This document shows positions 1-56,617 of a stretch of 56,617 nucleotides of DNA, piece by piece (position 1 is the first letter of the stretch; every line of letters begins with the position of its first letter). Both the position numbers and the translations under genes were made by a program. The notes below the pieces were generated by a model. It made no database searches, was not told the DNA's origin, and saw nothing but the letters and a program-made list of their open reading frames with translations. Origin of the DNA: a virus; IMG/VR virus record IMGVR_UViG_3300039171_000040, positions 16,427 through 73,043 of that record. One strand, written 5' to 3'.

Positions 1-945
1 GAAGTTGGCGGATGCGCCACCGGCTAACGAGGGTATTTCTTGCCAGTCCGAATAAGAGCCATTGCCCCCTGTGTTTGAAGGGTTGCCACTGCGTTGCCAC
101 AACCTGCCAGTAAAATTACTTACTATTTGAAGTATCGTGTCCCCACCTCTTGACACTATCAATTGGCCGTAATTAGCCCCAGATGGTAAATTTGCGTTTT
201 CTTGAACTCTATAAAAGCCGCTTTTTACGAGGGTGTCTACATCGTCAGTTGTTGAACCAAAATCAACAGCAGCCTCAGATGAAAATTTAGAAATATTAGA
301 ATTGACAACATCAAGTTCTTCTTGTAATGTGTTTCCCCCCTCAACTCCTATTAGAGAAGCGCCTTCTTGTGGTGCAGAAGAAGCAAGAATTTCTGCAAAA
401 GCACCAACATCAATACCAACCCATGCATCATTACGAAACGAATTCAGTGACTGTGTGGTGGTGTTAAAATACAACGCGCCTGCAAGTATTGCATCACCAT
501 TGTTGTCGGTTGTTGGTTCAGATGATTTAGCGCCAAGATATTTGGTATCAAAATCGTCATATAAAGCAGCCACAAAATCACGAATAACAATGCTTTCTTC
601 TTTGTGATCAAAAGCTAACAATTCACTATCTAACGCATTACTAGCTGATAGTATAGCTTGGTCTGTAAGTGTGGTTACTTGTTGAATCGAATCTTTAACA
701 TCTAAAAATTCAATGACGGATGAGTAGCTTCTTGATCCTGCCGTAATAAGCAGATCATATACTCCATCAACAGCAGCAAAAGCGATTTTACCACTAGCAC
801 CAGACACAATTGGATTGGTAATTGAGTTTCCATCAATATCGAATATGGATATCGGTGTTTGTGTCCCTTGTACATACACAGAAGCAGATGCGCTTGCAAC
901 TGTGTTTCCTGATTCGTCTTGTGCGAAGAATGTTCTAAACTGCAT
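1..945 (-). CDS. Tail fibre-like protein (3' end outside window)
   Basis: The frame is open for 315 codons from the ATG at 945 to the window edge, so the C-terminus is missing. The N-terminal 70 residues look like a small beta domain (VQGTQTPISIFDIDG, then VDGVYDLLITAG). They are followed by an 'ALYFNTTTQSLNSF' block with a following 'W', common in phage tail fibres, and by 'ASLIGVEGGNTLQEEL', like the linker before beta-helical tailspike and fibre shafts. It is the last gene seen of the leftward late operon, downstream of the baseplate wedge genes, as expected for a fibre attached to the baseplate. Receptor specificity cannot be read because the tip is missing. Fibre assignment is by motif, not by full homology. 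Confidence 0.65.
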   Translation of the reverse strand, partial: MQFRTFFAQDESGNTVASASASVYVQGTQTPISIFDIDGNSITNPIVSGASGKIAFAAVDGVYDLLITAGSRSYSSVIEFLDVKDSIQQVTTLTDQAILSASNALDSELLAFDHKEESIVIRDFVAALYDDFDTKYLGAKSSEPTTDNNGDAILAGALYFNTTTQSLNSFRNDAWVGIDVGAFAEILASSAPQEGASLIGVEGGNTLQEELDVVNSNISKFSSEAAVDFGSTTDDVDTLVKSGFYRVQENANLPSGANYGQLIVSRGGDTILQIVSNFTGRLWQRSGNPSNTGGNGSYSDWQEIPSLAGGASANF

Positions 946-960
946 TTTTATATCCTACGT

Positions 961-2640
961 TTAAGAAACAATGATTGTATCAAAGTTAATGATCAATGAT
1001 CGTGGAGTTCTTATAGATGTATACCCAGTTTCAAAATATTGTATACCGCTTTCTGTTTCTTCTGTGTATTCTTGAGGTACGTAAAGAAAATAATCAGCAG
1101 CATTTGATTTACTCATCCACCCTTTCTTGTTTGGGTATTCATAGCTTGCAATACGATCTGCTAAGAATTTCGACTCAAGATCATAACCAGATTCACCGTT
1201 CAAATAATCCTGATCCAGTGCGTCAAAGAAAGACTGTCGATACAATCTAATAGAAGCTTTGTCCTTAAACCTATTTATAAAGTTATAATTGCCACCCAAA
1301 CCATATTTAGGTAAAAGTGTTTGAACTGTGTTAGGAATTTCAATGTCATCTTGATATTGTAAAATCAATTCAATAACACTGAGATAGCTCAACTGACCAA
1401 ACAACAAGAAACCCGCTGGATGCAAGACTTGTTTTACGATGTCTGCATATGCCAAGAAATCTTGTTGTGTTCTAATAGCGTAAGAATAGTTCTGGTAAAA
1501 GAAGCTATCTTGAATATACATGTTAGAGGATAACTGACCTTTGGTTCCGCTGTAATATCCTTTAACAGACTTGACAAGACCAAAGTGTGGTGTCCCTGAA
1601 AAAGAACTACTTGACACATCAGTAGAAAGAGTGTACGTGTCATTTTTTCCAATCGGTAAATCTAGGATGTCAACTGTTTTCACACCCTGTGATTCATCTA
1701 TGCTGTCAATAACGATATACCCCTGATAAGCAGGTATAACCACTTTTATTTCATCCGATTGACTAATATCATCACTGACAATAAATCGACCATCGTAAAG
1801 ATAGTTGATCGTGGCCACATCGTTAATATACACGGTCGCATCGTTTTTGTTGAAGAATGAAGTTATTCTTGTGTCAAAAGAACCATCTACGTTAGCCAAT
1901 CTAACAACTTCGTTGGTGGTCATTCCATCAATAAGGATTCTTTGGCCGATTTGGTGGCCACTTCCTGAATCTGTGATGTCAACATTGTTGACAACAGGGA
2001 TAAGCCATTCACTAGCACCAAGTTCTGTCTCAATTGGGAACCCCTCTTTAAACTCTCCACTGATCCCTGAGAGCGTCAGTTCAGTTACCACGTATCGACC
2101 TACATATCTTGTCTTAACACCCTGCACAGAAGCTGTGGCAACCTCTACGATGTCTTGATAGATAGGGCGTGTCTGAGTTATCAATTGGAATTGGAATTGT
2201 TCAAAGTTATTGGCATTGAACGTGACGTAAATCAAAGATTCGCCAGAATTCCACTCACCGTCACTGGTTTTCAGAATGTTGTCTTTTGGAACGTACATTT
2301 CTGTAGTTTGTTCGTTAAACAAAGTCTTGAACAAAAACTTATAAGACTCATGGGAACCACGAGCCAAGTTAAAATCTTTTGACCACTTGATGAACAATTC
2401 TTTATCCAACAACACACTATCAGGAATATCAGTAAGATATTCGTTTTTCATGTGTTCTACATAAGAATCCAGCGTCTTTTCAAAAGCCATGTAATCAAGG
2501 TGATCCCTAATATTTGCATAGGGATTTTCATCTTGTGACAACCACTCATAATACGCGGCGATAAAGTCTAAGAACCTTGGATAGCTCTCAACAATATGAC
2601 TGGGTATTTGTGATAAAATGTTATCTTTTATACTAGGCAT
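961..2640 (-). CDS. Baseplate/tail structural protein, N-terminal domain shared with T4-like marine phages
   Basis: 559 aa. It starts 3 bases after the gp6 stop and ends 15 bases before the fibre gene, so it belongs to the baseplate operon. The N-terminus (SYPRFLDFIAAYYEWL, then LFIKWSKDFNLARGSHESYK and FLFKTLFNEQTTEMYVP) is a pattern I recognise from structural proteins encoded beside gp6 in cyanophage- and pelagiphage-type T4-like viruses, often annotated as baseplate wedge. T4 gp7 and gp8 occupy this genetic position, but sequence similarity to them is not visible to me. The C-terminal half is rich in beta-type sequence. Role inferred: wedge or wedge-fibre connector. Confidence 0.6.
   Translation of the reverse strand: MPSIKDNILSQIPSHIVESYPRFLDFIAAYYEWLSQDENPYANIRDHLDYMAFEKTLDSYVEHMKNEYLTDIPDSVLLDKELFIKWSKDFNLARGSHESYKFLFKTLFNEQTTEMYVPKDNILKTSDGEWNSGESLIYVTFNANNFEQFQFQLITQTRPIYQDIVEVATASVQGVKTRYVGRYVVTELTLSGISGEFKEGFPIETELGASEWLIPVVNNVDITDSGSGHQIGQRILIDGMTTNEVVRLANVDGSFDTRITSFFNKNDATVYINDVATINYLYDGRFIVSDDISQSDEIKVVIPAYQGYIVIDSIDESQGVKTVDILDLPIGKNDTYTLSTDVSSSSFSGTPHFGLVKSVKGYYSGTKGQLSSNMYIQDSFFYQNYSYAIRTQQDFLAYADIVKQVLHPAGFLLFGQLSYLSVIELILQYQDDIEIPNTVQTLLPKYGLGGNYNFINRFKDKASIRLYRQSFFDALDQDYLNGESGYDLESKFLADRIASYEYPNKKGWMSKSNAADYFLYVPQEYTEETESGIQYFETGYTSIRTPRSLIINFDTIIVS
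1272..1279 (-). promoter_or_regulatory. Possible internal late promoter box (TATAAATA)
   Basis: Exact minus-strand TATAAATA inside the preceding gene, about 330 bases upstream of the fibre gene start. The distance is longer than at the other late boxes, so it may be chance. Confidence 0.25.
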
Positions 2641-2643
2641 GTA

Positions 2644-4365
2644 TTAAGTGCCTCTTGTAGTGATTTGTATTAGCTCAATATCTGTTTGATCAATACTAAT
2701 AATCTGATTCTGATTGACGTAAAAATTATCTTGTAATGGCCGAACAAAAACTCGTAGACTTTCTGTTCCATCAATTATGTTCAGAGCAAATTCAACTTCA
2801 CCCGTTTTGTAATCAATTGTACCTATGTTAGAAACTCTGGTTATTGATGAGCTATCTACATAAGACAAAAATACATTACCCAACTTGTCATCATATACTT
2901 TTGTTTCTGTTGAATTGTTAGCTACAGAAAATCCATCAATAGCCAATGATCCAACATGGATTTCATTTTTAAAATTTACTGAGTACAAAGGATTTTCAAA
3001 GTTTAAAACATTCACATCTTTGTAAACAAGTTTATTAATGTCTACGCTGGTAATACCAGAAATCATCTTGATTCTTGAAATCAATTCCGATGGGTTTAGA
3101 AACAAACCAAAATCGGATATTTCTTCATTGTATTCTGTGACCACATTTTTAATAGCAGCCACAAGACTTGAAAAGCTCAAGTTGGTGCGTCTGTTGTCAT
3201 ATGAAAAAATTATGTTTAGATTGGCATGGAATATATCAGGCTCAACAATAGTGGGTGTTACAGAACCAACATTCTTTGTTGAAAGAAAAGAAACCATCTG
3301 TTGCTTAACGGATGTTGTGATTTGACCACTATCACTCAAGATAGAAATAAAAACCGTTCCATAAGCTGGTGGAATGTTTGTTTCTCCACCCCACGCAATA
3401 GCAGACCTAATAAAAGGAAATCTTGTTTTTAAGATAGGAATATAATCAGTATCTGTTAAAGCCCTGTCTTGTGCTTGATATATTTTTGGCGCTTGAAAAC
3501 GGATGCTATCAATATCTTCTCTTTCTGACCCACCATATGCTGCCGTTGTCACTGTGGTTACGATGTTGCTGTATCCAGATATCGTTGATGCTGGAACCAA
3601 GTTACTCAGTCCATTTGCACTGTCTTTCTCGGTTGCAATATAGGTGATGGTAACGATATCGCCATCACTAGGCTCAAGACCTAGAATATTTTTACCAAAC
3701 TCAATAACAGGCTGTGTATACTGGTTTTCTCCTAAAAAGTAAACCAATGCTGTATTACTAAACTCATCAATGCTTGTAGCCTTTGTGTAAGGCGTAGAGT
3801 TAACATTGATCAACATTGTTGCTGTGTCAGCATTTGTATTAGAAAGATTAATAGACTCACTAGCATATGTGTATCGTTCTGTGATACGTTGTCCCTGATA
3901 TAAGTCTACATTGAATGCTTTGTAAGACTGAGAAACGTTTGAATATGAAAGAACATAAGCTTCATTGTTAATGAATGTGAATGAAACGTTGTCGCTTGAT
4001 GCAATAAATTGTGTGCCAGCATCCATGACAATAGAGGTAGGGATGTTGGTTTTTTGTACAGGAATAACTTCAATATCACAAATGAGTCGTGAAGCTGTGG
4101 TTGATTTTGGAACATAGGACAATTTTTGTGCGTGTGATACCACGTTTCTTCGAATTTGTGCCGTGTCTAGAAAAGACTCGTTGGCAACCATATTCGCTTG
4201 ATACGAAGTAAAGCTTGTGTTATAAACCAAAAGATCAACAATGGTGTTGATAGCTGAACCTTCATAATCAATGTCTGAGAACTCAGGTTTTTCTTGAACA
4301 AAACTAATAAGACTTTGTTTTAAGTCTTCGGTGTCCAAAGATGTGACATTAAGTTGGTTAGCCAT
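2644..4365 (-). CDS. 6: Baseplate wedge protein gp6 (Baseplate_J family)
   Basis: 573 aa (T4 gp6 is 660). gp6 dimers form the inner ring of the baseplate and link neighbouring wedges. Visible family features: the N-terminal 'FSDIDYEGSAINTIVDLLVY' helix, then 'ANMVANESFLDTAQIRRNV' and 'AQKLSYVPKS', which are typical of gp6 homologues, and a central baseplate-J domain with 'YGGSEREDIDSIRFQAPK' around residues 275-295. It lies between gp25 and the wedge/fibre genes. A TATAAATA late box (4413-4420) sits about 48 bases upstream of its start inside gp25, allowing separate late expression. Confidence 0.9.
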   Translation of the reverse strand: MANQLNVTSLDTEDLKQSLISFVQEKPEFSDIDYEGSAINTIVDLLVYNTSFTSYQANMVANESFLDTAQIRRNVVSHAQKLSYVPKSTTASRLICDIEVIPVQKTNIPTSIVMDAGTQFIASSDNVSFTFINNEAYVLSYSNVSQSYKAFNVDLYQGQRITERYTYASESINLSNTNADTATMLINVNSTPYTKATSIDEFSNTALVYFLGENQYTQPVIEFGKNILGLEPSDGDIVTITYIATEKDSANGLSNLVPASTISGYSNIVTTVTTAAYGGSEREDIDSIRFQAPKIYQAQDRALTDTDYIPILKTRFPFIRSAIAWGGETNIPPAYGTVFISILSDSGQITTSVKQQMVSFLSTKNVGSVTPTIVEPDIFHANLNIIFSYDNRRTNLSFSSLVAAIKNVVTEYNEEISDFGLFLNPSELISRIKMISGITSVDINKLVYKDVNVLNFENPLYSVNFKNEIHVGSLAIDGFSVANNSTETKVYDDKLGNVFLSYVDSSSITRVSNIGTIDYKTGEVEFALNIIDGTESLRVFVRPLQDNFYVNQNQIISIDQTDIELIQITTRGT

Positions 4366-4377
4366 GATATACCTTTT

Positions 4378-4743
4378 TTAAAAATTAATGCTTAATTGTT
4401 GTTCTTCTAATGTATTTATAACAGAATAATAAATGTTTATGGTGATTGCGTTAGGGTCATCAGGAGTGAAAACTTCAACCTCAATAATTTCTACTTGCGG
4501 TTCAAAGTTTTCAATAGCACGAATAACGTTTTGTCGAATACCCTGAAAAAATACATCACCTACATTATTTTCAAACAAAGAAGATTTTACGTTCGTTCCA
4601 TACTCTACAAAATACCCACGTTCGTAAAAATTAGTGAGTACGATGTTTCGAAGCGACTGATTGATTGCAGCCACACCAGACTTAGTAGCCAGATCGCCTG
4701 TTAGTGGGTGTGTTGTAAAAGAAATATCTATATCACGGCGCAT
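4378..4743 (-). CDS. 25: Baseplate wedge subunit gp25 (lysozyme-like fold)
   Basis: 121 aa with start ATG at 4743 (T4 gp25 is 132). The longer frame upstream lies inside the previous gene and is not used. The protein begins MRRDIDISF and has 'HPLTGDLATKSGVAAINQSL', the characteristic N-terminus of gp25, which seeds sheath polymerisation and joins the wedge core gp6/gp53. The family keeps a lysozyme-like fold without needing catalysis. The stop codon of the upstream gene and this ATG are separated by one base (TAG-T-ATG), so translation is probably coupled. Confidence 0.88.
   Translation of the reverse strand: MRRDIDISFTTHPLTGDLATKSGVAAINQSLRNIVLTNFYERGYFVEYGTNVKSSLFENNVGDVFFQGIRQNVIRAIENFEPQVEIIEVEVFTPDDPNAITINIYYSVINTLEEQQLSINF
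4413..4420 (-). promoter_or_regulatory. Late promoter (TATAAATA) for gp6
   Basis: Exact T4-type late box on the minus strand near the 3' end of gp25. The expected start point lies about 12 bases downstream, leaving a leader of about 35 bases before the gp6 ATG. Confidence 0.6.
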
Positions 4744-4744
4744 A

Positions 4745-5338
4745 CTAAAAAACCTTTTCTGGAAATGATGCAGGACTGCCATTTGGCATCATTTCTGTTA
4801 CTATCCACGTTACTTGTGGTAATGCTATGGCTTCTATATTTTCCATTAAATGGTTCATCACAGGATATTTATACTCAGTTGTAATGCTTGCTAAAATTGC
4901 ATCCTGAAATGCTGCAATTTTAGAAGGCGCATCATTAACTACAGATATAACAGACACACCACCATGTAAAGGTAATCCGTTTATTACAAGAACGGTTCCC
5001 CAGTAGTTAGCAAGTGCTGTTGCAAAATCAATAATAGAATTACTAAAAGTTCTCATAAAGGATTCTATTATTATTGGTTGTTGTGCGCCATGCACAGAAC
5101 CAAGCACAACCCCCTCTAATGAATATTCTTCATACGATGATGCAAAAGAAGATGGATAATCACCCACTGGTTGTGTGATACTTCCATCGTCATTTGTTTT
5201 TGAAACAAACTTGTTTTTGTCTGGCGTAAACTCATCAACAACATCATCCCAATCATCAGGCTTTTCCGGTTGAACCAGTGATATGTAGTTGTTCATGAAT
5301 GATTCAAAACTATATGAGAATGTATTTGGAGTAAGCAT
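4745..5338 (-). CDS. Conserved baseplate-operon protein, unknown function
   Basis: 197 aa, not recognised as a T4 protein. Its ATG overlaps the gp5 stop codon (TAATG) and it abuts gp25, so it is a translationally coupled member of the hub/wedge operon and is probably a virion or baseplate assembly protein. An acidic, low-complexity N-terminal 60 residues precede an alpha/beta-looking body (IIDFATALANYWGTVL, MNHLMENIEAIALPQVTWIV). No signal peptide or membrane span. A minus-strand TATAAATA lies within the gene at 4866-4873. Confidence 0.6.
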   Translation of the reverse strand: MLTPNTFSYSFESFMNNYISLVQPEKPDDWDDVVDEFTPDKNKFVSKTNDDGSITQPVGDYPSSFASSYEEYSLEGVVLGSVHGAQQPIIIESFMRTFSNSIIDFATALANYWGTVLVINGLPLHGGVSVISVVNDAPSKIAAFQDAILASITTEYKYPVMNHLMENIEAIALPQVTWIVTEMMPNGSPASFPEKVF

Positions 5339-6306
5339 TATTGATTTGTGTTTACCTTTGAATAGACAGCACCGCCCTTAGCACCAGTACCGGGAACAAA
5401 TGGGCCTAGTGTACCAGTTGCGGCTGGACTTGTGGGGAAGCCAATGTTGCCGATGTGTGTATGGTTATTTAACCAAGGCACCAATTCACTTACAATCCAT
5501 AATGCTAATTTGTCGCCTAGTACAGAAGGTTCAACAGCAGCATCTTCACCAAGTTGAATTTCTGGCGCTCGTAGTGTATCTTTACCCTCTACATCATGTG
5601 TTCTAGTTTTTGCAATGGTGACATCTTGACTACCATTAACAACTAAATCATCATTACCACCAACATATTTAGATACATTTCCCTCGATACAAACGTAATC
5701 ATCACCCATCACAATAGAATAATCATCCTTGACAACCTTAACTACCTGTGATCCATTTGGGTGTATTTCATAAAATGTTCCTGTTTTATGATATACATGA
5801 AGTCTTTCAGCACCTTCTGTATCATCTGTTTCAAACGTGTGTCCCGAATTTGATTCTGTTACTTTGTTGTTTGGATATACACTGTTATAAGGTGTTTCTG
5901 GTTCTGACCATGTTGATTTGGTTGTATTTACGTTATTGCGTACACTGTCTTTCTTTTTCTTGACAATTGTTTCATCAATGTCTTCATTTCTGGCAAGCTT
6001 GTTGATATCGTTTATACCATCAGGTATACCGTTCAACGAACCAATAATCATTCCGTTTTGTAATGTCTGATCAATGAAATAACCAAACACCAAAGACCCG
6101 ATGTTGTATTTTGGGTTTGTGCCAATGCCACCTTGTGATTCTGAGTTATTAACAACGCACATAAACCATTTCAACTGGCTTGTGGGTAGCTCAGAAGGGT
6201 TTTCAGAGTGATAACTGACAACCCTGACCCGAACCCTACCTAATTTTTCTGGGTCGTTCACGTCCTCTACAAAGCCCCAGAATGGAATAAACGGCGTTCC
6301 TATCAT
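5338..6306 (-). CDS. 5: Baseplate central spike gp5-like protein (OB-fold, no lysozyme domain)
   Basis: 322 aa, much shorter than T4 gp5 (575 aa). The N-terminal OB fold is clear: 'FVEDVNDPEKLGRVRVRVV' and 'VFGYFIDQTLQNGMIIGSL'. It is followed by a stretch with 'GHTFETDDTEGAERLHVYHK' and repeated short beta strands (YEIHPNGSQVVKVV, SIVMGDDYVCIEGN), as in the needle beta-helix, and a C-terminal 'PEIQLGEDAAVEPSVLG' with 'HTHIGNIGFPTSPAATGTLG', typical of T4-like marine phages. The muramidase domain that T4 inserts between OB fold and needle is absent. ATGA overlap with gp27; the two form the hub. Confidence 0.85.
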   Translation of the reverse strand: MIGTPFIPFWGFVEDVNDPEKLGRVRVRVVSYHSENPSELPTSQLKWFMCVVNNSESQGGIGTNPKYNIGSLVFGYFIDQTLQNGMIIGSLNGIPDGINDINKLARNEDIDETIVKKKKDSVRNNVNTTKSTWSEPETPYNSVYPNNKVTESNSGHTFETDDTEGAERLHVYHKTGTFYEIHPNGSQVVKVVKDDYSIVMGDDYVCIEGNVSKYVGGNDDLVVNGSQDVTIAKTRTHDVEGKDTLRAPEIQLGEDAAVEPSVLGDKLALWIVSELVPWLNNHTHIGNIGFPTSPAATGTLGPFVPGTGAKGGAVYSKVNTNQ

Positions 6307-7502
6307 TTACCAACCTCAAATGCGTCTTTAACTAATTTCATAGTTTGTGTGTATTGAGTTCTTTTTAGTGTGTGTTTTATTTCAGCTACAAGAAACTTAC
6401 CAGAATACGGGTCTGGGATTTTTCCTTTGTTAGCTTCTGTACCCCACACTGGCAAAGCACAAATAATGATGCTTCCACACACGTTGTTTGTATCACCAAA
6501 CACGGTTATTCTTGCCGCATATCTCTGTGTGTTTAAAATAGTGTTGATATTTTTTAACCTAAAGTTCTGAAAAGGTTTCTGAAAATCATCAACATAGGTA
6601 TAAAGTTTGTCTGTGTTCTTGTTATTTACTAGCTCATTATTAAGGTTTGGAGTCTTTGCCAGCGAATTTGTTTTGTTAAACTGGCTTATATTGTCATATT
6701 CACTTTTGTAGAAGCTTTTTTCAAGCAAATTTAAGTTTGTGCTACTTGAACCCAACACACCATCATCAATCTGTTGCATGAAATCAGGGACATCAATAAT
6801 AGAATAATCTTGAATGGCTGAAAATGATTCTTCTTCTTTTTTTGAAACATCATCATAAATGTTGGCTGTCTTATATTTGTACTGTGTGATTGGTTCTTGC
6901 TTGTACAAATACTCAATAGGAAAATAACAAAATTGTTGATTGTTCTCAAAGTAAAGATACCCGCTTTCATTGTTAACTGACATGGAACGGCGCGACAAAT
7001 TAGCAATGACCTGAATCGGGTTTTGATTAGCCCCTACAAAGTGATTAATTTCTTTTGTTTCTACGCTTATAAATTTCTTAGTCGAAATTTTTTCATGAAG
7101 AGACTTGACAATATTCGAACACACATCATTATATGATTTGGTGACTCGTGTTCTTGAATTGTTAATGATTTCATCTGAACAAAAATTTAAAAGCAATCCC
7201 GATGTGTGTTCGTTAATACGTGTTGGTGGTGAACACTTATACACAATTCCACTGACTGAAATTTCTTTGTTGGTTCCAGATGTTTCAAAAACAATCTCAA
7301 TTCTTTCCCCGTTGCCTAGAAAGTTTTCATTGTAAATTGAATTGGTATCCATGATTGTGATATTTCCAGACATACCAACACTGAACATGGATTCATAGAT
7401 AGAAACATCCATAAACAATGGTATCAAGTTATGAGCAACCCCATCATCAAATTGTAGTTCCAACTTTTTAAGAACATACGAACCATTTTGTGTATACTTC
7501 AT
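6303..7502 (-). CDS. 27: Baseplate hub subunit gp27
   Basis: 399 aa (T4 gp27 is 391). gp27 trimers form the torus that joins the gp5 spike to the tail tube. Family signature seen: an N-terminal 'MDVSIYESMFSVGMSGNITI' tube-like domain, 'GERIEIVFETSG', and 'GANQNPIQVIANLSRRSMS' with 'ESGYLYFENNQQF' in the middle. It overlaps gp53 and gp5 by four bases on either side (ATGA), the expected hub gene order. Confidence 0.88.
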   Translation of the reverse strand: MKYTQNGSYVLKKLELQFDDGVAHNLIPLFMDVSIYESMFSVGMSGNITIMDTNSIYNENFLGNGERIEIVFETSGTNKEISVSGIVYKCSPPTRINEHTSGLLLNFCSDEIINNSRTRVTKSYNDVCSNIVKSLHEKISTKKFISVETKEINHFVGANQNPIQVIANLSRRSMSVNNESGYLYFENNQQFCYFPIEYLYKQEPITQYKYKTANIYDDVSKKEEESFSAIQDYSIIDVPDFMQQIDDGVLGSSSTNLNLLEKSFYKSEYDNISQFNKTNSLAKTPNLNNELVNNKNTDKLYTYVDDFQKPFQNFRLKNINTILNTQRYAARITVFGDTNNVCGSIIICALPVWGTEANKGKIPDPYSGKFLVAEIKHTLKRTQYTQTMKLVKDAFEVGK

Positions 7503-7999
7503 AGCCTTTCAGCTTCCTCATCATGCATATTGACATAATCACCAATATAGTCTGTTCGAATCAAACGAATACTTCTCTTTTCATCGTTCACTTCTGTTTC
7601 ATATTCGTAATTGTTAACATCCAGTCTGTCATAAGCAGGGTGTTCAACCTGAACAAAATTCCCTGTCTGAATACTTACACTGTGGTGTCTTGCATACGGA
7701 TCGTCATAAGTATTTACAATATACTGAACGAGTGATTCTTGTTCCATGGGCCATTCATTATAATAATCAACAATCTCATTGAAGTGGAGAATCACCCATG
7801 CCAGTTCTACATCATCATAAAGCTTATCAGCTAGTATAACAGGCGTGTCGCCTTCTTTTAAGTCATACTCAATATAATAACTAGGGTTTTTAAAAAGTGG
7901 ATTGATGTAAAAGGATCGCTTTGCAACATCAACCACTGTGTAAGAATTACCACCCATTAAATAATTCAGTATAATCGGAAACTTTTTAAAATAAGCCAT
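7499..7999 (-). CDS. 53: Baseplate wedge subunit gp53
   Basis: 166 aa using the ATG at 7999 (MAYFKKFPIILNYL), which lies one base after the stop of gp48. The longer frame would overlap gp48 and is rejected. 'YIEYDLKEGDTPVILADKLY' and 'DVELAWVILHFNEIVDYYNEWPM' are characteristic of gp53, which contains a LysM-like region and clamps the (gp6)2-gp7 core of each wedge. T4 gp53 is 196 aa. Confidence 0.88.
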   Translation of the reverse strand: MAYFKKFPIILNYLMGGNSYTVVDVAKRSFYINPLFKNPSYYIEYDLKEGDTPVILADKLYDDVELAWVILHFNEIVDYYNEWPMEQESLVQYIVNTYDDPYARHHSVSIQTGNFVQVEHPAYDRLDVNNYEYETEVNDEKRSIRLIRTDYIGDYVNMHDEEAERL

Positions 8000-8000
8000 C

Positions 8001-8933
8001 TTAAAATCCTTCCGTATGTCTTTGTTTTGAAAGCGTTTCAAGCTCGAAAAATTCAAGCGTTAGTTCTGTAAAGAATGGCGAACCATCTGTGTATGTTGAA
8101 AAGGTATTATCACCACCATACGTCACGTTCATATTTGTTAATGCACAGGTAGAGACTTTAAAAAGAAATTCGTTTTCTGTTCCTTTGTTTAAAAAAGAAA
8201 TATCAAATTCCGATGGAAAAAGTTGATAATTATTGACATTTCCGTACTTAATTTCTGGTGCGCGATGAAATTTCAAAAGATCAATAATATTTTTGATAAT
8301 CTTTTGTTCTTCTTCTGATTTTGGGATAAATTTAAAGGTGAAGCTGAATGACCTGTTCTGTACCCCGTTAAAGATAACCTCTGTATAGGGGTTAGATATA
8401 CTTCGAGTGTATGCTTGCTTTGCATCTTTTGTGTTTATACCTGTAAGTGTTTGTGTCGCACCTGCAAGTGTGTTTAACAAAGCATCTGGTGCAACAGTCT
8501 TTGCAGCTTCCCACATGGATTTCCACGACTGTGTACCTGACAAGTCACCAATACTGGTTGCGGCATCAAAAACACTGCCAACACTCTCTAGATTGGTTGT
8601 GTTCCAATCTGCACCATACGCTGTCTGAATGTTATTAGGAATATACAACGCAATGCTTTTATCAATACGTCTTGTCGAACCTTTCATCTTACGGGCAAGG
8701 CTTCCTGACGATGATTGTTGATAAACTGGAACTTCACCATCAACAATTTTATATTTCTTTCCCGCGTATTTTGAGCCTTCAACCACATTGATGTTAATGA
8801 ACATGACATTTCGTGTGCCATTGATATCAATGTCTTGTGGAAAAGAAAGTACGCTGTAAGCGCCTCGCTTATTTCTGTTTTCATTATCCAGATCATTATC
8901 CAGCTTTTTAAACATACTTGATGATATACTCAT
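8001..8933 (-). CDS. 48: Baseplate tail-tube cap gp48-like protein
   Basis: 310 aa (T4 gp48 is 364). It carries the block seen in gp48 proteins of T4-like marine phages: 'IALYIPNNIQTAYGADWN' near residue 95, then 'NPYTEVIFNGVQNRSFSFTF', 'IIDLLKFHRAPEIKYG' and a C-terminal 'TYGGDNTFSTYTDGSPFFTE' of tube-protein fold. gp48 sits between the hub and the first tube ring (gp54). It overlaps gp4 by ATGA upstream. Confidence 0.82.
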   Translation of the reverse strand: MSISSSMFKKLDNDLDNENRNKRGAYSVLSFPQDIDINGTRNVMFININVVEGSKYAGKKYKIVDGEVPVYQQSSSGSLARKMKGSTRRIDKSIALYIPNNIQTAYGADWNTTNLESVGSVFDAATSIGDLSGTQSWKSMWEAAKTVAPDALLNTLAGATQTLTGINTKDAKQAYTRSISNPYTEVIFNGVQNRSFSFTFKFIPKSEEEQKIIKNIIDLLKFHRAPEIKYGNVNNYQLFPSEFDISFLNKGTENEFLFKVSTCALTNMNVTYGGDNTFSTYTDGSPFFTELTLEFFELETLSKQRHTEGF

Positions 8934-9397
8934 GGTTGAATTTCAACCTCCGTCATAATTTTAAATACCCAACCTTTGTTTTTACAATAGGCTGTTGCTG
9001 CTTTCCATTTTGCTTTGTTAACGTGATAAGTGATGACTTCGTTCAAGTATCGTTCTTTTTTCTTACCTTTAGCCTTTGGAAGTTGTGTTTCTCTAAGGGG
9101 TTTGATTTCAATCAGTGTAATAACTCTTACCCCGTTATTATCTGCAACCACAAAAACATCTGGATAATAACGATGAACTCTGTTAGTCTTAGGAGAAACA
9201 TAAGGAATTTCTATAATTTCTGCCCCCCATGCCACCACTTTTGGATTGAGGTCAAATTTCTTGAATACCTTCTTTTCCCAGCCGCTCCGAAAAACGCATT
9301 TTCTAGGATCACCCAAATATTTATCAGGGTTTTGTATGTTATAAATCCCTTGGTGATATTGACCGCGTTTATTTGGTGGAGATACGTTTTCTGCCAT
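8930..9397 (-). CDS. 4: Head completion protein gp4 (nuclease-fold)
   Basis: 155 aa (T4 gp4 is 150). Family signature: 'FRSGWEKKVFKKFDLNPKVV', 'IIEIPYVSPKTNRVHRYYPD' and 'VITLIEIKPLRETQLPK'. The E...PD...ExK arrangement is the TnsA/PD-(D/E)xK-like nuclease core reported for this family. It finishes packaged heads before tail joining. It is the first gene of the leftward baseplate operon, just downstream of a perfect late promoter box. Confidence 0.88.
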   Translation of the reverse strand: MAENVSPPNKRGQYHQGIYNIQNPDKYLGDPRKCVFRSGWEKKVFKKFDLNPKVVAWGAEIIEIPYVSPKTNRVHRYYPDVFVVADNNGVRVITLIEIKPLRETQLPKAKGKKKERYLNEVITYHVNKAKWKAATAYCKNKGWVFKIMTEVEIQP

Positions 9398-9427
9398 GCT
9401 GATTCCTAGCTATTTTGATCACATGAC

Positions 9428-9435
9428 TATTTATA
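9428..9435 (-). promoter_or_regulatory. Late promoter (TATAAATA) for gp4-baseplate operon
   Basis: Exact T4 late box on the minus strand, 31 bases upstream of the gp4 ATG. It is divergent from the early promoter at 9445. Confidence 0.8.
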
Positions 9436-9444
9436 ACGTGGTTG

Positions 9445-9473
9445 TTGACAGGAATTTTTTGGTGTGTTAGTAT
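9445..9473 (+). promoter_or_regulatory. Sigma70-type early promoter for HNH gene
   Basis: TTGACA, 17-base spacer, TAGTAT. The gene start is 27 bases further on. The rightward early and leftward late promoters are only about 10 bases apart. Confidence 0.75.
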
Positions 9474-9499
9474 TTTACCCAACATAAAGGGATAAAAAT

Positions 9500-10066
9500 A
9501 TGAAATACAGAAAAGCACTAAAAATACTAAAAAAAGAAAAAGGACTTGTTTTTGATTCAGATGATGTGTATCATGTATCTGAAAGACTAGAACTTTGTGA
9601 TATATTTCTTCCTGTAACAATAAAAAACAGAATAGAAATTCTTCTTTGGATTGTTTCTTTAACAAAAGAAGAAGACTATAAATTACCATCGAGAAAATAC
9701 AAAAAAGTATATATACACAGAACCCGATACAAATATAAAAATAAAAAGCAAAAAAACTTTTTTATGTCTAAAAGATGGAAAAATTTAAGACAAGTTGTTA
9801 TTAATAATTATGGAAAGAGATGTATGCGGTGTGGTGTACTTGGTGGGCCTTGTCATATAGATCATATATTTCCTAGAAGTCGCTATCCAAACTTGGAGTT
9901 TGATTTTGATAATTTGCAAGTATTGTGTAATGATTGCAATATGAAAAAATCAAACAAATTCTATTGTGATTTTAGAAAAATTAGTGATGAAGAAAAAATG
10001 ATAATTATTAGAAAGGCTAATTGCTTTTCTCTTAATATAACAAAAATTCATTCAATGGATGGTTGA
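9500..10066 (+). CDS. HNH endonuclease
   Basis: 188 aa. The C-terminal half holds a textbook HNH domain: 'CMRCGVLGG' followed by 'CHIDHIFPRSRYPNLEFDFD', 'NLQVLCNDCNMKK', i.e. two CxxC zinc pairs with the H-H-N catalytic set between them. The N-terminal 90 residues are Lys-rich and probably bind DNA. It is free-standing and sits next to gp4 at a junction of early and late transcription, as free-standing homing endonucleases often do in T4-like genomes. It could instead be a host-DNA nicking enzyme. It has a private promoter. Confidence 0.85.
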   Translation: MKYRKALKILKKEKGLVFDSDDVYHVSERLELCDIFLPVTIKNRIEILLWIVSLTKEEDYKLPSRKYKKVYIHRTRYKYKNKKQKNFFMSKRWKNLRQVVINNYGKRCMRCGVLGGPCHIDHIFPRSRYPNLEFDFDNLQVLCNDCNMKKSNKFYCDFRKISDEEKMIIIRKANCFSLNITKIHSMDG

Positions 10067-10118
10067 CACCCATCCAAAATTCCTTTATACTGACTGTAGA
10101 AATTGAGAAATACCTACC
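10063..10118 (+). promoter_or_regulatory. Early promoter with conserved leader (copy 1)
   Basis: TTGACA (10063-10068) overlaps the HNH stop codon; 17-base spacer; TATACT (10086-10091). The leader from 10096 reads GTAGAAATTGAGAAATACC, shared with copies at 10794, 24299 and 42039. Confidence 0.85.
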
Positions 10119-10134
10119 CAAAAGGAAATACATT

Positions 10135-10359
10135 ATGAACACATACACCACACCCCTCATCAAAGAAGCTGCAAAAAGCGCATTTTCGTCAGCCGAACTC
10201 TCCGAAGTAAATTTTGTTGTTGTTGTTGACATGGGAATGAACGATTTCACTGTCATTGATTATGACAACAACTTTGACGCATTGATCCCAACCGTTGCAG
10301 ACATATATGACCCTGTGTATATTGTTGACCGTAACCTAATCGTGAGTGAATTTTCATGA
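10135..10359 (+). CDS. Small early protein, unknown
   Basis: 74 aa from the ATG at 10135, preceded by AAAGGAAATACATT. A longer TTG-started frame would begin inside the promoter and is rejected. Helical N-terminus, then a hydrophobic beta strand (VNFVVVVDMGMNDFTVIDYD). First gene after the promoter at 10063. Its stop overlaps the next start (ATGA). Not recognised. Confidence 0.65.
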   Translation: MNTYTTPLIKEAAKSAFSSAELSEVNFVVVVDMGMNDFTVIDYDNNFDALIPTVADIYDPVYIVDRNLIVSEFS

Positions 10360-10550
10360 GATACGTAATTCACATTTTCTGGTCAGACGATTCAATCCCT
10401 GAACGTCATTGCTCTACAGGGATTGAAGAGGTGGCGCACTGGCAAGCCAAGGTCATCAGTATGACAGAACAGGTTAAGGTCAGTGTGTTTGATACTGAAA
10501 CCAGTGAACGAACCTTTTACGATAAACTCCAAATGCCAAATAGGAAATAA
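10356..10550 (+). CDS. Small early protein, unknown
   Basis: 64 aa, coupled to the previous gene by an ATGA overlap. The sequence (YVIHIFWSDDSIPERHC...VKVSVFDTETSERTF) reads like a compact alpha/beta domain. No motif recognised. Confidence 0.6.
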   Translation: MRYVIHIFWSDDSIPERHCSTGIEEVAHWQAKVISMTEQVKVSVFDTETSERTFYDKLQMPNRK

Positions 10551-10555
10551 CTATC

Positions 10556-10774
10556 ATGGATAGCAAATTGATAAGATTAGTTAATGCAATTCAAGATATG
10601 GATTGGGGATTGGATAATTCTCTTTCTGCCCCTGAAAAAGAAAATTTTTGGGTTCAGTATCCAAACAAACGATGTACCATGAAACACAATAATAAGAAAA
10701 GTAGGATGTCAAAAAAAGATAGGATAGAAAAGAGAAAGCAAAAGAAATCTGCAAGAAAGAAAAATAGGACTTGA
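10556..10774 (+). CDS. Small early protein with highly basic tail
   Basis: 72 aa. An acidic, Trp-containing N-terminal half (IQDMDWGLDNSL) is followed by a Lys/Arg-rich C-terminus (KKSRMSKKDRIEKRKQKKSA) that could bind nucleic acid. The stop codon overlaps the -35 box of the next promoter. Function unknown. Confidence 0.6.
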   Translation: MDSKLIRLVNAIQDMDWGLDNSLSAPEKENFWVQYPNKRCTMKHNNKKSRMSKKDRIEKRKQKKSARKKNRT

Positions 10775-10818
10775 CCCCATATACAAAATGACTTATACTG
10801 GTTGTAGAAATTGAGAAA
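10771..10818 (+). promoter_or_regulatory. Early promoter with conserved leader (copy 2)
   Basis: TTGACC (10771-10776), 17-base spacer, TATACT (10794-10799), leader GTAGAAATTGAGAAA from 10804. Confidence 0.82.
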
Positions 10819-10835
10819 CACTTAGGAGATTAACA

Positions 10836-11081
10836 ATGAAATATTCAGACGTTGTTTCAAAGAATCTAATTCTACCAAAAAAATCATTGTATACAATGAA
10901 AGATTGTGATAAAGTTCTTACAAATAGTTTGTTTGAAAAGAAAACGCTAACATTAAGTCAGGCAGTTTTTATCGTAAAATGTAGTGCAATTTACCACGAC
11001 ACAGACTATAGTAAATCAGTAGGAGATTATTCCTACGCAAACGGAATATATACATGGGTTTCTAAAACTGAGTCTGCTTAA
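10836..11081 (+). CDS. Small early protein, unknown
   Basis: 81 aa, preceded by TTAGGAGATTAACA, a strong ribosome binding site used by most early genes here. The C-terminus is Tyr-rich (HDTDYSKSVGDYSYANGIYT). No family recognised. Confidence 0.65.
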   Translation: MKYSDVVSKNLILPKKSLYTMKDCDKVLTNSLFEKKTLTLSQAVFIVKCSAIYHDTDYSKSVGDYSYANGIYTWVSKTESA

Positions 11082-11103
11082 AATTTTACTAGGGGATTAG
11101 ATA

Positions 11104-11427
11104 ATGTCTGTAGCAAATACAATTCTTGAGCAGTTTGGTGGTGGTCGTAGCACATACATGATTGGCGCTAAAAATCTTGTATCCCACAACGAAAAACGTG
11201 GTGGTGTTTCTATGAAGCACATGAAAACCACCATCAATTCAAAGCCTGCTAATTATTTCAAAGTGTTGTTAAATGAAAATGATCTTTATGATCTTGAGTT
11301 TGGTTGGATTCGTGGACACACTTACACAGTTCGTGAAACTATTGAAAACGTTTACGCAGAGGACTTAAAACCCGTTTTTGAAAATACCACCAAACTTTAC
11401 TTGACTATGGGAAAAGTGAAAGTATGA
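11104..11427 (+). CDS. Conserved phage protein of unknown function
   Basis: 107 aa. The pattern 'FGGGRSTYMIGAKNLVS', then 'VLLNENDLYDLEFGWIRG' and 'VYAEDLKPVFENTTKLYLTM' is one I recognise from small hypothetical proteins in many phages; no function is known to me. Overlaps the next gene by ATGA. Confidence 0.75.
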   Translation: MSVANTILEQFGGGRSTYMIGAKNLVSHNEKRGGVSMKHMKTTINSKPANYFKVLLNENDLYDLEFGWIRGHTYTVRETIENVYAEDLKPVFENTTKLYLTMGKVKV

Positions 11428-11666
11428 GCGATTTTGAAAATTCAGTAAGAAGGTTGTACTGGCTTGACGGATTGGGTCAAAACGGAAAAGATTGTTTATC
11501 AGAAATTTTGTATGAATTTTTAGAGGTTCCACCAACAGACACACAAATTGAAAAAGCATTTTTATTGATACCTTTTGACGACATTTGTGACGCTATGAAA
11601 TTTGGAATGTCTGATACAGAGGTCAGAGAAAATATTTACACATATTTCGAAAAGAATCCCTTGTAA
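11424..11666 (+). CDS. Small early protein, unknown
   Basis: 80 aa, mostly helical and acidic (ENSVRRLYWLDGL, EVRENIYTYFEKNPL). Translationally coupled to the gene before. Its TAA forms part of the next -35 box (TTGTAA). Confidence 0.6.
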   Translation: MSDFENSVRRLYWLDGLGQNGKDCLSEILYEFLEVPPTDTQIEKAFLLIPFDDICDAMKFGMSDTEVRENIYTYFEKNPL

Positions 11667-11703
11667 TTCAGACCTCAGTATGAGAAGATGCCCTTGCACT
11701 GAG
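11661..11703 (+). promoter_or_regulatory. Early promoter with inverted repeat around -10 (weak copy)
   Basis: TTGTAA, 17-base spacer, GAAGAT (11684-11689). Arms CTCAGT (11674-11679) and ACTGAG (11698-11703) flank the -10. Confidence 0.5.
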
Positions 11704-11739
11704 AGATTGACCAACCAATTTGAATTAGGAAACTATATT

Positions 11740-11952
11740 ATGAGCAACGTAACTTATATTGATCGTGAATTTTCAGCCCGTTTTGATGAAGAAATCGCGC
11801 CAATGGTTCTTGAAACTTATGATGCAGATGATAGTATCGCATTTAATGAGTCTTTCAATGACTGGACTGATAGCCTGTGTAAAGATGGTGATATCAGCCA
11901 AGAAGTTTATAACAACGTGTGTTATGTTGGCAAATATTCAGGAGAAGAATAA
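11740..11952 (+). CDS. Small acidic early protein
   Basis: 70 aa from the ATG at 11740 (MSNVTYIDREFSARF), chosen because the longer frame runs back through the promoter. Strongly acidic middle (ETYDADDSIAFNESFNDW). TAATG overlap with the next gene. Unknown function. Confidence 0.65.
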   Translation: MSNVTYIDREFSARFDEEIAPMVLETYDADDSIAFNESFNDWTDSLCKDGDISQEVYNNVCYVGKYSGEE

Positions 11953-12113
11953 TGAGCGTTTATGAGAATTTGGGATACAAAGATCGTGCTGATTATCTAG
12001 AATTTCTTTCTGGTAATCTTGAAATTGATATTGATACCGTGTATGCTTTAGCAGAACTACTAGGCCCAACAGAAGATTTTGACGGTCTTGTTAGTTCACT
12101 TGAAGACATATAA
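11952..12113 (+). CDS. Small early protein, unknown
   Basis: 53 aa, MSVYENLGYKDRADYLEF..., acidic and helical (YALAELLGPTEDFDGLVSSL). Starts within the stop of the previous gene. Ends 7 bases before the tRNA, so the tRNA is probably cut from this transcript. Confidence 0.6.
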   Translation: MSVYENLGYKDRADYLEFLSGNLEIDIDTVYALAELLGPTEDFDGLVSSLEDI

Positions 12114-12120
12114 ATGAAAC

Positions 12121-12197
12121 GGGCCTATACCATAGCGGTCTAATGGAACGTACTCATAATGCGTTATACTCGTGTTCGAATCACGGTAGGCCCACCA
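12121..12197 (+). tRNA. tRNA with CAT anticodon (Met elongator or Ile2)
   Basis: Complete cloverleaf of 77 bases with encoded CCA. Acceptor GGGCCTA/TAGGCCC; D stem CCAT/ATGG; anticodon stem ACGTA/TGCGT with loop CTCATAA (anticodon 12155-12157); T arm TCGTG-TTCGAAT-CACGG. The G1-C72 pair excludes an initiator tRNA. Met and lysidine-modified Ile2 cannot be separated by eye; Ile2 would help read ATA in this AT-rich phage. Confidence 0.93.
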
Positions 12198-12217
12198 TTA
12201 AACTCAGGAGAATTATT

Positions 12218-12436
12218 ATGAACAAAGAATATTCTGATCCACTTCTCGTGTGTACTTTTATTGTTGCTGTCTTGATTGTTATCATGGGAATCTTCGCACC
12301 AAAAAAAAAGCAACAAAGTCAAGAAATGAATGTGTCAATACAATACTGCGAAATGTGGCAAATCTGGCATGACTCAGATGGAGAATATGGTTGGCCTGAT
12401 AAAAACAATTCCTATGAGAAGTGGTGTGTAGAATGA
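12218..12436 (+). CDS. Small membrane protein
   Basis: 72 aa from the ATG at 12218 after TCAGGAGAATTATT. A single membrane span (LLVCTFIVAVLIVIMGIFA, residues 9-27) is followed by a KKK stop-transfer and a polar tail with Trp and two Cys. The longer frame through the tRNA is rejected. Probably an inner-membrane early protein; role unknown. Confidence 0.7.
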   Translation: MNKEYSDPLLVCTFIVAVLIVIMGIFAPKKKQQSQEMNVSIQYCEMWQIWHDSDGEYGWPDKNNSYEKWCVE

Positions 12437-12741
12437 GCAGAGATAAACTAGAAAGTTTAATATTGCAAGGAAAAAATATAGAAGATGTCGTTAATGAGTC
12501 AATAAAGAAAGGTGTTGAATTTAATATCATAAAAACTACTTCTAACAAGGATATGATTAAGTGTTATGAATATCTCCAAGAACATATTTTTTTAATTCAG
12601 TATCATGCTGACAAAATGGCAGAAGCGATATCAGAACAGTGTATGGCTGTTTCAGAGGAAGAATGCTTGATAGCGGATTCATTAATCTTTAACGCACATG
12701 AAGATTATCTGATTTACAAAGAAGACAAAGAGACTTTTTAA
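12433..12741 (+). CDS. Small early protein, helical
   Basis: 102 aa starting MSRDKLESLILQG, coupled to the membrane protein by ATGA. Mostly alpha-helical with a Cys-containing centre (EQCMAVSEEECLIADSLI). Not recognised. Confidence 0.65.
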   Translation: MSRDKLESLILQGKNIEDVVNESIKKGVEFNIIKTTSNKDMIKCYEYLQEHIFLIQYHADKMAEAISEQCMAVSEEECLIADSLIFNAHEDYLIYKEDKETF

Positions 12742-12786
12742 ATGGATAAATTACACGCTCTTGAATGGCTTCTTCTCCAAACATAA
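12742..12786 (+). CDS. Tiny ORF, possible remnant
   Basis: MDKLHALEWLLLQT, 14 codons directly abutting the stop of the previous gene. No ribosome binding site of its own. Between it and the terminator (12787-12891) I see no open frame that looks coding. Confidence 0.2.
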   Translation: MDKLHALEWLLLQT

Positions 12787-12891
12787 TTGATGTTCGGTTC
12801 CCTTTGAAACATCCTAAAAATTTGTGATGGGACTGTGTGAGAGCTTGATGACACAACTTTAAACATAGACCTACATGAACGCATAGGGCAA

Positions 12892-12930
12892 AAAGAAAGC
12901 CTCTTAGAGTGTGTCTAAGAGGCTTTCTTT
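12892..12930. terminator. Bidirectional intrinsic terminator
   Basis: Perfect 17-bp stem (AAAGAAAGCCTCTTAGA) with loop GTGTG and T-tracts on both strands. It separates the rightward early block from the convergent late cassette. Confidence 0.95.
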
Positions 12931-12947
12931 TTGAGAGAAATTTAATA

Positions 12948-13238
12948 TTAAATTTCTCGAATTTTTGCAATCACTATTTGTCTCCATTCACCTTTTAATC
13001 CATCAGCATTAATCTTAGTCACAAGAATATAATTTCGGTTATCAATAAATGGTAAATCTATAGGTATATCTGCCCTATATTCACCACCACCAATATGAGA
13101 TAGAGTAACAGATGCCATCAATTCTTCACTTGTTTTAAAAATATCAACCACAACAGAAGCGTTTTCAAGATAACCAGCTTCATTAGTTGATGTAATTTTT
13201 TTAACACCCAAGTATTGACTATTATTTAAAAATATCAT
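12948..13238 (-). CDS. Probable virion protein of structural cassette
   Basis: 96 aa with beta-sandwich-like sequence (ENASVVVDIFKTSEELMASV, GGGEYRADIPIDLPFID, YILVTKINADGLKGEW), similar in style to small Ig-like domains on phage virions. Last gene of the leftward cassette 12948-17469. No specific family recognised. Confidence 0.55.
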   Translation of the reverse strand: MIFLNNSQYLGVKKITSTNEAGYLENASVVVDIFKTSEELMASVTLSHIGGGEYRADIPIDLPFIDNRNYILVTKINADGLKGEWRQIVIAKIREI

Positions 13239-13240
13239 CG

Positions 13241-13507
13241 TTATTTGCCTATGTTAATATTTGGGACTATTTCAGTTTCCTTTGCATCCAATTTTGACTC
13301 TGCAAAAGTCTTATCAGCTTTCATTTTTTGTGATATGGTTACTCTATCTGTATTCAATTTTTCCCTTATGTAAACATTTGACCCGCCGACATGAGACTTT
13401 ATAAAAGTTGTGGCATTTGTCAAAAAACCAATAAGGAATGATCTAGTGCTAAATGCTTGTGTGCTAAATGCTTGTGTGCTGAAACTCTTTTCATCAAATC
13501 CAGACAT
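13241..13507 (-). CDS. Small virion-cassette protein with 'F-S-x-x-A-F' repeats
   Basis: 88 aa starting at the ATG that overlaps the upstream stop (TAATG). The N-terminus MSGFDEKSFSTQAFSTQAF has a tandem 15-base repeat encoding STQAF (13448-13477). Short proteins with this kind of Phe-Ser-Ala-Phe repeat occur in tail gene clusters of several siphophages. The longer upstream frame is rejected. Confidence 0.6.
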   Translation of the reverse strand: MSGFDEKSFSTQAFSTQAFSTRSFLIGFLTNATTFIKSHVGGSNVYIREKLNTDRVTISQKMKADKTFAESKLDAKETEIVPNINIGK

Positions 13508-14028
13508 TAGGAAGTACCTCTCCACTTGTCATTATCAGAACCAGACCCATACACTTTAGAATTGTTGATGGACAATTGATTAACGTCAAGTTCGTTTTCT
13601 TTAGTGAATACCATGTTATCTGTTTTGTCTTTGATTGATTGTATCAAAGAAGTTAACAAACTATTATCAACAACACCACCACTTCCATTAACAGAAATTG
13701 CTGTAGCTTGTACAGGAGTTTCCAAATTGACCAACACCTGAAAATTTCCAAGTGTTGGTGCAATAGGGTTTCCGCCTTCTTCAACAATCAAGTTGCCTGA
13801 AATTGTTGTTACACCATTTGATTCCTTTGGTCTAACTCGCCAACCATTTTGAAGAAATATATAAAGAGCTACAGGAACTTGACCACCAAGTTGTCTAAGT
13901 ATTGGTCCGTATTTTAAATTATCCCCTAACACAGACCAGTCAACAAAAGCTGTCCATAACTGGTTAGTAGATACTGTAAAAGAATCAAGGTTAATAATTT
14001 TATTTTCTGGATCAAATGTAATAGCCAT
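13507..14028 (-). CDS. Conserved tail-associated protein
   Basis: 173 aa. 'LWTAFVDWSVLGDNLKYGPI', 'GGQVPVALYIFLQNGWRVRP', 'GVTTISGNLIVEEGGNPIAP' and 'NLETPVQATAIS' form a block I know from proteins in siphophage tail regions. It is unusual in a T4-like phage. Likely part of a virion appendage with the neighbouring genes; biochemical role unknown. Confidence 0.65.
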   Translation of the reverse strand: MAITFDPENKIINLDSFTVSTNQLWTAFVDWSVLGDNLKYGPILRQLGGQVPVALYIFLQNGWRVRPKESNGVTTISGNLIVEEGGNPIAPTLGNFQVLVNLETPVQATAISVNGSGGVVDNSLLTSLIQSIKDKTDNMVFTKENELDVNQLSINNSKVYGSGSDNDKWRGTS

Positions 14029-14036
14029 AATTCACC

Positions 14037-15395
14037 TTAGATATATGCGCGGTCTCTTTCTGCTACCAATGAAAGCGTCAAAGCTTTGCTTCGAGTTAGT
14101 GTACCTGTGGCTACTGCGAACTTAGAAGCGTTAGGGCGTATACCTATAAGAGTAACACCCTTGTCTGTACCTGCTGTTCCACCAAAAGAATCACCGTCAT
14201 AGTCAAAGTCAAAGCCGATAGAACCAGATGTAATCACACCAGTTATATCAGAACCACTAGAATCTTGAACTGTAATAGCACCAGATTCACCATAGTTATT
14301 ATCTGCACCAGCGGGAGAAGTATACATCAAACGATAACTTGATCCAGCACCCACCATGATATCATTGAAGTTAAGAGTGCCCGCTGCCGTAAACGGATTA
14401 GTTCTAACAATACCATTCTGATCAGTGAACTCGATACGGTTGCTATCAGCTTGTTGAATATTATCAACATAAACACCTGTAGCAGTTACCAGCGTTTCGC
14501 CAACAAAGGCAAGCAAAGCATCTGCTGTTTGTCCAATTACACTTCCAGTACCATTATCAATGTCACTGTTCTGACGTAGCAGGTATTGAATCTTTTCATA
14601 AATCTCTTCTAGTGTTGCACCATTGCCTTCAATAATTACTTGGTAAGGGTAATTAGTACCACCAACCAATCTATTCTGATCAGTCGCAAAATACTCAACA
14701 TTGATTCCGGTATAAGGAGCGTTTGTTGCTATGTTTGCATCTGTTTCTGTAATCTTCAAATCGTCTTGGTTAGACAACAAGAGGTTTACAATAAAAGCAC
14801 CGGTATCTGTTTTACCAGTATCCGCCAACACAGAATCAGCAAAAATCTTACCTTGCTCACGAACAAAGCCTTTAAAGAATGTTCTGTTGTCAAAACTACC
14901 GTTATCAGCATTACCAAAAACTTGAATACCTTCGTTAACCTGATCCGTAAATGTAAAATCTACAGGAGCAGATGTAGATGTAATTTGGTAGTATGGTTGT
15001 GAACCGCCACTGATTGATCCCAGACCTACGACACCAGCATACACACGCAACAGAGTACCAGCATCGTTGTACTCTTCCCAACCACCATCCCTCATGACCT
15101 GCCTTGTGAAGTCGTTAAGAGGTGCCCATCCGTTAGAATTACCACCAGCATCAATACCGATCTGATACTGACCAGACAAAGCATCGAGTGCGTTCATCGG
15201 GAATGGACTGTCTTGATATGTAGATGTTGCCCACAAGTCAACCAACTTTGAATAGAGAGCCTGAATAGTTACACCATCCTTTGCTGTTAAATTATTGCCA
15301 GCCCCTGTTTCACTCAGTCCAAATGTTCTTGCTACCTCGTCTATAAGTAACTCAGTACCTACGTTGAGACTTGATCTATCTGTAATTTTAGCCAT
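14037..15395 (-). CDS. Large structural cassette protein (putative appendage)
   Basis: 452 aa. The N-terminus (SSLNVGTELLIDEVARTFGL) is helical; the rest is Gly/Thr/Asp-rich beta-type sequence. The middle has 'GTNYPYQVIIEGNGATLEEIYEKIQYLLRQNSDID', a pattern shared by proteins that travel with the previous gene in other phages. The C-terminus reads like receptor-binding beta sandwich (DGDSFGGTAGTDKGVTLIGI). Probably a virion fibre or decoration. Confidence 0.6.
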   Translation of the reverse strand: MAKITDRSSLNVGTELLIDEVARTFGLSETGAGNNLTAKDGVTIQALYSKLVDLWATSTYQDSPFPMNALDALSGQYQIGIDAGGNSNGWAPLNDFTRQVMRDGGWEEYNDAGTLLRVYAGVVGLGSISGGSQPYYQITSTSAPVDFTFTDQVNEGIQVFGNADNGSFDNRTFFKGFVREQGKIFADSVLADTGKTDTGAFIVNLLLSNQDDLKITETDANIATNAPYTGINVEYFATDQNRLVGGTNYPYQVIIEGNGATLEEIYEKIQYLLRQNSDIDNGTGSVIGQTADALLAFVGETLVTATGVYVDNIQQADSNRIEFTDQNGIVRTNPFTAAGTLNFNDIMVGAGSSYRLMYTSPAGADNNYGESGAITVQDSSGSDITGVITSGSIGFDFDYDGDSFGGTAGTDKGVTLIGIRPNASKFAVATGTLTRSKALTLSLVAERDRAYI

Positions 15396-15580
15396 TATAC
15401 TTTACCTTTTGTTTTTGTAGTTACAACATAGTTTGAGTTTGAATACTTTATTATCCCATTTCCTAAATCCTGAATTTTTGTGGGTCTGAATAATGAACCT
15501 CCCAAAATAAAAGCGGTTTGATCATCAAAAACAAACCCAATATACTTCCCATCGGTTGTTTCGATAATTTGTCTTATCAT
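15395..15580 (-). CDS. Small virion-cassette protein
   Basis: 61 aa, compact beta-rich sequence (TTDGKYIGFVFDDQTAFILG), TAATG/ATGA overlaps with both neighbours, which shows strict co-expression. Possibly a chaperone or cap for the long flanking proteins; this is inference from position only. Confidence 0.6.
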   Translation of the reverse strand: MIRQIIETTDGKYIGFVFDDQTAFILGGSLFRPTKIQDLGNGIIKYSNSNYVVTTKTKGKV

Positions 15581-17469
15581 AAGTAATTCCTGTCTACTCT
15601 AAGAGAAATAGGTAGTGTTGCACTATTGCCAGTAAGAGAATAGCCGTATGTATAATTAACTTGAAAACCGGGTTTAATAACACCTATATCAACATCAAAC
15701 GTTCCGCTAAAGTTATACAGGAAAGTGTTACCTGCTTGAGCGTCAACACTTGCCAACACGTTGTCAGTGCCTGCTTCTAGGATTACTACATCACACCCTG
15801 TTTGGTTTATTTTTATAGTAAGTGTGCTAGTAACAGGGGGAGTATATATTGCCCCGTTATCTGACTGCATAGTTAATACACCGGCAAATGGATTACCGTT
15901 TTGATCAATGACTCTTACGCCTTTGTTGCCATTTGAGTAAGATGCTCTTACAGTTGAACTACCTGCCATTGGTATTAAGTCGTGCCAAAGCAACCCACCA
16001 GATTTACCACCTATGCTATTGTTCCTACCTAGCACTGCTTGCAAGTAATGTTGTATATCAGTCAATGTTAAACCTGAGTTTACCGAAGTGTCACCGGTAA
16101 CTGTTATTGAAAAAGGTAAGCCATTCCATGTAACGGGCGAGGTATCTGCAATTGTAATTCCTGTATGCGCTAAGGCAGTAGACAAAGACTGAGTAACTAA
16201 ATTATCGTCGCTTAATGCTACGCTTTGTTTTATAGCATTACTAATTGGAGAGTTTAATGAAGCCCAAACATAGCCGTACTTTCTAATTCTAATTCTAAAA
16301 GGCCCAAAGTATGTATTAGCTTCTTGAAACTCTGCAAGTATTTCAGGAACTACGCCGCTTGCATCACTTATTACAGGATTGGGTGAGCTATCATTAGCTG
16401 CGTTTATTCTAACGCAAACATCTTCTAAAGCTGCACCACTTGAATCAGTTGTAACATAGTTTACTGATTTAAATTGATGGGCATCACCAGAGTCAGTACC
16501 AAAAGTTGTACAATCAATAAAGTCAATTTGTCCATCACCTGCATTATTAAAAACAGTTCCATTACTATCGGTAAAAATAGTATCTCTGAAAGTACCAGTA
16601 AAAGATTCAAAGTTTTTCATCACTGTGTCATTCTGGAAGAATATTACAGAAGACACTGGGCGTGTAAAAGTAGCACCTAATGACCAAGCAGGGACAGCGT
16701 TATTATTACCAGACATACGACATTGCGCCCACTCAGTAGCTTCATGGTAAAATCTCCCACCCATTGGGCCATCAAAAGAACAGCCAATAAATCGAGTCGG
16801 GCCTCTCATACGTTGAAAGCTCCAATCACCTGATGTGGGATTCTTAGTTTGAATCAGCGACCCGTAATAGTTAATCACTGCCCCGTTGCTGTCTTTGCTA
16901 TTATCGTTTTTGTAGTAACTATTACCAACCGTTGATGTTTTATTAAAAAATATGTTACACCCGTTAGTTGTTTCTACTGAGTTATTCTTTTCTCCACCCC
17001 ACAACAATCCAAACTGGATTACTGTTCCTGAATCAATATTCCACAAAAGTCCATTGTCTCCATGCTTCATTTCTAGGGATATGTCTGTGTCACCAAAAAA
17101 GCCATCATTAATAATGTCCCACTGTGCATCCCACTGGAAACTACTATCGCCAATTTTTCTTAAGTTAGAGTTTCCGATATCGTGTACATCTTGACAAGTG
17201 TGAGCCACACGGAAAGTTCCCGAAGCACTACCTAAGTTTCTCCAAGCATCATGTACAGTTATGTTATCACCAGAAACTCCTGTTACTAACCTAACTTGTG
17301 TATCAGTTGAACTAGAAGTTGAAGGAGCGAAAGCAATTAACCTACCAATCCAACTAGAACTAGAACTTGTGCCTGATGTGCGAGTAAGGGTAGTTCCTGA
17401 TATTGATGCGTTACCGTCAGCAAACGAACCGTTTATTGTTACTTTGTTGTTTCCATATGAAACTGACAT
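15577..17469 (-). CDS. Long fibre/adhesin-like virion protein
   Basis: 630 aa. Ser/Thr/Gly/Asn-rich with many short beta repeats in the middle (VIFFQNDTVMKNFESFTG, TIFTDSNGTVFNNAGDGQID), suggesting a right-handed beta helix. Then come carboxypeptidase-regulatory-like segments (VTTDSSGAALEDVCVRINAA) and a C-terminal domain with 'LTLTDIQHYLQAVLGRNNS' and 'IDQNGNPFAGVLTMQS'. First gene of the cassette, behind a late promoter. Best explained as a virion surface fibre or adhesin. Confidence 0.6.
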   Translation of the reverse strand: MSVSYGNNKVTINGSFADGNASISGTTLTRTSGTSSSSSWIGRLIAFAPSTSSSTDTQVRLVTGVSGDNITVHDAWRNLGSASGTFRVAHTCQDVHDIGNSNLRKIGDSSFQWDAQWDIINDGFFGDTDISLEMKHGDNGLLWNIDSGTVIQFGLLWGGEKNNSVETTNGCNIFFNKTSTVGNSYYKNDNSKDSNGAVINYYGSLIQTKNPTSGDWSFQRMRGPTRFIGCSFDGPMGGRFYHEATEWAQCRMSGNNNAVPAWSLGATFTRPVSSVIFFQNDTVMKNFESFTGTFRDTIFTDSNGTVFNNAGDGQIDFIDCTTFGTDSGDAHQFKSVNYVTTDSSGAALEDVCVRINAANDSSPNPVISDASGVVPEILAEFQEANTYFGPFRIRIRKYGYVWASLNSPISNAIKQSVALSDDNLVTQSLSTALAHTGITIADTSPVTWNGLPFSITVTGDTSVNSGLTLTDIQHYLQAVLGRNNSIGGKSGGLLWHDLIPMAGSSTVRASYSNGNKGVRVIDQNGNPFAGVLTMQSDNGAIYTPPVTSTLTIKINQTGCDVVILEAGTDNVLASVDAQAGNTFLYNFSGTFDVDIGVIKPGFQVNYTYGYSLTGNSATLPISLRVDRNYL

Positions 17470-17521
17470 TTATAGATTACCTGATTGTGTTATTGTAGTG
17501 CCACTTAAAGAAAATCTCATT

Positions 17522-17529
17522 TATTTATA
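17522..17529 (-). promoter_or_regulatory. Late promoter (TATAAATA) for structural cassette
   Basis: Exact minus-strand box 53 bases upstream of the 630-aa gene. Confidence 0.75.
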
Positions 17530-17597
17530 TACCCACTGTTTTAATTATTAACTTAGAAGAGAAACAAACCACTTTAAAATTTCTTTCCAAATTTTTC

Positions 17598-17918
17598 TTA
17601 ACGCACTTGCAAATCCACCGGAGGCATTGGAATTCCGGTCATAGTAAAAGTTACAGAATTAGACCACGCAGATTTTGAATTCGGTCGTGACTTGACAAAT
17701 GAACGTAGGGCGATTTCTTGATCGCCTTTGCCAAGCTCAAGTTCAGCTAGTGGAGCTTCATACTGACCGTCAGGCTGTAAATCACCAACCAATGTATAGA
17801 TAGGAACAAATTCTTCATTGACTTTCTGACCAACTTCGTATTCAATAGATTCTTCAATAGGAGAACCATCTTCAAACGTGGTTGGTGCTGTCCAAACTAA
17901 TTTAGTAAAATTTTCCAT
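17598..17918 (-). CDS. Fibronectin type III-like virion protein
   Basis: 106 aa reading as one Fn3/Ig-like domain: 'FTKLVWTAPTTFEDGSPI' followed by 'YEVGQKVNEEFVPIYTLVGD', 'ELELGKGDQEIALRSFVKS' and 'KSAWSNSVTFTM'. Such single domains decorate capsids or tails and bind carbohydrate weakly. It has its own late promoter (17949-17956). Confidence 0.6.
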   Translation of the reverse strand: MENFTKLVWTAPTTFEDGSPIEESIEYEVGQKVNEEFVPIYTLVGDLQPDGQYEAPLAELELGKGDQEIALRSFVKSRPNSKSAWSNSVTFTMTGIPMPPVDLQVR

Positions 17919-17937
17919 TTTATTTTTCCTCTGTATG

Positions 17938-17956
17938 TGCTATACTTCTATTTATA
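17938..17956. promoter_or_regulatory. Overlapping early (+) and late (-) promoters
   Basis: Plus strand: extended -10 TGC-TATACT (17938-17946) without a good -35. Minus strand: TATAAATA (17956-17949) for the Fn3-like gene. The two boxes are three bases apart. Confidence 0.6.
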
Positions 17957-17977
17957 AACTCTGATGGAGAAAAGTTT

Positions 17978-18154
17978 GTGGCTAATAAAATGATTTACGC
18001 AAAGGACTTGAAATCTAACAGTATAATTTTTATCAATAACACTGCTGTGATGATAAAATTTGTTGACGTTGGCCCAAAATCTGTGTATGCTAAGGCTCTT
18101 GGTGGCAAATCGCTGTCGTTTCCTGTTAATAAAGTTATCGAGGTATCTTCATGA
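17978..18154 (+). CDS. Small early protein, unknown
   Basis: 58 aa if started at GTG 17978, which is 8 bases after GGAG; an in-frame ATG at 17990 lacks a good ribosome binding site. Sequence MIYAKDLKSNSIIFINN... forms a beta-rich small domain. Ends in an ATGA overlap with the next gene. Confidence 0.55.
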   Translation: MANKMIYAKDLKSNSIIFINNTAVMIKFVDVGPKSVYAKALGGKSLSFPVNKVIEVSS

Positions 18155-18414
18155 AAAGATTCATTATTGAACCTCTTACAATAGATGTTTCCGATCCAGT
18201 CAAGATCAATCTGAACTGGTGGTGGCCACTGAGTGCAAAAGGATTTGGTGAATACAGTCAATTTATTTCACACGTTGTTTATTACAAACTAACAAAATCA
18301 TCACATTCATTCTGTATTGAAGATGAGTTTGAAAAGAAATACTTGTTGGTTGTGAAAAAGATTGACAGAGACTGCTTTCTTTCAATTACTCCAATGATTG
18401 AGAAACTTGAATGA
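18151..18414 (+). CDS. Small early protein, unknown
   Basis: 87 aa, coupled to both neighbours. 'VKINLNWWWPLSAKGFGEYS' is a distinctive Trp-rich stretch. No family recognised. Confidence 0.6.
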   Translation: MKRFIIEPLTIDVSDPVKINLNWWWPLSAKGFGEYSQFISHVVYYKLTKSSHSFCIEDEFEKKYLLVVKKIDRDCFLSITPMIEKLE

Positions 18415-18725
18415 TGTTCTTATTCGATGATACATGCAAAGTAGTGAACAGATCAAAAGACATATACGATGTCTACATTGGCAGGCCCAGTATTTTTCAA
18501 AACCCTTATGTTATTGGAAGGGATGGAACCAGAGAAGATGTTATCGAAAAGTTCAAATCTTATTTCATCGACAAGATAAAAACTGATAAGGACTTCAAAT
18601 TTAAAGTTGACAGATTGAAAGGTAAAGTTCTTGGCTGTCACTGCAAACCAAAAGATTGCCATGGTGATATAATAAAGGCTTATATCGAAGGGAAATTAAA
18701 AATTGAAATGCCAAAAAATGATTGA
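18411..18725 (+). CDS. DUF4326 family protein
   Basis: 104 aa covering the whole DUF4326 domain: 'YDVYIGRPSIFQNPYVIGRD' with 'GTREDVIEKFKSYF' and 'LKGKVLGCHCKPKDCHGDII'. The Cys-His cluster (CHCKPKDCHGD) is the conserved core and probably binds metal. Found in many phages and plasmids; biochemical function unknown. ATGATG leaves two possible starts three bases apart. Confidence 0.88.
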   Translation: MMFLFDDTCKVVNRSKDIYDVYIGRPSIFQNPYVIGRDGTREDVIEKFKSYFIDKIKTDKDFKFKVDRLKGKVLGCHCKPKDCHGDIIKAYIEGKLKIEMPKND

Positions 18726-19227
18726 TCATCTACAATCAAGACACTTTGAAATACAACGATACAATGGTGTTTACATTTCTGATGATGCTGCCTGCCTTAC
18801 GTTATGGAACTTATCAGGGCAGATGTGTGGATATCAGCAATACACACCAGCCGCTGGAAAAGAAAAAAGAAACAATCCTAGAGAGGGTCGGTACTACACT
18901 TCTGTCCATGGAAGAAAAAATGAAAAACCGATTGCAATTTGGGGTTTGGAAAGTTTAGACTACAGAAAGGACATTATAGTTATCACAGAAGGCGTTTTTG
19001 ATGCTGTGAGGTTCCACAACTACAATATTCCAGCCGTAGCTCTTCTTTCATCTAGCTGCAAACCCTATAAGAACTGGTTGCTTTCACTAGGGAGAAAGAT
19101 TTATAAAGGTGAAGATGAATCTGGTAGTGGGTTAGGCCCATTTCCAAATATAGAATGTCCAGAAAAAGATTTTGGGGAATGCTCCATTGATCAGATGGAC
19201 AAAATCATAAGGGAGAATTTTAGATGA
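18718..19227 (+). CDS. TOPRIM-domain protein (primase-like)
   Basis: 169 aa. 'MCGYQQYTPAAGKEKRNNPR', 'GRYYTSVHG' and 'IAIWGLESLD' lead into the TOPRIM core 'IIVITEGVFDAVRFHN' (the Glu of motif I) and 'IPAVALLSSSCKP'. The second acidic motif is 'YKGEDESGSG' instead of the usual DxDxAG, so the metal site may be altered. No zinc finger or helicase domain. The true primase appears to be at 45510. Probably acts on nucleic-acid ends or nucleotide-modified DNA. Start taken at ATG 18718. Confidence 0.75.
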   Translation: MIDHLQSRHFEIQRYNGVYISDDAACLTLWNLSGQMCGYQQYTPAAGKEKRNNPREGRYYTSVHGRKNEKPIAIWGLESLDYRKDIIVITEGVFDAVRFHNYNIPAVALLSSSCKPYKNWLLSLGRKIYKGEDESGSGLGPFPNIECPEKDFGECSIDQMDKIIRENFR

Positions 19228-19430
19228 GTAAAGATAACAAGCCAACACCAGAAAACATTCGAAACATGACAGATGACGAGCTACAATTCTCATTCGATGC
19301 ATGGCAAGACGAAAAGAAGAAGCTATTAGAACAATACGGAAATATGTGTAGAATCACTGGCGCTATCTGGCGTGAGATAGCAGAAAGAAAATGTGAAAAA
19401 GAGATTGACGGATACAAAAAATTCCATTAG
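19224..19430 (+). CDS. Small helical early protein
   Basis: 68 aa, predicted two-helix coiled coil (ELQFSFDAWQDEKKKLLEQY, ITGAIWREIAERKCEKEIDG). Starts with an ATGA overlap after the TOPRIM gene. Unknown. Confidence 0.6.
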   Translation: MSKDNKPTPENIRNMTDDELQFSFDAWQDEKKKLLEQYGNMCRITGAIWREIAERKCEKEIDGYKKFH

Positions 19431-19477
19431 TATTAAATTGAACTAAACCAAAAACTGAAATTAAAAGGAAATGAATT

Positions 19478-19765
19478 ATGTTTTTCTCAACCGGGGCGAC
19501 CCAGATTCCAGACTCTGATCTTCCGGATTATCGCTATACGCTTGAGCGTGACCGGGACAACAACCCAGTTACCCGATTGATGACTGGATCGGCCGTGAGC
19601 CGGGTTCAGGGCATCAGCATAATAGCTTCGGAATATCGGGATGGCAGCGGTGCTATCGCTTACGTAACATCAGTGACCCCGGGCTTTCAAAGCGCCCGAT
19701 TCGAGGCACCAACATGGCAAGAGGCGTTTCGCCTCGGCGCGGCACACCGCCGCAAGTTTCTTTAA
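19478..19765 (+). CDS. GC-rich ORF, probably recently acquired
   Basis: 95 aa. The coding DNA is well above half G+C with codons such as CGG, GCC and CCG, unlike the AT-rich genes around it. The frame has no internal stop and a ribosome binding site (AAAAGGAAATGAATT) typical of this phage, so it is likely expressed. 'VTSVTPGFQSARFEAPTWQE' followed by 'AFRLGAAHRRKFL' suggests a small soluble domain. No family recognised. Source: another replicon or host with higher GC. Confidence 0.6.
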   Translation: MFFSTGATQIPDSDLPDYRYTLERDRDNNPVTRLMTGSAVSRVQGISIIASEYRDGSGAIAYVTSVTPGFQSARFEAPTWQEAFRLGAAHRRKFL

Positions 19766-19786
19766 CGCGCATCAGGAGGCCGAATC

Positions 19787-19908
19787 ATGGCTAAAGCAAA
19801 GCGCAAGGTAACGGCCTTGAATTTGAACAGTACGCAGATGCACGACATTTGAAATTTGTTCATGGTAAGGGTGTTCCAAAAAGCGAAATTCACAAAATTT
19901 ACAAATAG
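19787..19908 (+). pseudogene. Frameshifted small gene
   Basis: Starts ATG GCT AAA (MAKAKRK) after AGGAGG. The start frame stops after 21 codons, while a shifted frame carries convincing coding sequence (GLEFEQYADARHLKFVHGKG, then VPKSEIHKIYK) to the TAG at 19908. One indel near 19805-19813 would restore a product of about 40 aa. It marks the right edge of the GC-rich patch. Confidence 0.6.
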
Positions 19909-19916
19909 GTAAAATT

Positions 19917-20285
19917 ATGTTTGTTATTGTAAAAAATCCAGTATACGTAAAAAATTCAAACCTCATTGATATCAATAGTGGGTTTCAGGTATCAACTATG
20001 CGTGTTGACTTTAGTGAGTTTTCTTCCTTAAAAGAAATCAAAGAAACTTTGACGTATATGAATAGCGTGAATGTTCATCTAATGAATGATCGAGAAATGG
20101 TTTTTCGATCAGATAAGATGGTTGAGATGATTGAGCTTCTAGAAAACATGACTTCTTCTAATGGATTTCGTGATAATAGACTATTGACCAGAAAAGCTAA
20201 TCTTAGATGGGCTGTATTAGATTTGCTAGAAGATGGTGAGGAAGAAAAAAATTTGCCTCTCAGTAAGAATTCAGGTATAGTTTAG
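19917..20285 (+). CDS. Early protein, unknown
   Basis: 122 aa. Beta-type N-terminus (MFVIVKNPVYVKNSNLIDIN) and a helical, charged C-terminus ending KNSGIV. Preceded by AAATAGGTAAAATT, a weak site. Not recognised. Confidence 0.6.
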   Translation: MFVIVKNPVYVKNSNLIDINSGFQVSTMRVDFSEFSSLKEIKETLTYMNSVNVHLMNDREMVFRSDKMVEMIELLENMTSSNGFRDNRLLTRKANLRWAVLDLLEDGEEEKNLPLSKNSGIV

Positions 20286-20317
20286 GTATAGATTATTCAT
20301 TGAAGAGGATTTATGCG

Positions 20318-20578
20318 ATGTCTAACTCAAATCGAATCAAAGAATTTGTGAAGTCTGTTAAGGAAGATAGAGAATTCGGACACATCTATGCAAGGGTTTC
20401 ATACAACGATGATTTGATTACCCGAGAAGGCGTTACACAAATTCGCAGCAAGAAACACAATATCCAAGCAATGGCTTGGGATGATCTTGGAAATATGACT
20501 GCTTTGTATCCAAATGGGGCAATTCGTCAATACATCACTAAAAAAGAAATCCGTGACGCTGGTATCACAGGAATTTAA
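20318..20578 (+). CDS. Small early protein, unknown
   Basis: 86 aa from ATG 20318 (MSNSNRIKEFVKSVKED); an upstream TTG frame would overlap the AGAGGA site. C-terminal beta-rich part (IQAMAWDDLGNMTALYPNGA). Directly upstream of the RNA ligase. Confidence 0.65.
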   Translation: MSNSNRIKEFVKSVKEDREFGHIYARVSYNDDLITREGVTQIRSKKHNIQAMAWDDLGNMTALYPNGAIRQYITKKEIRDAGITGI

Positions 20579-20593
20579 GAGGAAGTTAATAAT

Positions 20594-21571
20594 ATGGAAC
20601 ACATTAGTTTTGGATCGGTGGAATCTCTTCACAATAAAGTTAAGGAAGCTTATCGATATAACATTCAGAAGAATACGTTTTTTGCTAAGCCTAAACTTCA
20701 TGGAACAAATGCAAGCATTGTATTTACACCTAATGAAGTATACGCGCAATCTCGTAAAAACGTTCTCAGTCTAGAAAATGACAATGCTGGTTTTGCTCGT
20801 TGGGTTTCTGAGCTTTCTCTTTCTAATAAAACCTCAGATGGAATTACGTATATTTTGTATGGTGAATGGGCTGGCCAAGGCATTCAGAAAAATGATGCAG
20901 TGACTAAAATTGGAAAGAAAGCATTTTTTCCAATTTGTCTTCGTCGCATCTATAGTGATGATAGACCTGATCGTGTAGATAATGAAGAATACCTTATTAA
21001 ATCGGGGCTTGAGAATATGGGGATTGCTGATCATCCAGACATTCACATCATTCCGAAAATGGGAGAAATCAGCATTTGTCTTAACGGTGATGTTGATCAC
21101 CTGACACAAGTAGAAACTTATGTCAACAAAATGGTTGAAAGTTTCGAAACGGTTGATCCATACATCAAAGAAGAATTTGGGGTTGAAGGCGTTGGCGAAG
21201 GCGTGGTATTCTATCCAGACACAAACGATTGGAACACATACAAGAATCTGATGTTCAAGGCCAAGACAGAAGCGCACAGGGTGAACAAGTCAAAGTCTGC
21301 GGCAAGTATGAAGGTTGAAGTGAGTCCTGATGTGGCTGACTTTGCTGATCGCTTTGCAACCATTCAGCGATTTGAACAAGCAATGACAGAATTAAACACT
21401 GGCTTTGACATGAAAGCCATGGGACAATTCCTCAAGTGGGTGAATGTTGACATCATCAAAGAAAGCAAAGACGAGCTTGAAGAGTCTGAGCTTGAATGGA
21501 AAGAATGTGCTAAAGAAATCACAAAAGTGAGCCGTAGTTGGTTCATGAACAATGCAAAAAGGATTACATAA
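20594..21571 (+). CDS. RNA ligase, Rnl2 type
   Basis: 325 aa (T4 Rnl2 is 334). All nucleotidyltransferase motifs are visible: motif I 'KPKLHGTNAS' with the adenylated Lys34, motif III 'ILYGEWAGQG', motif IV 'GEGVVFYPD', motif V 'LMFKAKTEAH'. The C-terminal 100 residues are helical as in Rnl2. The enzyme seals 3'-OH/5'-phosphate RNA ends, typically repairing RNA cut by host defence nucleases. Phosphatase and nucleotidyltransferase genes elsewhere in the window could support end healing. Confidence 0.9.
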   Translation: MEHISFGSVESLHNKVKEAYRYNIQKNTFFAKPKLHGTNASIVFTPNEVYAQSRKNVLSLENDNAGFARWVSELSLSNKTSDGITYILYGEWAGQGIQKNDAVTKIGKKAFFPICLRRIYSDDRPDRVDNEEYLIKSGLENMGIADHPDIHIIPKMGEISICLNGDVDHLTQVETYVNKMVESFETVDPYIKEEFGVEGVGEGVVFYPDTNDWNTYKNLMFKAKTEAHRVNKSKSAASMKVEVSPDVADFADRFATIQRFEQAMTELNTGFDMKAMGQFLKWVNVDIIKESKDELEESELEWKECAKEITKVSRSWFMNNAKRIT

Positions 21572-22050
21572 TGAATTTTAAAGATGTAAAAGTAGGTAAA
21601 GAAGTTAAAGTCGTATCAGAGTGTAGTGTTTGGGGACGTATTGGTAAAATTGTGAAATTTAATTCTTCTTCTGATGTGTATGTTTTATTTGATACCTTGC
21701 CATGTTCTTATGGAGGCAAAAATCCTGTTCGACTATCATCAAGGTCTCTTGAACTTGTGAACAAAGTAAAAGTAGAACCAGAGGTTGAAGATAACTTGGA
21801 TGATGTGCGGATTGGTGTATTCTACGATTCAAACTATATAAAAACAGACACATTTATTACAGCTAATTATTTTTCTACCAACGAAGAAGTTTTAATTGTC
21901 AGGGAGAAAAGCAAAGAAGCCTGTATGAAAATCTTAGATGATTTAATTGTAGAGGGTGATGTCGATGATGATGAATATGATACGTTTGTATTTGATAATC
22001 AAAAATACAAAATCAAAACACAACTTTCTGTGGTGATTGATTATGATTGA
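21571..22050 (+). CDS. Early protein with SH3-like N-terminus
   Basis: 159 aa from the ATG that overlaps the ligase stop (TAATG). The first 60 residues (VKVGKEVKVVSECSVWGRIG then KIVKFNSSSDVYVLFD) look like a small KOW/SH3-like barrel; the C-terminal half is very acidic (EGDVDDDEYDTFVFDN). Unknown function; coupling suggests co-regulation with RNA repair. Confidence 0.6.
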   Translation: MNFKDVKVGKEVKVVSECSVWGRIGKIVKFNSSSDVYVLFDTLPCSYGGKNPVRLSSRSLELVNKVKVEPEVEDNLDDVRIGVFYDSNYIKTDTFITANYFSTNEEVLIVREKSKEACMKILDDLIVEGDVDDDEYDTFVFDNQKYKIKTQLSVVIDYD

Positions 22051-22111
22051 TACAAATGAGCCGATAAAAGCGATTTATCGGATCATTGAAAAAGTGACTA
22101 GATCATATTAA
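22043..22111 (+). CDS. Tiny ORF coupled to previous gene
   Basis: MIDTNEPIKAIYRIIEKVTRSY, 22 aa, starting within the end of the preceding gene. May be a real micro-protein or the remnant of a longer one. Confidence 0.35.
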   Translation: MIDTNEPIKAIYRIIEKVTRSY

Positions 22112-22141
22112 AACACTCCAAACAATGAGGAAGAATTCGTA

Positions 22142-22245
22142 ATGACGCTTAATAAAATCATTAACCACAAAGGCGATGTGAGTTGCGTGATACAGTGGTT
22201 AATGGAATGAAGCTGGATTTTGTGAAGAAATTCTTTGTTCGATAA
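22142..22245 (+). pseudogene. Frameshifted small gene
   Basis: ATG at 22142 after GAGGAAGAATTCGTA. The start frame (MTLNKIINHKGDVSC...) stops at 22210, while the other frame continues with plausible coding (DTVVNGMKLDFVKKFFVR) to TAA 22245. A single indel around 22180-22195 separates the halves. Confidence 0.45.
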
Positions 22246-22248
22246 AGC

Positions 22249-22293
22249 TTGACGCCAGACCCTCAGTATGAAATAATACCTTTGTACTGAGGG
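22249..22293 (+). promoter_or_regulatory. Early promoter with inverted repeat around -10
   Basis: TTGACG, 17-base spacer, AATAAT (22272-22277). Perfect 9-bp arms CCCTCAGTA (22260-22268) and TACTGAGGG (22285-22293), 16 bases apart. Confidence 0.82.
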
Positions 22294-22320
22294 AATACCG
22301 AATCAATTAGGAGATTAAAC

Positions 22321-22542
22321 ATGGAATTTATCGAAAGCCACACCACTATCACTAATGTAGTTATTGAATTGTACAGCACTGGTAAAGGATTCAAGACAAT
22401 AACCCATCGTCCAGCAACCAAAAATTCAAAAGCTGAAACCAAAATCAAAACACATAGAACAGAAAGTGCGGCATACTCAAAAATCAATAAAAGTCGTAAA
22501 GTTATACGGGAATTGGAAGAGAAGTTGGCAAGAATAAAATAG
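22321..22542 (+). CDS. Small basic early protein
   Basis: 73 aa; Lys-rich helical C-terminal half (AAYSKINKSRKVIRELEEKL). Leader TTAGGAGATTAAACATG. Unknown. Confidence 0.6.
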   Translation: MEFIESHTTITNVVIELYSTGKGFKTITHRPATKNSKAETKIKTHRTESAAYSKINKSRKVIRELEEKLARIK

Positions 22543-22545
22543 TTC

Positions 22546-22589
22546 TTGCAATATCCACCTCAGTATGAAATAATACCTTTGTACTGAGG
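22546..22589 (+). promoter_or_regulatory. Early promoter with inverted repeat around -10
   Basis: TTGCAA, 17-base spacer, AATAAT (22569-22574). Arms CCTCAGTA (22558-22565) and TACTGAGG (22582-22589). Confidence 0.82.
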
Positions 22590-22617
22590 AAATGACGAAA
22601 AAACTAGGAGATTAGAT

Positions 22618-22788
22618 ATGAAAAACGCTAACCAATTTTTACGCGAATTGTTTCTCGACTACTTCAACAACTACCTAACCGTTGCATTGTTTGCAGAACA
22701 TAATGAATTGAGTGTAACAGAAGCAACCTCATTGATTGAAATGGGCAGAAAGCTGCACGAAGAATATGTTGAACTGATGAAGAAATAG
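22618..22788 (+). CDS. Small early protein, helical
   Basis: 56 aa: MKNANQFLRELFLDYFNNYL then TVALFAEHNELSVTEATSLI and a helical end. Resembles the small 'early helix' proteins of T4-like phages in style. Its own promoter precedes it. Confidence 0.65.
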   Translation: MKNANQFLRELFLDYFNNYLTVALFAEHNELSVTEATSLIEMGRKLHEEYVELMKK

Positions 22789-22791
22789 TTC

Positions 22792-22835
22792 TTGCAATAC
22801 ACACCTCACTATGACATAATATCCTTGTAGTGAGG
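22792..22835 (+). promoter_or_regulatory. Early promoter with covarying inverted repeat
   Basis: TTGCAA, 17-base spacer, CATAAT (22815-22820). Arms CCTCACTA (22804-22811) and TAGTGAGG (22828-22835): both arms changed together relative to the copy at 22546. Confidence 0.82.
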
Positions 22836-22872
22836 GATGGCCCTCGAAAGAAAGCCTTTAGGAGATTACATT

Positions 22873-23289
22873 ATGAGCCGAATTATCAAAGAAGTCGTTG
22901 CATCCTTTCCAGCCTATGATGTTATCAAGCCACGTAAATGTTCACTAACTGGTTTGCCAGTGTTTAAAGATAATGATGTTGTTGCAGTTTCAGGCAGTCG
23001 CAACTACAGGATGTTGACTTTCGGATCAGTCATCTCTTACGCAATTGAAAACAACGATGATCCGATTGAATCTTACAATGATGCTGTTGAACGTGGACAC
23101 GATCTTCACTGGTTGAATAAGAATTGTGTTTCAATTACCTCTAACAACGAAGCCAAAGAAACCTACCTAGAACTGAACATTGGTGATGAGATTCTGTTTG
23201 AAGGTATCGTGTTTCGGATTGATACTTACTGGGACAAATCACCAAAGCTTGTAAAAGTCGGTACAAAAGAAGGTTACACTCTAATCTAG
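22873..23289 (+). CDS. Early protein with CSLTGLP motif
   Basis: 138 aa from ATG 22873 after TTTAGGAGATTACATT. 'KPRKCSLTGLPVFKDNDVVA' resembles a small treble-clef-like knuckle but only one Cys is present. 'LELNIGDEILFEGIVFRIDT' suggests a C-terminal beta barrel. No family recognised. Terminator follows. Confidence 0.6.
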   Translation: MSRIIKEVVASFPAYDVIKPRKCSLTGLPVFKDNDVVAVSGSRNYRMLTFGSVISYAIENNDDPIESYNDAVERGHDLHWLNKNCVSITSNNEAKETYLELNIGDEILFEGIVFRIDTYWDKSPKLVKVGTKEGYTLI

Positions 23290-23293
23290 AATG

Positions 23294-23317
23294 AAAAAGC
23301 CTCGATTGAGACTTTTT
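23294..23317 (+). terminator. Intrinsic terminator
   Basis: Stem AAAAAG-C-CTC / GAG-A-CTTTTT with loop GATT and a T-tract, five bases after the stop of the preceding gene. Confidence 0.75.
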
Positions 23318-23342
23318 GCTTAAACCACAAAAGGAAATGCAA

Positions 23343-23624
23343 ATGATTTACATTAGTAAGGATTTTCGATTCAAGACAGATCAATATGGCCATACCCTAG
23401 AATCTCGATCTGATGGCAAGGTCAAGGCAACAGGCGAAGACAAAGACATGTGGACAGTGAGTTATCATCCAACACACAAACAGGTTGCTAAAAAGGTTCT
23501 TGAAACAGCCTTGAACAAAGAAACAGTTGAAGAGAGCGTTAATGAGCTTAACAAAATTCAAGACACACTAGAACGGCTTTCTGGGTCGCTGGGTAGTCAA
23601 ATTACAAAAGTGGTGGAATCATAA
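23343..23624 (+). CDS. Small early protein, unknown
   Basis: 93 aa from ATG 23343 (7 bases after AAGGAA). Helical C-terminus (VEESVNELNKIQDTLERLSG). TAATG overlap with the next gene. Confidence 0.6.
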   Translation: MIYISKDFRFKTDQYGHTLESRSDGKVKATGEDKDMWTVSYHPTHKQVAKKVLETALNKETVEESVNELNKIQDTLERLSGSLGSQITKVVES

Positions 23625-23983
23625 TGGATATTCATACTCGTGATGGAATTAAAGAACTAACTAAGATGTTAAAAGAAAAAACTCAAAATAATCCAAATTT
23701 TCTTGTAGAAGACAATCTCGGAAATTTTTTCATGAAGCTTGTAGCACAGAAGCTGGCCTATAATCACGGCATTTATTATGTTGATGCGGTTCGTATTTCA
23801 ACTTCAATGAATGTTGAAACAGAAGTTTTAATGGAAGAAGATGATCCTATGAAAGACATTGATGACCTTGCAGTAATCTATGCAAAGTTTATTGTAGAGA
23901 TGAATAACTCCATGTATGATGATGAGACAAAAGACATTCAAGTAATGCAAAATTTTGCATCACAAATGAGCTTCAAGGTCTAA
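23624..23983 (+). CDS. Early protein, unknown
   Basis: 119 aa, mostly helical and acidic (TEVLMEEDDPMKDIDDLAVI). Translationally coupled to its upstream neighbour. Not recognised. Confidence 0.6.
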   Translation: MDIHTRDGIKELTKMLKEKTQNNPNFLVEDNLGNFFMKLVAQKLAYNHGIYYVDAVRISTSMNVETEVLMEEDDPMKDIDDLAVIYAKFIVEMNNSMYDDETKDIQVMQNFASQMSFKV

Positions 23984-23989
23984 TCTATT

Positions 23990-24192
23990 ATGTCTACTAA
24001 AGTCGAACCTCACCAATATACAGAAGCCGAAATTCAACAAGTGTTGATGTGGTATACGAAGATCATCAAGATAACATTGATGATTATTTTGATTCTGGTG
24101 TTCTTTTAGGAGGAATCGCTGGATTAGTTGACAAGCCTTGGAATAGAAGCTACATAAGAGAAAACGTTGTTCTTATTTATAATACAAAATAA
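23990..24192 (+). pseudogene. Frameshifted small gene
   Basis: The start frame gives MSTKVEPHQYTEAEIQQ and then runs into a hydrophobic out-of-frame tail stopping at 24109. A second frame from about 24040 reads well as protein (VVYEDHQDNIDDYFDSG, then GIAGLVDKPWNRSYIREN) to TAA 24192. One indel near 24035-24045 would restore about 66 aa. Confidence 0.6.
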
Positions 24193-24198
24193 AAGCAT

Positions 24199-24246
24199 AA
24201 AATACTTTACAATCTGGTAGATTCTAATCAGTTTGTAAAGTATTTT
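24199..24246. terminator. Long inverted repeat, probable terminator
   Basis: Perfect 14-bp arms AAAATACTTTACAA and TTGTAAAGTATTTT with a 20-base loop, just after the broken gene and before the next promoter. The right arm ends in TTTT, so it may work in both directions. Confidence 0.6.
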
Positions 24247-24275
24247 CAACATAACAAAAATGATATAATTAGAAT

Positions 24276-24324
24276 TTGAAACCAGATCACCAAGTCTGTA
24301 TACTGATTTTAGAAATTGAGAAAA
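24276..24324 (+). promoter_or_regulatory. Early promoter with conserved leader (copy 3)
   Basis: TTGAAA, 17-base spacer, TATACT (24299-24304), leader TTAGAAATTGAGAAA from 24310. Confidence 0.8.
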
Positions 24325-24336
24325 TTTGGAGTCGGT

Positions 24337-24516
24337 ATGTTTGATGATCTGGTTGTTAAGAAATACCCGAATGGAATGGTGACGTGTGAGTACGTACCAT
24401 TCCCCAACACAAGAAACACGTACACACTCACGGTCATCTTTAACGACAAACGAGTAACCACTATTCTTGAAAGCAAGGTTTACAATCGCAAGGAAGATGT
24501 GGTAAGATATCTTTGA
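24337..24516 (+). CDS. Small early protein, unknown
   Basis: 59 aa from ATG 24337 after TTTGGAGTCGGT. Beta-rich (GMVTCEYVPFPNTRNTYTLT). Only intact gene in the decayed stretch 23990-24990. Confidence 0.6.
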   Translation: MFDDLVVKKYPNGMVTCEYVPFPNTRNTYTLTVIFNDKRVTTILESKVYNRKEDVVRYL

Positions 24517-24535
24517 ACTAACAGGAGATTGGATT

Positions 24536-24776
24536 ATGAAAACATTAACTTTTGTACAAATATCAGATAGTAGGTTTTTGGGATCAGAAAAAGAACTTGA
24601 AAGCATACACCAAGCGAAGAAACATTTGAACCAAACGTTCATTACGAGCTTGTAATTCCAATAGAAGCTATTTTAATGTAGAATCGCTTGTTGGTAGAGA
24701 AGAATTCATTGCAATTCTGGGAACAGAGTTGTATGATCAACTAAAAGAGGTTCATAAAAATGACCAAAAAAAATAA
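24536..24776 (+). pseudogene. Small gene with two frameshifts
   Basis: ATG 24536 after AACAGGAGATTGGATT. Three consecutive frames each carry a plausible segment: MKTLTFVQISDSRFLGSEKE, then EETFEPNVHYELVIPIEA (24616-24669), then YFNVESLVGREEFIAILG with TELYDQLKEVHKNDQKK to TAA 24776. Two indels are needed to join them (about 90 aa). Overlaps the next broken gene. Confidence 0.55.
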
Positions 24777-24990
24777 AGCGTTTATGATTGAAGTCATTGA
24801 AGAGTCCTATGAGTAGAGAACCATAATCAGGAACTGGGTAGAGATTGAAGGTTATACAGAAATCGTTTATCAAGAATGGTGTATGAGTATTGGGCAATGG
24901 GTAGACAAAACTACGCTACCTGCTTTTTCAAAAGAACAGTTGCAGTGCTTTCAAGATTCTGTTAATGTGGTTCTAGAAAACTTTTTATAA
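24760..24990 (+). pseudogene. Small gene interrupted by an in-frame TAG
   Basis: From ATG 24760 the frame reads MTKKNKAFMIEVIEESYE, hits TAG at 24814-24816, and then continues in the same frame for 57 sense codons of good coding character (NWVEIEGYTEIVYQEWCMSI, SKEQLQCFQDSVNVVLENFL) to TAA 24988-24990. Either a nonsense mutation or a suppressed amber codon. Its stop overlaps the late box at 24986. Confidence 0.6.
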
Positions 24991-24993
24991 ATA
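24986..24993 (+). promoter_or_regulatory. Late promoter (TATAAATA) upstream of structured RNA
   Basis: Exact plus-strand late box, 27 bases before the closing helix at 25021. Confidence 0.65.
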
Positions 24994-25020
24994 GAATATG
25001 TTGGGGGTGACACCTTAGCA

Positions 25021-25169
25021 GCTTAGAAAAGATGTTCTCGCTCAGGATAATGGCGAAAACTCTTCCGGCAAATTTTGTTCAACAATAGCAACATAACATG
25101 GTGAAAGACCAAACGCCTTATTTAATGGTGGATTAGAGGTGGTGTTGTGGCGGGACAACTTTTCTAAGC
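25021..25169 (+). ncRNA. Candidate structured RNA, about 150 nt
   Basis: A perfect 11-bp closing helix pairs GCTTAGAAAAG (25021-25031) with CTTTTCTAAGC (25159-25169), and the inner helix appears to continue with GTTCTC-type/GGGAC pairing. No convincing reading frame crosses the region. A late promoter box lies just upstream and a tRNA fragment just downstream. It does not match tmRNA, RNase P or 6S RNA features that I can recognise. It could be a T4 RNA C/D-like stable RNA or a remnant of one. Confidence 0.45.
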
Positions 25170-25180
25170 ATAGGAGATAT

Positions 25181-25201
25181 GCGGGGTTAGCTCAGTGGTA
25201 G
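25181..25201 (+). pseudogene. Truncated tRNA (5' third only)
   Basis: GCGGGGTTAGCTCAGTGGTAG is the acceptor 5' strand, D-stem and D-loop start of a tRNA. No anticodon arm, T arm (GGTTCGA) or 3' acceptor strand follows; the sequence passes straight into the next ORF. Confidence 0.65.
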
Positions 25202-25207
25202 TAAGAA

Positions 25208-25417
25208 ATGTCAACAAGAAGCAAACAAAAAGGATGGTTTAGACTTTTAAAACAGGTCAAAGAATCTGAAATGGAATTTCTTGAATACGGTGTAGAGAAA
25301 ATCCGTTGGGAATCTCACCACGACACACTGATTGATGCCATATTTTATGATCGTCAACCAAGAACAATCCAGAAGTCTTGGAAGACCCATAGAAAAACAC
25401 AATACAAACCCCTTTGA
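25208..25417 (+). CDS. Small basic protein, unknown
   Basis: 69 aa (MSTRSKQKGWFRLLKQVKES...). It begins 6 bases after the tRNA fragment without a clear Shine-Dalgarno, so the original 5' end may have been lost by recombination. Trp- and Lys-rich. An intrinsic terminator overlaps its last codons. Confidence 0.5.
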   Translation: MSTRSKQKGWFRLLKQVKESEMEFLEYGVEKIRWESHHDTLIDAIFYDRQPRTIQKSWKTHRKTQYKPL

Positions 25418-25428
25418 TGGGGTTTTTT
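25406..25428 (+). terminator. Intrinsic terminator
   Basis: AAACCCC / GGGGTTT stem with loop TTTGAT and a TTTTTT tract, overlapping the 3' end of the preceding ORF. Confidence 0.9.
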
Positions 25429-25442
25429 AGTTTGTGGTGATT

Positions 25443-25450
25443 GATAAATA
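25443..25450 (+). promoter_or_regulatory. Probable late promoter (GATAAATA)
   Basis: Seven of eight match to TATAAATA, 30 bases upstream of the ADP-ribosyltransferase-like gene and directly after a terminator. Confidence 0.5.
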
Positions 25451-25480
25451 GATACATAACACAAACGATAAGGTTTCTTT

Positions 25481-26356
25481 ATGATTCCATTCTCAAAATT
25501 CATCAACGAGGTCAAGATCATTGGCCGTGGCGCTCCTAAGCAGCCGTTGAAAGACTCTGATACGATCAGGGTATACCATGGGGCATCTGATATTGAAACC
25601 ATCGTCAAAGCCCTTACATACGGTCTGAGTGGCGACAGAAAAGCACCTAGACGCTACTCTTATGAAAATAACAACAATCCAACAGGTCTGTTCGTAAGTC
25701 CTGATTTGGATGTGTCAAAAGAGTTTGGTGATTACATTCTAGAATTCCATACCCGCGTGTCTGACTTGATAGCTCCTATTTGGCCCGGAGGTTCATTCAC
25801 GGTTCAAGGTGGAATGGCACAGAGTTTTTCTGACGAAGATGAAAGAACAGTTGAACGAGCCGCACAAAAAGCCCGAATCACAAAAGACGCATCCGAACAC
25901 ATTCTCAAAAGTGAAAGCCCTGACGTTGCGTACTGGTTAATGGACACAGGCGAAACACAGGCATTATTCACTGGAAATCTGAACAAGAACTCTGTAAGAG
26001 CAGTGTGGGTGAGTACAAACCCCGAAAGAATCAATCAACCGTACAAAAGAATGAAGCCAAAAGAGTTCATGAAACAATTTAATACGACTGGTATTGATAA
26101 TCGGTTTGGATCAAAGTTTGGGCCTGATAACATACAAGCAAAACAGATGAGGGATGTGAAAAATAGACTGGTTGAGCCTAGAGAAAACATTACACTGGAT
26201 ATTCTTGTTAGTCGGTATGTTGAAAAGTTTTCTCATATGACTCGTGACGGAATTATTGACATTCTCAGAAAAAGTCCTGACTATATTGATCGCGCTGTCT
26301 GGAACCAAAAACAAGTGAATCAGGTTCAGAAAGACTTGCAATCACTCAAAAAATAA
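25481..26356 (+). CDS. Head-targeted ADP-ribosyltransferase-like protein
   Basis: 291 aa. The N-terminus MIPFSKFINE-V matches the T4 capsid-targeting pattern (compare MKTYQEFIAE-A) with a gp21-type I-N-E site at residue 10. The next domain resembles a PARP/ART fold: 'DTIRVYHGASDIE' (H33-G34), a Tyr-rich turn and 'GLFVSPDLDVSKEFGDYILE'. In this fold His, Tyr and a late Glu/Gln bind NAD. T4 packs the ADP-ribosyltransferase Alt in its head, which makes this a functional analogue candidate. The C-terminal 100 residues are helical and of unknown role. ART assignment is by motif only. Confidence 0.6.
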   Translation: MIPFSKFINEVKIIGRGAPKQPLKDSDTIRVYHGASDIETIVKALTYGLSGDRKAPRRYSYENNNNPTGLFVSPDLDVSKEFGDYILEFHTRVSDLIAPIWPGGSFTVQGGMAQSFSDEDERTVERAAQKARITKDASEHILKSESPDVAYWLMDTGETQALFTGNLNKNSVRAVWVSTNPERINQPYKRMKPKEFMKQFNTTGIDNRFGSKFGPDNIQAKQMRDVKNRLVEPRENITLDILVSRYVEKFSHMTRDGIIDILRKSPDYIDRAVWNQKQVNQVQKDLQSLKK

Positions 26357-26367
26357 AGAGAATTATA

Positions 26368-27957
26368 ATGCTACCATTCGCAAAATATTTTTACGATACA
26401 CAACTAGATGAAGCTAGAAAAAATGCAGCACAGCCATCACAAAAGAGAATGGATGCTATAGAAACACTTGCTCAGTACGCTAAAGATAAAGACGTACACA
26501 TTACATATACAATATTGGATAAAGTGGGTATAAATCCAAAATCAAAATTTCCTGATACACCATTAGCAGTATTCACATACCCACTAGCTCAGGTATGGAA
26601 AGACTTAAAATCTCATGGCATAACCAACGTACCATTTGCCGCAGGGCGGGCAAACTATGTTTATGTGTTAAGAGAAAAAGGTAGAAGTGTAGATGTTTCA
26701 GATTACAAATTATCCAATTTGAAATCCGATTTGAAATCTTTAGAAAAAATGTGGGGTGAAGAATCATACAACGAAATTATAACTGGTCACGAAAGTTCGC
26801 TTTCTGATATGGGTGTTGGTGATAGACAACACCAAAAACGAATAAAAGATAAACCATTTGGTTATCTGAAAGAACTATTATATAGGTATGGTGATTATAT
26901 TAGTTCTTCAAAAGCTTCTTCTTATATGGCAACCGCACTAATAAAACTTGGTTATACGATAATTACAGATAAGAAAGGAACAGGACAGATTCACCCTTCT
27001 GAACCCATGCAAGCCTTTTTCTTGAAATCTAGCTCTTATGATGTTATTGATAAGATTGATTTGAAATATGGTGATAAGTCTGTGGCGAGTGTTAGAGATA
27101 TTAGAACAATGCTTAAAGCAGGTGATACATTATCTGATGCCGATTTGTTGGATGCTATATCACAAGAACCGCGATTATTAAAATATGTGAAAAATCCTAG
27201 TGATGATTTGATCATACACGCCTATAATACAAACCTTGGGGAATGGTTTGCACCAAAGAACCCGTATAAGGATATGACAGACCATGATCATGACAGACCA
27301 TCTCGTGGTATGGTGAAAGGATTTTCTGCCATAATGTCATTATCAAAAATCAGTGATCGTGTGTTTTCTTACATAGCTGCCAAAAATTTTGGTGATATAG
27401 TAAGATGGTCATTAATCAAAGAAAAAAGTCTCACACCAAAAAAACTTAATATTGTGATGGATGCTATTGATGAAAATATAATGGAAAATATTAAAATTAA
27501 TTACTTAGTTGCTCTCATTAAAAAGACTCGGGGCGTAAGTGATTCTGATATGGACAAGTATATTGAAAAATTCCCGAACTTAGAATTTAAAGTTAGAAGT
27601 GACAAAGAGATAGAGAAAAAAATGCGTGATTCTATAATGAATGCTGAATACACTTTTCGATTATACGATGGGAGTTATCCATACAATGAAGTGTATTTTG
27701 ATGCCTTGGCCGATAGAATTGAAAGTATAAAAAATTCATCTTTGCAAAATACCGAATTGAGTAAATTTGCTAGTAAAATTAAGGATACTAAAGGCTTTCC
27801 AAAACCACCAAAGCAGGTCAGCCAAAGAATGATAAAGATTCTTCTTGCCTATCACGAAGAAAAGAAAGATAACAAATTTTATACTGATATGAACGGCCCT
27901 AGAAGTACCCAAAGCGAATTAGAAGTTTTTGGATATAAAGGTGTTGCAATCGGATGA
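26368..27957 (+). CDS. Large head-targeted protein, unknown activity
   Basis: 529 aa. N-terminus MLPFAKYFYDTQLDE-A fits the targeting pattern with a slightly later L-D-E cleavage site (residue 15). Around residues 85-125 'YPLAQVWKDLKSHGITNVPF' and 'RANYVYVLREKGRSVDVSDY' resemble a domain seen in large phage proteins of unknown function. The rest is helical and Lys-rich, with no catalytic motif I can name. It starts 11 bases after the previous gene, so it is co-transcribed. Injected effector is the inferred role. Confidence 0.6.
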   Translation: MLPFAKYFYDTQLDEARKNAAQPSQKRMDAIETLAQYAKDKDVHITYTILDKVGINPKSKFPDTPLAVFTYPLAQVWKDLKSHGITNVPFAAGRANYVYVLREKGRSVDVSDYKLSNLKSDLKSLEKMWGEESYNEIITGHESSLSDMGVGDRQHQKRIKDKPFGYLKELLYRYGDYISSSKASSYMATALIKLGYTIITDKKGTGQIHPSEPMQAFFLKSSSYDVIDKIDLKYGDKSVASVRDIRTMLKAGDTLSDADLLDAISQEPRLLKYVKNPSDDLIIHAYNTNLGEWFAPKNPYKDMTDHDHDRPSRGMVKGFSAIMSLSKISDRVFSYIAAKNFGDIVRWSLIKEKSLTPKKLNIVMDAIDENIMENIKINYLVALIKKTRGVSDSDMDKYIEKFPNLEFKVRSDKEIEKKMRDSIMNAEYTFRLYDGSYPYNEVYFDALADRIESIKNSSLQNTELSKFASKIKDTKGFPKPPKQVSQRMIKILLAYHEEKKDNKFYTDMNGPRSTQSELEVFGYKGVAIG

Positions 27958-27971
27958 ATAATCTGTATAAT
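27944..27971 (+). promoter_or_regulatory. Sigma70-type promoter
   Basis: TTGCAA, 16-base spacer, TATAAT (27966-27971), at the end of the 529-aa gene and 26 bases before the next ATG. Confidence 0.6.
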
Positions 27972-27997
27972 TAGAATAAATCAAAAAGAGAATTATC

Positions 27998-28291
27998 ATG
28001 AAGCCATTTACACAATACATTCAAGAAAAAGTTGCACTGTATCACAGCTTTTACCGTGATGCCGTTCAAGCCGCTCTAGACGATGCAACAGCCAAAGGCT
28101 GGACATGGGATGATCAGAATGAAATGATCATGGCTACAAGCAACCACAAACCCTCTGTTGGCAAAACTACAAGCTGGACAATGCCTGTGTACAAAGAAAA
28201 GAATGGTAGAACAACAGAGGCATTGTTATCAGTTCAAATCTATGGAATGGATAACAACAAGTATGAACTCAACCATTACATTAGTCGATAG
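27998..28291 (+). CDS. Small head-targeted protein
   Basis: 97 aa. N-terminus MKPFTQYIQE-K fits the targeting pattern with I-Q-E at residue 10. The mature part (AVQAALDDATAKGWTWDDQN, then SVGKTTSWTMPVYKEKNGRT) looks like a short alpha/beta domain found as a stand-alone hypothetical protein in other phages. Possibly an internal protein like T4 IPI. Ends before a terminator/promoter element. Confidence 0.6.
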   Translation: MKPFTQYIQEKVALYHSFYRDAVQAALDDATAKGWTWDDQNEMIMATSNHKPSVGKTTSWTMPVYKEKNGRTTEALLSVQIYGMDNNKYELNHYISR

Positions 28292-28307
28292 AAAATAATT
28301 TCACACA

Positions 28308-28340
28308 GGGCTTGCAAAAGCCCTTTTTTATTGCTAAGAT
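28308..28340 (+). promoter_or_regulatory. Fused terminator-promoter (copy 1)
   Basis: Hairpin GGGCTT-GCAA-AAGCCC with TTTTTT forms a terminator. The hexamer TTGCAA (28312-28317) spans its loop and lies exactly 17 bases before TAAGAT (28335-28340), giving a promoter for the next gene. Confidence 0.75.
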
Positions 28341-28382
28341 GGTTGTGTTGAATGAGGAAACAACCAATTAGGAGATTAGATC

Positions 28383-28841
28383 ATGGATAACACCAAGATG
28401 CTTGCAGAAACACTTGCTTCCGACATCGAAGTTGTTTTGAGAAAGAACTTCCCCAACGGGTACATTCGTGCCTTCTATTCAAACAACCTTGCTCCTGTCG
28501 TGTTCGTTAGCTTCGGTTTGATCGAAGACATCAATGATGTGGCTAACAAGATTCGTCACAACGATCCACTGATTCACTCTTTTTGTGTTCACATCAACGG
28601 CGAAGACAGCTACGAAGCAAGCTCTTCCATGAGTGGTCTTAGCGTTAACCCAGAGGCTGGTTCTTATATGGCAATGGGTAACATCAAAACCCCATTCCGC
28701 AAGACCACAGGTGACTCTAAGAAGATCGTAAAAGCATTCACACGGTTTGCTTCTCGTGTTGCCAAGATCGTTGAAGATAACAAAGCTGACATCTACGGTG
28801 TTGAAAGGATTGACCCAAAATACTTAGAAGTTATTTTGTAA
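28383..28841 (+). CDS. Early protein, unknown
   Basis: 152 aa after TTAGGAGATTAGATC. 'NGYIRAFYSNNLAPVVFVSF' and a long polar middle; no motif recognised. G/C-ending codons are more frequent than in its neighbours, suggesting high expression. It is the first gene of the unit started by the fused element. Confidence 0.65.
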   Translation: MDNTKMLAETLASDIEVVLRKNFPNGYIRAFYSNNLAPVVFVSFGLIEDINDVANKIRHNDPLIHSFCVHINGEDSYEASSSMSGLSVNPEAGSYMAMGNIKTPFRKTTGDSKKIVKAFTRFASRVAKIVEDNKADIYGVERIDPKYLEVIL

Positions 28842-28848
28842 ATAGTTC

Positions 28849-28893
28849 TTGCACAAAATCCCTTGGTATGAAATAATACGTTCGTACTAAGGG
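28849..28893 (+). promoter_or_regulatory. Early promoter with inverted repeat around -10
   Basis: TTGCAC, 17-base spacer, AATAAT (28872-28877). Arms CCCTTGGTA (28860-28868) and TACTAAGGG (28885-28893) with one G-T pair. Confidence 0.8.
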
Positions 28894-28918
28894 ATTGACC
28901 ACTTACTAGGAGATTTTC

Positions 28919-29125
28919 ATGAACAAGACCACGATGTTTTTAGAAACCATTTCAAAGACTGCTAAAAATCTGATTCTTGACAACATTGCTAATCATTACG
29001 GTATTAGCCGCGATGAAGCATTTGAAGAAGTTGTTGATGATGAAGCAGAACATTTGTTAGAGTATGTAACTGGTGTCGAGCGTAACGCGACTTTGATTCT
29101 GATGAAAAAATATGGGTACGCATAA
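28919..29125 (+). CDS. Small early protein, helical
   Basis: 68 aa, MNKTTMFLETISKTAKNLIL..., ending in VTGVERNATLILMKKYGYA. Helical with an acidic centre; resembles small conserved early proteins of other phages but no function known to me. Confidence 0.6.
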   Translation: MNKTTMFLETISKTAKNLILDNIANHYGISRDEAFEEVVDDEAEHLLEYVTGVERNATLILMKKYGYA

Positions 29126-29148
29126 CATGATCAATTTCTCTAAAGTAG

Positions 29149-29177
29149 TAGACACACCCAGTCAGTTGTGACATAAT
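29149..29177 (+). promoter_or_regulatory. Early promoter (no clear inverted repeat)
   Basis: TAGACA, 17-base spacer, CATAAT (29172-29177). The flanking arms seen in related promoters are not preserved here. Confidence 0.6.
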
Positions 29178-29234
29178 ATCTGTGTTGAGTAAGGGGGGAC
29201 TTCCCCAAAATTGAAAACCAAAAGGTAATATATT

Positions 29235-29378
29235 ATGAAAATGTTCTTTGACGCACGTTCAGCCGCACGTAACTTCAAAAAATCTTCTGTTAACGCTGTA
29301 AAAGTTGTTGACAGCAAATCAAACCCAAGCGCAAAAGGCAGCCGGTGGGCTGTAGTTTCTCCCAACCGAAAAGCCTAA
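29235..29378 (+). CDS. Small basic early protein
   Basis: 47 aa, MKMFFDARSAARNFKKSS... Arg/Lys-rich, ends WAVVSPNRKA, preceded by AAAGGTAATATATT. The composition suggests RNA or DNA binding. Too short to place in a family. Confidence 0.65.
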   Translation: MKMFFDARSAARNFKKSSVNAVKVVDSKSNPSAKGSRWAVVSPNRKA

Positions 29379-29402
29379 CATCTAAATAGTTAGTATACAC
29401 TG

Positions 29403-29428
29403 AAAAGGCCATTCATTTGGCCTTTTTT
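29403..29428 (+). terminator. Intrinsic terminator
   Basis: AAAAGGCC / GGCCTTTT stem, loop ATTCATTT, T-tract to 29428. Confidence 0.9.
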
Positions 29429-29444
29429 CTTATCGGGAACACTC

Positions 29445-30035
29445 ATGACAATCAGCAAAGATTTAGCTTCAAGGTTAGCTAAGTACAATAAACCAACAGA
29501 GAAAAACTACATCAACAAAACAGGGTTCTGGATTTCTCCAAAAGGAAAGATAACAGACACCAACAACAAGAATCATATTGATCAGATTATATCCTCACCC
29601 ACCAGTTTTAATATTAGTTCTAGTTACATCAAATCCGAACACGAAAAATACGGTGAGCGAATTGGTAAAGAAGGGGATGCTCGTGATAATATCATGACAA
29701 AGGTGTTGCAAGATGGCTGGATTCGTGTTAGGGCGCGTAGAAACTTTATCTCTGTTCAAGTCTGGGAATTCTCACGCAAGACGATTAAGAATTTGGAAGA
29801 CTTTGCTACACAGGGGCTAGAGTCTGGCTTTTCCGGTGAGTTTATACAGCCTAACGAGATGTTCAAGGTGTCTTCACTCAGCAATGGTAGAGCAAGGCAG
29901 GTTGAAGTTGAAAGCCTCGCTAAAGGGGGTCTGGTTGAGTCGTGTGAGTTCGATACATATTCAGGGTTCTTGATTGAAGAGTCCATGCCTACATTAAAAG
30001 AATTCATAAATAACAAGAAAAACGAACTAAAATAA
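29445..30035 (+). CDS. Protein of unknown function in the packaged-protein block
   Basis: 196 aa. It lacks the N-terminal targeting pattern but lies between such genes and ends in 'MPTLKEFINNKKNELK', which looks like the same signal at the C-terminus. 'EKYGERIGKEGDARDNIMTK' and 'IRVRARRNFISVQVWEFSRK' show a basic mid-region. A weak late-like box TCTAAATA (29381-29388) is upstream. Function unknown. Confidence 0.6.
   Translation: MTISKDLASRLAKYNKPTEKNYINKTGFWISPKGKITDTNNKNHIDQIISSPTSFNISSSYIKSEHEKYGERIGKEGDARDNIMTKVLQDGWIRVRARRNFISVQVWEFSRKTIKNLEDFATQGLESGFSGEFIQPNEMFKVSSLSNGRARQVEVESLAKGGLVESCEFDTYSGFLIEESMPTLKEFINNKKNELK
30005..30012 (+). promoter_or_regulatory. Probable late promoter (CATAAATA)
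   Basis: Seven of eight match to the late box, 38 bases upstream of the P-loop kinase gene, inside the end of the preceding ORF. Confidence 0.45.
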
Positions 30036-30050
30036 AATGGGTATAAAAAC

Positions 30051-30890
30051 ATGAAAAAGTTTACTGAATTTACAAATGAATTGATCAGTGAAAAGCTGAT
30101 CACATTTGGCGGAAGGGCTTATCCAAAGTTTGGACAAGTGGTTATTTTGGCAGGCGGAGCAGGTAGCGGGAAAGGCTTCGTACTTGAAAAGCTTCTGGGT
30201 ATTGAGGGAGCTGTATTGGATGTTGACGCACTCAAGAAATTGGTAATGGGTTCTAAGGAAATGTCTAAGCGCATTAAAGATGAAACTGGACAGGACATTA
30301 AAAATTTCGATTTGAAAAAATCAGAGAACGTGTCTAAGTTGCATGAGCTTCTGTCTGATGTGTATGGCATTACCAAGGCAAACGAACGTAGAATTTTTAC
30401 GGGTGCGCTTGCTGCCCCTGCTGATCGCAAACCCAACATTATCTTTGACGTAACTCTAAAAGATATGAGAAAGCTGGAAAAACTTACAAGGAATGCTCTT
30501 GAGCTTGGTTATCAAAAAGAAAACATTCATCTTGTATGGGTGATCAATGACGTTGCTATTGCCATGGAACAGAATACTGGCCGTGACAGAGTTGTACCAG
30601 AAGAGATTCTTCTATCTACTCATGAAGGCGCAAGCCTTACAATGCGTAAACTGGTTGATACAGATTCAAAAATTTCTAAGTATCTGGATGGTGATATCTG
30701 GTTTTCGTTTAATAAAGTGGGTGTTGATACAGAGTTGTCAAAATCTAAACAAGGTGGTTCTTATATTTCTGATGCTAACTACATTCAGATTAAAAAGAAA
30801 GGCCAAAAACCAATGAATTTGTTGGATATTGGTGATAGACTACTTTTGAAAATACAATTCTACACACCACAAACAAAAGCATGGAACTAA
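30051..30890 (+). CDS. Head-targeted P-loop kinase (zeta-toxin-like)
   Basis: 279 aa. N-terminus MKKFTEFTNE-L fits the capsid-targeting pattern (N-E at residue 10, though position 8 is Thr). A Walker A loop 'VVILAGGAGSGKGFVLEK' follows at residues 30-47, then 'GAVLDVDALKKLVMG' (possible substrate Asp), 'RKPNIIFDVTLKDMRKLEKL' and an Arg-bearing lid 'QNTGRDRVVPEEI'. The layout resembles zeta-toxin/polynucleotide-kinase-type phosphotransferases. Its substrate is unknown. If packaged, it would act on the host at once after injection. A HAD phosphatase gene follows but from its own promoter. Confidence 0.65.
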   Translation: MKKFTEFTNELISEKLITFGGRAYPKFGQVVILAGGAGSGKGFVLEKLLGIEGAVLDVDALKKLVMGSKEMSKRIKDETGQDIKNFDLKKSENVSKLHELLSDVYGITKANERRIFTGALAAPADRKPNIIFDVTLKDMRKLEKLTRNALELGYQKENIHLVWVINDVAIAMEQNTGRDRVVPEEILLSTHEGASLTMRKLVDTDSKISKYLDGDIWFSFNKVGVDTELSKSKQGGSYISDANYIQIKKKGQKPMNLLDIGDRLLLKIQFYTPQTKAWN

Positions 30891-30900
30891 AAAATATCCT

Positions 30901-30931
30901 TTGACAGATGGGCACCCGAAGGTGCTATACT
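30901..30931 (+). promoter_or_regulatory. Early promoter with palindromic spacer
   Basis: TTGACA (30901-30906) and TATACT (30926-30931) are 19 bases apart; the spacer holds GCACC-CGAA-GGTGC, a perfect 5-bp palindrome that could be an operator or shorten the spacer as a hairpin. Confidence 0.6.
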
Positions 30932-30971
30932 GTTGTTCTGATGAGAGATTAACCAACCAAGAGGAATTATT

Positions 30972-31451
30972 TTGAAAATCTACTTCGACATGGATGGGGT
31001 TATTGCTGATTGGGTCGCAGGATTCAATGCAACCTTTCCCATTTCCTACGATGTCTTTAACGCATTGCCTCGTGATCGGTATGATGCATATAAAAACCTG
31101 ATCCAAAACACCCCAAACTTTTTTTATGACTTGCCCGCTTTCTCTAAAACTGTTTCTATTTTGAAGAAATTGATTGCTGATGGCTATGACGTTGAAATCA
31201 TGACCAGCGCAGGAACCAACAATACCGCTAAAATCGTCAAGCAAAAGAAAAATTGGTTGAAGAAAAACGGAATCAATGCCCCGTTCAATTTCACCACCAC
31301 CAGCAAAGACAAAGCAAAATTTGCGAGTCCAGACACTGTGTTGATTGATGATCGAGAAAAAAGCACCAAACCCTTCAAAGCCGCAGGTGGTAACATCATT
31401 CTTCACACTGATGGTAATAACCTGATGAAAGAACTTAAAAAATACCTGTAA
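30972..31451 (+). CDS. HAD-superfamily 5'-nucleotidase-like phosphatase
   Basis: 159 aa with a TTG start, required because the first beta strand and nucleophile motif begin at once (MKIYFDMDGVIADWVAGF). Other HAD motifs: 'VEIMTSAGTNN' (motif II Thr/Ser), Lys in 'KQKKNWLKKNGI', and 'TVLIDDREKS' (motif IV DD). The set matches 5'(3')-deoxyribonucleotidase-like enzymes common in T4-like phages. Probably removes phosphate from nucleotides or RNA/DNA ends. Confidence 0.82.
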   Translation: MKIYFDMDGVIADWVAGFNATFPISYDVFNALPRDRYDAYKNLIQNTPNFFYDLPAFSKTVSILKKLIADGYDVEIMTSAGTNNTAKIVKQKKNWLKKNGINAPFNFTTTSKDKAKFASPDTVLIDDREKSTKPFKAAGGNIILHTDGNNLMKELKKYL

Positions 31452-31456
31452 ATTGA

Positions 31457-31485
31457 TTTACTATCATTGTCTATTATGAGATAAT
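31457..31485 (+). promoter_or_regulatory. Early promoter
   Basis: TTTACT, 17-base spacer ending TATGA, GATAAT (31480-31485). The spacer end matches the inverted-repeat promoter family, but arms are not evident. Confidence 0.55.
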
Positions 31486-31532
31486 GAGTACGTAAGAGAA
31501 ATAAACTACTTAGATTGATGAGATGCTATATT

Positions 31533-32042
31533 ATGAAAAAATTACTCGCTATTACTTTACTCGTTTCTGCATTTTCCGCACCAACCCTAGCCGAAAATAT
31601 ATTCACACCAGATAACTTAGATGATTGGACCTATTCAATCTCATACAACTTTTACACCTCACACTACCTTAGTGATGGTTATATTGATGAGGATGATGGT
31701 AAATTTGTTGAGTGGAATGAAACCAACAATCTTTTTGGTTTTCGTGTTAATGTAAATGAAAATATTGGCTACTTCATTGCCACTGGTAAAAACAGTTTCT
31801 ATGAAACATCGGTTATGAGTGGGATTGAATTTTCAACCGCTCATGAAATTATTGAATATGGATTTGATGCTGGACTTGCCACTGGATACGAGAAATTTGT
31901 GTCTTTTGAAGTTCTTCCTTTTGTAAATCCTTTTGTAAAACTTAACCTAAAACTAACAGATAAATTGACTGCCTCTGTGAGAGTTGGTAATATGAACTTT
32001 ATGGCTACAAACGCCTTCTTTGAACTTAAAATGGGATTCTAA
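31533..32042 (+). CDS. Secreted outer-membrane beta-barrel protein
   Basis: 169 aa from ATG 31533. Clear Sec signal peptide MKKLLAITLLVSAFSAPTLA with a cleavage site after ALA-type residues. The mature part alternates polar and hydrophobic residues as in an eight-stranded barrel (GFRVNVNENIGYFIATG, YGFDAGLATGYEKFVSFEVL) and ends in Phe (FFELKMGF), the usual outer-membrane assembly signal. Encoded just upstream of rIIA under an early-type promoter. Likely role: masking or remodelling the host surface to exclude other phages; a PagP-like enzyme is possible but its catalytic residues are not evident. Confidence 0.7.
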   Translation: MKKLLAITLLVSAFSAPTLAENIFTPDNLDDWTYSISYNFYTSHYLSDGYIDEDDGKFVEWNETNNLFGFRVNVNENIGYFIATGKNSFYETSVMSGIEFSTAHEIIEYGFDAGLATGYEKFVSFEVLPFVNPFVKLNLKLTDKLTASVRVGNMNFMATNAFFELKMGF

Positions 32043-32052
32043 AGGATCAGAA

Positions 32053-34509
32053 ATGAAACCACTACACTCTAGTAATAAGCTTGTTTCCAGTGTCAACAAC
32101 ACCACATCATTTAAAATGGAAACATCTGCTGAAACATTTGAAATTTTCAGTAGTCAGATTTACGAACACAAGGCCCGCGCCATCATTCGTGAACTTTCAT
32201 GTAACGCACATGATGCCCATGTGGATGCAGGTAAGCGTGAAGTGCCATTCTACATCCACTTTCCAACAATATTTGAGCCATGGTTTTCTGTTGAAGATTT
32301 TGGCGTAGGTCTTGACGACTATGATATTCGGGGTGAAGAAAAGGTTCTGTATGATTCTGATGGTAATGAAGCATCACGGTATATGGAAGGTGGTATCTAC
32401 ACTACCTACTTTGCATCATCAAAGCGTGAAAGTAATGAGTCTATCGGTCATTTGGGGCTAGGTTCAAAATCACCTATGGCATACACCAAGTCTATGACTG
32501 TTGTAGCTAGGAAAGACGGTGTAGAGCGTCATTACGTATGTTTTATTGGTGAGGACGGACAACCCCAAACAACATTTAACAGCGAACATGAAACTGATCA
32601 GGGCAATGGTGTAAAGGTTAGTTTCTCTGTGTCAAGTGACGATTTTGAAGAATTCCGCAGAGAAGCACAATTTGTTCTTTCATTGCTTCGTGTAAAGCCA
32701 GAAAGCAACATCACTATTGAGCCATTTCTTTCAGAAGAAGAGTGTTCTGAATTGCGTGATGAAGGTACGCTGATCATTAAAAACACACATCCGTTTGTTC
32801 AACACGAAACAGCGGCTGTGTACGCTAACATGGGTGGTGTCGTTTATCCTGTTCGCAATATTGATTTCTACTTTCTAGGGAAAACTGTTCTTGTTAATGA
32901 AGATGCCTATAACACTGGTGAAGAAGATACACCCATCTATCACGACTTTGACAAGGCTACTGTTTCTTTTATTAAAAACGTGACAGATCGTAGCAATCGC
33001 TGCATCATTGTTAACTTTGACATTGGGCAACTTTCTTTCATGCCTTCACGCGAGGGTCTTTCTCAGGACACCACAACAAAGCTGAATCTGTATAAGAGAT
33101 TGGTTGGGTCTTTTGAACAAAAAGTTTTTGAACTTAAATCAAAGATAGAAGAATGTGGATCACCGCTGGAAGCTATCAATAAGTTTGGTGAATTTTCATC
33201 ACCTACTGATATGTTTGCCATGGACTATAATTATAAAGGTCAATCTATTTCACAGATTTCGCACAAACGAGCTTTTACAGGAATCCGTGATTGGTTAAGT
33301 AGTGAAGATTCAGAAAAGTTTGTAATGCACTACAAAGATTATGTTGGGAGCAACTCATGGACTCGATCAGAAAAAAATACGTGTGTGCGTAGGCAGAACA
33401 TCTTTACAATGAATAACTATCATCTGTATTATTTGATGAAAGAAAAAAATCAAGATTCATTCGATTGTTTTTACTGTAATGAAAAAGATGATTATAAAGG
33501 ACTTTCAAAAGCGATTCGATTATACATCAATCAATCTGATATTAATGGTGAACGGGTTATGTTCTTTTACACTCCTGTAGAATCAGAAGTGTTTAAAAAA
33601 GTTAGTGACGTTCTTTACGGCAATGTTCGGTATCGTCATATCTCTGAGCTTGTTGAAGAAGTCAAGGTTATTGAACCAACATTCTTTGATAAGAAAACTC
33701 GGGCTGTATCTGGTGGTCGAAAAGTTTCAAAGAAAAATGAAACAAAAGCAAAACTGATCAGATGGGATAGTAAAGAAAAATCTTATATTTTTACTGACAA
33801 ACAGGTTCTGGTTAACCTAGACAAGTTAAACCATAGCAATTGTGTGTGGGTTAATTATTGTGATATGGGATTAAGCGCAAACTATTCCATTGAAGTAGGT
33901 GGGTCGGTACAAACGATATCACGATCAAAGCTTATAAAAATATTGGAAGATTTTAATATCAAGGTTGTTTTGATTGCCAATAAAAAGAATGGTGCTAAAA
34001 TTGCCCGTTCTGGACTCTCTAACATCAATGAGGTGATTAAACCAGTCTTTGACGCACACTATGACACCATCTTGAAAAGTCGTGTGTATGCGCGTCTGGA
34101 TTCGGTGTACAGGGTTGATGATGAATCTGAGATTTTTGACAGATTTGTTAGGATGCAATTTAACTCAGAAAGAAACTTGTTCAAATACCTTTACAAAAGC
34201 GACACAGAATATTCTCAACCAATGATTCAGTTTGTGGTTGACAAGGTGATTAAATTCAGAGAGGAAAATGCCTGTCAAGAAAATTTCTTTGATAGCCTGA
34301 GAGAATTTGTTGATGCGGAAGAGGTAGATAAGCTGGTGATCGCTAATAGATCGTTTGATTCTGATATTCATGATGAAATTGAACAGATTATGAAATCCAT
34401 AAGAACTAGATATCCGCTTCTTTTTGGTGTTGACGAAGACGAATCTCTTGTGTTAGAGTACGTCGAGATGATCAATGAAAGAAACCACAAACAAATGAAA
34501 TTAGCATAA
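32053..34509 (+). CDS. rIIA: rIIA-like lysis inhibition/exclusion protein (GHKL ATPase)
   Basis: 818 aa from ATG 32053 (T4 rIIA is 725). The N-terminal GHKL ATP-binding fold is intact: N-box 'RELSCNAHDAH' (E47, N51, D54), G1 'DFGVGLDDYDI' (82-92), G2 'SIGHLGLGSKSPMAYT'. 'FMPSREGLSQDTTTK' matches the T4 rIIA block around its DIAPSREALS. rIIA with rIIB associates with the inner membrane, affects lysis timing and guards against exclusion systems. It is followed after 14 bases by rIIB. Confidence 0.93.
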   Translation: MKPLHSSNKLVSSVNNTTSFKMETSAETFEIFSSQIYEHKARAIIRELSCNAHDAHVDAGKREVPFYIHFPTIFEPWFSVEDFGVGLDDYDIRGEEKVLYDSDGNEASRYMEGGIYTTYFASSKRESNESIGHLGLGSKSPMAYTKSMTVVARKDGVERHYVCFIGEDGQPQTTFNSEHETDQGNGVKVSFSVSSDDFEEFRREAQFVLSLLRVKPESNITIEPFLSEEECSELRDEGTLIIKNTHPFVQHETAAVYANMGGVVYPVRNIDFYFLGKTVLVNEDAYNTGEEDTPIYHDFDKATVSFIKNVTDRSNRCIIVNFDIGQLSFMPSREGLSQDTTTKLNLYKRLVGSFEQKVFELKSKIEECGSPLEAINKFGEFSSPTDMFAMDYNYKGQSISQISHKRAFTGIRDWLSSEDSEKFVMHYKDYVGSNSWTRSEKNTCVRRQNIFTMNNYHLYYLMKEKNQDSFDCFYCNEKDDYKGLSKAIRLYINQSDINGERVMFFYTPVESEVFKKVSDVLYGNVRYRHISELVEEVKVIEPTFFDKKTRAVSGGRKVSKKNETKAKLIRWDSKEKSYIFTDKQVLVNLDKLNHSNCVWVNYCDMGLSANYSIEVGGSVQTISRSKLIKILEDFNIKVVLIANKKNGAKIARSGLSNINEVIKPVFDAHYDTILKSRVYARLDSVYRVDDESEIFDRFVRMQFNSERNLFKYLYKSDTEYSQPMIQFVVDKVIKFREENACQENFFDSLREFVDAEEVDKLVIANRSFDSDIHDEIEQIMKSIRTRYPLLFGVDEDESLVLEYVEMINERNHKQMKLA

Positions 34510-34523
34510 AGGAAAGTATTAGT

Positions 34524-35831
34524 ATGAGCGTGACACTATCAGCACAAAAGAAATTTGAAATTATCGAGTCATTCATTAGTAATGAAAACAAAACCAAGAC
34601 AGGGGAAATACATTGTGTGAGCGCCCGAACGGTTGGGCGCATTGTAAAAGAGTATAAGTTGGTAATGAATCACACACCATACAACAAAATTTACACAGAA
34701 ATGAACATTTTGGTTATGCCTGATGACAAAGTTGGTGATTATGCGTTTAATGTAACTGACTTAGAAACACTAGATGATATATGTGATGCGCTTCGATTGT
34801 ATTCCAATACAGACTTTGCACATATTTCTCATTTTATTTTTTTAGGGGATACATTTAAGGATGTGTTTGATCGAGCTAAAGGCTCTTTGGTTGATGCAAT
34901 TCCAGAAGATGACGAATACCAAGAAGTTGTTTTTGCATTTTCGAGTGAGCTTGATGAACTGGAAAATGTTATTGATGAAGAATTTGTAGATGCTATGGAG
35001 AAAGCAATTATTGAAGAGTTATCAAATCCTGATGCTTCTGATGAAGGTAGTTCTCTTATTGATAATTTTGATTGGAACCTGATTGCAACAGCAAAATCAA
35101 TTACTGTTACTCGAACCAATAAAACAAGCTCAGAAACGAATTCGGTAGAGATTGCCAAGGGTAGTGAGAACTTCCGTTCTGCATGGACAATCATTCGTGA
35201 AACTGATATGTCTGATGAAGATGAGGTAGCTATCAGTGCTGATGAAATCTTCACCATGGCTGATCCAAAATCGGCTATTGAAAAGTTCAGCCAAGGGAAA
35301 TTGACGGTTAACGTGAAAGAAGAGTGTGTTTACTATGATGGAAACCCCATCCACAACAGTCTGACAAATCGCGTTATCAGAATGGTGACAATGAATGGTA
35401 TTGAAGGCACACAAAGTCTGATCAATTTCCTAGAAAAGTTGATGGAAAACCCAAGCTATCGCGCTGTCAATTCTCTGTATGATTTCATGCAACACAATGA
35501 TATTGAAATTAACGGTGAAGGGAACTTCTATGCATGGAAACGAGTTCGTGACAACTACACAGATTGTCGTACCGGAACGTTTGATAACAGTGTTGGTGCA
35601 GAACCTTCAATGGCGCGCAACATGGTTAATGAAGACCCTGAACAAACTTGTAGTCATGGGCTTCATGTGGCTGCTAAACACTATCTAAACTGCTTCTATG
35701 GGCCTATTACATTAATGTGTGAGGTTGATCCAAGAGATGTTTGCTGCGTCCCCCACGATTACGTCAACGCAAAAATGAGAACTTGTCGTTATAAAGTAGT
35801 TGAAGATGTAAGCAATCAATTTAACTACTAA
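34524..35831 (+). CDS. rIIB: rIIB-like protein
   Basis: 435 aa (T4 rIIB is 312). The N-terminus has a degenerate helix-turn-helix (AQKKFEIIESFISNENKT, VSARTVGRIVKEYKLVMN). The conserved C-terminus is clear: 'LYDFMQHNDIEINGEGNFYA', 'WKRVRDNYTDCRTGTFDNSV', 'CSHGLHVAAKHYLNCFYG', 'VDPRDVCCVPHDYVNAKMRT'. Acidic insertion in the middle (DEYQEVVFAFSSELDELENV) explains the extra length. Works with rIIA. Followed by a fused terminator-promoter. Confidence 0.93.
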   Translation: MSVTLSAQKKFEIIESFISNENKTKTGEIHCVSARTVGRIVKEYKLVMNHTPYNKIYTEMNILVMPDDKVGDYAFNVTDLETLDDICDALRLYSNTDFAHISHFIFLGDTFKDVFDRAKGSLVDAIPEDDEYQEVVFAFSSELDELENVIDEEFVDAMEKAIIEELSNPDASDEGSSLIDNFDWNLIATAKSITVTRTNKTSSETNSVEIAKGSENFRSAWTIIRETDMSDEDEVAISADEIFTMADPKSAIEKFSQGKLTVNVKEECVYYDGNPIHNSLTNRVIRMVTMNGIEGTQSLINFLEKLMENPSYRAVNSLYDFMQHNDIEINGEGNFYAWKRVRDNYTDCRTGTFDNSVGAEPSMARNMVNEDPEQTCSHGLHVAAKHYLNCFYGPITLMCEVDPRDVCCVPHDYVNAKMRTCRYKVVEDVSNQFNY

Positions 35832-35838
35832 TTTAATC

Positions 35839-35874
35839 AGGGGGCTTGCAAAGGCTCCCTTTTTCGTTTACTCT
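35839..35874 (+). promoter_or_regulatory. Fused terminator-promoter (copy 2)
   Basis: Stem AGGGGGCTT / AAGGCTCCCT with loop GCAA and TTTTT. TTGCAA (35846-35851), 17 bases, TACTCT (35869-35874). Terminates rIIB and starts the next unit. Confidence 0.72.
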
Positions 35875-35906
35875 GGTAATACAACACATACAACAGGAGA
35901 AAAATA

Positions 35907-36098
35907 ATGTTGACTTATTCGACACCAGATGGGGTCTATCGAGAACTTACAGTGTTTCACTTTAGGCCAATGATTTCTTTTATTGACAATCCAGAAGGGT
36001 CTGGAAAGATAACACAAAAGAGATGGCTTCGATTTTCAATTATTAAACAGAAAAGAGTCTATGGTACATGGGTAACAATGGAATTTCTGGACAAATAG
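35907..36098 (+). CDS. Small early protein, unknown
   Basis: 63 aa, beta-rich and basic (MLTYSTPDGVYRELTVFHFR, WLRFSIIKQKRVYGTWVTME), after ACAGGAGAAAAATA. Its stop lies 4 bases before the next -35 box. Not recognised. Confidence 0.65.
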   Translation: MLTYSTPDGVYRELTVFHFRPMISFIDNPEGSGKITQKRWLRFSIIKQKRVYGTWVTMEFLDK

Positions 36099-36101
36099 TT
36101 C

Positions 36102-36144
36102 TTGCATCTGATCACTCACTATGAAATAATATCCTTGTAGTGAG
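36102..36144 (+). promoter_or_regulatory. Early promoter with covarying inverted repeat
   Basis: TTGCAT, 17-base spacer, AATAAT (36125-36130). Arms CTCACTA (36115-36121) and TAGTGAG (36138-36144). Confidence 0.8.
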
Positions 36145-36169
36145 GGACTAACCAATTAGGAGATTTAAA

Positions 36170-36412
36170 ATGAAACGCAAAAACTTTGAAATTATTAAGA
36201 ACGGTGTTTACCTTGAAACCAAACACGCATGGAACTCATCTATTCGTGCCATTGGAAAGAACATTGGTGTTGTCGCCAATGAGGAAAACACAACATACAA
36301 TCTGACAGACTCAAATTCAACAAAAGTTGGTTTCTATTTTGAGACAGGGTATCGTGTTTGGACTGGTGACAACGGAAATGTTGTTAAATATGAAATCAAT
36401 TTGTTAGGCTAA
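36170..36412 (+). CDS. Small early protein, unknown
   Basis: 80 aa, MKRKNFEIIKNGVYLETKHA..., beta-rich with two Trp. Leader TTAGGAGATTTAAAATG. Unknown. Confidence 0.65.
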   Translation: MKRKNFEIIKNGVYLETKHAWNSSIRAIGKNIGVVANEENTTYNLTDSNSTKVGFYFETGYRVWTGDNGNVVKYEINLLG

Positions 36413-36423
36413 GAGAGTGTTCT

Positions 36424-36750
36424 ATGAAAATTGTAAGTAATCATCAATATCGTTATTTTTTGTACGGATACGAATTGTCAGAAAAAATTAGAAAATCAGA
36501 ATTTGATTATATGGATGATGGGACATTTGCAGAAGAAAATTTCATTCTATACAAGGGCGAATATTATTGCCTGAATGATTTTGTTAGAATTGTTTCTCCA
36601 ACCGTTGATTGTGGGTTTGCTCATATTGATTATTCTGGCGAACTGAAAGGTTGGAATGGAATCTTTTCAGAGACTCACTTTTCTGGTCTGGTGATAAGTA
36701 TTGGTGATCACGGTGACACATACAAAATTGGTCGATATTGCAGCTTGTAA
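36424..36750 (+). CDS. Early protein, unknown
   Basis: 108 aa, Tyr/Asp-rich beta-type sequence (YRYFLYGYELSEKIRKSEFD, CGFAHIDYSGELKGWNGI). Starts 11 bases after the previous gene; its TAA is part of the following -35 box TTGTAA. Confidence 0.6.
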   Translation: MKIVSNHQYRYFLYGYELSEKIRKSEFDYMDDGTFAEENFILYKGEYYCLNDFVRIVSPTVDCGFAHIDYSGELKGWNGIFSETHFSGLVISIGDHGDTYKIGRYCSL

Positions 36751-36773
36751 TTCATCACTTGTTATGAAATAAT
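36745..36773 (+). promoter_or_regulatory. Early promoter (degenerate inverted repeat)
   Basis: TTGTAA, 17-base spacer, AATAAT (36768-36773). The right arm TACTGAGGG is present at 36780, but the left arm has decayed. Confidence 0.6.
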
Positions 36774-36821
36774 GGATCTGTACTGAGGGAATGACCTCTA
36801 ACCCATTTAGGAGTTTTTGAT

Positions 36822-37076
36822 ATGAGCAACGAAGTAAAGTTTTTCGAATTGTCTGAGCTACTTTACAACAATGACCCTGCGGGGACATGTTGTGTAGAGA
36901 ATGAAATGAATGATGAGTATGACGCAGAAGCCTATAAACTTTGTCTGTTAAAAGAAGATGATCTTAAAGATAACAAAGCTGTTCTTGGTATTTTTAGTGA
37001 AATGTTTGATGACAATTATGATGCAGAAGTCATCAAGAAAATCTTCCCTACAATCAAGCGCATCATCTTGTCATAG
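36822..37076 (+). CDS. Small acidic early protein
   Basis: 84 aa, strongly acidic (NDEYDAEAYKLCLLKEDDLK). ATG after TTTAGGAGTTTTTGAT. No family recognised. Confidence 0.6.
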   Translation: MSNEVKFFELSELLYNNDPAGTCCVENEMNDEYDAEAYKLCLLKEDDLKDNKAVLGIFSEMFDDNYDAEVIKKIFPTIKRIILS

Positions 37077-37086
37077 AAATAAATAA

Positions 37087-37094
37087 TATAAATA
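37087..37094 (+). promoter_or_regulatory. Late promoter (TATAAATA)
   Basis: Exact plus-strand box 33 bases before a head-targeted gene; starts the late island 37128-39985. Confidence 0.8.
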
Positions 37095-37127
37095 GAGATA
37101 CAACCCATAAAAGGTATTATCTCTAAA

Positions 37128-37601
37128 ATGAAAACAATCAAGTCCATCCTCATTGAATCCCGCCAAATGGGTCGTTTCGCCTCAGTCAGAGGAAAAGGAA
37201 AACGATCTAAGTCCGAAGAACAAGAAGTAGCAAAAGATTCAAACATCTTTTTTAAATATCCTTTCAAGGGATGGAAGTTTGAAGCTACTATTCACGCAGC
37301 CGCACAAGAATATGATCGCCGCCCTGATATGCTAGAAGACGATTGGAAAGATTTTCATTCCCGCGTTTTTGACAAGATTGAAAAAATGAAGCCTATCAGT
37401 GGTGTTTTTGTGTTCTTTTCAAAAAAGTATCAACAATCATACATCGCCGCAGTTAATTTTGAAACAAAAACTGTTAAGATCATAACCGTTTTGCCTAAAG
37501 GTAAATCTGACCCCAGACAATCTGGTTCATCAAACGCACCCACTATTCGTATGATCATCGAAGGTCAGCAATACGATCTTGAAATGATCGAGTGTGAATA
37601 A
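37128..37601 (+). CDS. Head-targeted protein, possible RNase-like domain
   Basis: 157 aa. N-terminus MKTIKSILIE-S fits the capsid-targeting pattern with L-I-E at residue 10, followed by a basic stretch (RGKGKRSKSEEQEVAK). The mature domain (AAQEYDRRPDMLEDDWKDFH, GVFVFFSKKYQQSYIAAVNF, TKTVKIITVLPKGKS) has the helix-then-beta-sheet order of small toxin RNases of the colicin D/RelE type, but no catalytic set is certain. Behind a perfect late box, as expected for a packaged protein. Confidence 0.6.
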   Translation: MKTIKSILIESRQMGRFASVRGKGKRSKSEEQEVAKDSNIFFKYPFKGWKFEATIHAAAQEYDRRPDMLEDDWKDFHSRVFDKIEKMKPISGVFVFFSKKYQQSYIAAVNFETKTVKIITVLPKGKSDPRQSGSSNAPTIRMIIEGQQYDLEMIECE

Positions 37602-37648
37602 ACCATTCTAAATACAATTGAGTATAACAGATATAGGGAATAAAAGAT

Positions 37649-37957
37649 ATGCGAGTATTGCCAATTTGGGCTAAGAAGCCTAAGAATAAAAAAGAAGTTA
37701 TTGCAACACCTAAAGGATGGGTGGTCAAAGAAACTGGTGAAGTCTTGGCTAGTTATAAAGGGCTTGATGAAAAACTAAAAGAATTGTTCAAAGAAATTGA
37801 TCAAATTTCTTTTGTATCACCAGAGGCTGTAGAACAAGATGAAGAACCAGCACCCCAACAGAAGCAAGACGAACAAGAAGAAAGCGAATATAAAAAGACA
37901 GTCGAAGTAGCAAAACCAAAAGGTCGAGGCCGACCAAAGAAAAATGCAACTAACTAA
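37649..37957 (+). CDS. Small late protein with AT-hook
   Basis: 102 aa. 'IATPKGWVVKETGEVLASYK' is a short domain seen in T4-like phages, followed by an acidic Gln/Glu linker and a C-terminal AT-hook 'KGRGRPKKNATN' that should bind the minor groove of AT-rich DNA. Possibly a capsid or nucleoid-binding protein. Overlaps the next gene by 14 bases. Confidence 0.65.
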   Translation: MRVLPIWAKKPKNKKEVIATPKGWVVKETGEVLASYKGLDEKLKELFKEIDQISFVSPEAVEQDEEPAPQQKQDEQEESEYKKTVEVAKPKGRGRPKKNATN

Positions 37958-38300
37958 TAAGACGTTTAAGTTGTTCGCTATGAAAGCTTATGATAATCCA
38001 TATTGCATTAGCGAACAAGAATTTGAAGAGGACTTGAAAAAAATTCAAACGATCAAAAAGATGATTTCAAATGAGTCATCTGATGAGAGTTCGAATATTC
38101 GTTTGTTGGTGAACTACTTCATTTCATTTTACAATGTGTTTGAACATAAGTCTGCGACAAAGATTATTTTTCATAAGTTGCAGCCTCATCACAAACCATA
38201 CGCCAATGCAATATTGGCGTATCTTTCATTGCCTATTGGTGATGGTGGAGTGGTTGAGGAATTTTACGACCAAATAGAAGAAGAATATAGGGGAGTATAA
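37944..38300 (+). CDS. Conserved T4-like phage protein, unknown
   Basis: 118 aa. 'FKLFAMKAYDNPYCISEQEF', 'RLLVNYFISFYNVFEHKSAT' and 'YANAILAYLSLPIGD' match a small protein conserved in cyanophage-type T4-like genomes, always near late genes. Helical; function unknown to me. Confidence 0.75.
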   Translation: MQLTNKTFKLFAMKAYDNPYCISEQEFEEDLKKIQTIKKMISNESSDESSNIRLLVNYFISFYNVFEHKSATKIIFHKLQPHHKPYANAILAYLSLPIGDGGVVEEFYDQIEEEYRGV

Positions 38301-38303
38301 GGC

Positions 38304-38717
38304 ATGAAAGAATTTAAAGACTACTTACAAGAAAAGAAAGCTGCCGATGATCCTTGTTGGAAAGGATACAAACAGGTTGGAATGAAAACCAAAGACGGTA
38401 AGCAGGTTCCAAACTGTGTACCAGAAGCTGATGAAGGCGTGGATGAGTCAGACGCACCTACAAACGTCACAGCAGGCGTTGCTAATCCAGACGCACAAAC
38501 CCTCACCAAAGGCTCTTTTGCTGGCTATCCATGCTTAGACGTGGACTCAGAGACATATGTGAAGTGTAGTCGCGGTAAAGGTAAGCAACCATACGCACGT
38601 TGGAAGAATTACGTAGGTGATAAAGACTTAGAAGACTTTATCAAAAAGAATTTTAACAAAGAAAAGAAACTACTCATAAAGAATCGGGACACAGGTTCAA
38701 TGACGTTTCTAAAATAA
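38304..38717 (+). CDS. Head-targeted/core-like protein
   Basis: 137 aa. N-terminus MKEFKDYLQE-K has L-Q-E at residue 10. It is followed by 'DPCWKGYKQVGMKTKDGKQV' and 'PNCVPE', a motif that recurs in prohead core and structural proteins of T4-like phages. The C-terminal block 'YARWKNYVGDKDLEDFIKKN' ends 'LLIKNRDTGSMTFLK'. Probably a prohead internal protein. Starts 3 bases after its upstream neighbour. Confidence 0.68.
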   Translation: MKEFKDYLQEKKAADDPCWKGYKQVGMKTKDGKQVPNCVPEADEGVDESDAPTNVTAGVANPDAQTLTKGSFAGYPCLDVDSETYVKCSRGKGKQPYARWKNYVGDKDLEDFIKKNFNKEKKLLIKNRDTGSMTFLK

Positions 38718-38729
38718 GGAACTCATCAA

Positions 38730-39146
38730 ATGTTTGCACTCATCAAAGCAATTCCACTGATGATGAAAACCGCAAAGTTTTGGATAATCGCGGCTCTTGT
38801 ATCAAGTCTTGTTGGTGGTGTTACATGGTTGGCATACGACTATAGAAAAACACTACAAGAACTTGCGGTTTCAGAACAACAGGTTGATAATTTACAGAAT
38901 CAATTGTTGGTTGTTAATGGCAGAATTAAAGAAGAGAGGGACAGAACACAAAGTCTCCGCAGTGACAATTCAAAAATATCCTCTCAGTACCTAGCCAAGA
39001 TTCGAGAACTACAAGACTTGAAAGAAAATTATCAAATGCTCAAAGACAAACCCAACGAAGCCGCCTTAAAAATCGAATCATCATTCAACACGTTTATGAA
39101 TGATGTGTCTTGCATTACAGGGGATGCAGCATTATGTCCAAAATAA
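38730..39146 (+). CDS. Rz: Inner-membrane spanin (Rz-like)
   Basis: 138 aa. One N-terminal membrane anchor (FWIIAALVSSLVGGVTWLAY, residues 17-36) and a long periplasmic coiled coil (VSEQQVDNLQNQLLVVNGRI, RDRTQSLRSDNSKISSQYLA). Two Cys near the C-terminus could form disulfides. It overlaps a lipoprotein gene by 13 bases, the usual two-component spanin arrangement that fuses inner and outer membranes at lysis. No endolysin is present in this window. Confidence 0.82.
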   Translation: MFALIKAIPLMMKTAKFWIIAALVSSLVGGVTWLAYDYRKTLQELAVSEQQVDNLQNQLLVVNGRIKEERDRTQSLRSDNSKISSQYLAKIRELQDLKENYQMLKDKPNEAALKIESSFNTFMNDVSCITGDAALCPK

Positions 39147-39493
39147 TTCTTTTACTGATGTTTTGCGTTATCCTATCAGGATGTGCGTCAACACCACCAG
39201 ACATCTCATTCAATGAAACATTTTCACACCCAGAACTACCGAATCCTGTACAACCGTATAAATTTGATTTTTACGTGGTGACAGAGGACAATGTGGAAGA
39301 GTTTATTAATCAGCCAAAAGTATTTGTTGCGATTGAGTATCAACAAACTCTAGACTTTAGACAATTTCTTGAAGATATGAAACGATTTATGCTTGAAGCC
39401 AATGGTGTGATCTGCTACTATAGAGAAGACTTAAAAGAGCAATTTTGCGAAAACCAACAAAGGTACTTTAATCGTGGAAAAGATCAGCAATAA
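39134..39493 (+). CDS. Rz1: Outer-membrane lipoprotein spanin (Rz1-like)
   Basis: 119 aa from ATG 39134: signal MSKIILLLMFCVILSGCAS with lipobox LSGC (lipidated Cys17), then a Pro-containing linker (STPPDISFNETF, HPELPNPVQPYKF). Longer than lambda Rz1 but fits separated or overlapping Rz1 types. Works with the preceding i-spanin. Confidence 0.82.
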   Translation: MSKIILLLMFCVILSGCASTPPDISFNETFSHPELPNPVQPYKFDFYVVTEDNVEEFINQPKVFVAIEYQQTLDFRQFLEDMKRFMLEANGVICYYREDLKEQFCENQQRYFNRGKDQQ

Positions 39494-39508
39494 TTTTAGA
39501 GTTTTGTC

Positions 39509-39985
39509 ATGATTACATTTGTTAACAGATTCGCATTTAAAGAAATGCTTCGCAACAAGAACGCAGATTTCAATCCTTTAATTTCTACCAAGCTTGCGTA
39601 TGTTTCTATTAGCGATACAAACCACGAGCAAGGGGAAATTGAATCTCTATTTACATTTACAGAAATTGATCCATATTCTTATATCACACTATCCTTTCCA
39701 GACAACGATGATGGTATCCCCTCAGACGAAGCACAGCGCCTTGTAGACTTCATTAAGAAACACCCTGATAAGGACTTCATAGTTCACTGCTTCATGGGTA
39801 TATCGAGGTCTGGGGCTGTTGCAAAGTTCATTAACGAATACTATGATATGAATGATGTGATTTTGAATACTTACACAGGCTATAACAAACAAGTGTATAA
39901 TAGTCTGAATGCTGTGATTGGTAAGGATATTGCATCTTATTACGCAGAACTTGAAAAAGCTGATAAAGGATGCTGGTCAGAATAA
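39509..39985 (+). CDS. Dual-specificity/tyrosine phosphatase-like protein
   Basis: 158 aa. The PTP loop 'FIVHCFMGISRSGAVAKF' contains the complete C-x5-R-S signature (HCxxxxxR), with an upstream possible general-acid region 'FPDNDDGIPSDEAQRLVDFI'. Such enzymes are common in T4-like phages; targets could be phosphoprotein or RNA ends. In the late island between spanins and the next late promoter. Confidence 0.8.
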   Translation: MITFVNRFAFKEMLRNKNADFNPLISTKLAYVSISDTNHEQGEIESLFTFTEIDPYSYITLSFPDNDDGIPSDEAQRLVDFIKKHPDKDFIVHCFMGISRSGAVAKFINEYYDMNDVILNTYTGYNKQVYNSLNAVIGKDIASYYAELEKADKGCWSE

Positions 39986-39989
39986 TTTT

Positions 39990-39997
39990 TATAAATA
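39990..39997 (+). promoter_or_regulatory. Late promoter (TATAAATA)
   Basis: Exact box 34 bases upstream of the next gene. Confidence 0.78.
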
Positions 39998-40031
39998 GGT
40001 TATACTTTGAACAATAAGGAATAGTATTAAT

Positions 40032-40466
40032 ATGGCGTACATTGATAAAGGACTAACTCTACCGGAAGTATTTAAAAGAGTTGCAGAAAAAGAAACAATT
40101 GAAGAAAAGGCAAAACTGTTAAAAGCATACGAAACAAAAAGCTTGCGTTGGTTCATTGATTCATTGTATAATCGTGACTTATCTGATATTGTGATTCCAG
40201 AATACAAAGTTTCTAAAAATCCGTCTGGTATTGCTTTCATGAACATTAACAATTCTATGAACAGAATTGAAGCAGCTATCAGCAATAAAGATAAACCATG
40301 GATTGTGAATCGCAACTTAACATTGGTTCTGGAAGGTGTTACTTCTGAGGAAGCAAGTCTCATTGAAAAACTATTAAAAGGCGAACGCAGAATTACTGGC
40401 GTGTCGAAAACGGTTTTTAAGAAGGCATATCCTGAATTTTTTCGTACTGAGGAAGAGGTTCAATAA
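40032..40466 (+). CDS. Conserved T4-like phage protein (DUF6433-like)
   Basis: 144 aa. 'LPEVFKRVAEKETIEEKAKL', 'YETKSLRWFIDSLYNRDLSD', 'LTLVLEGVTSEEASLIEKLL' and 'ITGVSKTVFKKAYPEFF' match a family widespread in cyanophage- and T4-like genomes whose function is unknown. Own late promoter, so probably a virion or assembly protein. Confidence 0.75.
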   Translation: MAYIDKGLTLPEVFKRVAEKETIEEKAKLLKAYETKSLRWFIDSLYNRDLSDIVIPEYKVSKNPSGIAFMNINNSMNRIEAAISNKDKPWIVNRNLTLVLEGVTSEEASLIEKLLKGERRITGVSKTVFKKAYPEFFRTEEEVQ

Positions 40467-40503
40467 TTTAAAGCGGGGATGGAAAAAGATATTCGCTTAA
40501 AAT

Positions 40504-40530
40504 AAACCCCATTCATTCGTTTGGGGTTTT
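40504..40530 (+). terminator. Intrinsic terminator
   Basis: AAACCCC / GGGGTTT stem with an ATTCATTCGTTT loop and T-tract. It shields arfA from late read-through. Confidence 0.8.
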
Positions 40531-40550
40531 CAAAAATAGAGAGGATTAAA

Positions 40551-40715
40551 ATGTCATTCCAACATGATAAAGGAAAAATTAAACACAATGCGTTGGCAGC
40601 ATTGGTAACATCCAATGCCTTCTTACCAAAGAAAGAAAAGATCAAAAAAGGCAAAGGATCATACAACCGAAACAGTAAACACAAATCAGACTACTCACAC
40701 AAACGCATTTTTTAA
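40551..40715 (+). CDS. arfA: ArfA-like alternative ribosome-rescue factor
   Basis: 54 aa from ATG 40551 after GAGAGGATTAAA. 'QHDKGKIKHNALAALVTSNA' followed by 'KKEKIKKGKGSYNRNSKHK' aligns with E. coli ArfA (HTKGQIKDNAIEALL then EKNKKGKGSYMRKGKH). ArfA enters the empty A site of stalled ribosomes and recruits RF2. The protein ends soon after the functional region, as the processed active bacterial form does. A terminator hairpin starts inside the last codons, like the hairpin in bacterial arfA mRNA that keeps it tmRNA-sensitive. Confidence 0.82.
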   Translation: MSFQHDKGKIKHNALAALVTSNAFLPKKEKIKKGKGSYNRNSKHKSDYSHKRIF

Positions 40716-40741
40716 AGTGTTTTTGTATGAGTAGTTTTTTT
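40690..40741 (+). terminator. Terminator whose stem begins inside arfA
   Basis: Left arm ACTACTCA-C-ACAAA (40690-40703) lies in the last codons; right arm TTTGT-A-TGAGTAGT (40722-40735) is followed by TTTTTT. The stop codon (40713-40715) is in the loop. Confidence 0.8.
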
Positions 40742-40766
40742 ATTTGACTACACAAAAGAGAATTAT

Positions 40767-41288
40767 ATGGAAAACTCAAACAAAAAACCAGTACGGATAC
40801 TATTTCTTGACATAGAAGGGGTTCTAGCCACGCATCGCGCTCAGTTCTCAAAACTTGAAAGAGGGGCTTTGGAAGATTTTGATTCCGTGGTGGTCGAATT
40901 CCTAGATTCTATTTGTAGCAAGTATCTATGTTATATTGTAATAACATCCAGAAAAAGAAAATTATTTGACAGTGTTGATATTTTTAAGTCAAAAATGATA
41001 GGATGGGGTGGTGGGTATCTAACGGACTTTTTATTTCCTGATGATGATTTATGGAGAACAACAACAAAAACTCTCGATTATAAATCTTTAGAAATTGACG
41101 ACTGGTTTGAAAAGTTTGAAAAGAAATTTAAAAATAAATTTTATATTGACAACTACGTTATTATAGATGACAATCTTCTTGGCTCTATATCAAAGCATGA
41201 TGATCATTTTGTCTATGTTAAAAATGGATATAATGGAATGGGATGTGATGAGTATAGGGAATTAATTAAAATACTTGATAAGGAATGA
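40767..41288 (+). CDS. HAD-like protein with D-x-E motif
   Basis: 173 aa. Motif I is 'ILFLDIEGVLATH': the nucleophile Asp is kept but the second Asp is Glu. 'YIVITSRKRK' supplies motif II Ser/Thr, and 'NYVIIDDNLLGSISKHDDHF' the metal Asps. The overall length and order resemble the HAD domains of phage RNA-repair/swiss-army-knife proteins. Substrate unknown; Asp-to-Glu change may alter acid/base catalysis. Confidence 0.7.
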   Translation: MENSNKKPVRILFLDIEGVLATHRAQFSKLERGALEDFDSVVVEFLDSICSKYLCYIVITSRKRKLFDSVDIFKSKMIGWGGGYLTDFLFPDDDLWRTTTKTLDYKSLEIDDWFEKFEKKFKNKFYIDNYVIIDDNLLGSISKHDDHFVYVKNGYNGMGCDEYRELIKILDKE

Positions 41289-41295
41289 TTTAGTT

Positions 41296-41556
41296 ATGAC
41301 AATTGAAAAAGTTTTAGTGTGTGACGCATGTAAACAACCGATTAATGATAACAAGCTAGACGCGATTTCGGTTCTTGGTAATATCCATAAAACAGACTGT
41401 AATGAAACTAATGGTTTTGGTGGTAGGTTGTTTGGTGATTGTAATTGGCTTGCGATTGCGAATTTTGAGGCTCTAGATTATTGTGAGATTCCAGTAACCC
41501 ACGTTCATTTAAAATGCTTGATTGATTACTTGCAGCCAAAGCTACGACAACGATAG
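41296..41556 (+). CDS. Small zinc-ribbon-like early protein
   Basis: 86 aa from ATG 41296. 'VLVCDACKQPINDNKLDAIS' gives one CxxC; further Cys residues occur in DCNETNG and GDCNW and near the C-terminus (HLKCLIDYL), so a zinc fold is plausible. Function unknown. Confidence 0.6.
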   Translation: MTIEKVLVCDACKQPINDNKLDAISVLGNIHKTDCNETNGFGGRLFGDCNWLAIANFEALDYCEIPVTHVHLKCLIDYLQPKLRQR

Positions 41557-41559
41557 ATG

Positions 41560-41605
41560 TTGACACAATCCCTCATCATCTGTAGAATGGGTACTGTGAT
41601 GAGGG
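41560..41605 (+). promoter_or_regulatory. Early promoter with fully different but perfect inverted repeat
   Basis: TTGACA, 17-base spacer, TAGAAT (41583-41588). Arms CCCTCATCA (41570-41578) and TGATGAGGG (41597-41605), 9 bp perfect. Confidence 0.85.
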
Positions 41606-41624
41606 AAACTTAGGAGATTAAAGC

Positions 41625-41864
41625 ATGGCTAACATGAAAGCAGTGAATAAAGGAATCAAAGAAGCATTTCTTGGTGATATCGGAATTGAAGCTGTTCGTG
41701 GTGATGGATACGTCTATTTTCATGGGTTATATGGATTTGATAACGTAGAATCAATAATGACTCACCCTGTAAGCACCAGCACAGAAGATATGATTAGACT
41801 GTGTGTTGATAACATTGATTGTGCTATTGAATCAGGACTTGATATTTATGGAGAAGAATTGTGA
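41625..41864 (+). CDS. Small conserved phage protein
   Basis: 79 aa. 'ANMKAVNKGIKEAF', 'IEAVRGDGYVYFHGLYGFDN' and 'VESIMTHPVSTSTEDMIRLC' form a pattern I have seen in small proteins of unrelated phages; function unknown. Overlaps a GTG-started gene. Confidence 0.7.
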   Translation: MANMKAVNKGIKEAFLGDIGIEAVRGDGYVYFHGLYGFDNVESIMTHPVSTSTEDMIRLCVDNIDCAIESGLDIYGEEL

Positions 41865-42019
41865 GCTATGAAGAATTCAAATTAAAGTACGCAACCTTTC
41901 TTGTTCAAATGATGAGATATGAGCCTGATCAAGCTGGTTCAAACATCTATGCAGAAAAGCTTGGTGCGCTTTGTGATGAGTATCCAGAGTTTGAAAAGAA
42001 ATTAGATGAAGATGATTGA
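41861..42019 (+). CDS. Small early protein (GTG start)
   Basis: 52 aa, MSYEEFKLKYATFLVQMMRY..., acidic helical. The GTG overlaps the preceding TGA (GTGA), a coupled start; GGAG lies 7 bases upstream. Its TGA overlaps the next promoter's TTGACA. Confidence 0.65.
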   Translation: MSYEEFKLKYATFLVQMMRYEPDQAGSNIYAEKLGALCDEYPEFEKKLDEDD

Positions 42020-42064
42020 CACCAGAACGCATTTCCTTTATACTGAGTGTAGAAATTGAGAAAT
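42016..42064 (+). promoter_or_regulatory. Early promoter with conserved leader (copy 4)
   Basis: TTGACA, 17-base spacer, TATACT (42039-42044), leader GTAGAAATTGAGAAATACC from 42049. Confidence 0.85.
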
Positions 42065-42082
42065 ACCTACCGGAGATTAGAC

Positions 42083-42451
42083 ATGGACAAGATTCAATTC
42101 GCAGTTATCGAAGCCAAAGTTTCAAACGCAGTTCTGGCTTATGAAGAAGACTTTGCATTTCGTAATGCAGGTTGCTTAGATTTCGGGACTTGTGGTTATG
42201 CCATTGTTCTACTAGGATTTGGTCGCAAGCGTAAGATCAAGCAAGAATTTCTTGACGCAGGATTCATCAAAGAAAACAACACTTGGGACAGCTACGGAAA
42301 AAAGGAATATGTGTTCCAGCTACAAAAGCCAACCGTAGGAACTCAGTACATCGGTTTCTATGAAGATCGAGTTCGTGCCGCTGTTAATGTTCTTCGTGAA
42401 GAGCTTGATGGAACTGGGGTTGATGTTAATATGCATACGTGGGTAGATTAA
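42083..42451 (+). CDS. Early protein, unknown
   Basis: 122 aa from ATG 42083 after CCGGAGATTAGAC. N-terminal helix, then 'CLDFGTCGYAIVLLGFGRKR' and 'EYVFQLQKPTVGTQYIGFYE', likely an alpha/beta domain. Unknown. Followed by a fused terminator-promoter. Confidence 0.65.
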   Translation: MDKIQFAVIEAKVSNAVLAYEEDFAFRNAGCLDFGTCGYAIVLLGFGRKRKIKQEFLDAGFIKENNTWDSYGKKEYVFQLQKPTVGTQYIGFYEDRVRAAVNVLREELDGTGVDVNMHTWVD

Positions 42452-42456
42452 TTCAA

Positions 42457-42492
42457 AGGGGGCTTGCAAGAGTCCCCTTTTTCGTGTAGACT
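42457..42492 (+). promoter_or_regulatory. Fused terminator-promoter (copy 3)
   Basis: Stem AGGGGGCTT / GAGTCCCCT with loop GCAA and TTTTT. TTGCAA (42464-42469), 17 bases, TAGACT (42487-42492). Confidence 0.75.
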
Positions 42493-42527
42493 GTATGTAT
42501 TGATTGGGAAAACTTAGGAGATTGAAT

Positions 42528-42612
42528 ATGAACATTACCAAAAGTCAGAAAAAGACGATTGATGATCGGGAAGCGTGGAAAGACATTTGAAACAGAAAGT
42601 GGTGAATATTAA
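42528..42612 (+). pseudogene. Frameshifted tiny gene
   Basis: MNITKSQKKTIDDREAWKDI then stop at 42590; a neighbouring frame continues GKTFETESGEY to TAA 42612. Excellent ribosome binding site (TTAGGAGATTGAATATG) and own promoter, so it was once a gene of about 27 codons. Confidence 0.4.
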
Positions 42613-42618
42613 ATTAGC

Positions 42619-42626
42619 AATAAATA
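42619..42626 (+). promoter_or_regulatory. Probable late promoter (AATAAATA)
   Basis: Seven of eight match to the late box, 39 bases upstream of a head-targeted gene. Confidence 0.45.
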
Positions 42627-42665
42627 CTCTACACAATATAGAAATTAAAAAAAAAAGGAATAATT

Positions 42666-42923
42666 ATGAAAAGTTACGAAGCATTCTTAGAAGAAAGCAA
42701 ATCAAACATGAAAATTAAAATTTTTAATAGTGATAACAATGTTGTTGGTAATCGTTTAGTTTCTGACATACACCAAAGGGCTGATGTGATTACTGGTGAT
42801 ATTTCATCATTTGCTACTGTAAAAATTAATAAAAAAGTGTATACTGTTAAATTGAATAGTTCGGGAACTGTTGGTAAGGTTATTTTAAAAAGAGCTTTAG
42901 AAATAAACTACAAAATTGTCTAA
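42666..42923 (+). CDS. Small head-targeted internal protein
   Basis: 85 aa. N-terminus MKSYEAFLEE-S is nearly the T4 IPIII targeting peptide MKTYQEFIAE-A and contains L-E-E at residue 10. The mature part is basic and beta-rich (IKIFNSDNNVVGNRLVSDIH, TVKINKKVYTVKLNSSGTVG), comparable in size to T4 IPI, which blocks a restriction enzyme after injection. Own late-type box. Confidence 0.72.
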   Translation: MKSYEAFLEESKSNMKIKIFNSDNNVVGNRLVSDIHQRADVITGDISSFATVKINKKVYTVKLNSSGTVGKVILKRALEINYKIV

Positions 42924-42974
42924 TTGGAAATATCTGTAATGAGGAATTAAACAAACATTTTAAGAGATTTACTT

Positions 42975-43229
42975 ATGAAACTTTTCAAGTATGTAGAAGC
43001 AGCCAACGAGTTTTACGTTTTCTACCCACACATCACCATCGGTGTTAAAATTGAGAATACCTTTGATGGCGAGAAGGCTGTTGTTTTTGAAGACACATAC
43101 GCCATGAAAGAATTCTTGAATTACCTCGAAGATAATTCAGTTGACGTTTCTGAGTTAGAAGCATATGCCTTCGATTCATCATGGGAAGAGACTGCATTCA
43201 TGATGAATGACTTGCTTGAATTGAAATAG
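42975..43229 (+). CDS. Small acidic protein, unknown
   Basis: 84 aa, MKLFKYVEAANEFYVFYPHI... The first residues loosely resemble the head-targeting pattern but lack an (I/L)-x-E site at residue 10, so it is not counted in that set. Acidic C-terminal half (SELEAYAFDSSWEETAFMMN). Unknown. Confidence 0.6.
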   Translation: MKLFKYVEAANEFYVFYPHITIGVKIENTFDGEKAVVFEDTYAMKEFLNYLEDNSVDVSELEAYAFDSSWEETAFMMNDLLELK

Positions 43230-43232
43230 GTC

Positions 43233-43276
43233 TTGACTCTAAACCCTTAGTATGAAATAATACCTTTGTACTGAGG
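43233..43276 (+). promoter_or_regulatory. Early promoter with inverted repeat around -10
   Basis: TTGACT, 17-base spacer, AATAAT (43256-43261). Arms CCTTAGTA (43245-43252) and TACTGAGG (43269-43276) with one T-G pair. Confidence 0.8.
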
Positions 43277-43306
43277 AAATGACGAAACAAACTAGGAGAT
43301 TACATT

Positions 43307-43406
43307 ATGATCAACCAAAGAATCAAAGTTTTAGAGTCGGAAATAATTGTTTCTGAGTCCGAAGAATTAGCAATTTAGTTTTGATGATGGAATTTGGAAA
43401 GACTAA
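43307..43406 (+). pseudogene. Frameshifted tiny gene
   Basis: MINQRIKVLESEIIVSESEEL then TAG at 43378; another frame reads QFSFDDGIWKD to TAA 43406. Strong start signals (CTAGGAGATTACATTATG). Confidence 0.4.
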
Positions 43407-43429
43407 AACCCCCACGAAAGGAATTATAC

Positions 43430-43600
43430 ATGACCGACATCGTTATTGAAAAGAAATCATCCAAGCATCTTTATGAAATTGTCACAGTGATTGATGGGGA
43501 AATCACTAGCATAGGAGTTGAGGCAAACACCAGCACACAAGCGGCTTCAATAGCAAAAAAGAATGGCTACACAGTACGTGACGTAAACATGATAGGCTAA
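43430..43600 (+). CDS. Small early protein, unknown
   Basis: 56 aa from ATG 43430 after AAAGGAATTATAC. Beta-rich then helical (IVIEKKSSKHLYEIVTVIDG, QAASIAKKNGYTVRDVNMIG). A terminator follows. Confidence 0.6.
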   Translation: MTDIVIEKKSSKHLYEIVTVIDGEITSIGVEANTSTQAASIAKKNGYTVRDVNMIG

Positions 43601-43621
43601 ATTTTTATAGGAGTATCCACG

Positions 43622-43657
43622 GAAACGATTGTGTATGCCATGCAATCGTTTCTTTTT
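43622..43657 (+). terminator. Intrinsic terminator
   Basis: GAAACGATTG / CAATCGTTTC stem with an 11-base loop, then TTTTT. Confidence 0.88.
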
Positions 43658-43683
43658 AAAACCAAACCAAAAGGTAATACACA

Positions 43684-43977
43684 ATGGCTGAAATTTTTGA
43701 TAGCTACACGAAAGCAATGACTCAATTTAACACTGTATTTGGAACCAATTGGCAGCGACATATTCACCCACAAGATCGTGATGAAATGTGTGGTTATCTG
43801 ATTCGTATGCTTGCTGAGTCTGTTCGTCCTTTGTTTAACGTGTGGAACGCAACCACCAATCGACCACACGGTGTTGATAAACTGAGTGGGTGTGTTAAGA
43901 CTTTGATCAAGACACAATCGGGTCGCAGCTACTATGTGGAAGCACCTACAAGGGGATTAATGTATGGAACCCATTAA
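43684..43977 (+). CDS. Protein of unknown function coupled to nucleotidyltransferase
   Basis: 97 aa. 'WQRHIHPQDRDEMCGYLIRM' and 'KTLIKTQSGRSYYVEAPTRG'. Overlaps the nucleotidyltransferase start by 14 bases, so it may be its partner. Not recognised. Confidence 0.65.
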   Translation: MAEIFDSYTKAMTQFNTVFGTNWQRHIHPQDRDEMCGYLIRMLAESVRPLFNVWNATTNRPHGVDKLSGCVKTLIKTQSGRSYYVEAPTRGLMYGTH

Positions 43978-44917
43978 ATACGGGCGTAAGAAGAATGGTA
44001 TCAAAGCCGAATTAACCAAAAAAGTTAATGATTGGCTAGACACTATTGATGACCCAGTAGTTCAGGAACTGGCAGCTAAAAATACCATTGTAACCGGTGG
44101 GTCAATTGCTTCGATGTTGCTTGGTGAGCAAGTAAACGATTATGACCTATATTTTCGTGATAAAGAAACGACACTGGCTGTTGCTAATTATTATGTTAAC
44201 AAGTTCAATGAGGCTCAATCTTTAAAAGTTGGTGACGGAGTAGTAGCATCGTGTTCGCCAGAAGTTAAAGAAGACACTCTTAAAAATGCGAAAGGTGAAC
44301 TAGAAGAACGTGTCCTTATCTGGCTACAGTCATCTGGTGTTGCTGGTGAAAATCAAGAGCAATACGAATACTTTGAAGGGAAACCACCAGAGGCAACACA
44401 AAAGTTTGTCGAGTCACTTGCTAAAAGTATGGATGATGTAGGCAAATCAAGTCATCGACCTGTGTTCTTGTCAGCAAATGCAATCACACTCTCTGACAAA
44501 TTTCAGCTTGTGATTCGGTTCTACGGTGAGCCTTCTGAGATACACGACAACTACGACTTTGTTCATGCTATGAACTACTATGACCATGGGGCAAAAGCTC
44601 TTGTATTGAAGCAAGAGGCTCTAGAATGCTTGCTTAGTCGAACGTTGGTCTATGCTGGTTCCCTATACCCTATCGCCTCGGTATTCAGAACCAAAAAGTT
44701 TATCGAACGGGGTTGGAGAATCTCGGCTGGTCAGCAGTTGAAAATGATGTGGCAGATTTCTGAATTGGATTTAAGGAACCCAGTTGTTCTAAGAGAACAG
44801 TTGACTGGTGTTGATCAGGCTTATATGCATCAATTAATTCAAGCTCTAAAGAATGTGGAGCCTGAAAAAATCAATTCTACGTATGTAGCAGAAATCATTG
44901 ATCGAATCTTTGATTAA
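43964..44917 (+). CDS. Nucleotidyltransferase-fold protein
   Basis: 317 aa. The Pol-beta-type core is clear: 'NTIVTGGSIASMLLGEQVND' and 'YDLYFRDKETTLAVANYY' give GGS and DxD metal ligands, the pattern of tRNA nucleotidyltransferase-like phage proteins. C-terminal helices (EALECLLSRTLVYAGSLYP) may bind the acceptor. Could repair tRNA or RNA 3' ends together with the RNA ligase; that link is inference. Confidence 0.78.
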   Translation: MEPIKYGRKKNGIKAELTKKVNDWLDTIDDPVVQELAAKNTIVTGGSIASMLLGEQVNDYDLYFRDKETTLAVANYYVNKFNEAQSLKVGDGVVASCSPEVKEDTLKNAKGELEERVLIWLQSSGVAGENQEQYEYFEGKPPEATQKFVESLAKSMDDVGKSSHRPVFLSANAITLSDKFQLVIRFYGEPSEIHDNYDFVHAMNYYDHGAKALVLKQEALECLLSRTLVYAGSLYPIASVFRTKKFIERGWRISAGQQLKMMWQISELDLRNPVVLREQLTGVDQAYMHQLIQALKNVEPEKINSTYVAEIIDRIFD

Positions 44918-44926
44918 ATCCTAACT

Positions 44927-44951
44927 GGTGATGGGGTTATTCCCCATCACC
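44927..44951. terminator. Bidirectional hairpin between convergent genes
   Basis: GGTGATGGGG-TTATT-CCCCATCACC, 10 bp perfect, covering the 3' end of the minus-strand gene. Confidence 0.7.
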
Positions 44952-45437
44952 AAAGTTTCCATGCAGCTTAACAATGGCGTTGAAATGTTCTTTTGTGACG
45001 AAGTTCTTTTGATTCTCATTTTGTAACTTCATCATCTGTTTTTCTAGTTCGTGACTTTTTTCACGAGTAATGTCAATCTTTTTTTCTAAGTCCGTTATTA
45101 ATACTTTTATCAGATTAATCTCACCAAATATAAAGTCTCTAAGTTCTTTGTTTTTATTGTCAATCGCGGAATAAATCTCACTTATACGTTTGTCAAAGTG
45201 TTCTCTAAATTCTTTTAAGTCTTGTCTTGCCTCTGTTGATGTCTTATCTTGTGTAGTAACAATAGAATTTATCATTTCTTTGGTTGACTCTTTAAGTGCG
45301 ACAACCATTTTTTCAGCGGATTGTTGTGTTTTTGTTGACTGAGTGCGAGAATACCATATAGCAGGAGCTACCAGAGTAAAACACATCCCAAATATAATTG
45401 ATACTATCTGCCATATTTCTAGTTGTTCTGCACCCAT
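44937..45437 (-). CDS. Membrane-anchored coiled-coil protein, late
   Basis: 166 aa. One N-terminal membrane span (WQIVSIIFGMCFTLVAPAIW, residues 9-28) followed by a long coiled coil (DKRISEIYSAIDNKNKELRD, VLITDLEKKIDITREKSHEL). It is a single late gene on the minus strand inside an early plus-strand region, under a TATAAATA box. Candidates: holin or antiholin, or a membrane-bound lysis regulator; topology fits but sequence does not identify it. Confidence 0.6.
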   Translation of the reverse strand: MGAEQLEIWQIVSIIFGMCFTLVAPAIWYSRTQSTKTQQSAEKMVVALKESTKEMINSIVTTQDKTSTEARQDLKEFREHFDKRISEIYSAIDNKNKELRDFIFGEINLIKVLITDLEKKIDITREKSHELEKQMMKLQNENQKNFVTKEHFNAIVKLHGNFGDGE

Positions 45438-45480
45438 AAGGATTGCCCACTATCTTTTATTGTGTTAGAATTTATACTAC

Positions 45481-45488
45481 TATTTATA
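45481..45488 (-). promoter_or_regulatory. Late promoter (TATAAATA)
   Basis: Exact minus-strand box 44 bases upstream of the coiled-coil membrane gene, divergent from the primase gene. Confidence 0.75.
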
Positions 45489-45509
45489 TACTTAGGAAAC
45501 GAACTTATT

Positions 45510-46544
45510 ATGTTTCAAACGAAGCTCTATGTAGATGAGGCTTGGATGAAGCGATTGAGCTTAGGTCTTCTTCGTTTCAGGAAAGTCAAACCTAATGTTC
45601 ATGTATGTCGGTGTCCATTTTGTGGTGACTCAAAGAAAAGCAGCACAATCACTCGATTCTTTTTGTATGTTAGAAAAGGATCATTGAATGTGCAGTGTAA
45701 AAATTGCAATTACTCTCGATCCTTTTATAACTTTGTGTTTGACTACGCACCACAACAATTTGAAGAATACAAAAAAGAAACACTACTCCATAGCTTCACA
45801 ACAAAGAAAAAAGAAGTTCCTGTTAAAAAGACAACAAAACCATCTTTCAATACAGTCATAAACAAAAAAGAAGAAACTTCACTAACTGTTTTGACTAATA
45901 CGGTAAATTGTGCTACCTTACCTGACAATCATCCTGCTATAACTTATTTATGTGAGCGAGGATTCAAAAAAGCTCAGATTGAACGGCTTTTGTATACCGA
46001 TGATTTTAAATCGGTTTGTATGCAGTTAAGTAAAAGTTCGTCTAAGAATTTACTTGAAAACGAGCCAAGAATCGTGATACCTTTTTATGACGAACTTGGT
46101 AACATAAAATTGATTCAAGGCAGAGCTTTAAAGAAATCTAAGATGAAATACATCACCATCAAAACACATGATGACGTGACAAAAATATACGGGTTGGAGA
46201 ATTTGGATAAGACCAAAACAACCTACTGTGTTGAAGGGCCGCTTGATTCTTTGTTCGTAGATAACTGTCTTGCAACATGTGATGCTAACCTAACAAGGTC
46301 AGATGCAGATGTTTTAATTTTTGACAATGAATCGCGTAACGAAAATATAGTAAAGCTCATTGATTCCGCCATAGACCAAGGGCGATCTGTAGTGATCTGG
46401 CCAAACTCAACAGACAATAAGCAAGATATAAATGATATGATACAGTCTGGAATCTCACAAAAACTACTCATGGGAGTTATACGCAAAAGAACATTTAAAG
46501 GTTTGATGGCAAGACTAGAATTCAACAAATGGAAAAAGGTTTAA
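45510..46544 (+). CDS. 61: DNA primase, T4 gp61 type
   Basis: 344 aa from ATG 45510 (T4 gp61 is 342). N-terminal zinc ribbon 'HVCRCPFCGDSKKSSTITRF' and 'LNVQCKNCNYSRSFYNF' (C35, C38, C63, C66). TOPRIM domain: 'IVIPFYDELGNIKLIQGRAL', 'TYCVEGPLDSLFVDNCLATC', 'DVLIFDNESRNENIVKLID', 'VVIWPNSTDNKQDINDMIQS'. Makes the short RNA primers for lagging-strand synthesis together with the helicase. The longer frame upstream is not used. Confidence 0.9.
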   Translation: MFQTKLYVDEAWMKRLSLGLLRFRKVKPNVHVCRCPFCGDSKKSSTITRFFLYVRKGSLNVQCKNCNYSRSFYNFVFDYAPQQFEEYKKETLLHSFTTKKKEVPVKKTTKPSFNTVINKKEETSLTVLTNTVNCATLPDNHPAITYLCERGFKKAQIERLLYTDDFKSVCMQLSKSSSKNLLENEPRIVIPFYDELGNIKLIQGRALKKSKMKYITIKTHDDVTKIYGLENLDKTKTTYCVEGPLDSLFVDNCLATCDANLTRSDADVLIFDNESRNENIVKLIDSAIDQGRSVVIWPNSTDNKQDINDMIQSGISQKLLMGVIRKRTFKGLMARLEFNKWKKV

Positions 46545-46545
46545 T

Positions 46546-48168
46546 ATGGCAGCATTACTAGAAGATGATAATGTCAAGTTAGAAGTTCTAAGATATAAAC
46601 ATGATAGTCTTTCAACGAGGCAGATCAGCCAATTGACAGGAATTGCAAAATCAACACTTAATGATTTTTTGTTGAAAAAGACATACATTAAATGGTGGGA
46701 TGAGTACAGTGAAAAACCTGTAGCGTCTGGTAAATTGTCAGCATTGCACGAAGACATTGAAGTTTTGGGTGAAGGTGTTTACATTGCTATTTCTGCTCAG
46801 AACAACACGTTTGTGCATAACAAGTTTATGGACAGCTTAGAAGTGTTAGCGGGTGAAAGGAATGCACAAATTTTATGTGGAACATTTACCTACAACACAT
46901 CAGGGTTTCAGAACCTACAAAAAGGAACTGATTCAGAAGAGGTGTGGTATGATCCTCGGATTAAGAAGTATATCCTAGACAAGCCTATGATGCTCTGTAA
47001 CGACCTTATGTGGTGTGGTGAACTCAACATACTACCTACAGCCGTAAACCCTCTCAGCGGTCTTCACAGCTACACTCGTGCTGCTTCTGCTATAGTTCCT
47101 CATGCCAAATTGCAACTTGAGTCGATTCCAACACATAAATCACTCCCCGCGAAGATTATGTACACTACAGGTGCTGTGACAAAGCGAAACTATATTCAAA
47201 AGAAAGCTGGACAAAAGGCAGAGTTTCACCATGCTTTCAGTGCGCTTTTGATTGAGGTTGACAAAGAAGGGGATTTCTTTGTTCGTCAGTTGAATGCAGA
47301 AACCAGTACAGGTTGCTTTTATGATCTGGACAAGTATTATACACCCAATGGAGTGTATAATTCTAATTATGTGGAAGCGATTAATTGGGGTGATCTGCAT
47401 TCTGAGAAAAAAGATGTTGAAGTGTATGATCTGGCATTTGGTAGAAATTCAAACAGTATGATTGACACTCTGCGACCTAAGTTTCAGTTTGCAAATGATC
47501 TTGCTGATTTCACCTCTAGGAATCATCACAGCATAGGTGATCCCTATTTTCGATTCAAGACACACACTCATGGAAATGATTCTGTGCGAAGTGATATTTT
47601 TAATGTCATTGCAACACTTGAAGACATGGATCGGGATTTCTGTAAGACCGTTGTGGTTGAGTCAAATCACGACCTAGCACTTGAACGGTGGTTGAAGAAT
47701 GCTGATTACAAAATTGATCCAGAAAATGCTATCTTCTTTCTTGAATGTCAGCTAAAGAAGTACAAGACAATTGAAGCGGGTGACTTTGGGTTTTCTGTTT
47801 TTGAATGGGCTGTCAAGAACAATTCGAAAGAACTGGATCATGTTCGGTTTTTGAAAACGGATGAGTCTTTCCGTATTTGTGACGAAGATGGTAATGGTAT
47901 TGAATGCGGTCAACACGGCCATAACGGTGCAAACGGTAGTCGAGGTGGTGTAGCTGTATTCCAAAGGCTAGGAAGTCGCCACAACGTAGGACACACTCAC
48001 ACAGCAACGATCAAAGATGGGGTGTATTATGCCGGTGTAATGGCTAAATTAGACATGGGGTATAATGTGGGCGGTTCAAGCTGGTCACAAAGTTGTATTA
48101 TAACGTACCCAAATAGCAAAAGAACTATCATTACAATCAAAGATGGAAAATGGAGAGGTAAGGTATGA
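46546..48168 (+). CDS. T5 A1-like metallophosphoesterase with N-terminal HTH
   Basis: 540 aa. Residues 1-40 form a helix-turn-helix (LSTRQISQLTGIAKSTLNDF). The body has metallophosphoesterase signatures: 'INWGDLHSEKKD', 'SRNHHSIGDPYFRFKTH', 'VVVESNHDLALERWL', 'GQHGHNGANGSRGG', 'VGHTHTATIKDGVYYAG'. The same set occurs in the T5 pre-early A1 protein, needed for host DNA breakdown and completion of DNA transfer. Starts two bases after the primase stop. Expected to cut DNA using two metal ions; target here unknown. Confidence 0.82.
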   Translation: MAALLEDDNVKLEVLRYKHDSLSTRQISQLTGIAKSTLNDFLLKKTYIKWWDEYSEKPVASGKLSALHEDIEVLGEGVYIAISAQNNTFVHNKFMDSLEVLAGERNAQILCGTFTYNTSGFQNLQKGTDSEEVWYDPRIKKYILDKPMMLCNDLMWCGELNILPTAVNPLSGLHSYTRAASAIVPHAKLQLESIPTHKSLPAKIMYTTGAVTKRNYIQKKAGQKAEFHHAFSALLIEVDKEGDFFVRQLNAETSTGCFYDLDKYYTPNGVYNSNYVEAINWGDLHSEKKDVEVYDLAFGRNSNSMIDTLRPKFQFANDLADFTSRNHHSIGDPYFRFKTHTHGNDSVRSDIFNVIATLEDMDRDFCKTVVVESNHDLALERWLKNADYKIDPENAIFFLECQLKKYKTIEAGDFGFSVFEWAVKNNSKELDHVRFLKTDESFRICDEDGNGIECGQHGHNGANGSRGGVAVFQRLGSRHNVGHTHTATIKDGVYYAGVMAKLDMGYNVGGSSWSQSCIITYPNSKRTIITIKDGKWRGKV

Positions 48169-48761
48169 GAAAAATGGAATCAGTAATGGTTAACAGCGTT
48201 ACAAACCCAGTAGAACACAGAGCTTATCCATCTGGAGCTATTCATAACTTTTATGTTTATGGAGAAATCGTTTCTGATATTGGATCATACGTTGATATGA
48301 TCACAGTAATGGATTTAGCAGAAGAACAGGATGTAATTAATCTTTATATCAACACAGGTGGTGGTTCTCTTGAATCTACTATTTCCATTGTTCATGCAAT
48401 GCTTAGATCAAACGCACAAATCATTTGTCACGCAGATGGACAAATTGCTAGTGCAGGAACTCTTATCTTCTTTGCAGGAAGCTCTTTTGTGGTGTATCCT
48501 TTTGCTCATGCTATGTTCCATGACGGTTCCACTATTATTGGTGGCAAATTTTCAGAAAATTTGAAAGCCGCAGAAGCTACAAGCAAATTGATCAAGAAAA
48601 TTTGCATGGAAATATATGTCCCATACTTTACCAAAAAAGAAGTTAAAAATATTCTAAATGGTAAGGATATGTACTTGACATCAGAAGAACTTCATGATCG
48701 GATTATTGTGGGTGCAGAGATTGCAAAAAGAGAACTTGAAGAGGCGGGTGTTGTTGAATAA
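48165..48761 (+). CDS. ClpP-like serine protease
   Basis: 198 aa. ClpP/crotonase fold: 'NLYINTGGGSLESTISIVHA', the nucleophile elbow 'DGQIASAGTLIFFAG' (Ser96) and the catalytic His in 'AHAMFHDGSTIIGGKF' (His119). Overlaps the A1-like gene by ATGA. Could be a prohead-type protease or a regulator of host ClpX/ClpA; it lies far from capsid genes. The third catalytic residue, Asp, is not certain. Confidence 0.8.
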   Translation: MRKMESVMVNSVTNPVEHRAYPSGAIHNFYVYGEIVSDIGSYVDMITVMDLAEEQDVINLYINTGGGSLESTISIVHAMLRSNAQIICHADGQIASAGTLIFFAGSSFVVYPFAHAMFHDGSTIIGGKFSENLKAAEATSKLIKKICMEIYVPYFTKKEVKNILNGKDMYLTSEELHDRIIVGAEIAKRELEEAGVVE

Positions 48762-48776
48762 ATAATTTTTTGTTAG

Positions 48777-48857
48777 GGGTCTGTATGTACATAAAGTTCC
48801 ATAATCTATACATACAGACCCTAATATGTACATAAAGCTCTATAATCTATACATACA
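48777..48857 (+). repeat. Tandem palindromic promoter-like repeat
   Basis: Two 33-base units (48784-48816 and 48825-48857) differ at two positions. Each has the perfect palindrome TATGTACATA next to a -10-like CATAAT or TATAAT. Unit 1 is also enclosed by a 13-bp inverted repeat GGGTCTGTATGTA / TACATACAGACCC. No -35 box is evident, so an activator or repressor site for the next gene is likely. Confidence 0.65.
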
Positions 48858-48873
48858 AAAGGAAAGTAATTAA

Positions 48874-49152
48874 GTGAAAGTATCTTTTATTAATGTTGAT
48901 GGTATTGAATACGTTGCTCAGTACGATAAAGAAAACGTGTTCTTTTCAACAAAAGGTGAAGACAAGTCAAGGAAAATGGTTGTTGTTGAATTGGCTTATG
49001 GTGAAATCAAAACAGCCCGAGTTATGAAGTCTGGTGTGAGTGAAAATCTTCAAGTGTTCCCAGATTTCCAATTCAATAAATCAGCACATGACATTGTTCG
49101 TCATTACGCACCCATTATGCAAAAGGTATCATTTGATGCAAAAGTTGCCTAG
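48874..49152 (+). CDS. Early/middle protein (GTG start), unknown
   Basis: 92 aa, MKVSFINVDGIEYVAQYDKE... Beta-rich, then 'FPDFQFNKSAHDIVRHYAPI'. GTG start 9 bases after AAAGGAAAG. First gene downstream of the palindromic repeat. Confidence 0.6.
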   Translation: MKVSFINVDGIEYVAQYDKENVFFSTKGEDKSRKMVVVELAYGEIKTARVMKSGVSENLQVFPDFQFNKSAHDIVRHYAPIMQKVSFDAKVA

Positions 49153-49159
49153 ACTAGAT

Positions 49160-49504
49160 ATGTCTATGATTGAATTCAGGAAGACCAGACATAGTGATAC
49201 TATTGATTATCATTCTTATGTTAAATTTAATCCATGTAACACCACTGTTAGCATCAGCGCATTAGAACAAATGTTCAATGATTGTATATTGGATGATGAG
49301 ATAAAGAAAAAACATCTCTATTATCATGATCAAGAAGTCTATGGTCAATTCAGAAAAGAAATGCAAGATATTATGTTTAATTTTCTTTACACTATTAAGA
49401 GGTATGATGATGACGGTAAATCTTGGAAAACCACAATTGATATACCCAGAGCCGAAATATATAGTTTAGAGGCTAAATTAAAGTCAATCCTTTCAGGAAT
49501 ATAA
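49160..49504 (+). CDS. Protein of unknown function
   Basis: 114 aa from ATG 49160 (MSMIEFRKTRHSDTIDYHSY); a longer out-of-phase frame overlapping the previous gene is rejected. Helical, charged. No clear Shine-Dalgarno, so translation may be coupled. Not recognised. Confidence 0.55.
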   Translation: MSMIEFRKTRHSDTIDYHSYVKFNPCNTTVSISALEQMFNDCILDDEIKKKHLYYHDQEVYGQFRKEMQDIMFNFLYTIKRYDDDGKSWKTTIDIPRAEIYSLEAKLKSILSGI

Positions 49505-49507
49505 TCA

Positions 49508-49771
49508 ATGCCAAGTTACGTGTATAAATGTAGAAATTGTCAGATTACCAAAGAAGAAACCCTTCCTATAGAAGCACGGAACAAACCCTGTGAATCACCC
49601 TGTAAATCGTGTGGGTCTTTTTCTCTGTATATACAAGTCCAAACCACTAATATAAGCTATCAAGGTACAATGAACACTACGCTCAATTTCAATGACAGAT
49701 TAAAGGACATTAGCAAAGCTTTGCCAGAGGGAAGTTCAGCACAAAGAAATATCACGGATCAGATTCGTTAG
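49508..49771 (+). CDS. FmdB-like zinc ribbon protein
   Basis: 87 aa. 'YVYKCRNCQITKEETLPIEA' and 'CESPCKSCGSFSLYIQV' give paired CxxC ligands as in FmdB/small zinc-ribbon regulators. The C-terminal part (LKDISKALPEGSSAQRNITD) is polar. Possibly a small transcription or translation accessory factor. Confidence 0.72.
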   Translation: MPSYVYKCRNCQITKEETLPIEARNKPCESPCKSCGSFSLYIQVQTTNISYQGTMNTTLNFNDRLKDISKALPEGSSAQRNITDQIR

Positions 49772-49774
49772 CGT

Positions 49775-49782
49775 TATAAATA
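49775..49782 (+). promoter_or_regulatory. Late promoter (TATAAATA) of a short transcript
   Basis: Exact box, about 100 bases upstream of an intrinsic terminator, with no full-length gene between them. Confidence 0.65.
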
Positions 49783-49792
49783 GAATTGAACC

Positions 49793-49879
49793 ATGGGAGC
49801 AATAAATGCAAACCATTTCATTTCAAGAAAATTCCTAGATTCCCCCAAAAGCTCATTCCGCTTATCAAAAGTGGTCTGA
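49793..49879 (+). ncRNA. Short late transcript; sRNA or 28-aa peptide
   Basis: Between the late box and the terminator lies a tiny frame MGAINANHFISRKFLDSPKS... (28 codons, start after no good ribosome binding site). The RNA of about 100 nt may be the functional product. Either reading is uncertain. Confidence 0.3.
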
Positions 49880-49887
49880 GCTTTTTT
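49847..49887 (+). terminator. Intrinsic terminator
   Basis: AAAAGCTC / GAGCTTTT outer stem, inner CCGCT / AGTGG, then TTTTTT. Confidence 0.8.
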
Positions 49888-49939
49888 GTTATGACTCAGC
49901 ATTAAAAAAAAATATTTAAACAACAAGGTGCTAATAGCA

Positions 49940-50686
49940 ATGAGCAAAAAGCCGAGAAGATTAAAGATCGTAGAAGGTAGTTCACCAGAGGCGCATAAGA
50001 CCTATGCTGGTAAAAAATTAACACAACATGATCTTGCCGCATTCCCTGATAATCCAACCTATCCGCAACAGCAATACATGGATAGCCATTTCAGAGATAC
50101 AGACATTATTCTGCAACTAGGAAGTGCAGGTACTGGTAAATCTTTTACAGCAATGTACTGTGCGTTAGCAGATGTTTTTAATAGTGCAACACCCTATGAT
50201 AAGATTGCAATATTCCGTAGCGCCGTTCAAGGTAGGGATATTGGTTTTTTACCGGGTGATCAAGCTGAAAAAGATCAGGCGTATGAAGCTCCATACAAAG
50301 CATTGTGTGATGAGGCCATGAAATTCAAAACCAATAACTATGATAACTTAAAAGCTTCTGGTTATATTGATTTTCATAATACATCATTCTTGCGAGGCAC
50401 CACCTTTAATGATACAATCATGATTGTCGATGAATGTCAGTCCATGACCTATCTTGAATTGTCAACACTTATCACTCGTGTTGGTATTCGTTCAAAGATT
50501 ATTTTCTGTGGCGACACAAAACAGAATGACTTACATAAAAAAACTGACATATCTGGACTGGAACAGTTTTTGAAAGTTATTGATAAGATGGCGTCATCGT
50601 CTGTTGACATTGTAAGATACACACCAAATGACATTGTACGATCTGGAATCTGCAAAGCGTTCTTGTTAGCAGAAGAAGAAGTTTAA
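49940..50686 (+). CDS. phoH: PhoH-like ATPase
   Basis: 248 aa from ATG 49940. Walker A 'LQLGSAGTGKSFTAMYCALA' (G61-S68), 'IFRSAVQGRDIGFLPGD', Walker B 'DTIMIVDECQSMT' and sensor 'IIFCGDTKQNDLHKKTDIS'. PhoH proteins are SF1-type ATPases common in marine phages and may unwind or process RNA. The ATG is after CAAGGTGCTAATAGCA. Confidence 0.92.
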   Translation: MSKKPRRLKIVEGSSPEAHKTYAGKKLTQHDLAAFPDNPTYPQQQYMDSHFRDTDIILQLGSAGTGKSFTAMYCALADVFNSATPYDKIAIFRSAVQGRDIGFLPGDQAEKDQAYEAPYKALCDEAMKFKTNNYDNLKASGYIDFHNTSFLRGTTFNDTIMIVDECQSMTYLELSTLITRVGIRSKIIFCGDTKQNDLHKKTDISGLEQFLKVIDKMASSSVDIVRYTPNDIVRSGICKAFLLAEEEV

Positions 50687-50692
50687 GCCCAA

Positions 50693-50733
50693 TATACGCA
50701 CTTTTTGGAAGAAACCTCTGAAAAGTGCATATA
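50693..50733. repeat. Inverted repeat after phoH
   Basis: TATACGCACTTTT (50693-50705) pairs with AAAAGTGCATATA (50721-50733) with one mismatch and a 15-base loop. There is no T-tract, so Rho-independent termination is doubtful; RNA processing or operator function is possible. Confidence 0.5.
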
Positions 50734-50765
50734 AAGGTACATTCCGCACAAATATGTTATTCTTT

Positions 50766-50795
50766 TTGCACATCCTTTTTAAATCGTGATACAAT
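50766..50795 (+). promoter_or_regulatory. Promoter for DNA ligase
   Basis: TTGCAC, 18-base spacer, TACAAT (50790-50795), 31 bases before the ligase ATG. Confidence 0.65.
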
Positions 50796-50826
50796 ATATT
50801 GATATTCACACAATAAAGGAAATGCA

Positions 50827-52245
50827 ATGGAAGTCTGTCAAATCATCAACAAACTGCAAGCCACAACCAAGCGAACTGAAAAAGCTGCTATACTCGAAGC
50901 CATAAAAGACACTCCCGAAGAAAACCTGTTCAAACTTGTTGCTTGGTTAACATATGACCCATCAATCACATTTGGGGTTAAGGATGTTGACCTACCAAGC
51001 GAACCTGTGTCGGTTGGTAATCTCTTTGGAGATCTCTTTGGAGATAAAAAAGAATTATCTTTATCCGAAGCTCTTGACGTTTTGGAGTTTCAAATTAGTG
51101 AGCGTGATGTGACTGGTAATGCCGCACATGAACTAATACAAGAAACATTTAATAGTTTATCTAAGAATGATGGGTATGTCTTTAAATGTGTTATTGATCG
51201 TGATCTTAAATGTGGTGCGTCTGCAAAGACAATCAACAAGGTCTGGCCTGATCTAATCTATGTTCATCCCTATATGCGGGCATCTTCTTTTAGCGAAAAG
51301 AACTTGAAGAAAATTCAATTCCCTTGCATTTCACAGACAAAGGAAGATGGTGAGTACGAAGATATCATCATTCATCCAGAATCTGAAACATTTGAAGTTC
51401 GTTCGCGTAGTGGTGCTATTAATAATCACCACATCTCTAATGACATGTTTTTAGCAATTTCTAATTTAGACTTGCCTTATAGTTGTGTTCTTATGGGGGA
51501 AATTCTTGTTTATGAAACACCAGCGCGACAAAAGTTAATGCCTCGTCAAAAAGGAAACGGATATCTGAATTCTAACGAAGTTGATCCCGAAAGGCTGCTT
51601 CACGTACTGTGGGATGTGGTTCCATACAGCGAGTTTAAAGAGTGTGTTTGTCACACTCCCTACGTCGATAGGTTTGAGAGGCTAAAAGCTATTGTAGATG
51701 ATCTGAGAGAGTACACAGACCAAGTTAAGCCTATCGACTCCCGTATTGTGAATAGTGTTGATGAAGTTATTGAACATTTCATGGAAAATATTAAAGATGG
51801 TCTTGAAGGGACTCTTGTTAAAAACCAGAGTGCTAAATGGAAAGATGGAACCAGTAACGATTTTGTGAAGATTAAAACAGAGTTTACATGTGATCTTATC
51901 ATTACAGGATTCAACCAAGGGAAAACGTTAGGGGAATGGGATGAAGTTCTCGGTTCGTTGATTTGTGAAAGTTTAGATGGTAAGCTTGTGGTTAATGTGG
52001 GTACTGGACTAACTGACGAACTCAGAAAATCAATCTGGGAAAATCAAGAACTGTATCTGGGAAAAATTGGTGAAATTAAATCTAATGACATCATTGCAAG
52101 TGAAACCAAACCTGATACGATGAGTTTGTTTCTACCACGCTTGGTTAAGTTCAGAAACGACAAGACACAAGCGGATAGTTATGATAGAATCGTTGAACAG
52201 AAAGAAGCTTTTGTTCACACACTGGAAGTCATTAACGAGGATTAA
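50827..52245 (+). CDS. 30: ATP-dependent DNA ligase gp30
   Basis: 472 aa (T4 gp30 is 487). Motif I 'SQTKEDGEYEDIIIH' with the adenylated Lys172, 'EVRSRSGAINNHH', motif III region 'CVLMGEILVYETP', motif IV 'DGLEGTLVKN', motif V 'SNDFVKIKTEFTCDL'. The C-terminal OB fold is present. Seals Okazaki fragments and recombination nicks. Its own promoter precedes it. Confidence 0.93.
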   Translation: MEVCQIINKLQATTKRTEKAAILEAIKDTPEENLFKLVAWLTYDPSITFGVKDVDLPSEPVSVGNLFGDLFGDKKELSLSEALDVLEFQISERDVTGNAAHELIQETFNSLSKNDGYVFKCVIDRDLKCGASAKTINKVWPDLIYVHPYMRASSFSEKNLKKIQFPCISQTKEDGEYEDIIIHPESETFEVRSRSGAINNHHISNDMFLAISNLDLPYSCVLMGEILVYETPARQKLMPRQKGNGYLNSNEVDPERLLHVLWDVVPYSEFKECVCHTPYVDRFERLKAIVDDLREYTDQVKPIDSRIVNSVDEVIEHFMENIKDGLEGTLVKNQSAKWKDGTSNDFVKIKTEFTCDLIITGFNQGKTLGEWDEVLGSLICESLDGKLVVNVGTGLTDELRKSIWENQELYLGKIGEIKSNDIIASETKPDTMSLFLPRLVKFRNDKTQADSYDRIVEQKEAFVHTLEVINED

Positions 52246-52251
52246 AAGATT

Positions 52252-52467
52252 ATGTCAAAATGTTCAGTTGTATTTGAAGATGTGAAAGATGATCAAGTGG
52301 GTATGAATATTGACCTACCAAGTCTTGAAAACGCAGATGATTACACAGGGGCTGTGCATCTAACACTTCTCATAGAATTTATTATTAAACGTGGGTATCA
52401 TACTCAATTCGAGGAAGAATTCTATAATCATGAAATCAAAGAATTGAAAGATCAGAAGGGGCGTTAA
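52252..52467 (+). CDS. Small acidic protein, unknown
   Basis: 71 aa, MSKCSVVFEDVKDDQVGMNI..., 6 bases after the ligase stop. Acidic, short alpha/beta. Its stop codon is in the loop of a hairpin shared with the convergent tape measure gene. Confidence 0.6.
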   Translation: MSKCSVVFEDVKDDQVGMNIDLPSLENADDYTGAVHLTLLIEFIIKRGYHTQFEEEFYNHEIKELKDQKGR

Positions 52468-52472
52468 GCCCC
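52458..52472. terminator. Hairpin between convergent units
   Basis: GGGGC-GTTAA-GCCCC; weak pyrimidine tract follows on the plus strand. Confidence 0.55.
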
Positions 52473-52485
52473 CTCTCTCTTTCCT

Positions 52486-54465
52486 TTACTGGCTATACGC
52501 TCGTGAATAATCTGCGTAACTTTTATTGCGGAAGTTTACATCGGGGTTAGCTGTGTTACCGCCACCGCCTTCTACTATTGTGTTACTGACATTTGTATTA
52601 GAAGGCGCGTTTACGATAGCCGCAGATGATTGTTGTTGTTTTTGTTTTGTAGAATTCATTCCTCTATTTGTCATGCTGAAAGTTTCAGCAGTTTTAGTGC
52701 TTCCTGAATCACCATAACCAAACCTTCTGTCAAATTCAGCCTGCAAATCTTCGTCAGATGTATCTTTTACTCCACTGATTTGATCCATGCTTCTCTTTGC
52801 AATTTCCTGAGAACCAACAAATCCTTTTTTCTCTTCATCATCACCAAAACCAAGAAACGATTTAACAGAATTAAATCCGCTTTTAACCGTATCACCAGCA
52901 AAATCTTTTATACCACCAACAAAAGAGTCAAGACTATCACCTATAGAAGATAGAAATTCACCCGCACCTTCAAAAGATGGTATATTATCTGTAAAGAATT
53001 TAACAATGGAATCAAATATACTAGAAACAAATCCAGTAACTTTTGAAATTACTGTATTAATTCCTTCCGTAACTTTATTTCCAATATCTTCAAACGTAAT
53101 TGCATCAATCCCAAAAAATCCAGTCACCATATTAAACAAAGCCAAAGGAATACTCAGAACACTTTTTGCAATTCCTTTTACACCATCTAACAAAGACTGT
53201 TCTTGATCTGGGCCAAAGCCAAACAATGACAACACATCATTGAATATACCTTTATAGAAATCAAACATTCCTTTTATACTGTTGGAAATTATTTGTTTTG
53301 AATTCTCTGGCATGAAATCAATATCCATACCAAACCAACCCATCACTGTAGACACAATGGAATTAATCATACTCAAAAATCCATCGACAACAGAACCTAT
53401 ACCCGCTGCAATTCTGTCGCTTATTGTTACCTCACTCTCACCAAGCCCTAAAATCTCACCAGCGTTAAAGAAACCCTCAATAAACTCATAAATTGCATAG
53501 ATCACAGCAGGGATTATAGCTACCTTAGCAGCGAGTCCAGCAATAGTGCTACTGGCAGCAAGGATAGGGCCGAAAAAGCCAGCTATGCCCGTTACAGCCG
53601 CCATGATAGCGCCACCCATACCACCGCCAAGAATACTATTCAGCATGGAATCTGATTCTGGGTCGCCTGTTGGTGAAGGTGATCCACCTCTTTCTCCACC
53701 AGCATCTTGTCGTCTTTGTGCTTCTATATTATCGTACTCGTTTTGCTCTCTTAGAAGTCTTTGCTCTTCTTTAACCTCTTCTTCAACTCTAACAAGTTCT
53801 GACAACTTTCTGTTTGTTTCAGTTGTTCCATCTCCCCAAATCGAATTAAGAGTGACAAGCTGATCTAATATACTTTCTAAGTATTTTTCAGAATCACTAA
53901 CAGAACCACCGCCACCAGAAACAGTATCTTCATCATCATCTAGAATATCATTTGCTCTTATTTGCCCATCACGCTCTTGTTGTGAACGTTGTAATTTCTT
54001 TGATTTCTGATTGCTTGCGCCTTCACCAACAGTTTGTAATAATCTAGCACCATATCCAAGAATTGGGCTTGCAGTCATAATAGCAGATGTGATGTTGTCA
54101 AAGCTTGGAAGAACGTTTGCTAATCCTCCACCCCCACCACCAGAAGAGGCACCACCACCAGATTCAAGATCTTTTGTCAGATCGTCGCTCAGATTTGTCA
54201 GCTTTCTAACCATGTTCTTTTTGGTTTTTTCGCTAACACTAATATTTCTATTTACCAAATCCCTAACAGTCTGATTAAGCTCTTCAATGCTTCTCATCAT
54301 CAGCCTTGGTTTATTGGATGTCTGAGCAACAATGGCAGATTCAACCATTTTTTTGATAATGGCTTTTACGTCATTGTCATTCTCAGCAGCCCTCAAGTCA
54401 ATTGCTCTTTTCATCTGAGTTTTTTGAGAAAGTGCTTTTATTATACTGTTTGCGGGAGATGCCAT
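52486..54465 (-). CDS. 29: Tape measure protein (T4 gp29 equivalent)
   Basis: 659 aa (T4 gp29 is 590). Helical N-terminus, Gly/Ser linkers (GGGASSGGGGGGLANVLP), a coiled coil (VRVEEEVKEEQRLLREQNEY) and a long hydrophobic centre with repeated amphipathic segments (GGAIMAAVTGIAGFFGPILA, VAIIPAVIYAIYEFIEGFF; 'VDGFLSMINSIVSTVMGWFG'), as in proteins that fix tail length and enter the host membrane. It follows gp26 and its frameshift partner, the usual chaperone-then-tape-measure order. Confidence 0.85.
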   Translation of the reverse strand: MASPANSIIKALSQKTQMKRAIDLRAAENDNDVKAIIKKMVESAIVAQTSNKPRLMMRSIEELNQTVRDLVNRNISVSEKTKKNMVRKLTNLSDDLTKDLESGGGASSGGGGGGLANVLPSFDNITSAIMTASPILGYGARLLQTVGEGASNQKSKKLQRSQQERDGQIRANDILDDDEDTVSGGGGSVSDSEKYLESILDQLVTLNSIWGDGTTETNRKLSELVRVEEEVKEEQRLLREQNEYDNIEAQRRQDAGGERGGSPSPTGDPESDSMLNSILGGGMGGAIMAAVTGIAGFFGPILAASSTIAGLAAKVAIIPAVIYAIYEFIEGFFNAGEILGLGESEVTISDRIAAGIGSVVDGFLSMINSIVSTVMGWFGMDIDFMPENSKQIISNSIKGMFDFYKGIFNDVLSLFGFGPDQEQSLLDGVKGIAKSVLSIPLALFNMVTGFFGIDAITFEDIGNKVTEGINTVISKVTGFVSSIFDSIVKFFTDNIPSFEGAGEFLSSIGDSLDSFVGGIKDFAGDTVKSGFNSVKSFLGFGDDEEKKGFVGSQEIAKRSMDQISGVKDTSDEDLQAEFDRRFGYGDSGSTKTAETFSMTNRGMNSTKQKQQQSSAAIVNAPSNTNVSNTIVEGGGGNTANPDVNFRNKSYADYSRAYSQ

Positions 54466-54466
54466 T

Positions 54467-54652
54467 TTACCCTGCCTCTATTTCTTTTATTAGATTTTGT
54501 GCCATCGAAAGATAAATCTCTCTCTCATAAGGTAACATGTTTTCAAGATCATCAAGTGTGAAATTGTTAGAAACTTTAAAGTTGTGGTTTGGATGAAATA
54601 ATACACTAAAGTTGTTTGTATAATAGCTTTCAACCGACTCATGACAAACCAT
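54467..54652 (-). CDS. Small ORF after gp26, probable -1 frameshift extension
   Basis: 61 codons from ATG 54652, overlapping the gp26 stop as TAATG, with no good Shine-Dalgarno within 15 bases. 'DDLENMLPYEREIYLSMAQN' resembles the second-frame extension of tail assembly chaperones. It is probably made as a gp26 fusion by slippage on the T7 run at 54658-54664, with or without independent re-initiation. Ends two bases before the tape measure gene. Confidence 0.65.
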   Translation of the reverse strand: MVCHESVESYYTNNFSVLFHPNHNFKVSNNFTLDDLENMLPYEREIYLSMAQNLIKEIEAG

Positions 54653-54664
54653 TAGATAAAAAAA
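54652..54664 (-). promoter_or_regulatory. Putative programmed -1 frameshift site
   Basis: Minus strand reads GAT TTT TTT ATC TAA TGG. A U7 run just before the stop allows both tRNA-Phe to slip by one, giving TAT CTA ATG and opening into the next ORF. Confidence 0.6.
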
Positions 54665-55377
54665 TCATTGATGCCTTTAAACGTAATGGTTTCTTTCTTA
54701 TTGTCCAGCTTTGGAAGTGTAACGTCCACCTTGTGTTCGATACGCGGGATGCTTGAAAAGAATTTATTAATTACTTTCATGTTTAACATATCAATATCAT
54801 CAACAAACTCAATCATCTCTTCATCGCTAATATCTTCACGGTTGTAAACATTTTCTGCATCAAACACACACACGATACATTTTGAAATAAGTTCAATGTC
54901 GTCATTGGTGTCTTTCATTTCACGAATAATCTTCAAAGTTGGATATCTAAGCTTAACACCAAGCTGTGATTCTTTATCAAGAATTATTTTATCATCAACT
55001 TTTTCTTCAACCACAACTTTGATATCATCAATGTTGATTTCGATATTAACAAAATCTGTTTTTTCAATACCCTTTTCATCGGTGTACTTGTAGCTAAATC
55101 TTGGCTTGATAATCTCACCAACAGACTTGGCACGAATTCTAAGGAATATATCTTCCATGTCAAACGAACTAAGATTGTCGATATCAATGTCATCAAGAAT
55201 ACAATTATGCAAAATCTGCATTACAGCTTCAAGGATTCGACTTGTGTTCTTTTCTTCTTGTTTAGCCAGCAACAGAATCTTTTGTTCCGCGTTTGTGAAC
55301 GGGCGATAAGAAACTTTTTTGTTCAGACCCACCAAGTGGTGTGTGTATTTCGGGTGTTTAATCTTAGGTAATGCCAT
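54652..55377 (-). CDS. 26: Baseplate hub/tail chaperone-like protein gp26
   Basis: 241 aa (T4 gp26 is 208). The signature N-terminus 'MALPKIKHPKYTHHLVGLNK' and 'VSYRPFTNAEQKILLLAKQE' is the T4 gp26 family, as are 'LSSFDMEDIFLRIRAKSVGE' and 'GVKLRYPTLKIIREM'. In T4 it is assigned to hub assembly; by position before the tape measure, family members resemble tail assembly chaperones. Ends at a slippery T7 run. Confidence 0.85.
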   Translation of the reverse strand: MALPKIKHPKYTHHLVGLNKKVSYRPFTNAEQKILLLAKQEEKNTSRILEAVMQILHNCILDDIDIDNLSSFDMEDIFLRIRAKSVGEIIKPRFSYKYTDEKGIEKTDFVNIEINIDDIKVVVEEKVDDKIILDKESQLGVKLRYPTLKIIREMKDTNDDIELISKCIVCVFDAENVYNREDISDEEMIEFVDDIDMLNMKVINKFFSSIPRIEHKVDVTLPKLDNKKETITFKGINDFFI

Positions 55378-55384
55378 CTTACTT

Positions 55385-56338
55385 TTATCCTAATTTGTCC
55401 AGTGTTCCATCAATCAAACCAATTAATTGAGCTTTTTGGTCGCTGCTAATTACATTGTTTAAATCGAGGTTGGCTTTAATGCCATTTAATAGTGATGCTG
55501 ATTTGTTCGTAGATTGACCGGTTGTGTTCTTCACAACATCATCAACCATATTGTATATATCTACAGCTTCACCCTCTAGACTTGCACCACCTAAAAATTG
55601 AGTCTCTACAAAGTCTATGCCGCGCTGTACCGCTGGATTAGAAAGTATAGGGGTAGTGAATGGGCCTAGCGGTGTCTGTGCAAGAGAACCCACACCAGAC
55701 GGTTGTGTGACCTCAGCAGTTGTCCACTTTCTGTAAGCAAAAGTAACACTGATTTTGTGATACTCGTCATTGCTTTCATTGGAAAGCTGCATCGTGCTTA
55801 TGTCAACAGGGAAAGCGTCTTTAATAATAACCTTATGTGTTACTTGATCCAGTTCGTTTAGTTGTTGAATTTCAATACTAGGCGACACATACGTATTAAA
55901 GTAAGAAATTTCATGTGTGTTAGGATCAATGATCATATTCATCCACTTGTCAATAATATTCTTTTCCAAAAAATCTCTTGACACAACAAATGTAAATTCA
56001 ACAGGTGTGTATGTGATGTCATGAGCCGCACTGAAATAATCAGAATTGTACTTGGTTTCTGACACAGCCAAAGCCTTTGATGGAAATTGTGCTGATTCAC
56101 ACATGATATCCAATCCACGCACAATTTCTGTACCAGACCCCAGATAACTCTTAACCAAATTGATACCAACAGAACCGATTAAAGGTTGAAGAAAATTACC
56201 AGCCTCATCATCATCAGACTTTTCAGAATTCAAACTTTGTTGTAGAATTTCAGGCAAGCTTATGATAACATTAAACCTATTGGTTCGAGCTAAACCATGC
56301 TTTGTTATATGTTTTATTGATTCGTTTAGCGAAGCCAT
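55385..56338 (-). CDS. 54: Baseplate tail-tube initiator gp54
   Basis: 317 aa (T4 gp54 is 320). A tube-protein fold shared with gp19 is visible: 'RTNRFNVIISLPEIL', 'IMCESAQFPSKALAVSETKY', 'ITYTPVEFTFVVSRDFLEKN' and 'VDISTMQLSNESNDEYHKIS'. gp54 rings sit on gp48 and start tube polymerisation. Placement beside gp26 and gp29 and a late promoter agree. Confidence 0.82.
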   Translation of the reverse strand: MASLNESIKHITKHGLARTNRFNVIISLPEILQQSLNSEKSDDDEAGNFLQPLIGSVGINLVKSYLGSGTEIVRGLDIMCESAQFPSKALAVSETKYNSDYFSAAHDITYTPVEFTFVVSRDFLEKNIIDKWMNMIIDPNTHEISYFNTYVSPSIEIQQLNELDQVTHKVIIKDAFPVDISTMQLSNESNDEYHKISVTFAYRKWTTAEVTQPSGVGSLAQTPLGPFTTPILSNPAVQRGIDFVETQFLGGASLEGEAVDIYNMVDDVVKNTTGQSTNKSASLLNGIKANLDLNNVISSDQKAQLIGLIDGTLDKLG

Positions 56339-56347
56339 ATTTTAAAC

Positions 56348-56382
56348 CATAAATAGATAATTAGACTATACTGTTATTTATA
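56348..56382. promoter_or_regulatory. Divergent late promoters
   Basis: Minus-strand TATAAATA (56382-56375) for gp54. Plus-strand CATAAATA (56348-56355), 45 bases upstream of the next gene. Confidence 0.65.
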
Positions 56383-56400
56383 ACGCACCACAGGAACATC

Positions 56401-56617
56401 ATGGCAGAGAATAAAGAATATAAAAATACAACAGGTACTGATCTAAAGGTTTTGCAAAACCTTGAGAAATCGTATTTTGAAAGCCAAGGCCCAAAGTCAA
56501 GACGTAACATTAAAAAGAGTATGGACTGGTTTAGAAAACGTGTTACAAAGAACTTTAGTAGCGTAAGAACTGCTAGGATGTTTCGTGATCAAGAATTGTT
56601 TTCAAGCGGAATGACTC
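56401..56617 (+). CDS. Conserved T4-like phage protein (3' end outside window)
   Basis: 72 codons are visible from ATG 56401 and the frame is open to the window end. 'KSRRNIKKSMDWFRKRVTKN' and 'RTARMFRDQELFSSGMT' resemble the start of a small late protein conserved in cyanophage-type T4-like genomes, encoded near tail genes and of unknown function. Preceded by a CATAAATA box. Confidence 0.65.
   Translation, partial: MAENKEYKNTTGTDLKVLQNLEKSYFESQGPKSRRNIKKSMDWFRKRVTKNFSSVRTARMFRDQELFSSGMT

Follow-up and report, generated by a model that had tools for sequence, protein, structure and literature searches.

A candidate programmed -1 frameshift at the gp26-gp51 junction of a phage tail locus

Gene order and reading frames at the gp26 locus

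How is the small open reading frame (ORF) between gp26 and the tape measure gene translated? The window, i.e. the whole 56.6-kb stretch of DNA analysed here out of a 73-kb virus record, carries on its minus strand a tail tube or tube-initiator gene, followed by gp26, a 61-codon ORF and a tape measure gene, and an earlier note, made from the sequence alone, had proposed that a -1 frameshift joins gp26 to the ORF. From upstream to downstream, the features of this locus are:

55385 to 56338, minus strand: tail tube or tube-initiator gene, upstream of gp26, order as in relatives (phrog_3629, 4.2e-73; phrog_45, 1.9e-38)
54652 to 55377, minus strand: gp26 homologue of 241 aa read in the zero frame, putative short tail assembly chaperone (PF12322 T4_baseplate, 1.3e-48; phrog_150, 1.2e-52; single copy in the 73-kb record)
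54674 to 54678, minus strand: weak internal Shine-Dalgarno (SD)-like sequence AAAGG that may stimulate slippage, 9 nt ahead of the heptamer (anti-SD energy -3.2 kcal/mol)
54658 to 54664, minus strand: in-frame slippery heptamer T TTT TTT, separated from the stop by one codon (read from the sequence; T TTT TTN in 273 of 277 relatives)
54467 to 54664, minus strand: -1 frame, open for 65 codons from the slip site and then closed by a stop, predicted to give a 303-aa gp26-gp51 fusion
54652 to 54654, minus strand: TAA that ends gp26 in the zero frame and overlaps with the ATG of the second ORF (TAATG; read from the sequence)
54467 to 54652, minus strand: gp51 homologue, 61 aa if begun at its own ATG, no SD ahead (phrog_634, 4.8e-15; 63% identity to Pseudomonas phage pf16)
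52486 to 54465, minus strand: tape measure protein gene, presumed client of the chaperone (phrog_58, 2e-13; phrog_1272, 1.3e-6; phrog_5493 also matched)

The gp26 protein scores 166 bits against PF12322 (cut-off 24.5). It is the only gp26 match in the 73-kb record, itself a fragment, and each of the 643 phage records that the window protein retrieved likewise holds one gp26 place. The 3′ end of the gene reads ...GGC ATC AAT GAT TTT TTT ATC TAA, and the run of seven T that the earlier note had singled out as a slippery site indeed lies in frame as T TTT TTT, following the pattern X XXY YYZ. A -1 slip at this heptamer reads TTT TTT TAT CTA ATG GTT TGT CAT, or F F Y L M V C H, and enters the 61-codon ORF via TAT CTA ATG exactly as had been claimed, the frame continuing as FFYLMVCHES... 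through to the end of gp51. The ORF was further said to lack a ribosome binding site of its own and to lie directly before the tape measure gene: no SD sequence is present 4–10 nt before its ATG (best anti-SD energy, +0.6 kcal/mol), and the phrog_58 match identifies the gene next downstream. The ORF had been treated as anonymous, which does not hold, as it is gp51, carrying the phrog_634 label 'baseplate hub assembly catalyst'. The observation is thereby confirmed, and its interpretation as a frameshift finds support in the sequence comparisons described below.

We consider it very probable that gp26 and the following ORF constitute a single tail assembly chaperone gene that is decoded in two ways via a -1 frameshift. 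Most ribosomes would stop at the TAA codon and release the short form, while a fraction would slip back by one base on U UUU UUU, with both Phe tRNAs re-pairing, pass the stop region and produce the long form, which bears the gp51 domain at its C-terminus. If the products act like gpG and gpGT of phage lambda, the short form would wrap around the tape measure protein encoded by the next gene, the long form would use its gp51 tail to bring in the tail tube or hub, and neither form would stay in the virion. What the sequences themselves display is the site, its frame and conservation, the many relatives with a start-less gp51 and the fused gp51 gene of T4; that slippage takes place in the window phage, its rate, a part played by the SD-like element and the action of the products as chaperones are inferred.

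Conservation of the slip site and the route to gp51

The earlier note had suggested checking whether relatives keep a slippery site at this point. We gathered relatives by similarity to gp26 rather than by the slip site or gp51, except for a few isolates found via gp51, and obtained 277 loci with a readable 3′ end from isolates and IMG/VR contigs. An in-frame T TTT TTN near the gp26 end, with gp51 next in the -1 frame, is present in 273 of them; the remaining four are T4, two Ackermannviridae-like phages (EP75 and Vibrio phage D533) and one contig, L113. Clustering at 50% identity leaves the site in 28 of 31 clusters, the exceptions being T4 and two Ackermannviridae-like phages. Accordingly, the arrangement that would speak against a frameshift, with both ORFs kept and the slippery run absent, is not found outside two lineages. 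In contig L113 (IMGVR_UViG_3300011253_000081), gp26 stops in mid-gene despite 99% identity to HTVC008M, most likely an assembly error.

Codon usage at the site is equally uniform. Across the 117 representatives at 90% identity, the Phe pair invariably follows a codon ending in T (117/117; 70.7 expected) and invariably opens with TTT (117/117; 83.3 expected), counts that are conditioned on carriers of the site, with only three representatives lacking it. As a control, Phe-Phe pairs elsewhere in these genes show T TTT TTN in 5 of 118 cases versus 117 of 117 at the site (Fisher p 8e-62); at the 50% identity level, the heptamer occurs in 1 of 26 control pairs. Significance figures of this kind ignore the relatedness of the sequences, and the pattern holds at 50% clustering. 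A T7 run by itself is not significant (the AT-rich window contains 32 on both strands, versus 74 expected); its frame, position and conservation are. In all 116 complete representatives the -1 extension spans 58–70 codons, and none is short.

Upstream of the heptamer, the family is strongly enriched for an SD-like sequence that ends ~7–9 nt before it, with a mean anti-SD energy of ~-6 kcal/mol versus -0.7 at control places in gp26—energies that assume a standard 16S tail in the hosts. The element sits on an invariant Gly codon, and the codon before this Gly is GAG rather than GAA in 50 of 60 cases, compared to 653 of 2570. Protein sequence alone therefore does not explain the element, and synonymous choice contributes. 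The window's own copy is a weak one. Downstream of the heptamer, 40-nt segments starting 0–6 nt past it have a mean z of ~-1.0, with 21–24% falling below -2 (elsewhere, ~0 to -0.5), which makes a hairpin likely for some lineages (P-SSM2, S-PM2, DLP6). We considered a stem-loop stimulator common to the whole family and rejected it, the signal being enriched in some lineages only; RNA structure downstream of the window's heptamer is no better than that of shuffled sequence (z 0.24). The combination is reminiscent of Escherichia coli dnaX, which has the tandem slip heptamer A AAA AAG, an internal SD and a strong hairpin. The gp26 sites share with dnaX the tandem heptamer and an internal SD at similar distance, whereas their downstream hairpin is clear in some lineages only.

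Might gp51 instead be made as a separate protein of 61 aa, by ribosomes that terminate at the gp26 stop and re-initiate at the overlapping ATG, the T run being merely two Phe codons? The TAATG overlap of the window recurs in several relatives (KVP40, nt-1, S-CRM01), and an ATG lies within eight codons of the site in 35 of the 117 representatives, albeit only in these. Against this stand the 62 of 117 representatives that have no ATG, GTG or TTG among the first 15 codons read in the -1 frame, even though the stretch is conserved in that frame: across these 62, entropy at the three codon positions is 1.06, 0.80 and 1.44 bits, with the third varying most, the -1 frame is stopped in none and the zero frame stops in all. 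Frameshifting is therefore the simplest way for such phages to make gp51. Moreover, in ten 90% clusters the zero frame extends eight codons beyond the heptamer, such that the conserved start of gp51 falls inside the overlap. The window's ATG has no SD and is an ordinary residue within the conserved post-slip stretch (consensus, FFRIxLxHxSLxNYYxxNFALMQHHKYSLTELENMIPWEREIY), and translational coupling would leave both the codon bias at the heptamer and the fused form kept by T4 unexplained. As an account of how gp51 is expressed, we thus regard coupling as very unlikely; as a side route to free gp51 in the window phage, re-initiation at TAATG is possible. Overlap of gp26 and gp51 in two frames was seen in the loci L143, L158, L172-L186 and kin, some of which also carry a GCCTCT...AGAGGC hairpin just downstream.

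Still less probable is slippage of RNA polymerase, which might add or drop a U on the T7 run and thereby fuse the frames, with an identical protein outcome. A run of seven T would suit such an event, but 84 of the 117 representatives have only six T followed by C, and T6 is short for polymerase slippage; besides, the conserved bases suit re-pairing of tandem tRNAs on X XXY YYZ, and there is an SD-like element upstream. That the T run is a chance feature and gp26 and gp51 are ordinary genes acting separately is scarcely credible: T7 runs are common in so AT-rich a window and Tevenvirinae have separate genes and lack the site, yet the 'separate gp51' of Tevenvirinae is itself the long fusion, and 28 clusters at 50% identity conserve the site, a level of conservation far from that of the control Phe-Phe pairs.

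Parallels with known tail assembly chaperones

The slip site of phage lambda is G GGA AAG, and that of the window phage, U UUU UUU, differs from it, as does the zero-frame protein, which is longer than lambda's. The two loci are alike in having a short ORF, a -1 slip near its 3′ end that gives a long form, and the tape measure gene immediately downstream (Levin 1993 and Xu, Hendrix and Duda 2004, as summarised in PMC5009743). The lambda G/GT parallel drawn in the earlier note accordingly stands as regards arrangement. The AlphaFold2 model of gp26 is confident (pLDDT 94). It has no match in the PDB at E 0.001, and sequence searches for relatives of solved structure returned none. Compared to models of viral proteins, it retrieved its own family and, weakly, a siphophage tail assembly chaperone (probability 0.98, E 0.17), and no lambda gpG match surfaced in family scans, the one level at which gpG was compared. 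As the fold of gp26 matches no solved structure and siphophage chaperones only weakly, the functional parallel rests on arrangement and decoding, and common descent with lambda-type chaperones is no more than possible.

For T4-like phages, gp26 and gp51 have already been identified as tail assembly chaperone genes (Vladimirov, Gautam and Davidson 2022, Virology 566:9-15, as cited in PMC10885494 and PMC12846349). According to these citing papers, there are T4-like phages with one short gene and one long fusion gene in place of frameshifting (PMC10885494), and T4-like chaperone genes are credited with poly-T -1 signals. Common to T4-like phages and the window are the PF12322 family and the pairing of a short form with a long form that has a gp51 tail; they differ in that T4 and close kin encode the two forms in separate genes, whereas the window phage has a single gene with a slip site. 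Judging from its citations, the gp26/gp51 frameshift arrangement was thus reported in essence by Vladimirov et al. in 2022, the window member being new and unannotated. The earlier note had held that slippage is not established for T4 gp26; this agrees with the lack of a slip site there, but overlooks that gp26 and gp51 had, according to the same citations, been recognised as T4-like tail assembly chaperones. The papers describing PRFect and GeneTack make no mention of gp26. Points that may be new are how widely the site is conserved, as judged with codon controls, along with the SD-like element, the gp51 frames that lack a start and the degenerate sites of Ackermannviridae-like phages (see below).

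The gp51 module in T4 and other lineages

T4 gp51 (249 aa) consists of a complete PF12322 domain (residues 1-201, 3.9e-52) and the gp51 tail, and T4 gp26 (208 aa) of the PF12322 domain alone. A profile built from the -1 extensions of the relatives aligns to residues 200-243 of T4 gp51 (hhalign E 8e-5) and yields no match to T4 gp26. T4 therefore makes the short and the long form from two genes, and both gp26 and gp51 are likewise carried by Aeromonas phage 31 and RB43. On sequence grounds, most of the sampled superfamily, the window phage included, would obtain the two forms from one gene, and lineages would differ in whether frameshifting or a pair of genes supplies the same products. The two-gene arrangement was not seen in the window phage: its 73-kb record, a fragment, yielded no separate full-length gp51 with its own gp26-like domain. 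In PMC3004832, T4 gp51 is given as a hub assembly chaperone that is required yet absent from the particle, which fits the role proposed for the long form. In T4 (locus L022), an in-frame internal product, gp26′ (gene 26′, positions 4803-5090), is annotated and represents a further form of the domain.

What would this mean for gp51 elsewhere? Our data indicate that in very many myoviruses, marine and environmental, the small 'gp51' forms the tail of a long gp26. Cyanophage gp51 proteins were noted as odd in 2010 for being only ~20% the length of other gp51 proteins (PMC3037559), and another odd annotation of that year is that gp51 was judged absent in phage Aeh1. If gp51 is a gp26 tail, both the short cyanophage gp51 and the 'absent' gp51 of Aeh1 would be accounted for. 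In Aeromonas phage phiAS5, Cronobacter phage S13 and Vibrio phage vB_VmeM-32, the heptamer is followed by a gp51 frame that has no ATG at its conserved start and is not annotated as gp51 in the public records; a start-less frame is probably the reason why gp51 was judged missing in Aeh1-type phages. The unannotated frames lie at positions 2208-2400 (L284, phiAS5), 2200-2400 (L287, S13) and 2175-2360 (L029, vB_VmeM-32). Described in a 2010 review as essential and of unknown function, gp51 gains a testable role as part of a long-form tail chaperone.

A wider scenario, in which our confidence is evenly divided, would extend this view across most of the T4 superfamily: gp51 would be the C-terminus of a frameshifted gp26, often start-less, with the slip driven by U UUU UUN and a conserved, dnaX-like internal SD-like stimulator ~9 nt upstream; T4 and close kin would have lost the site upon duplication into gp26 and gp51, and Ackermannviridae-like phages would keep the extension on a degenerate site. 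In the latter group (EP75, JA15, 2050H1, VAP7 and D533), as well as in Pseudomonas phage Cygsa01, the -1 extension is kept after N NTT TTC or N NTT TTT, an imperfect tandem heptamer. Similar poly-T motifs have been described at the chaperone locus of phage Adele and the Vandenendeviridae/Andersonviridae (PMC12846349), which resembles the window in that the -1 frame is open in every genome, the motif lies at the end of the short gene and the region is mis-annotated as a separate gene. Unlike the window, they belong to other phage families and carry GTTTTT rather than T TTT TTN, a motif nearer to the Ackermannviridae-like sites of the present set. The degenerate sites at the gp26 end read ATT TTC, GTT TTC, CTT TTC or GTT TTT (loci L030, L027, L285, L286 and L288 among the Ackermannviridae-like phages; L290, Cygsa01), and in EP75 and 2050H1 the conserved part of gp51 is entered with no ATG ahead of it.
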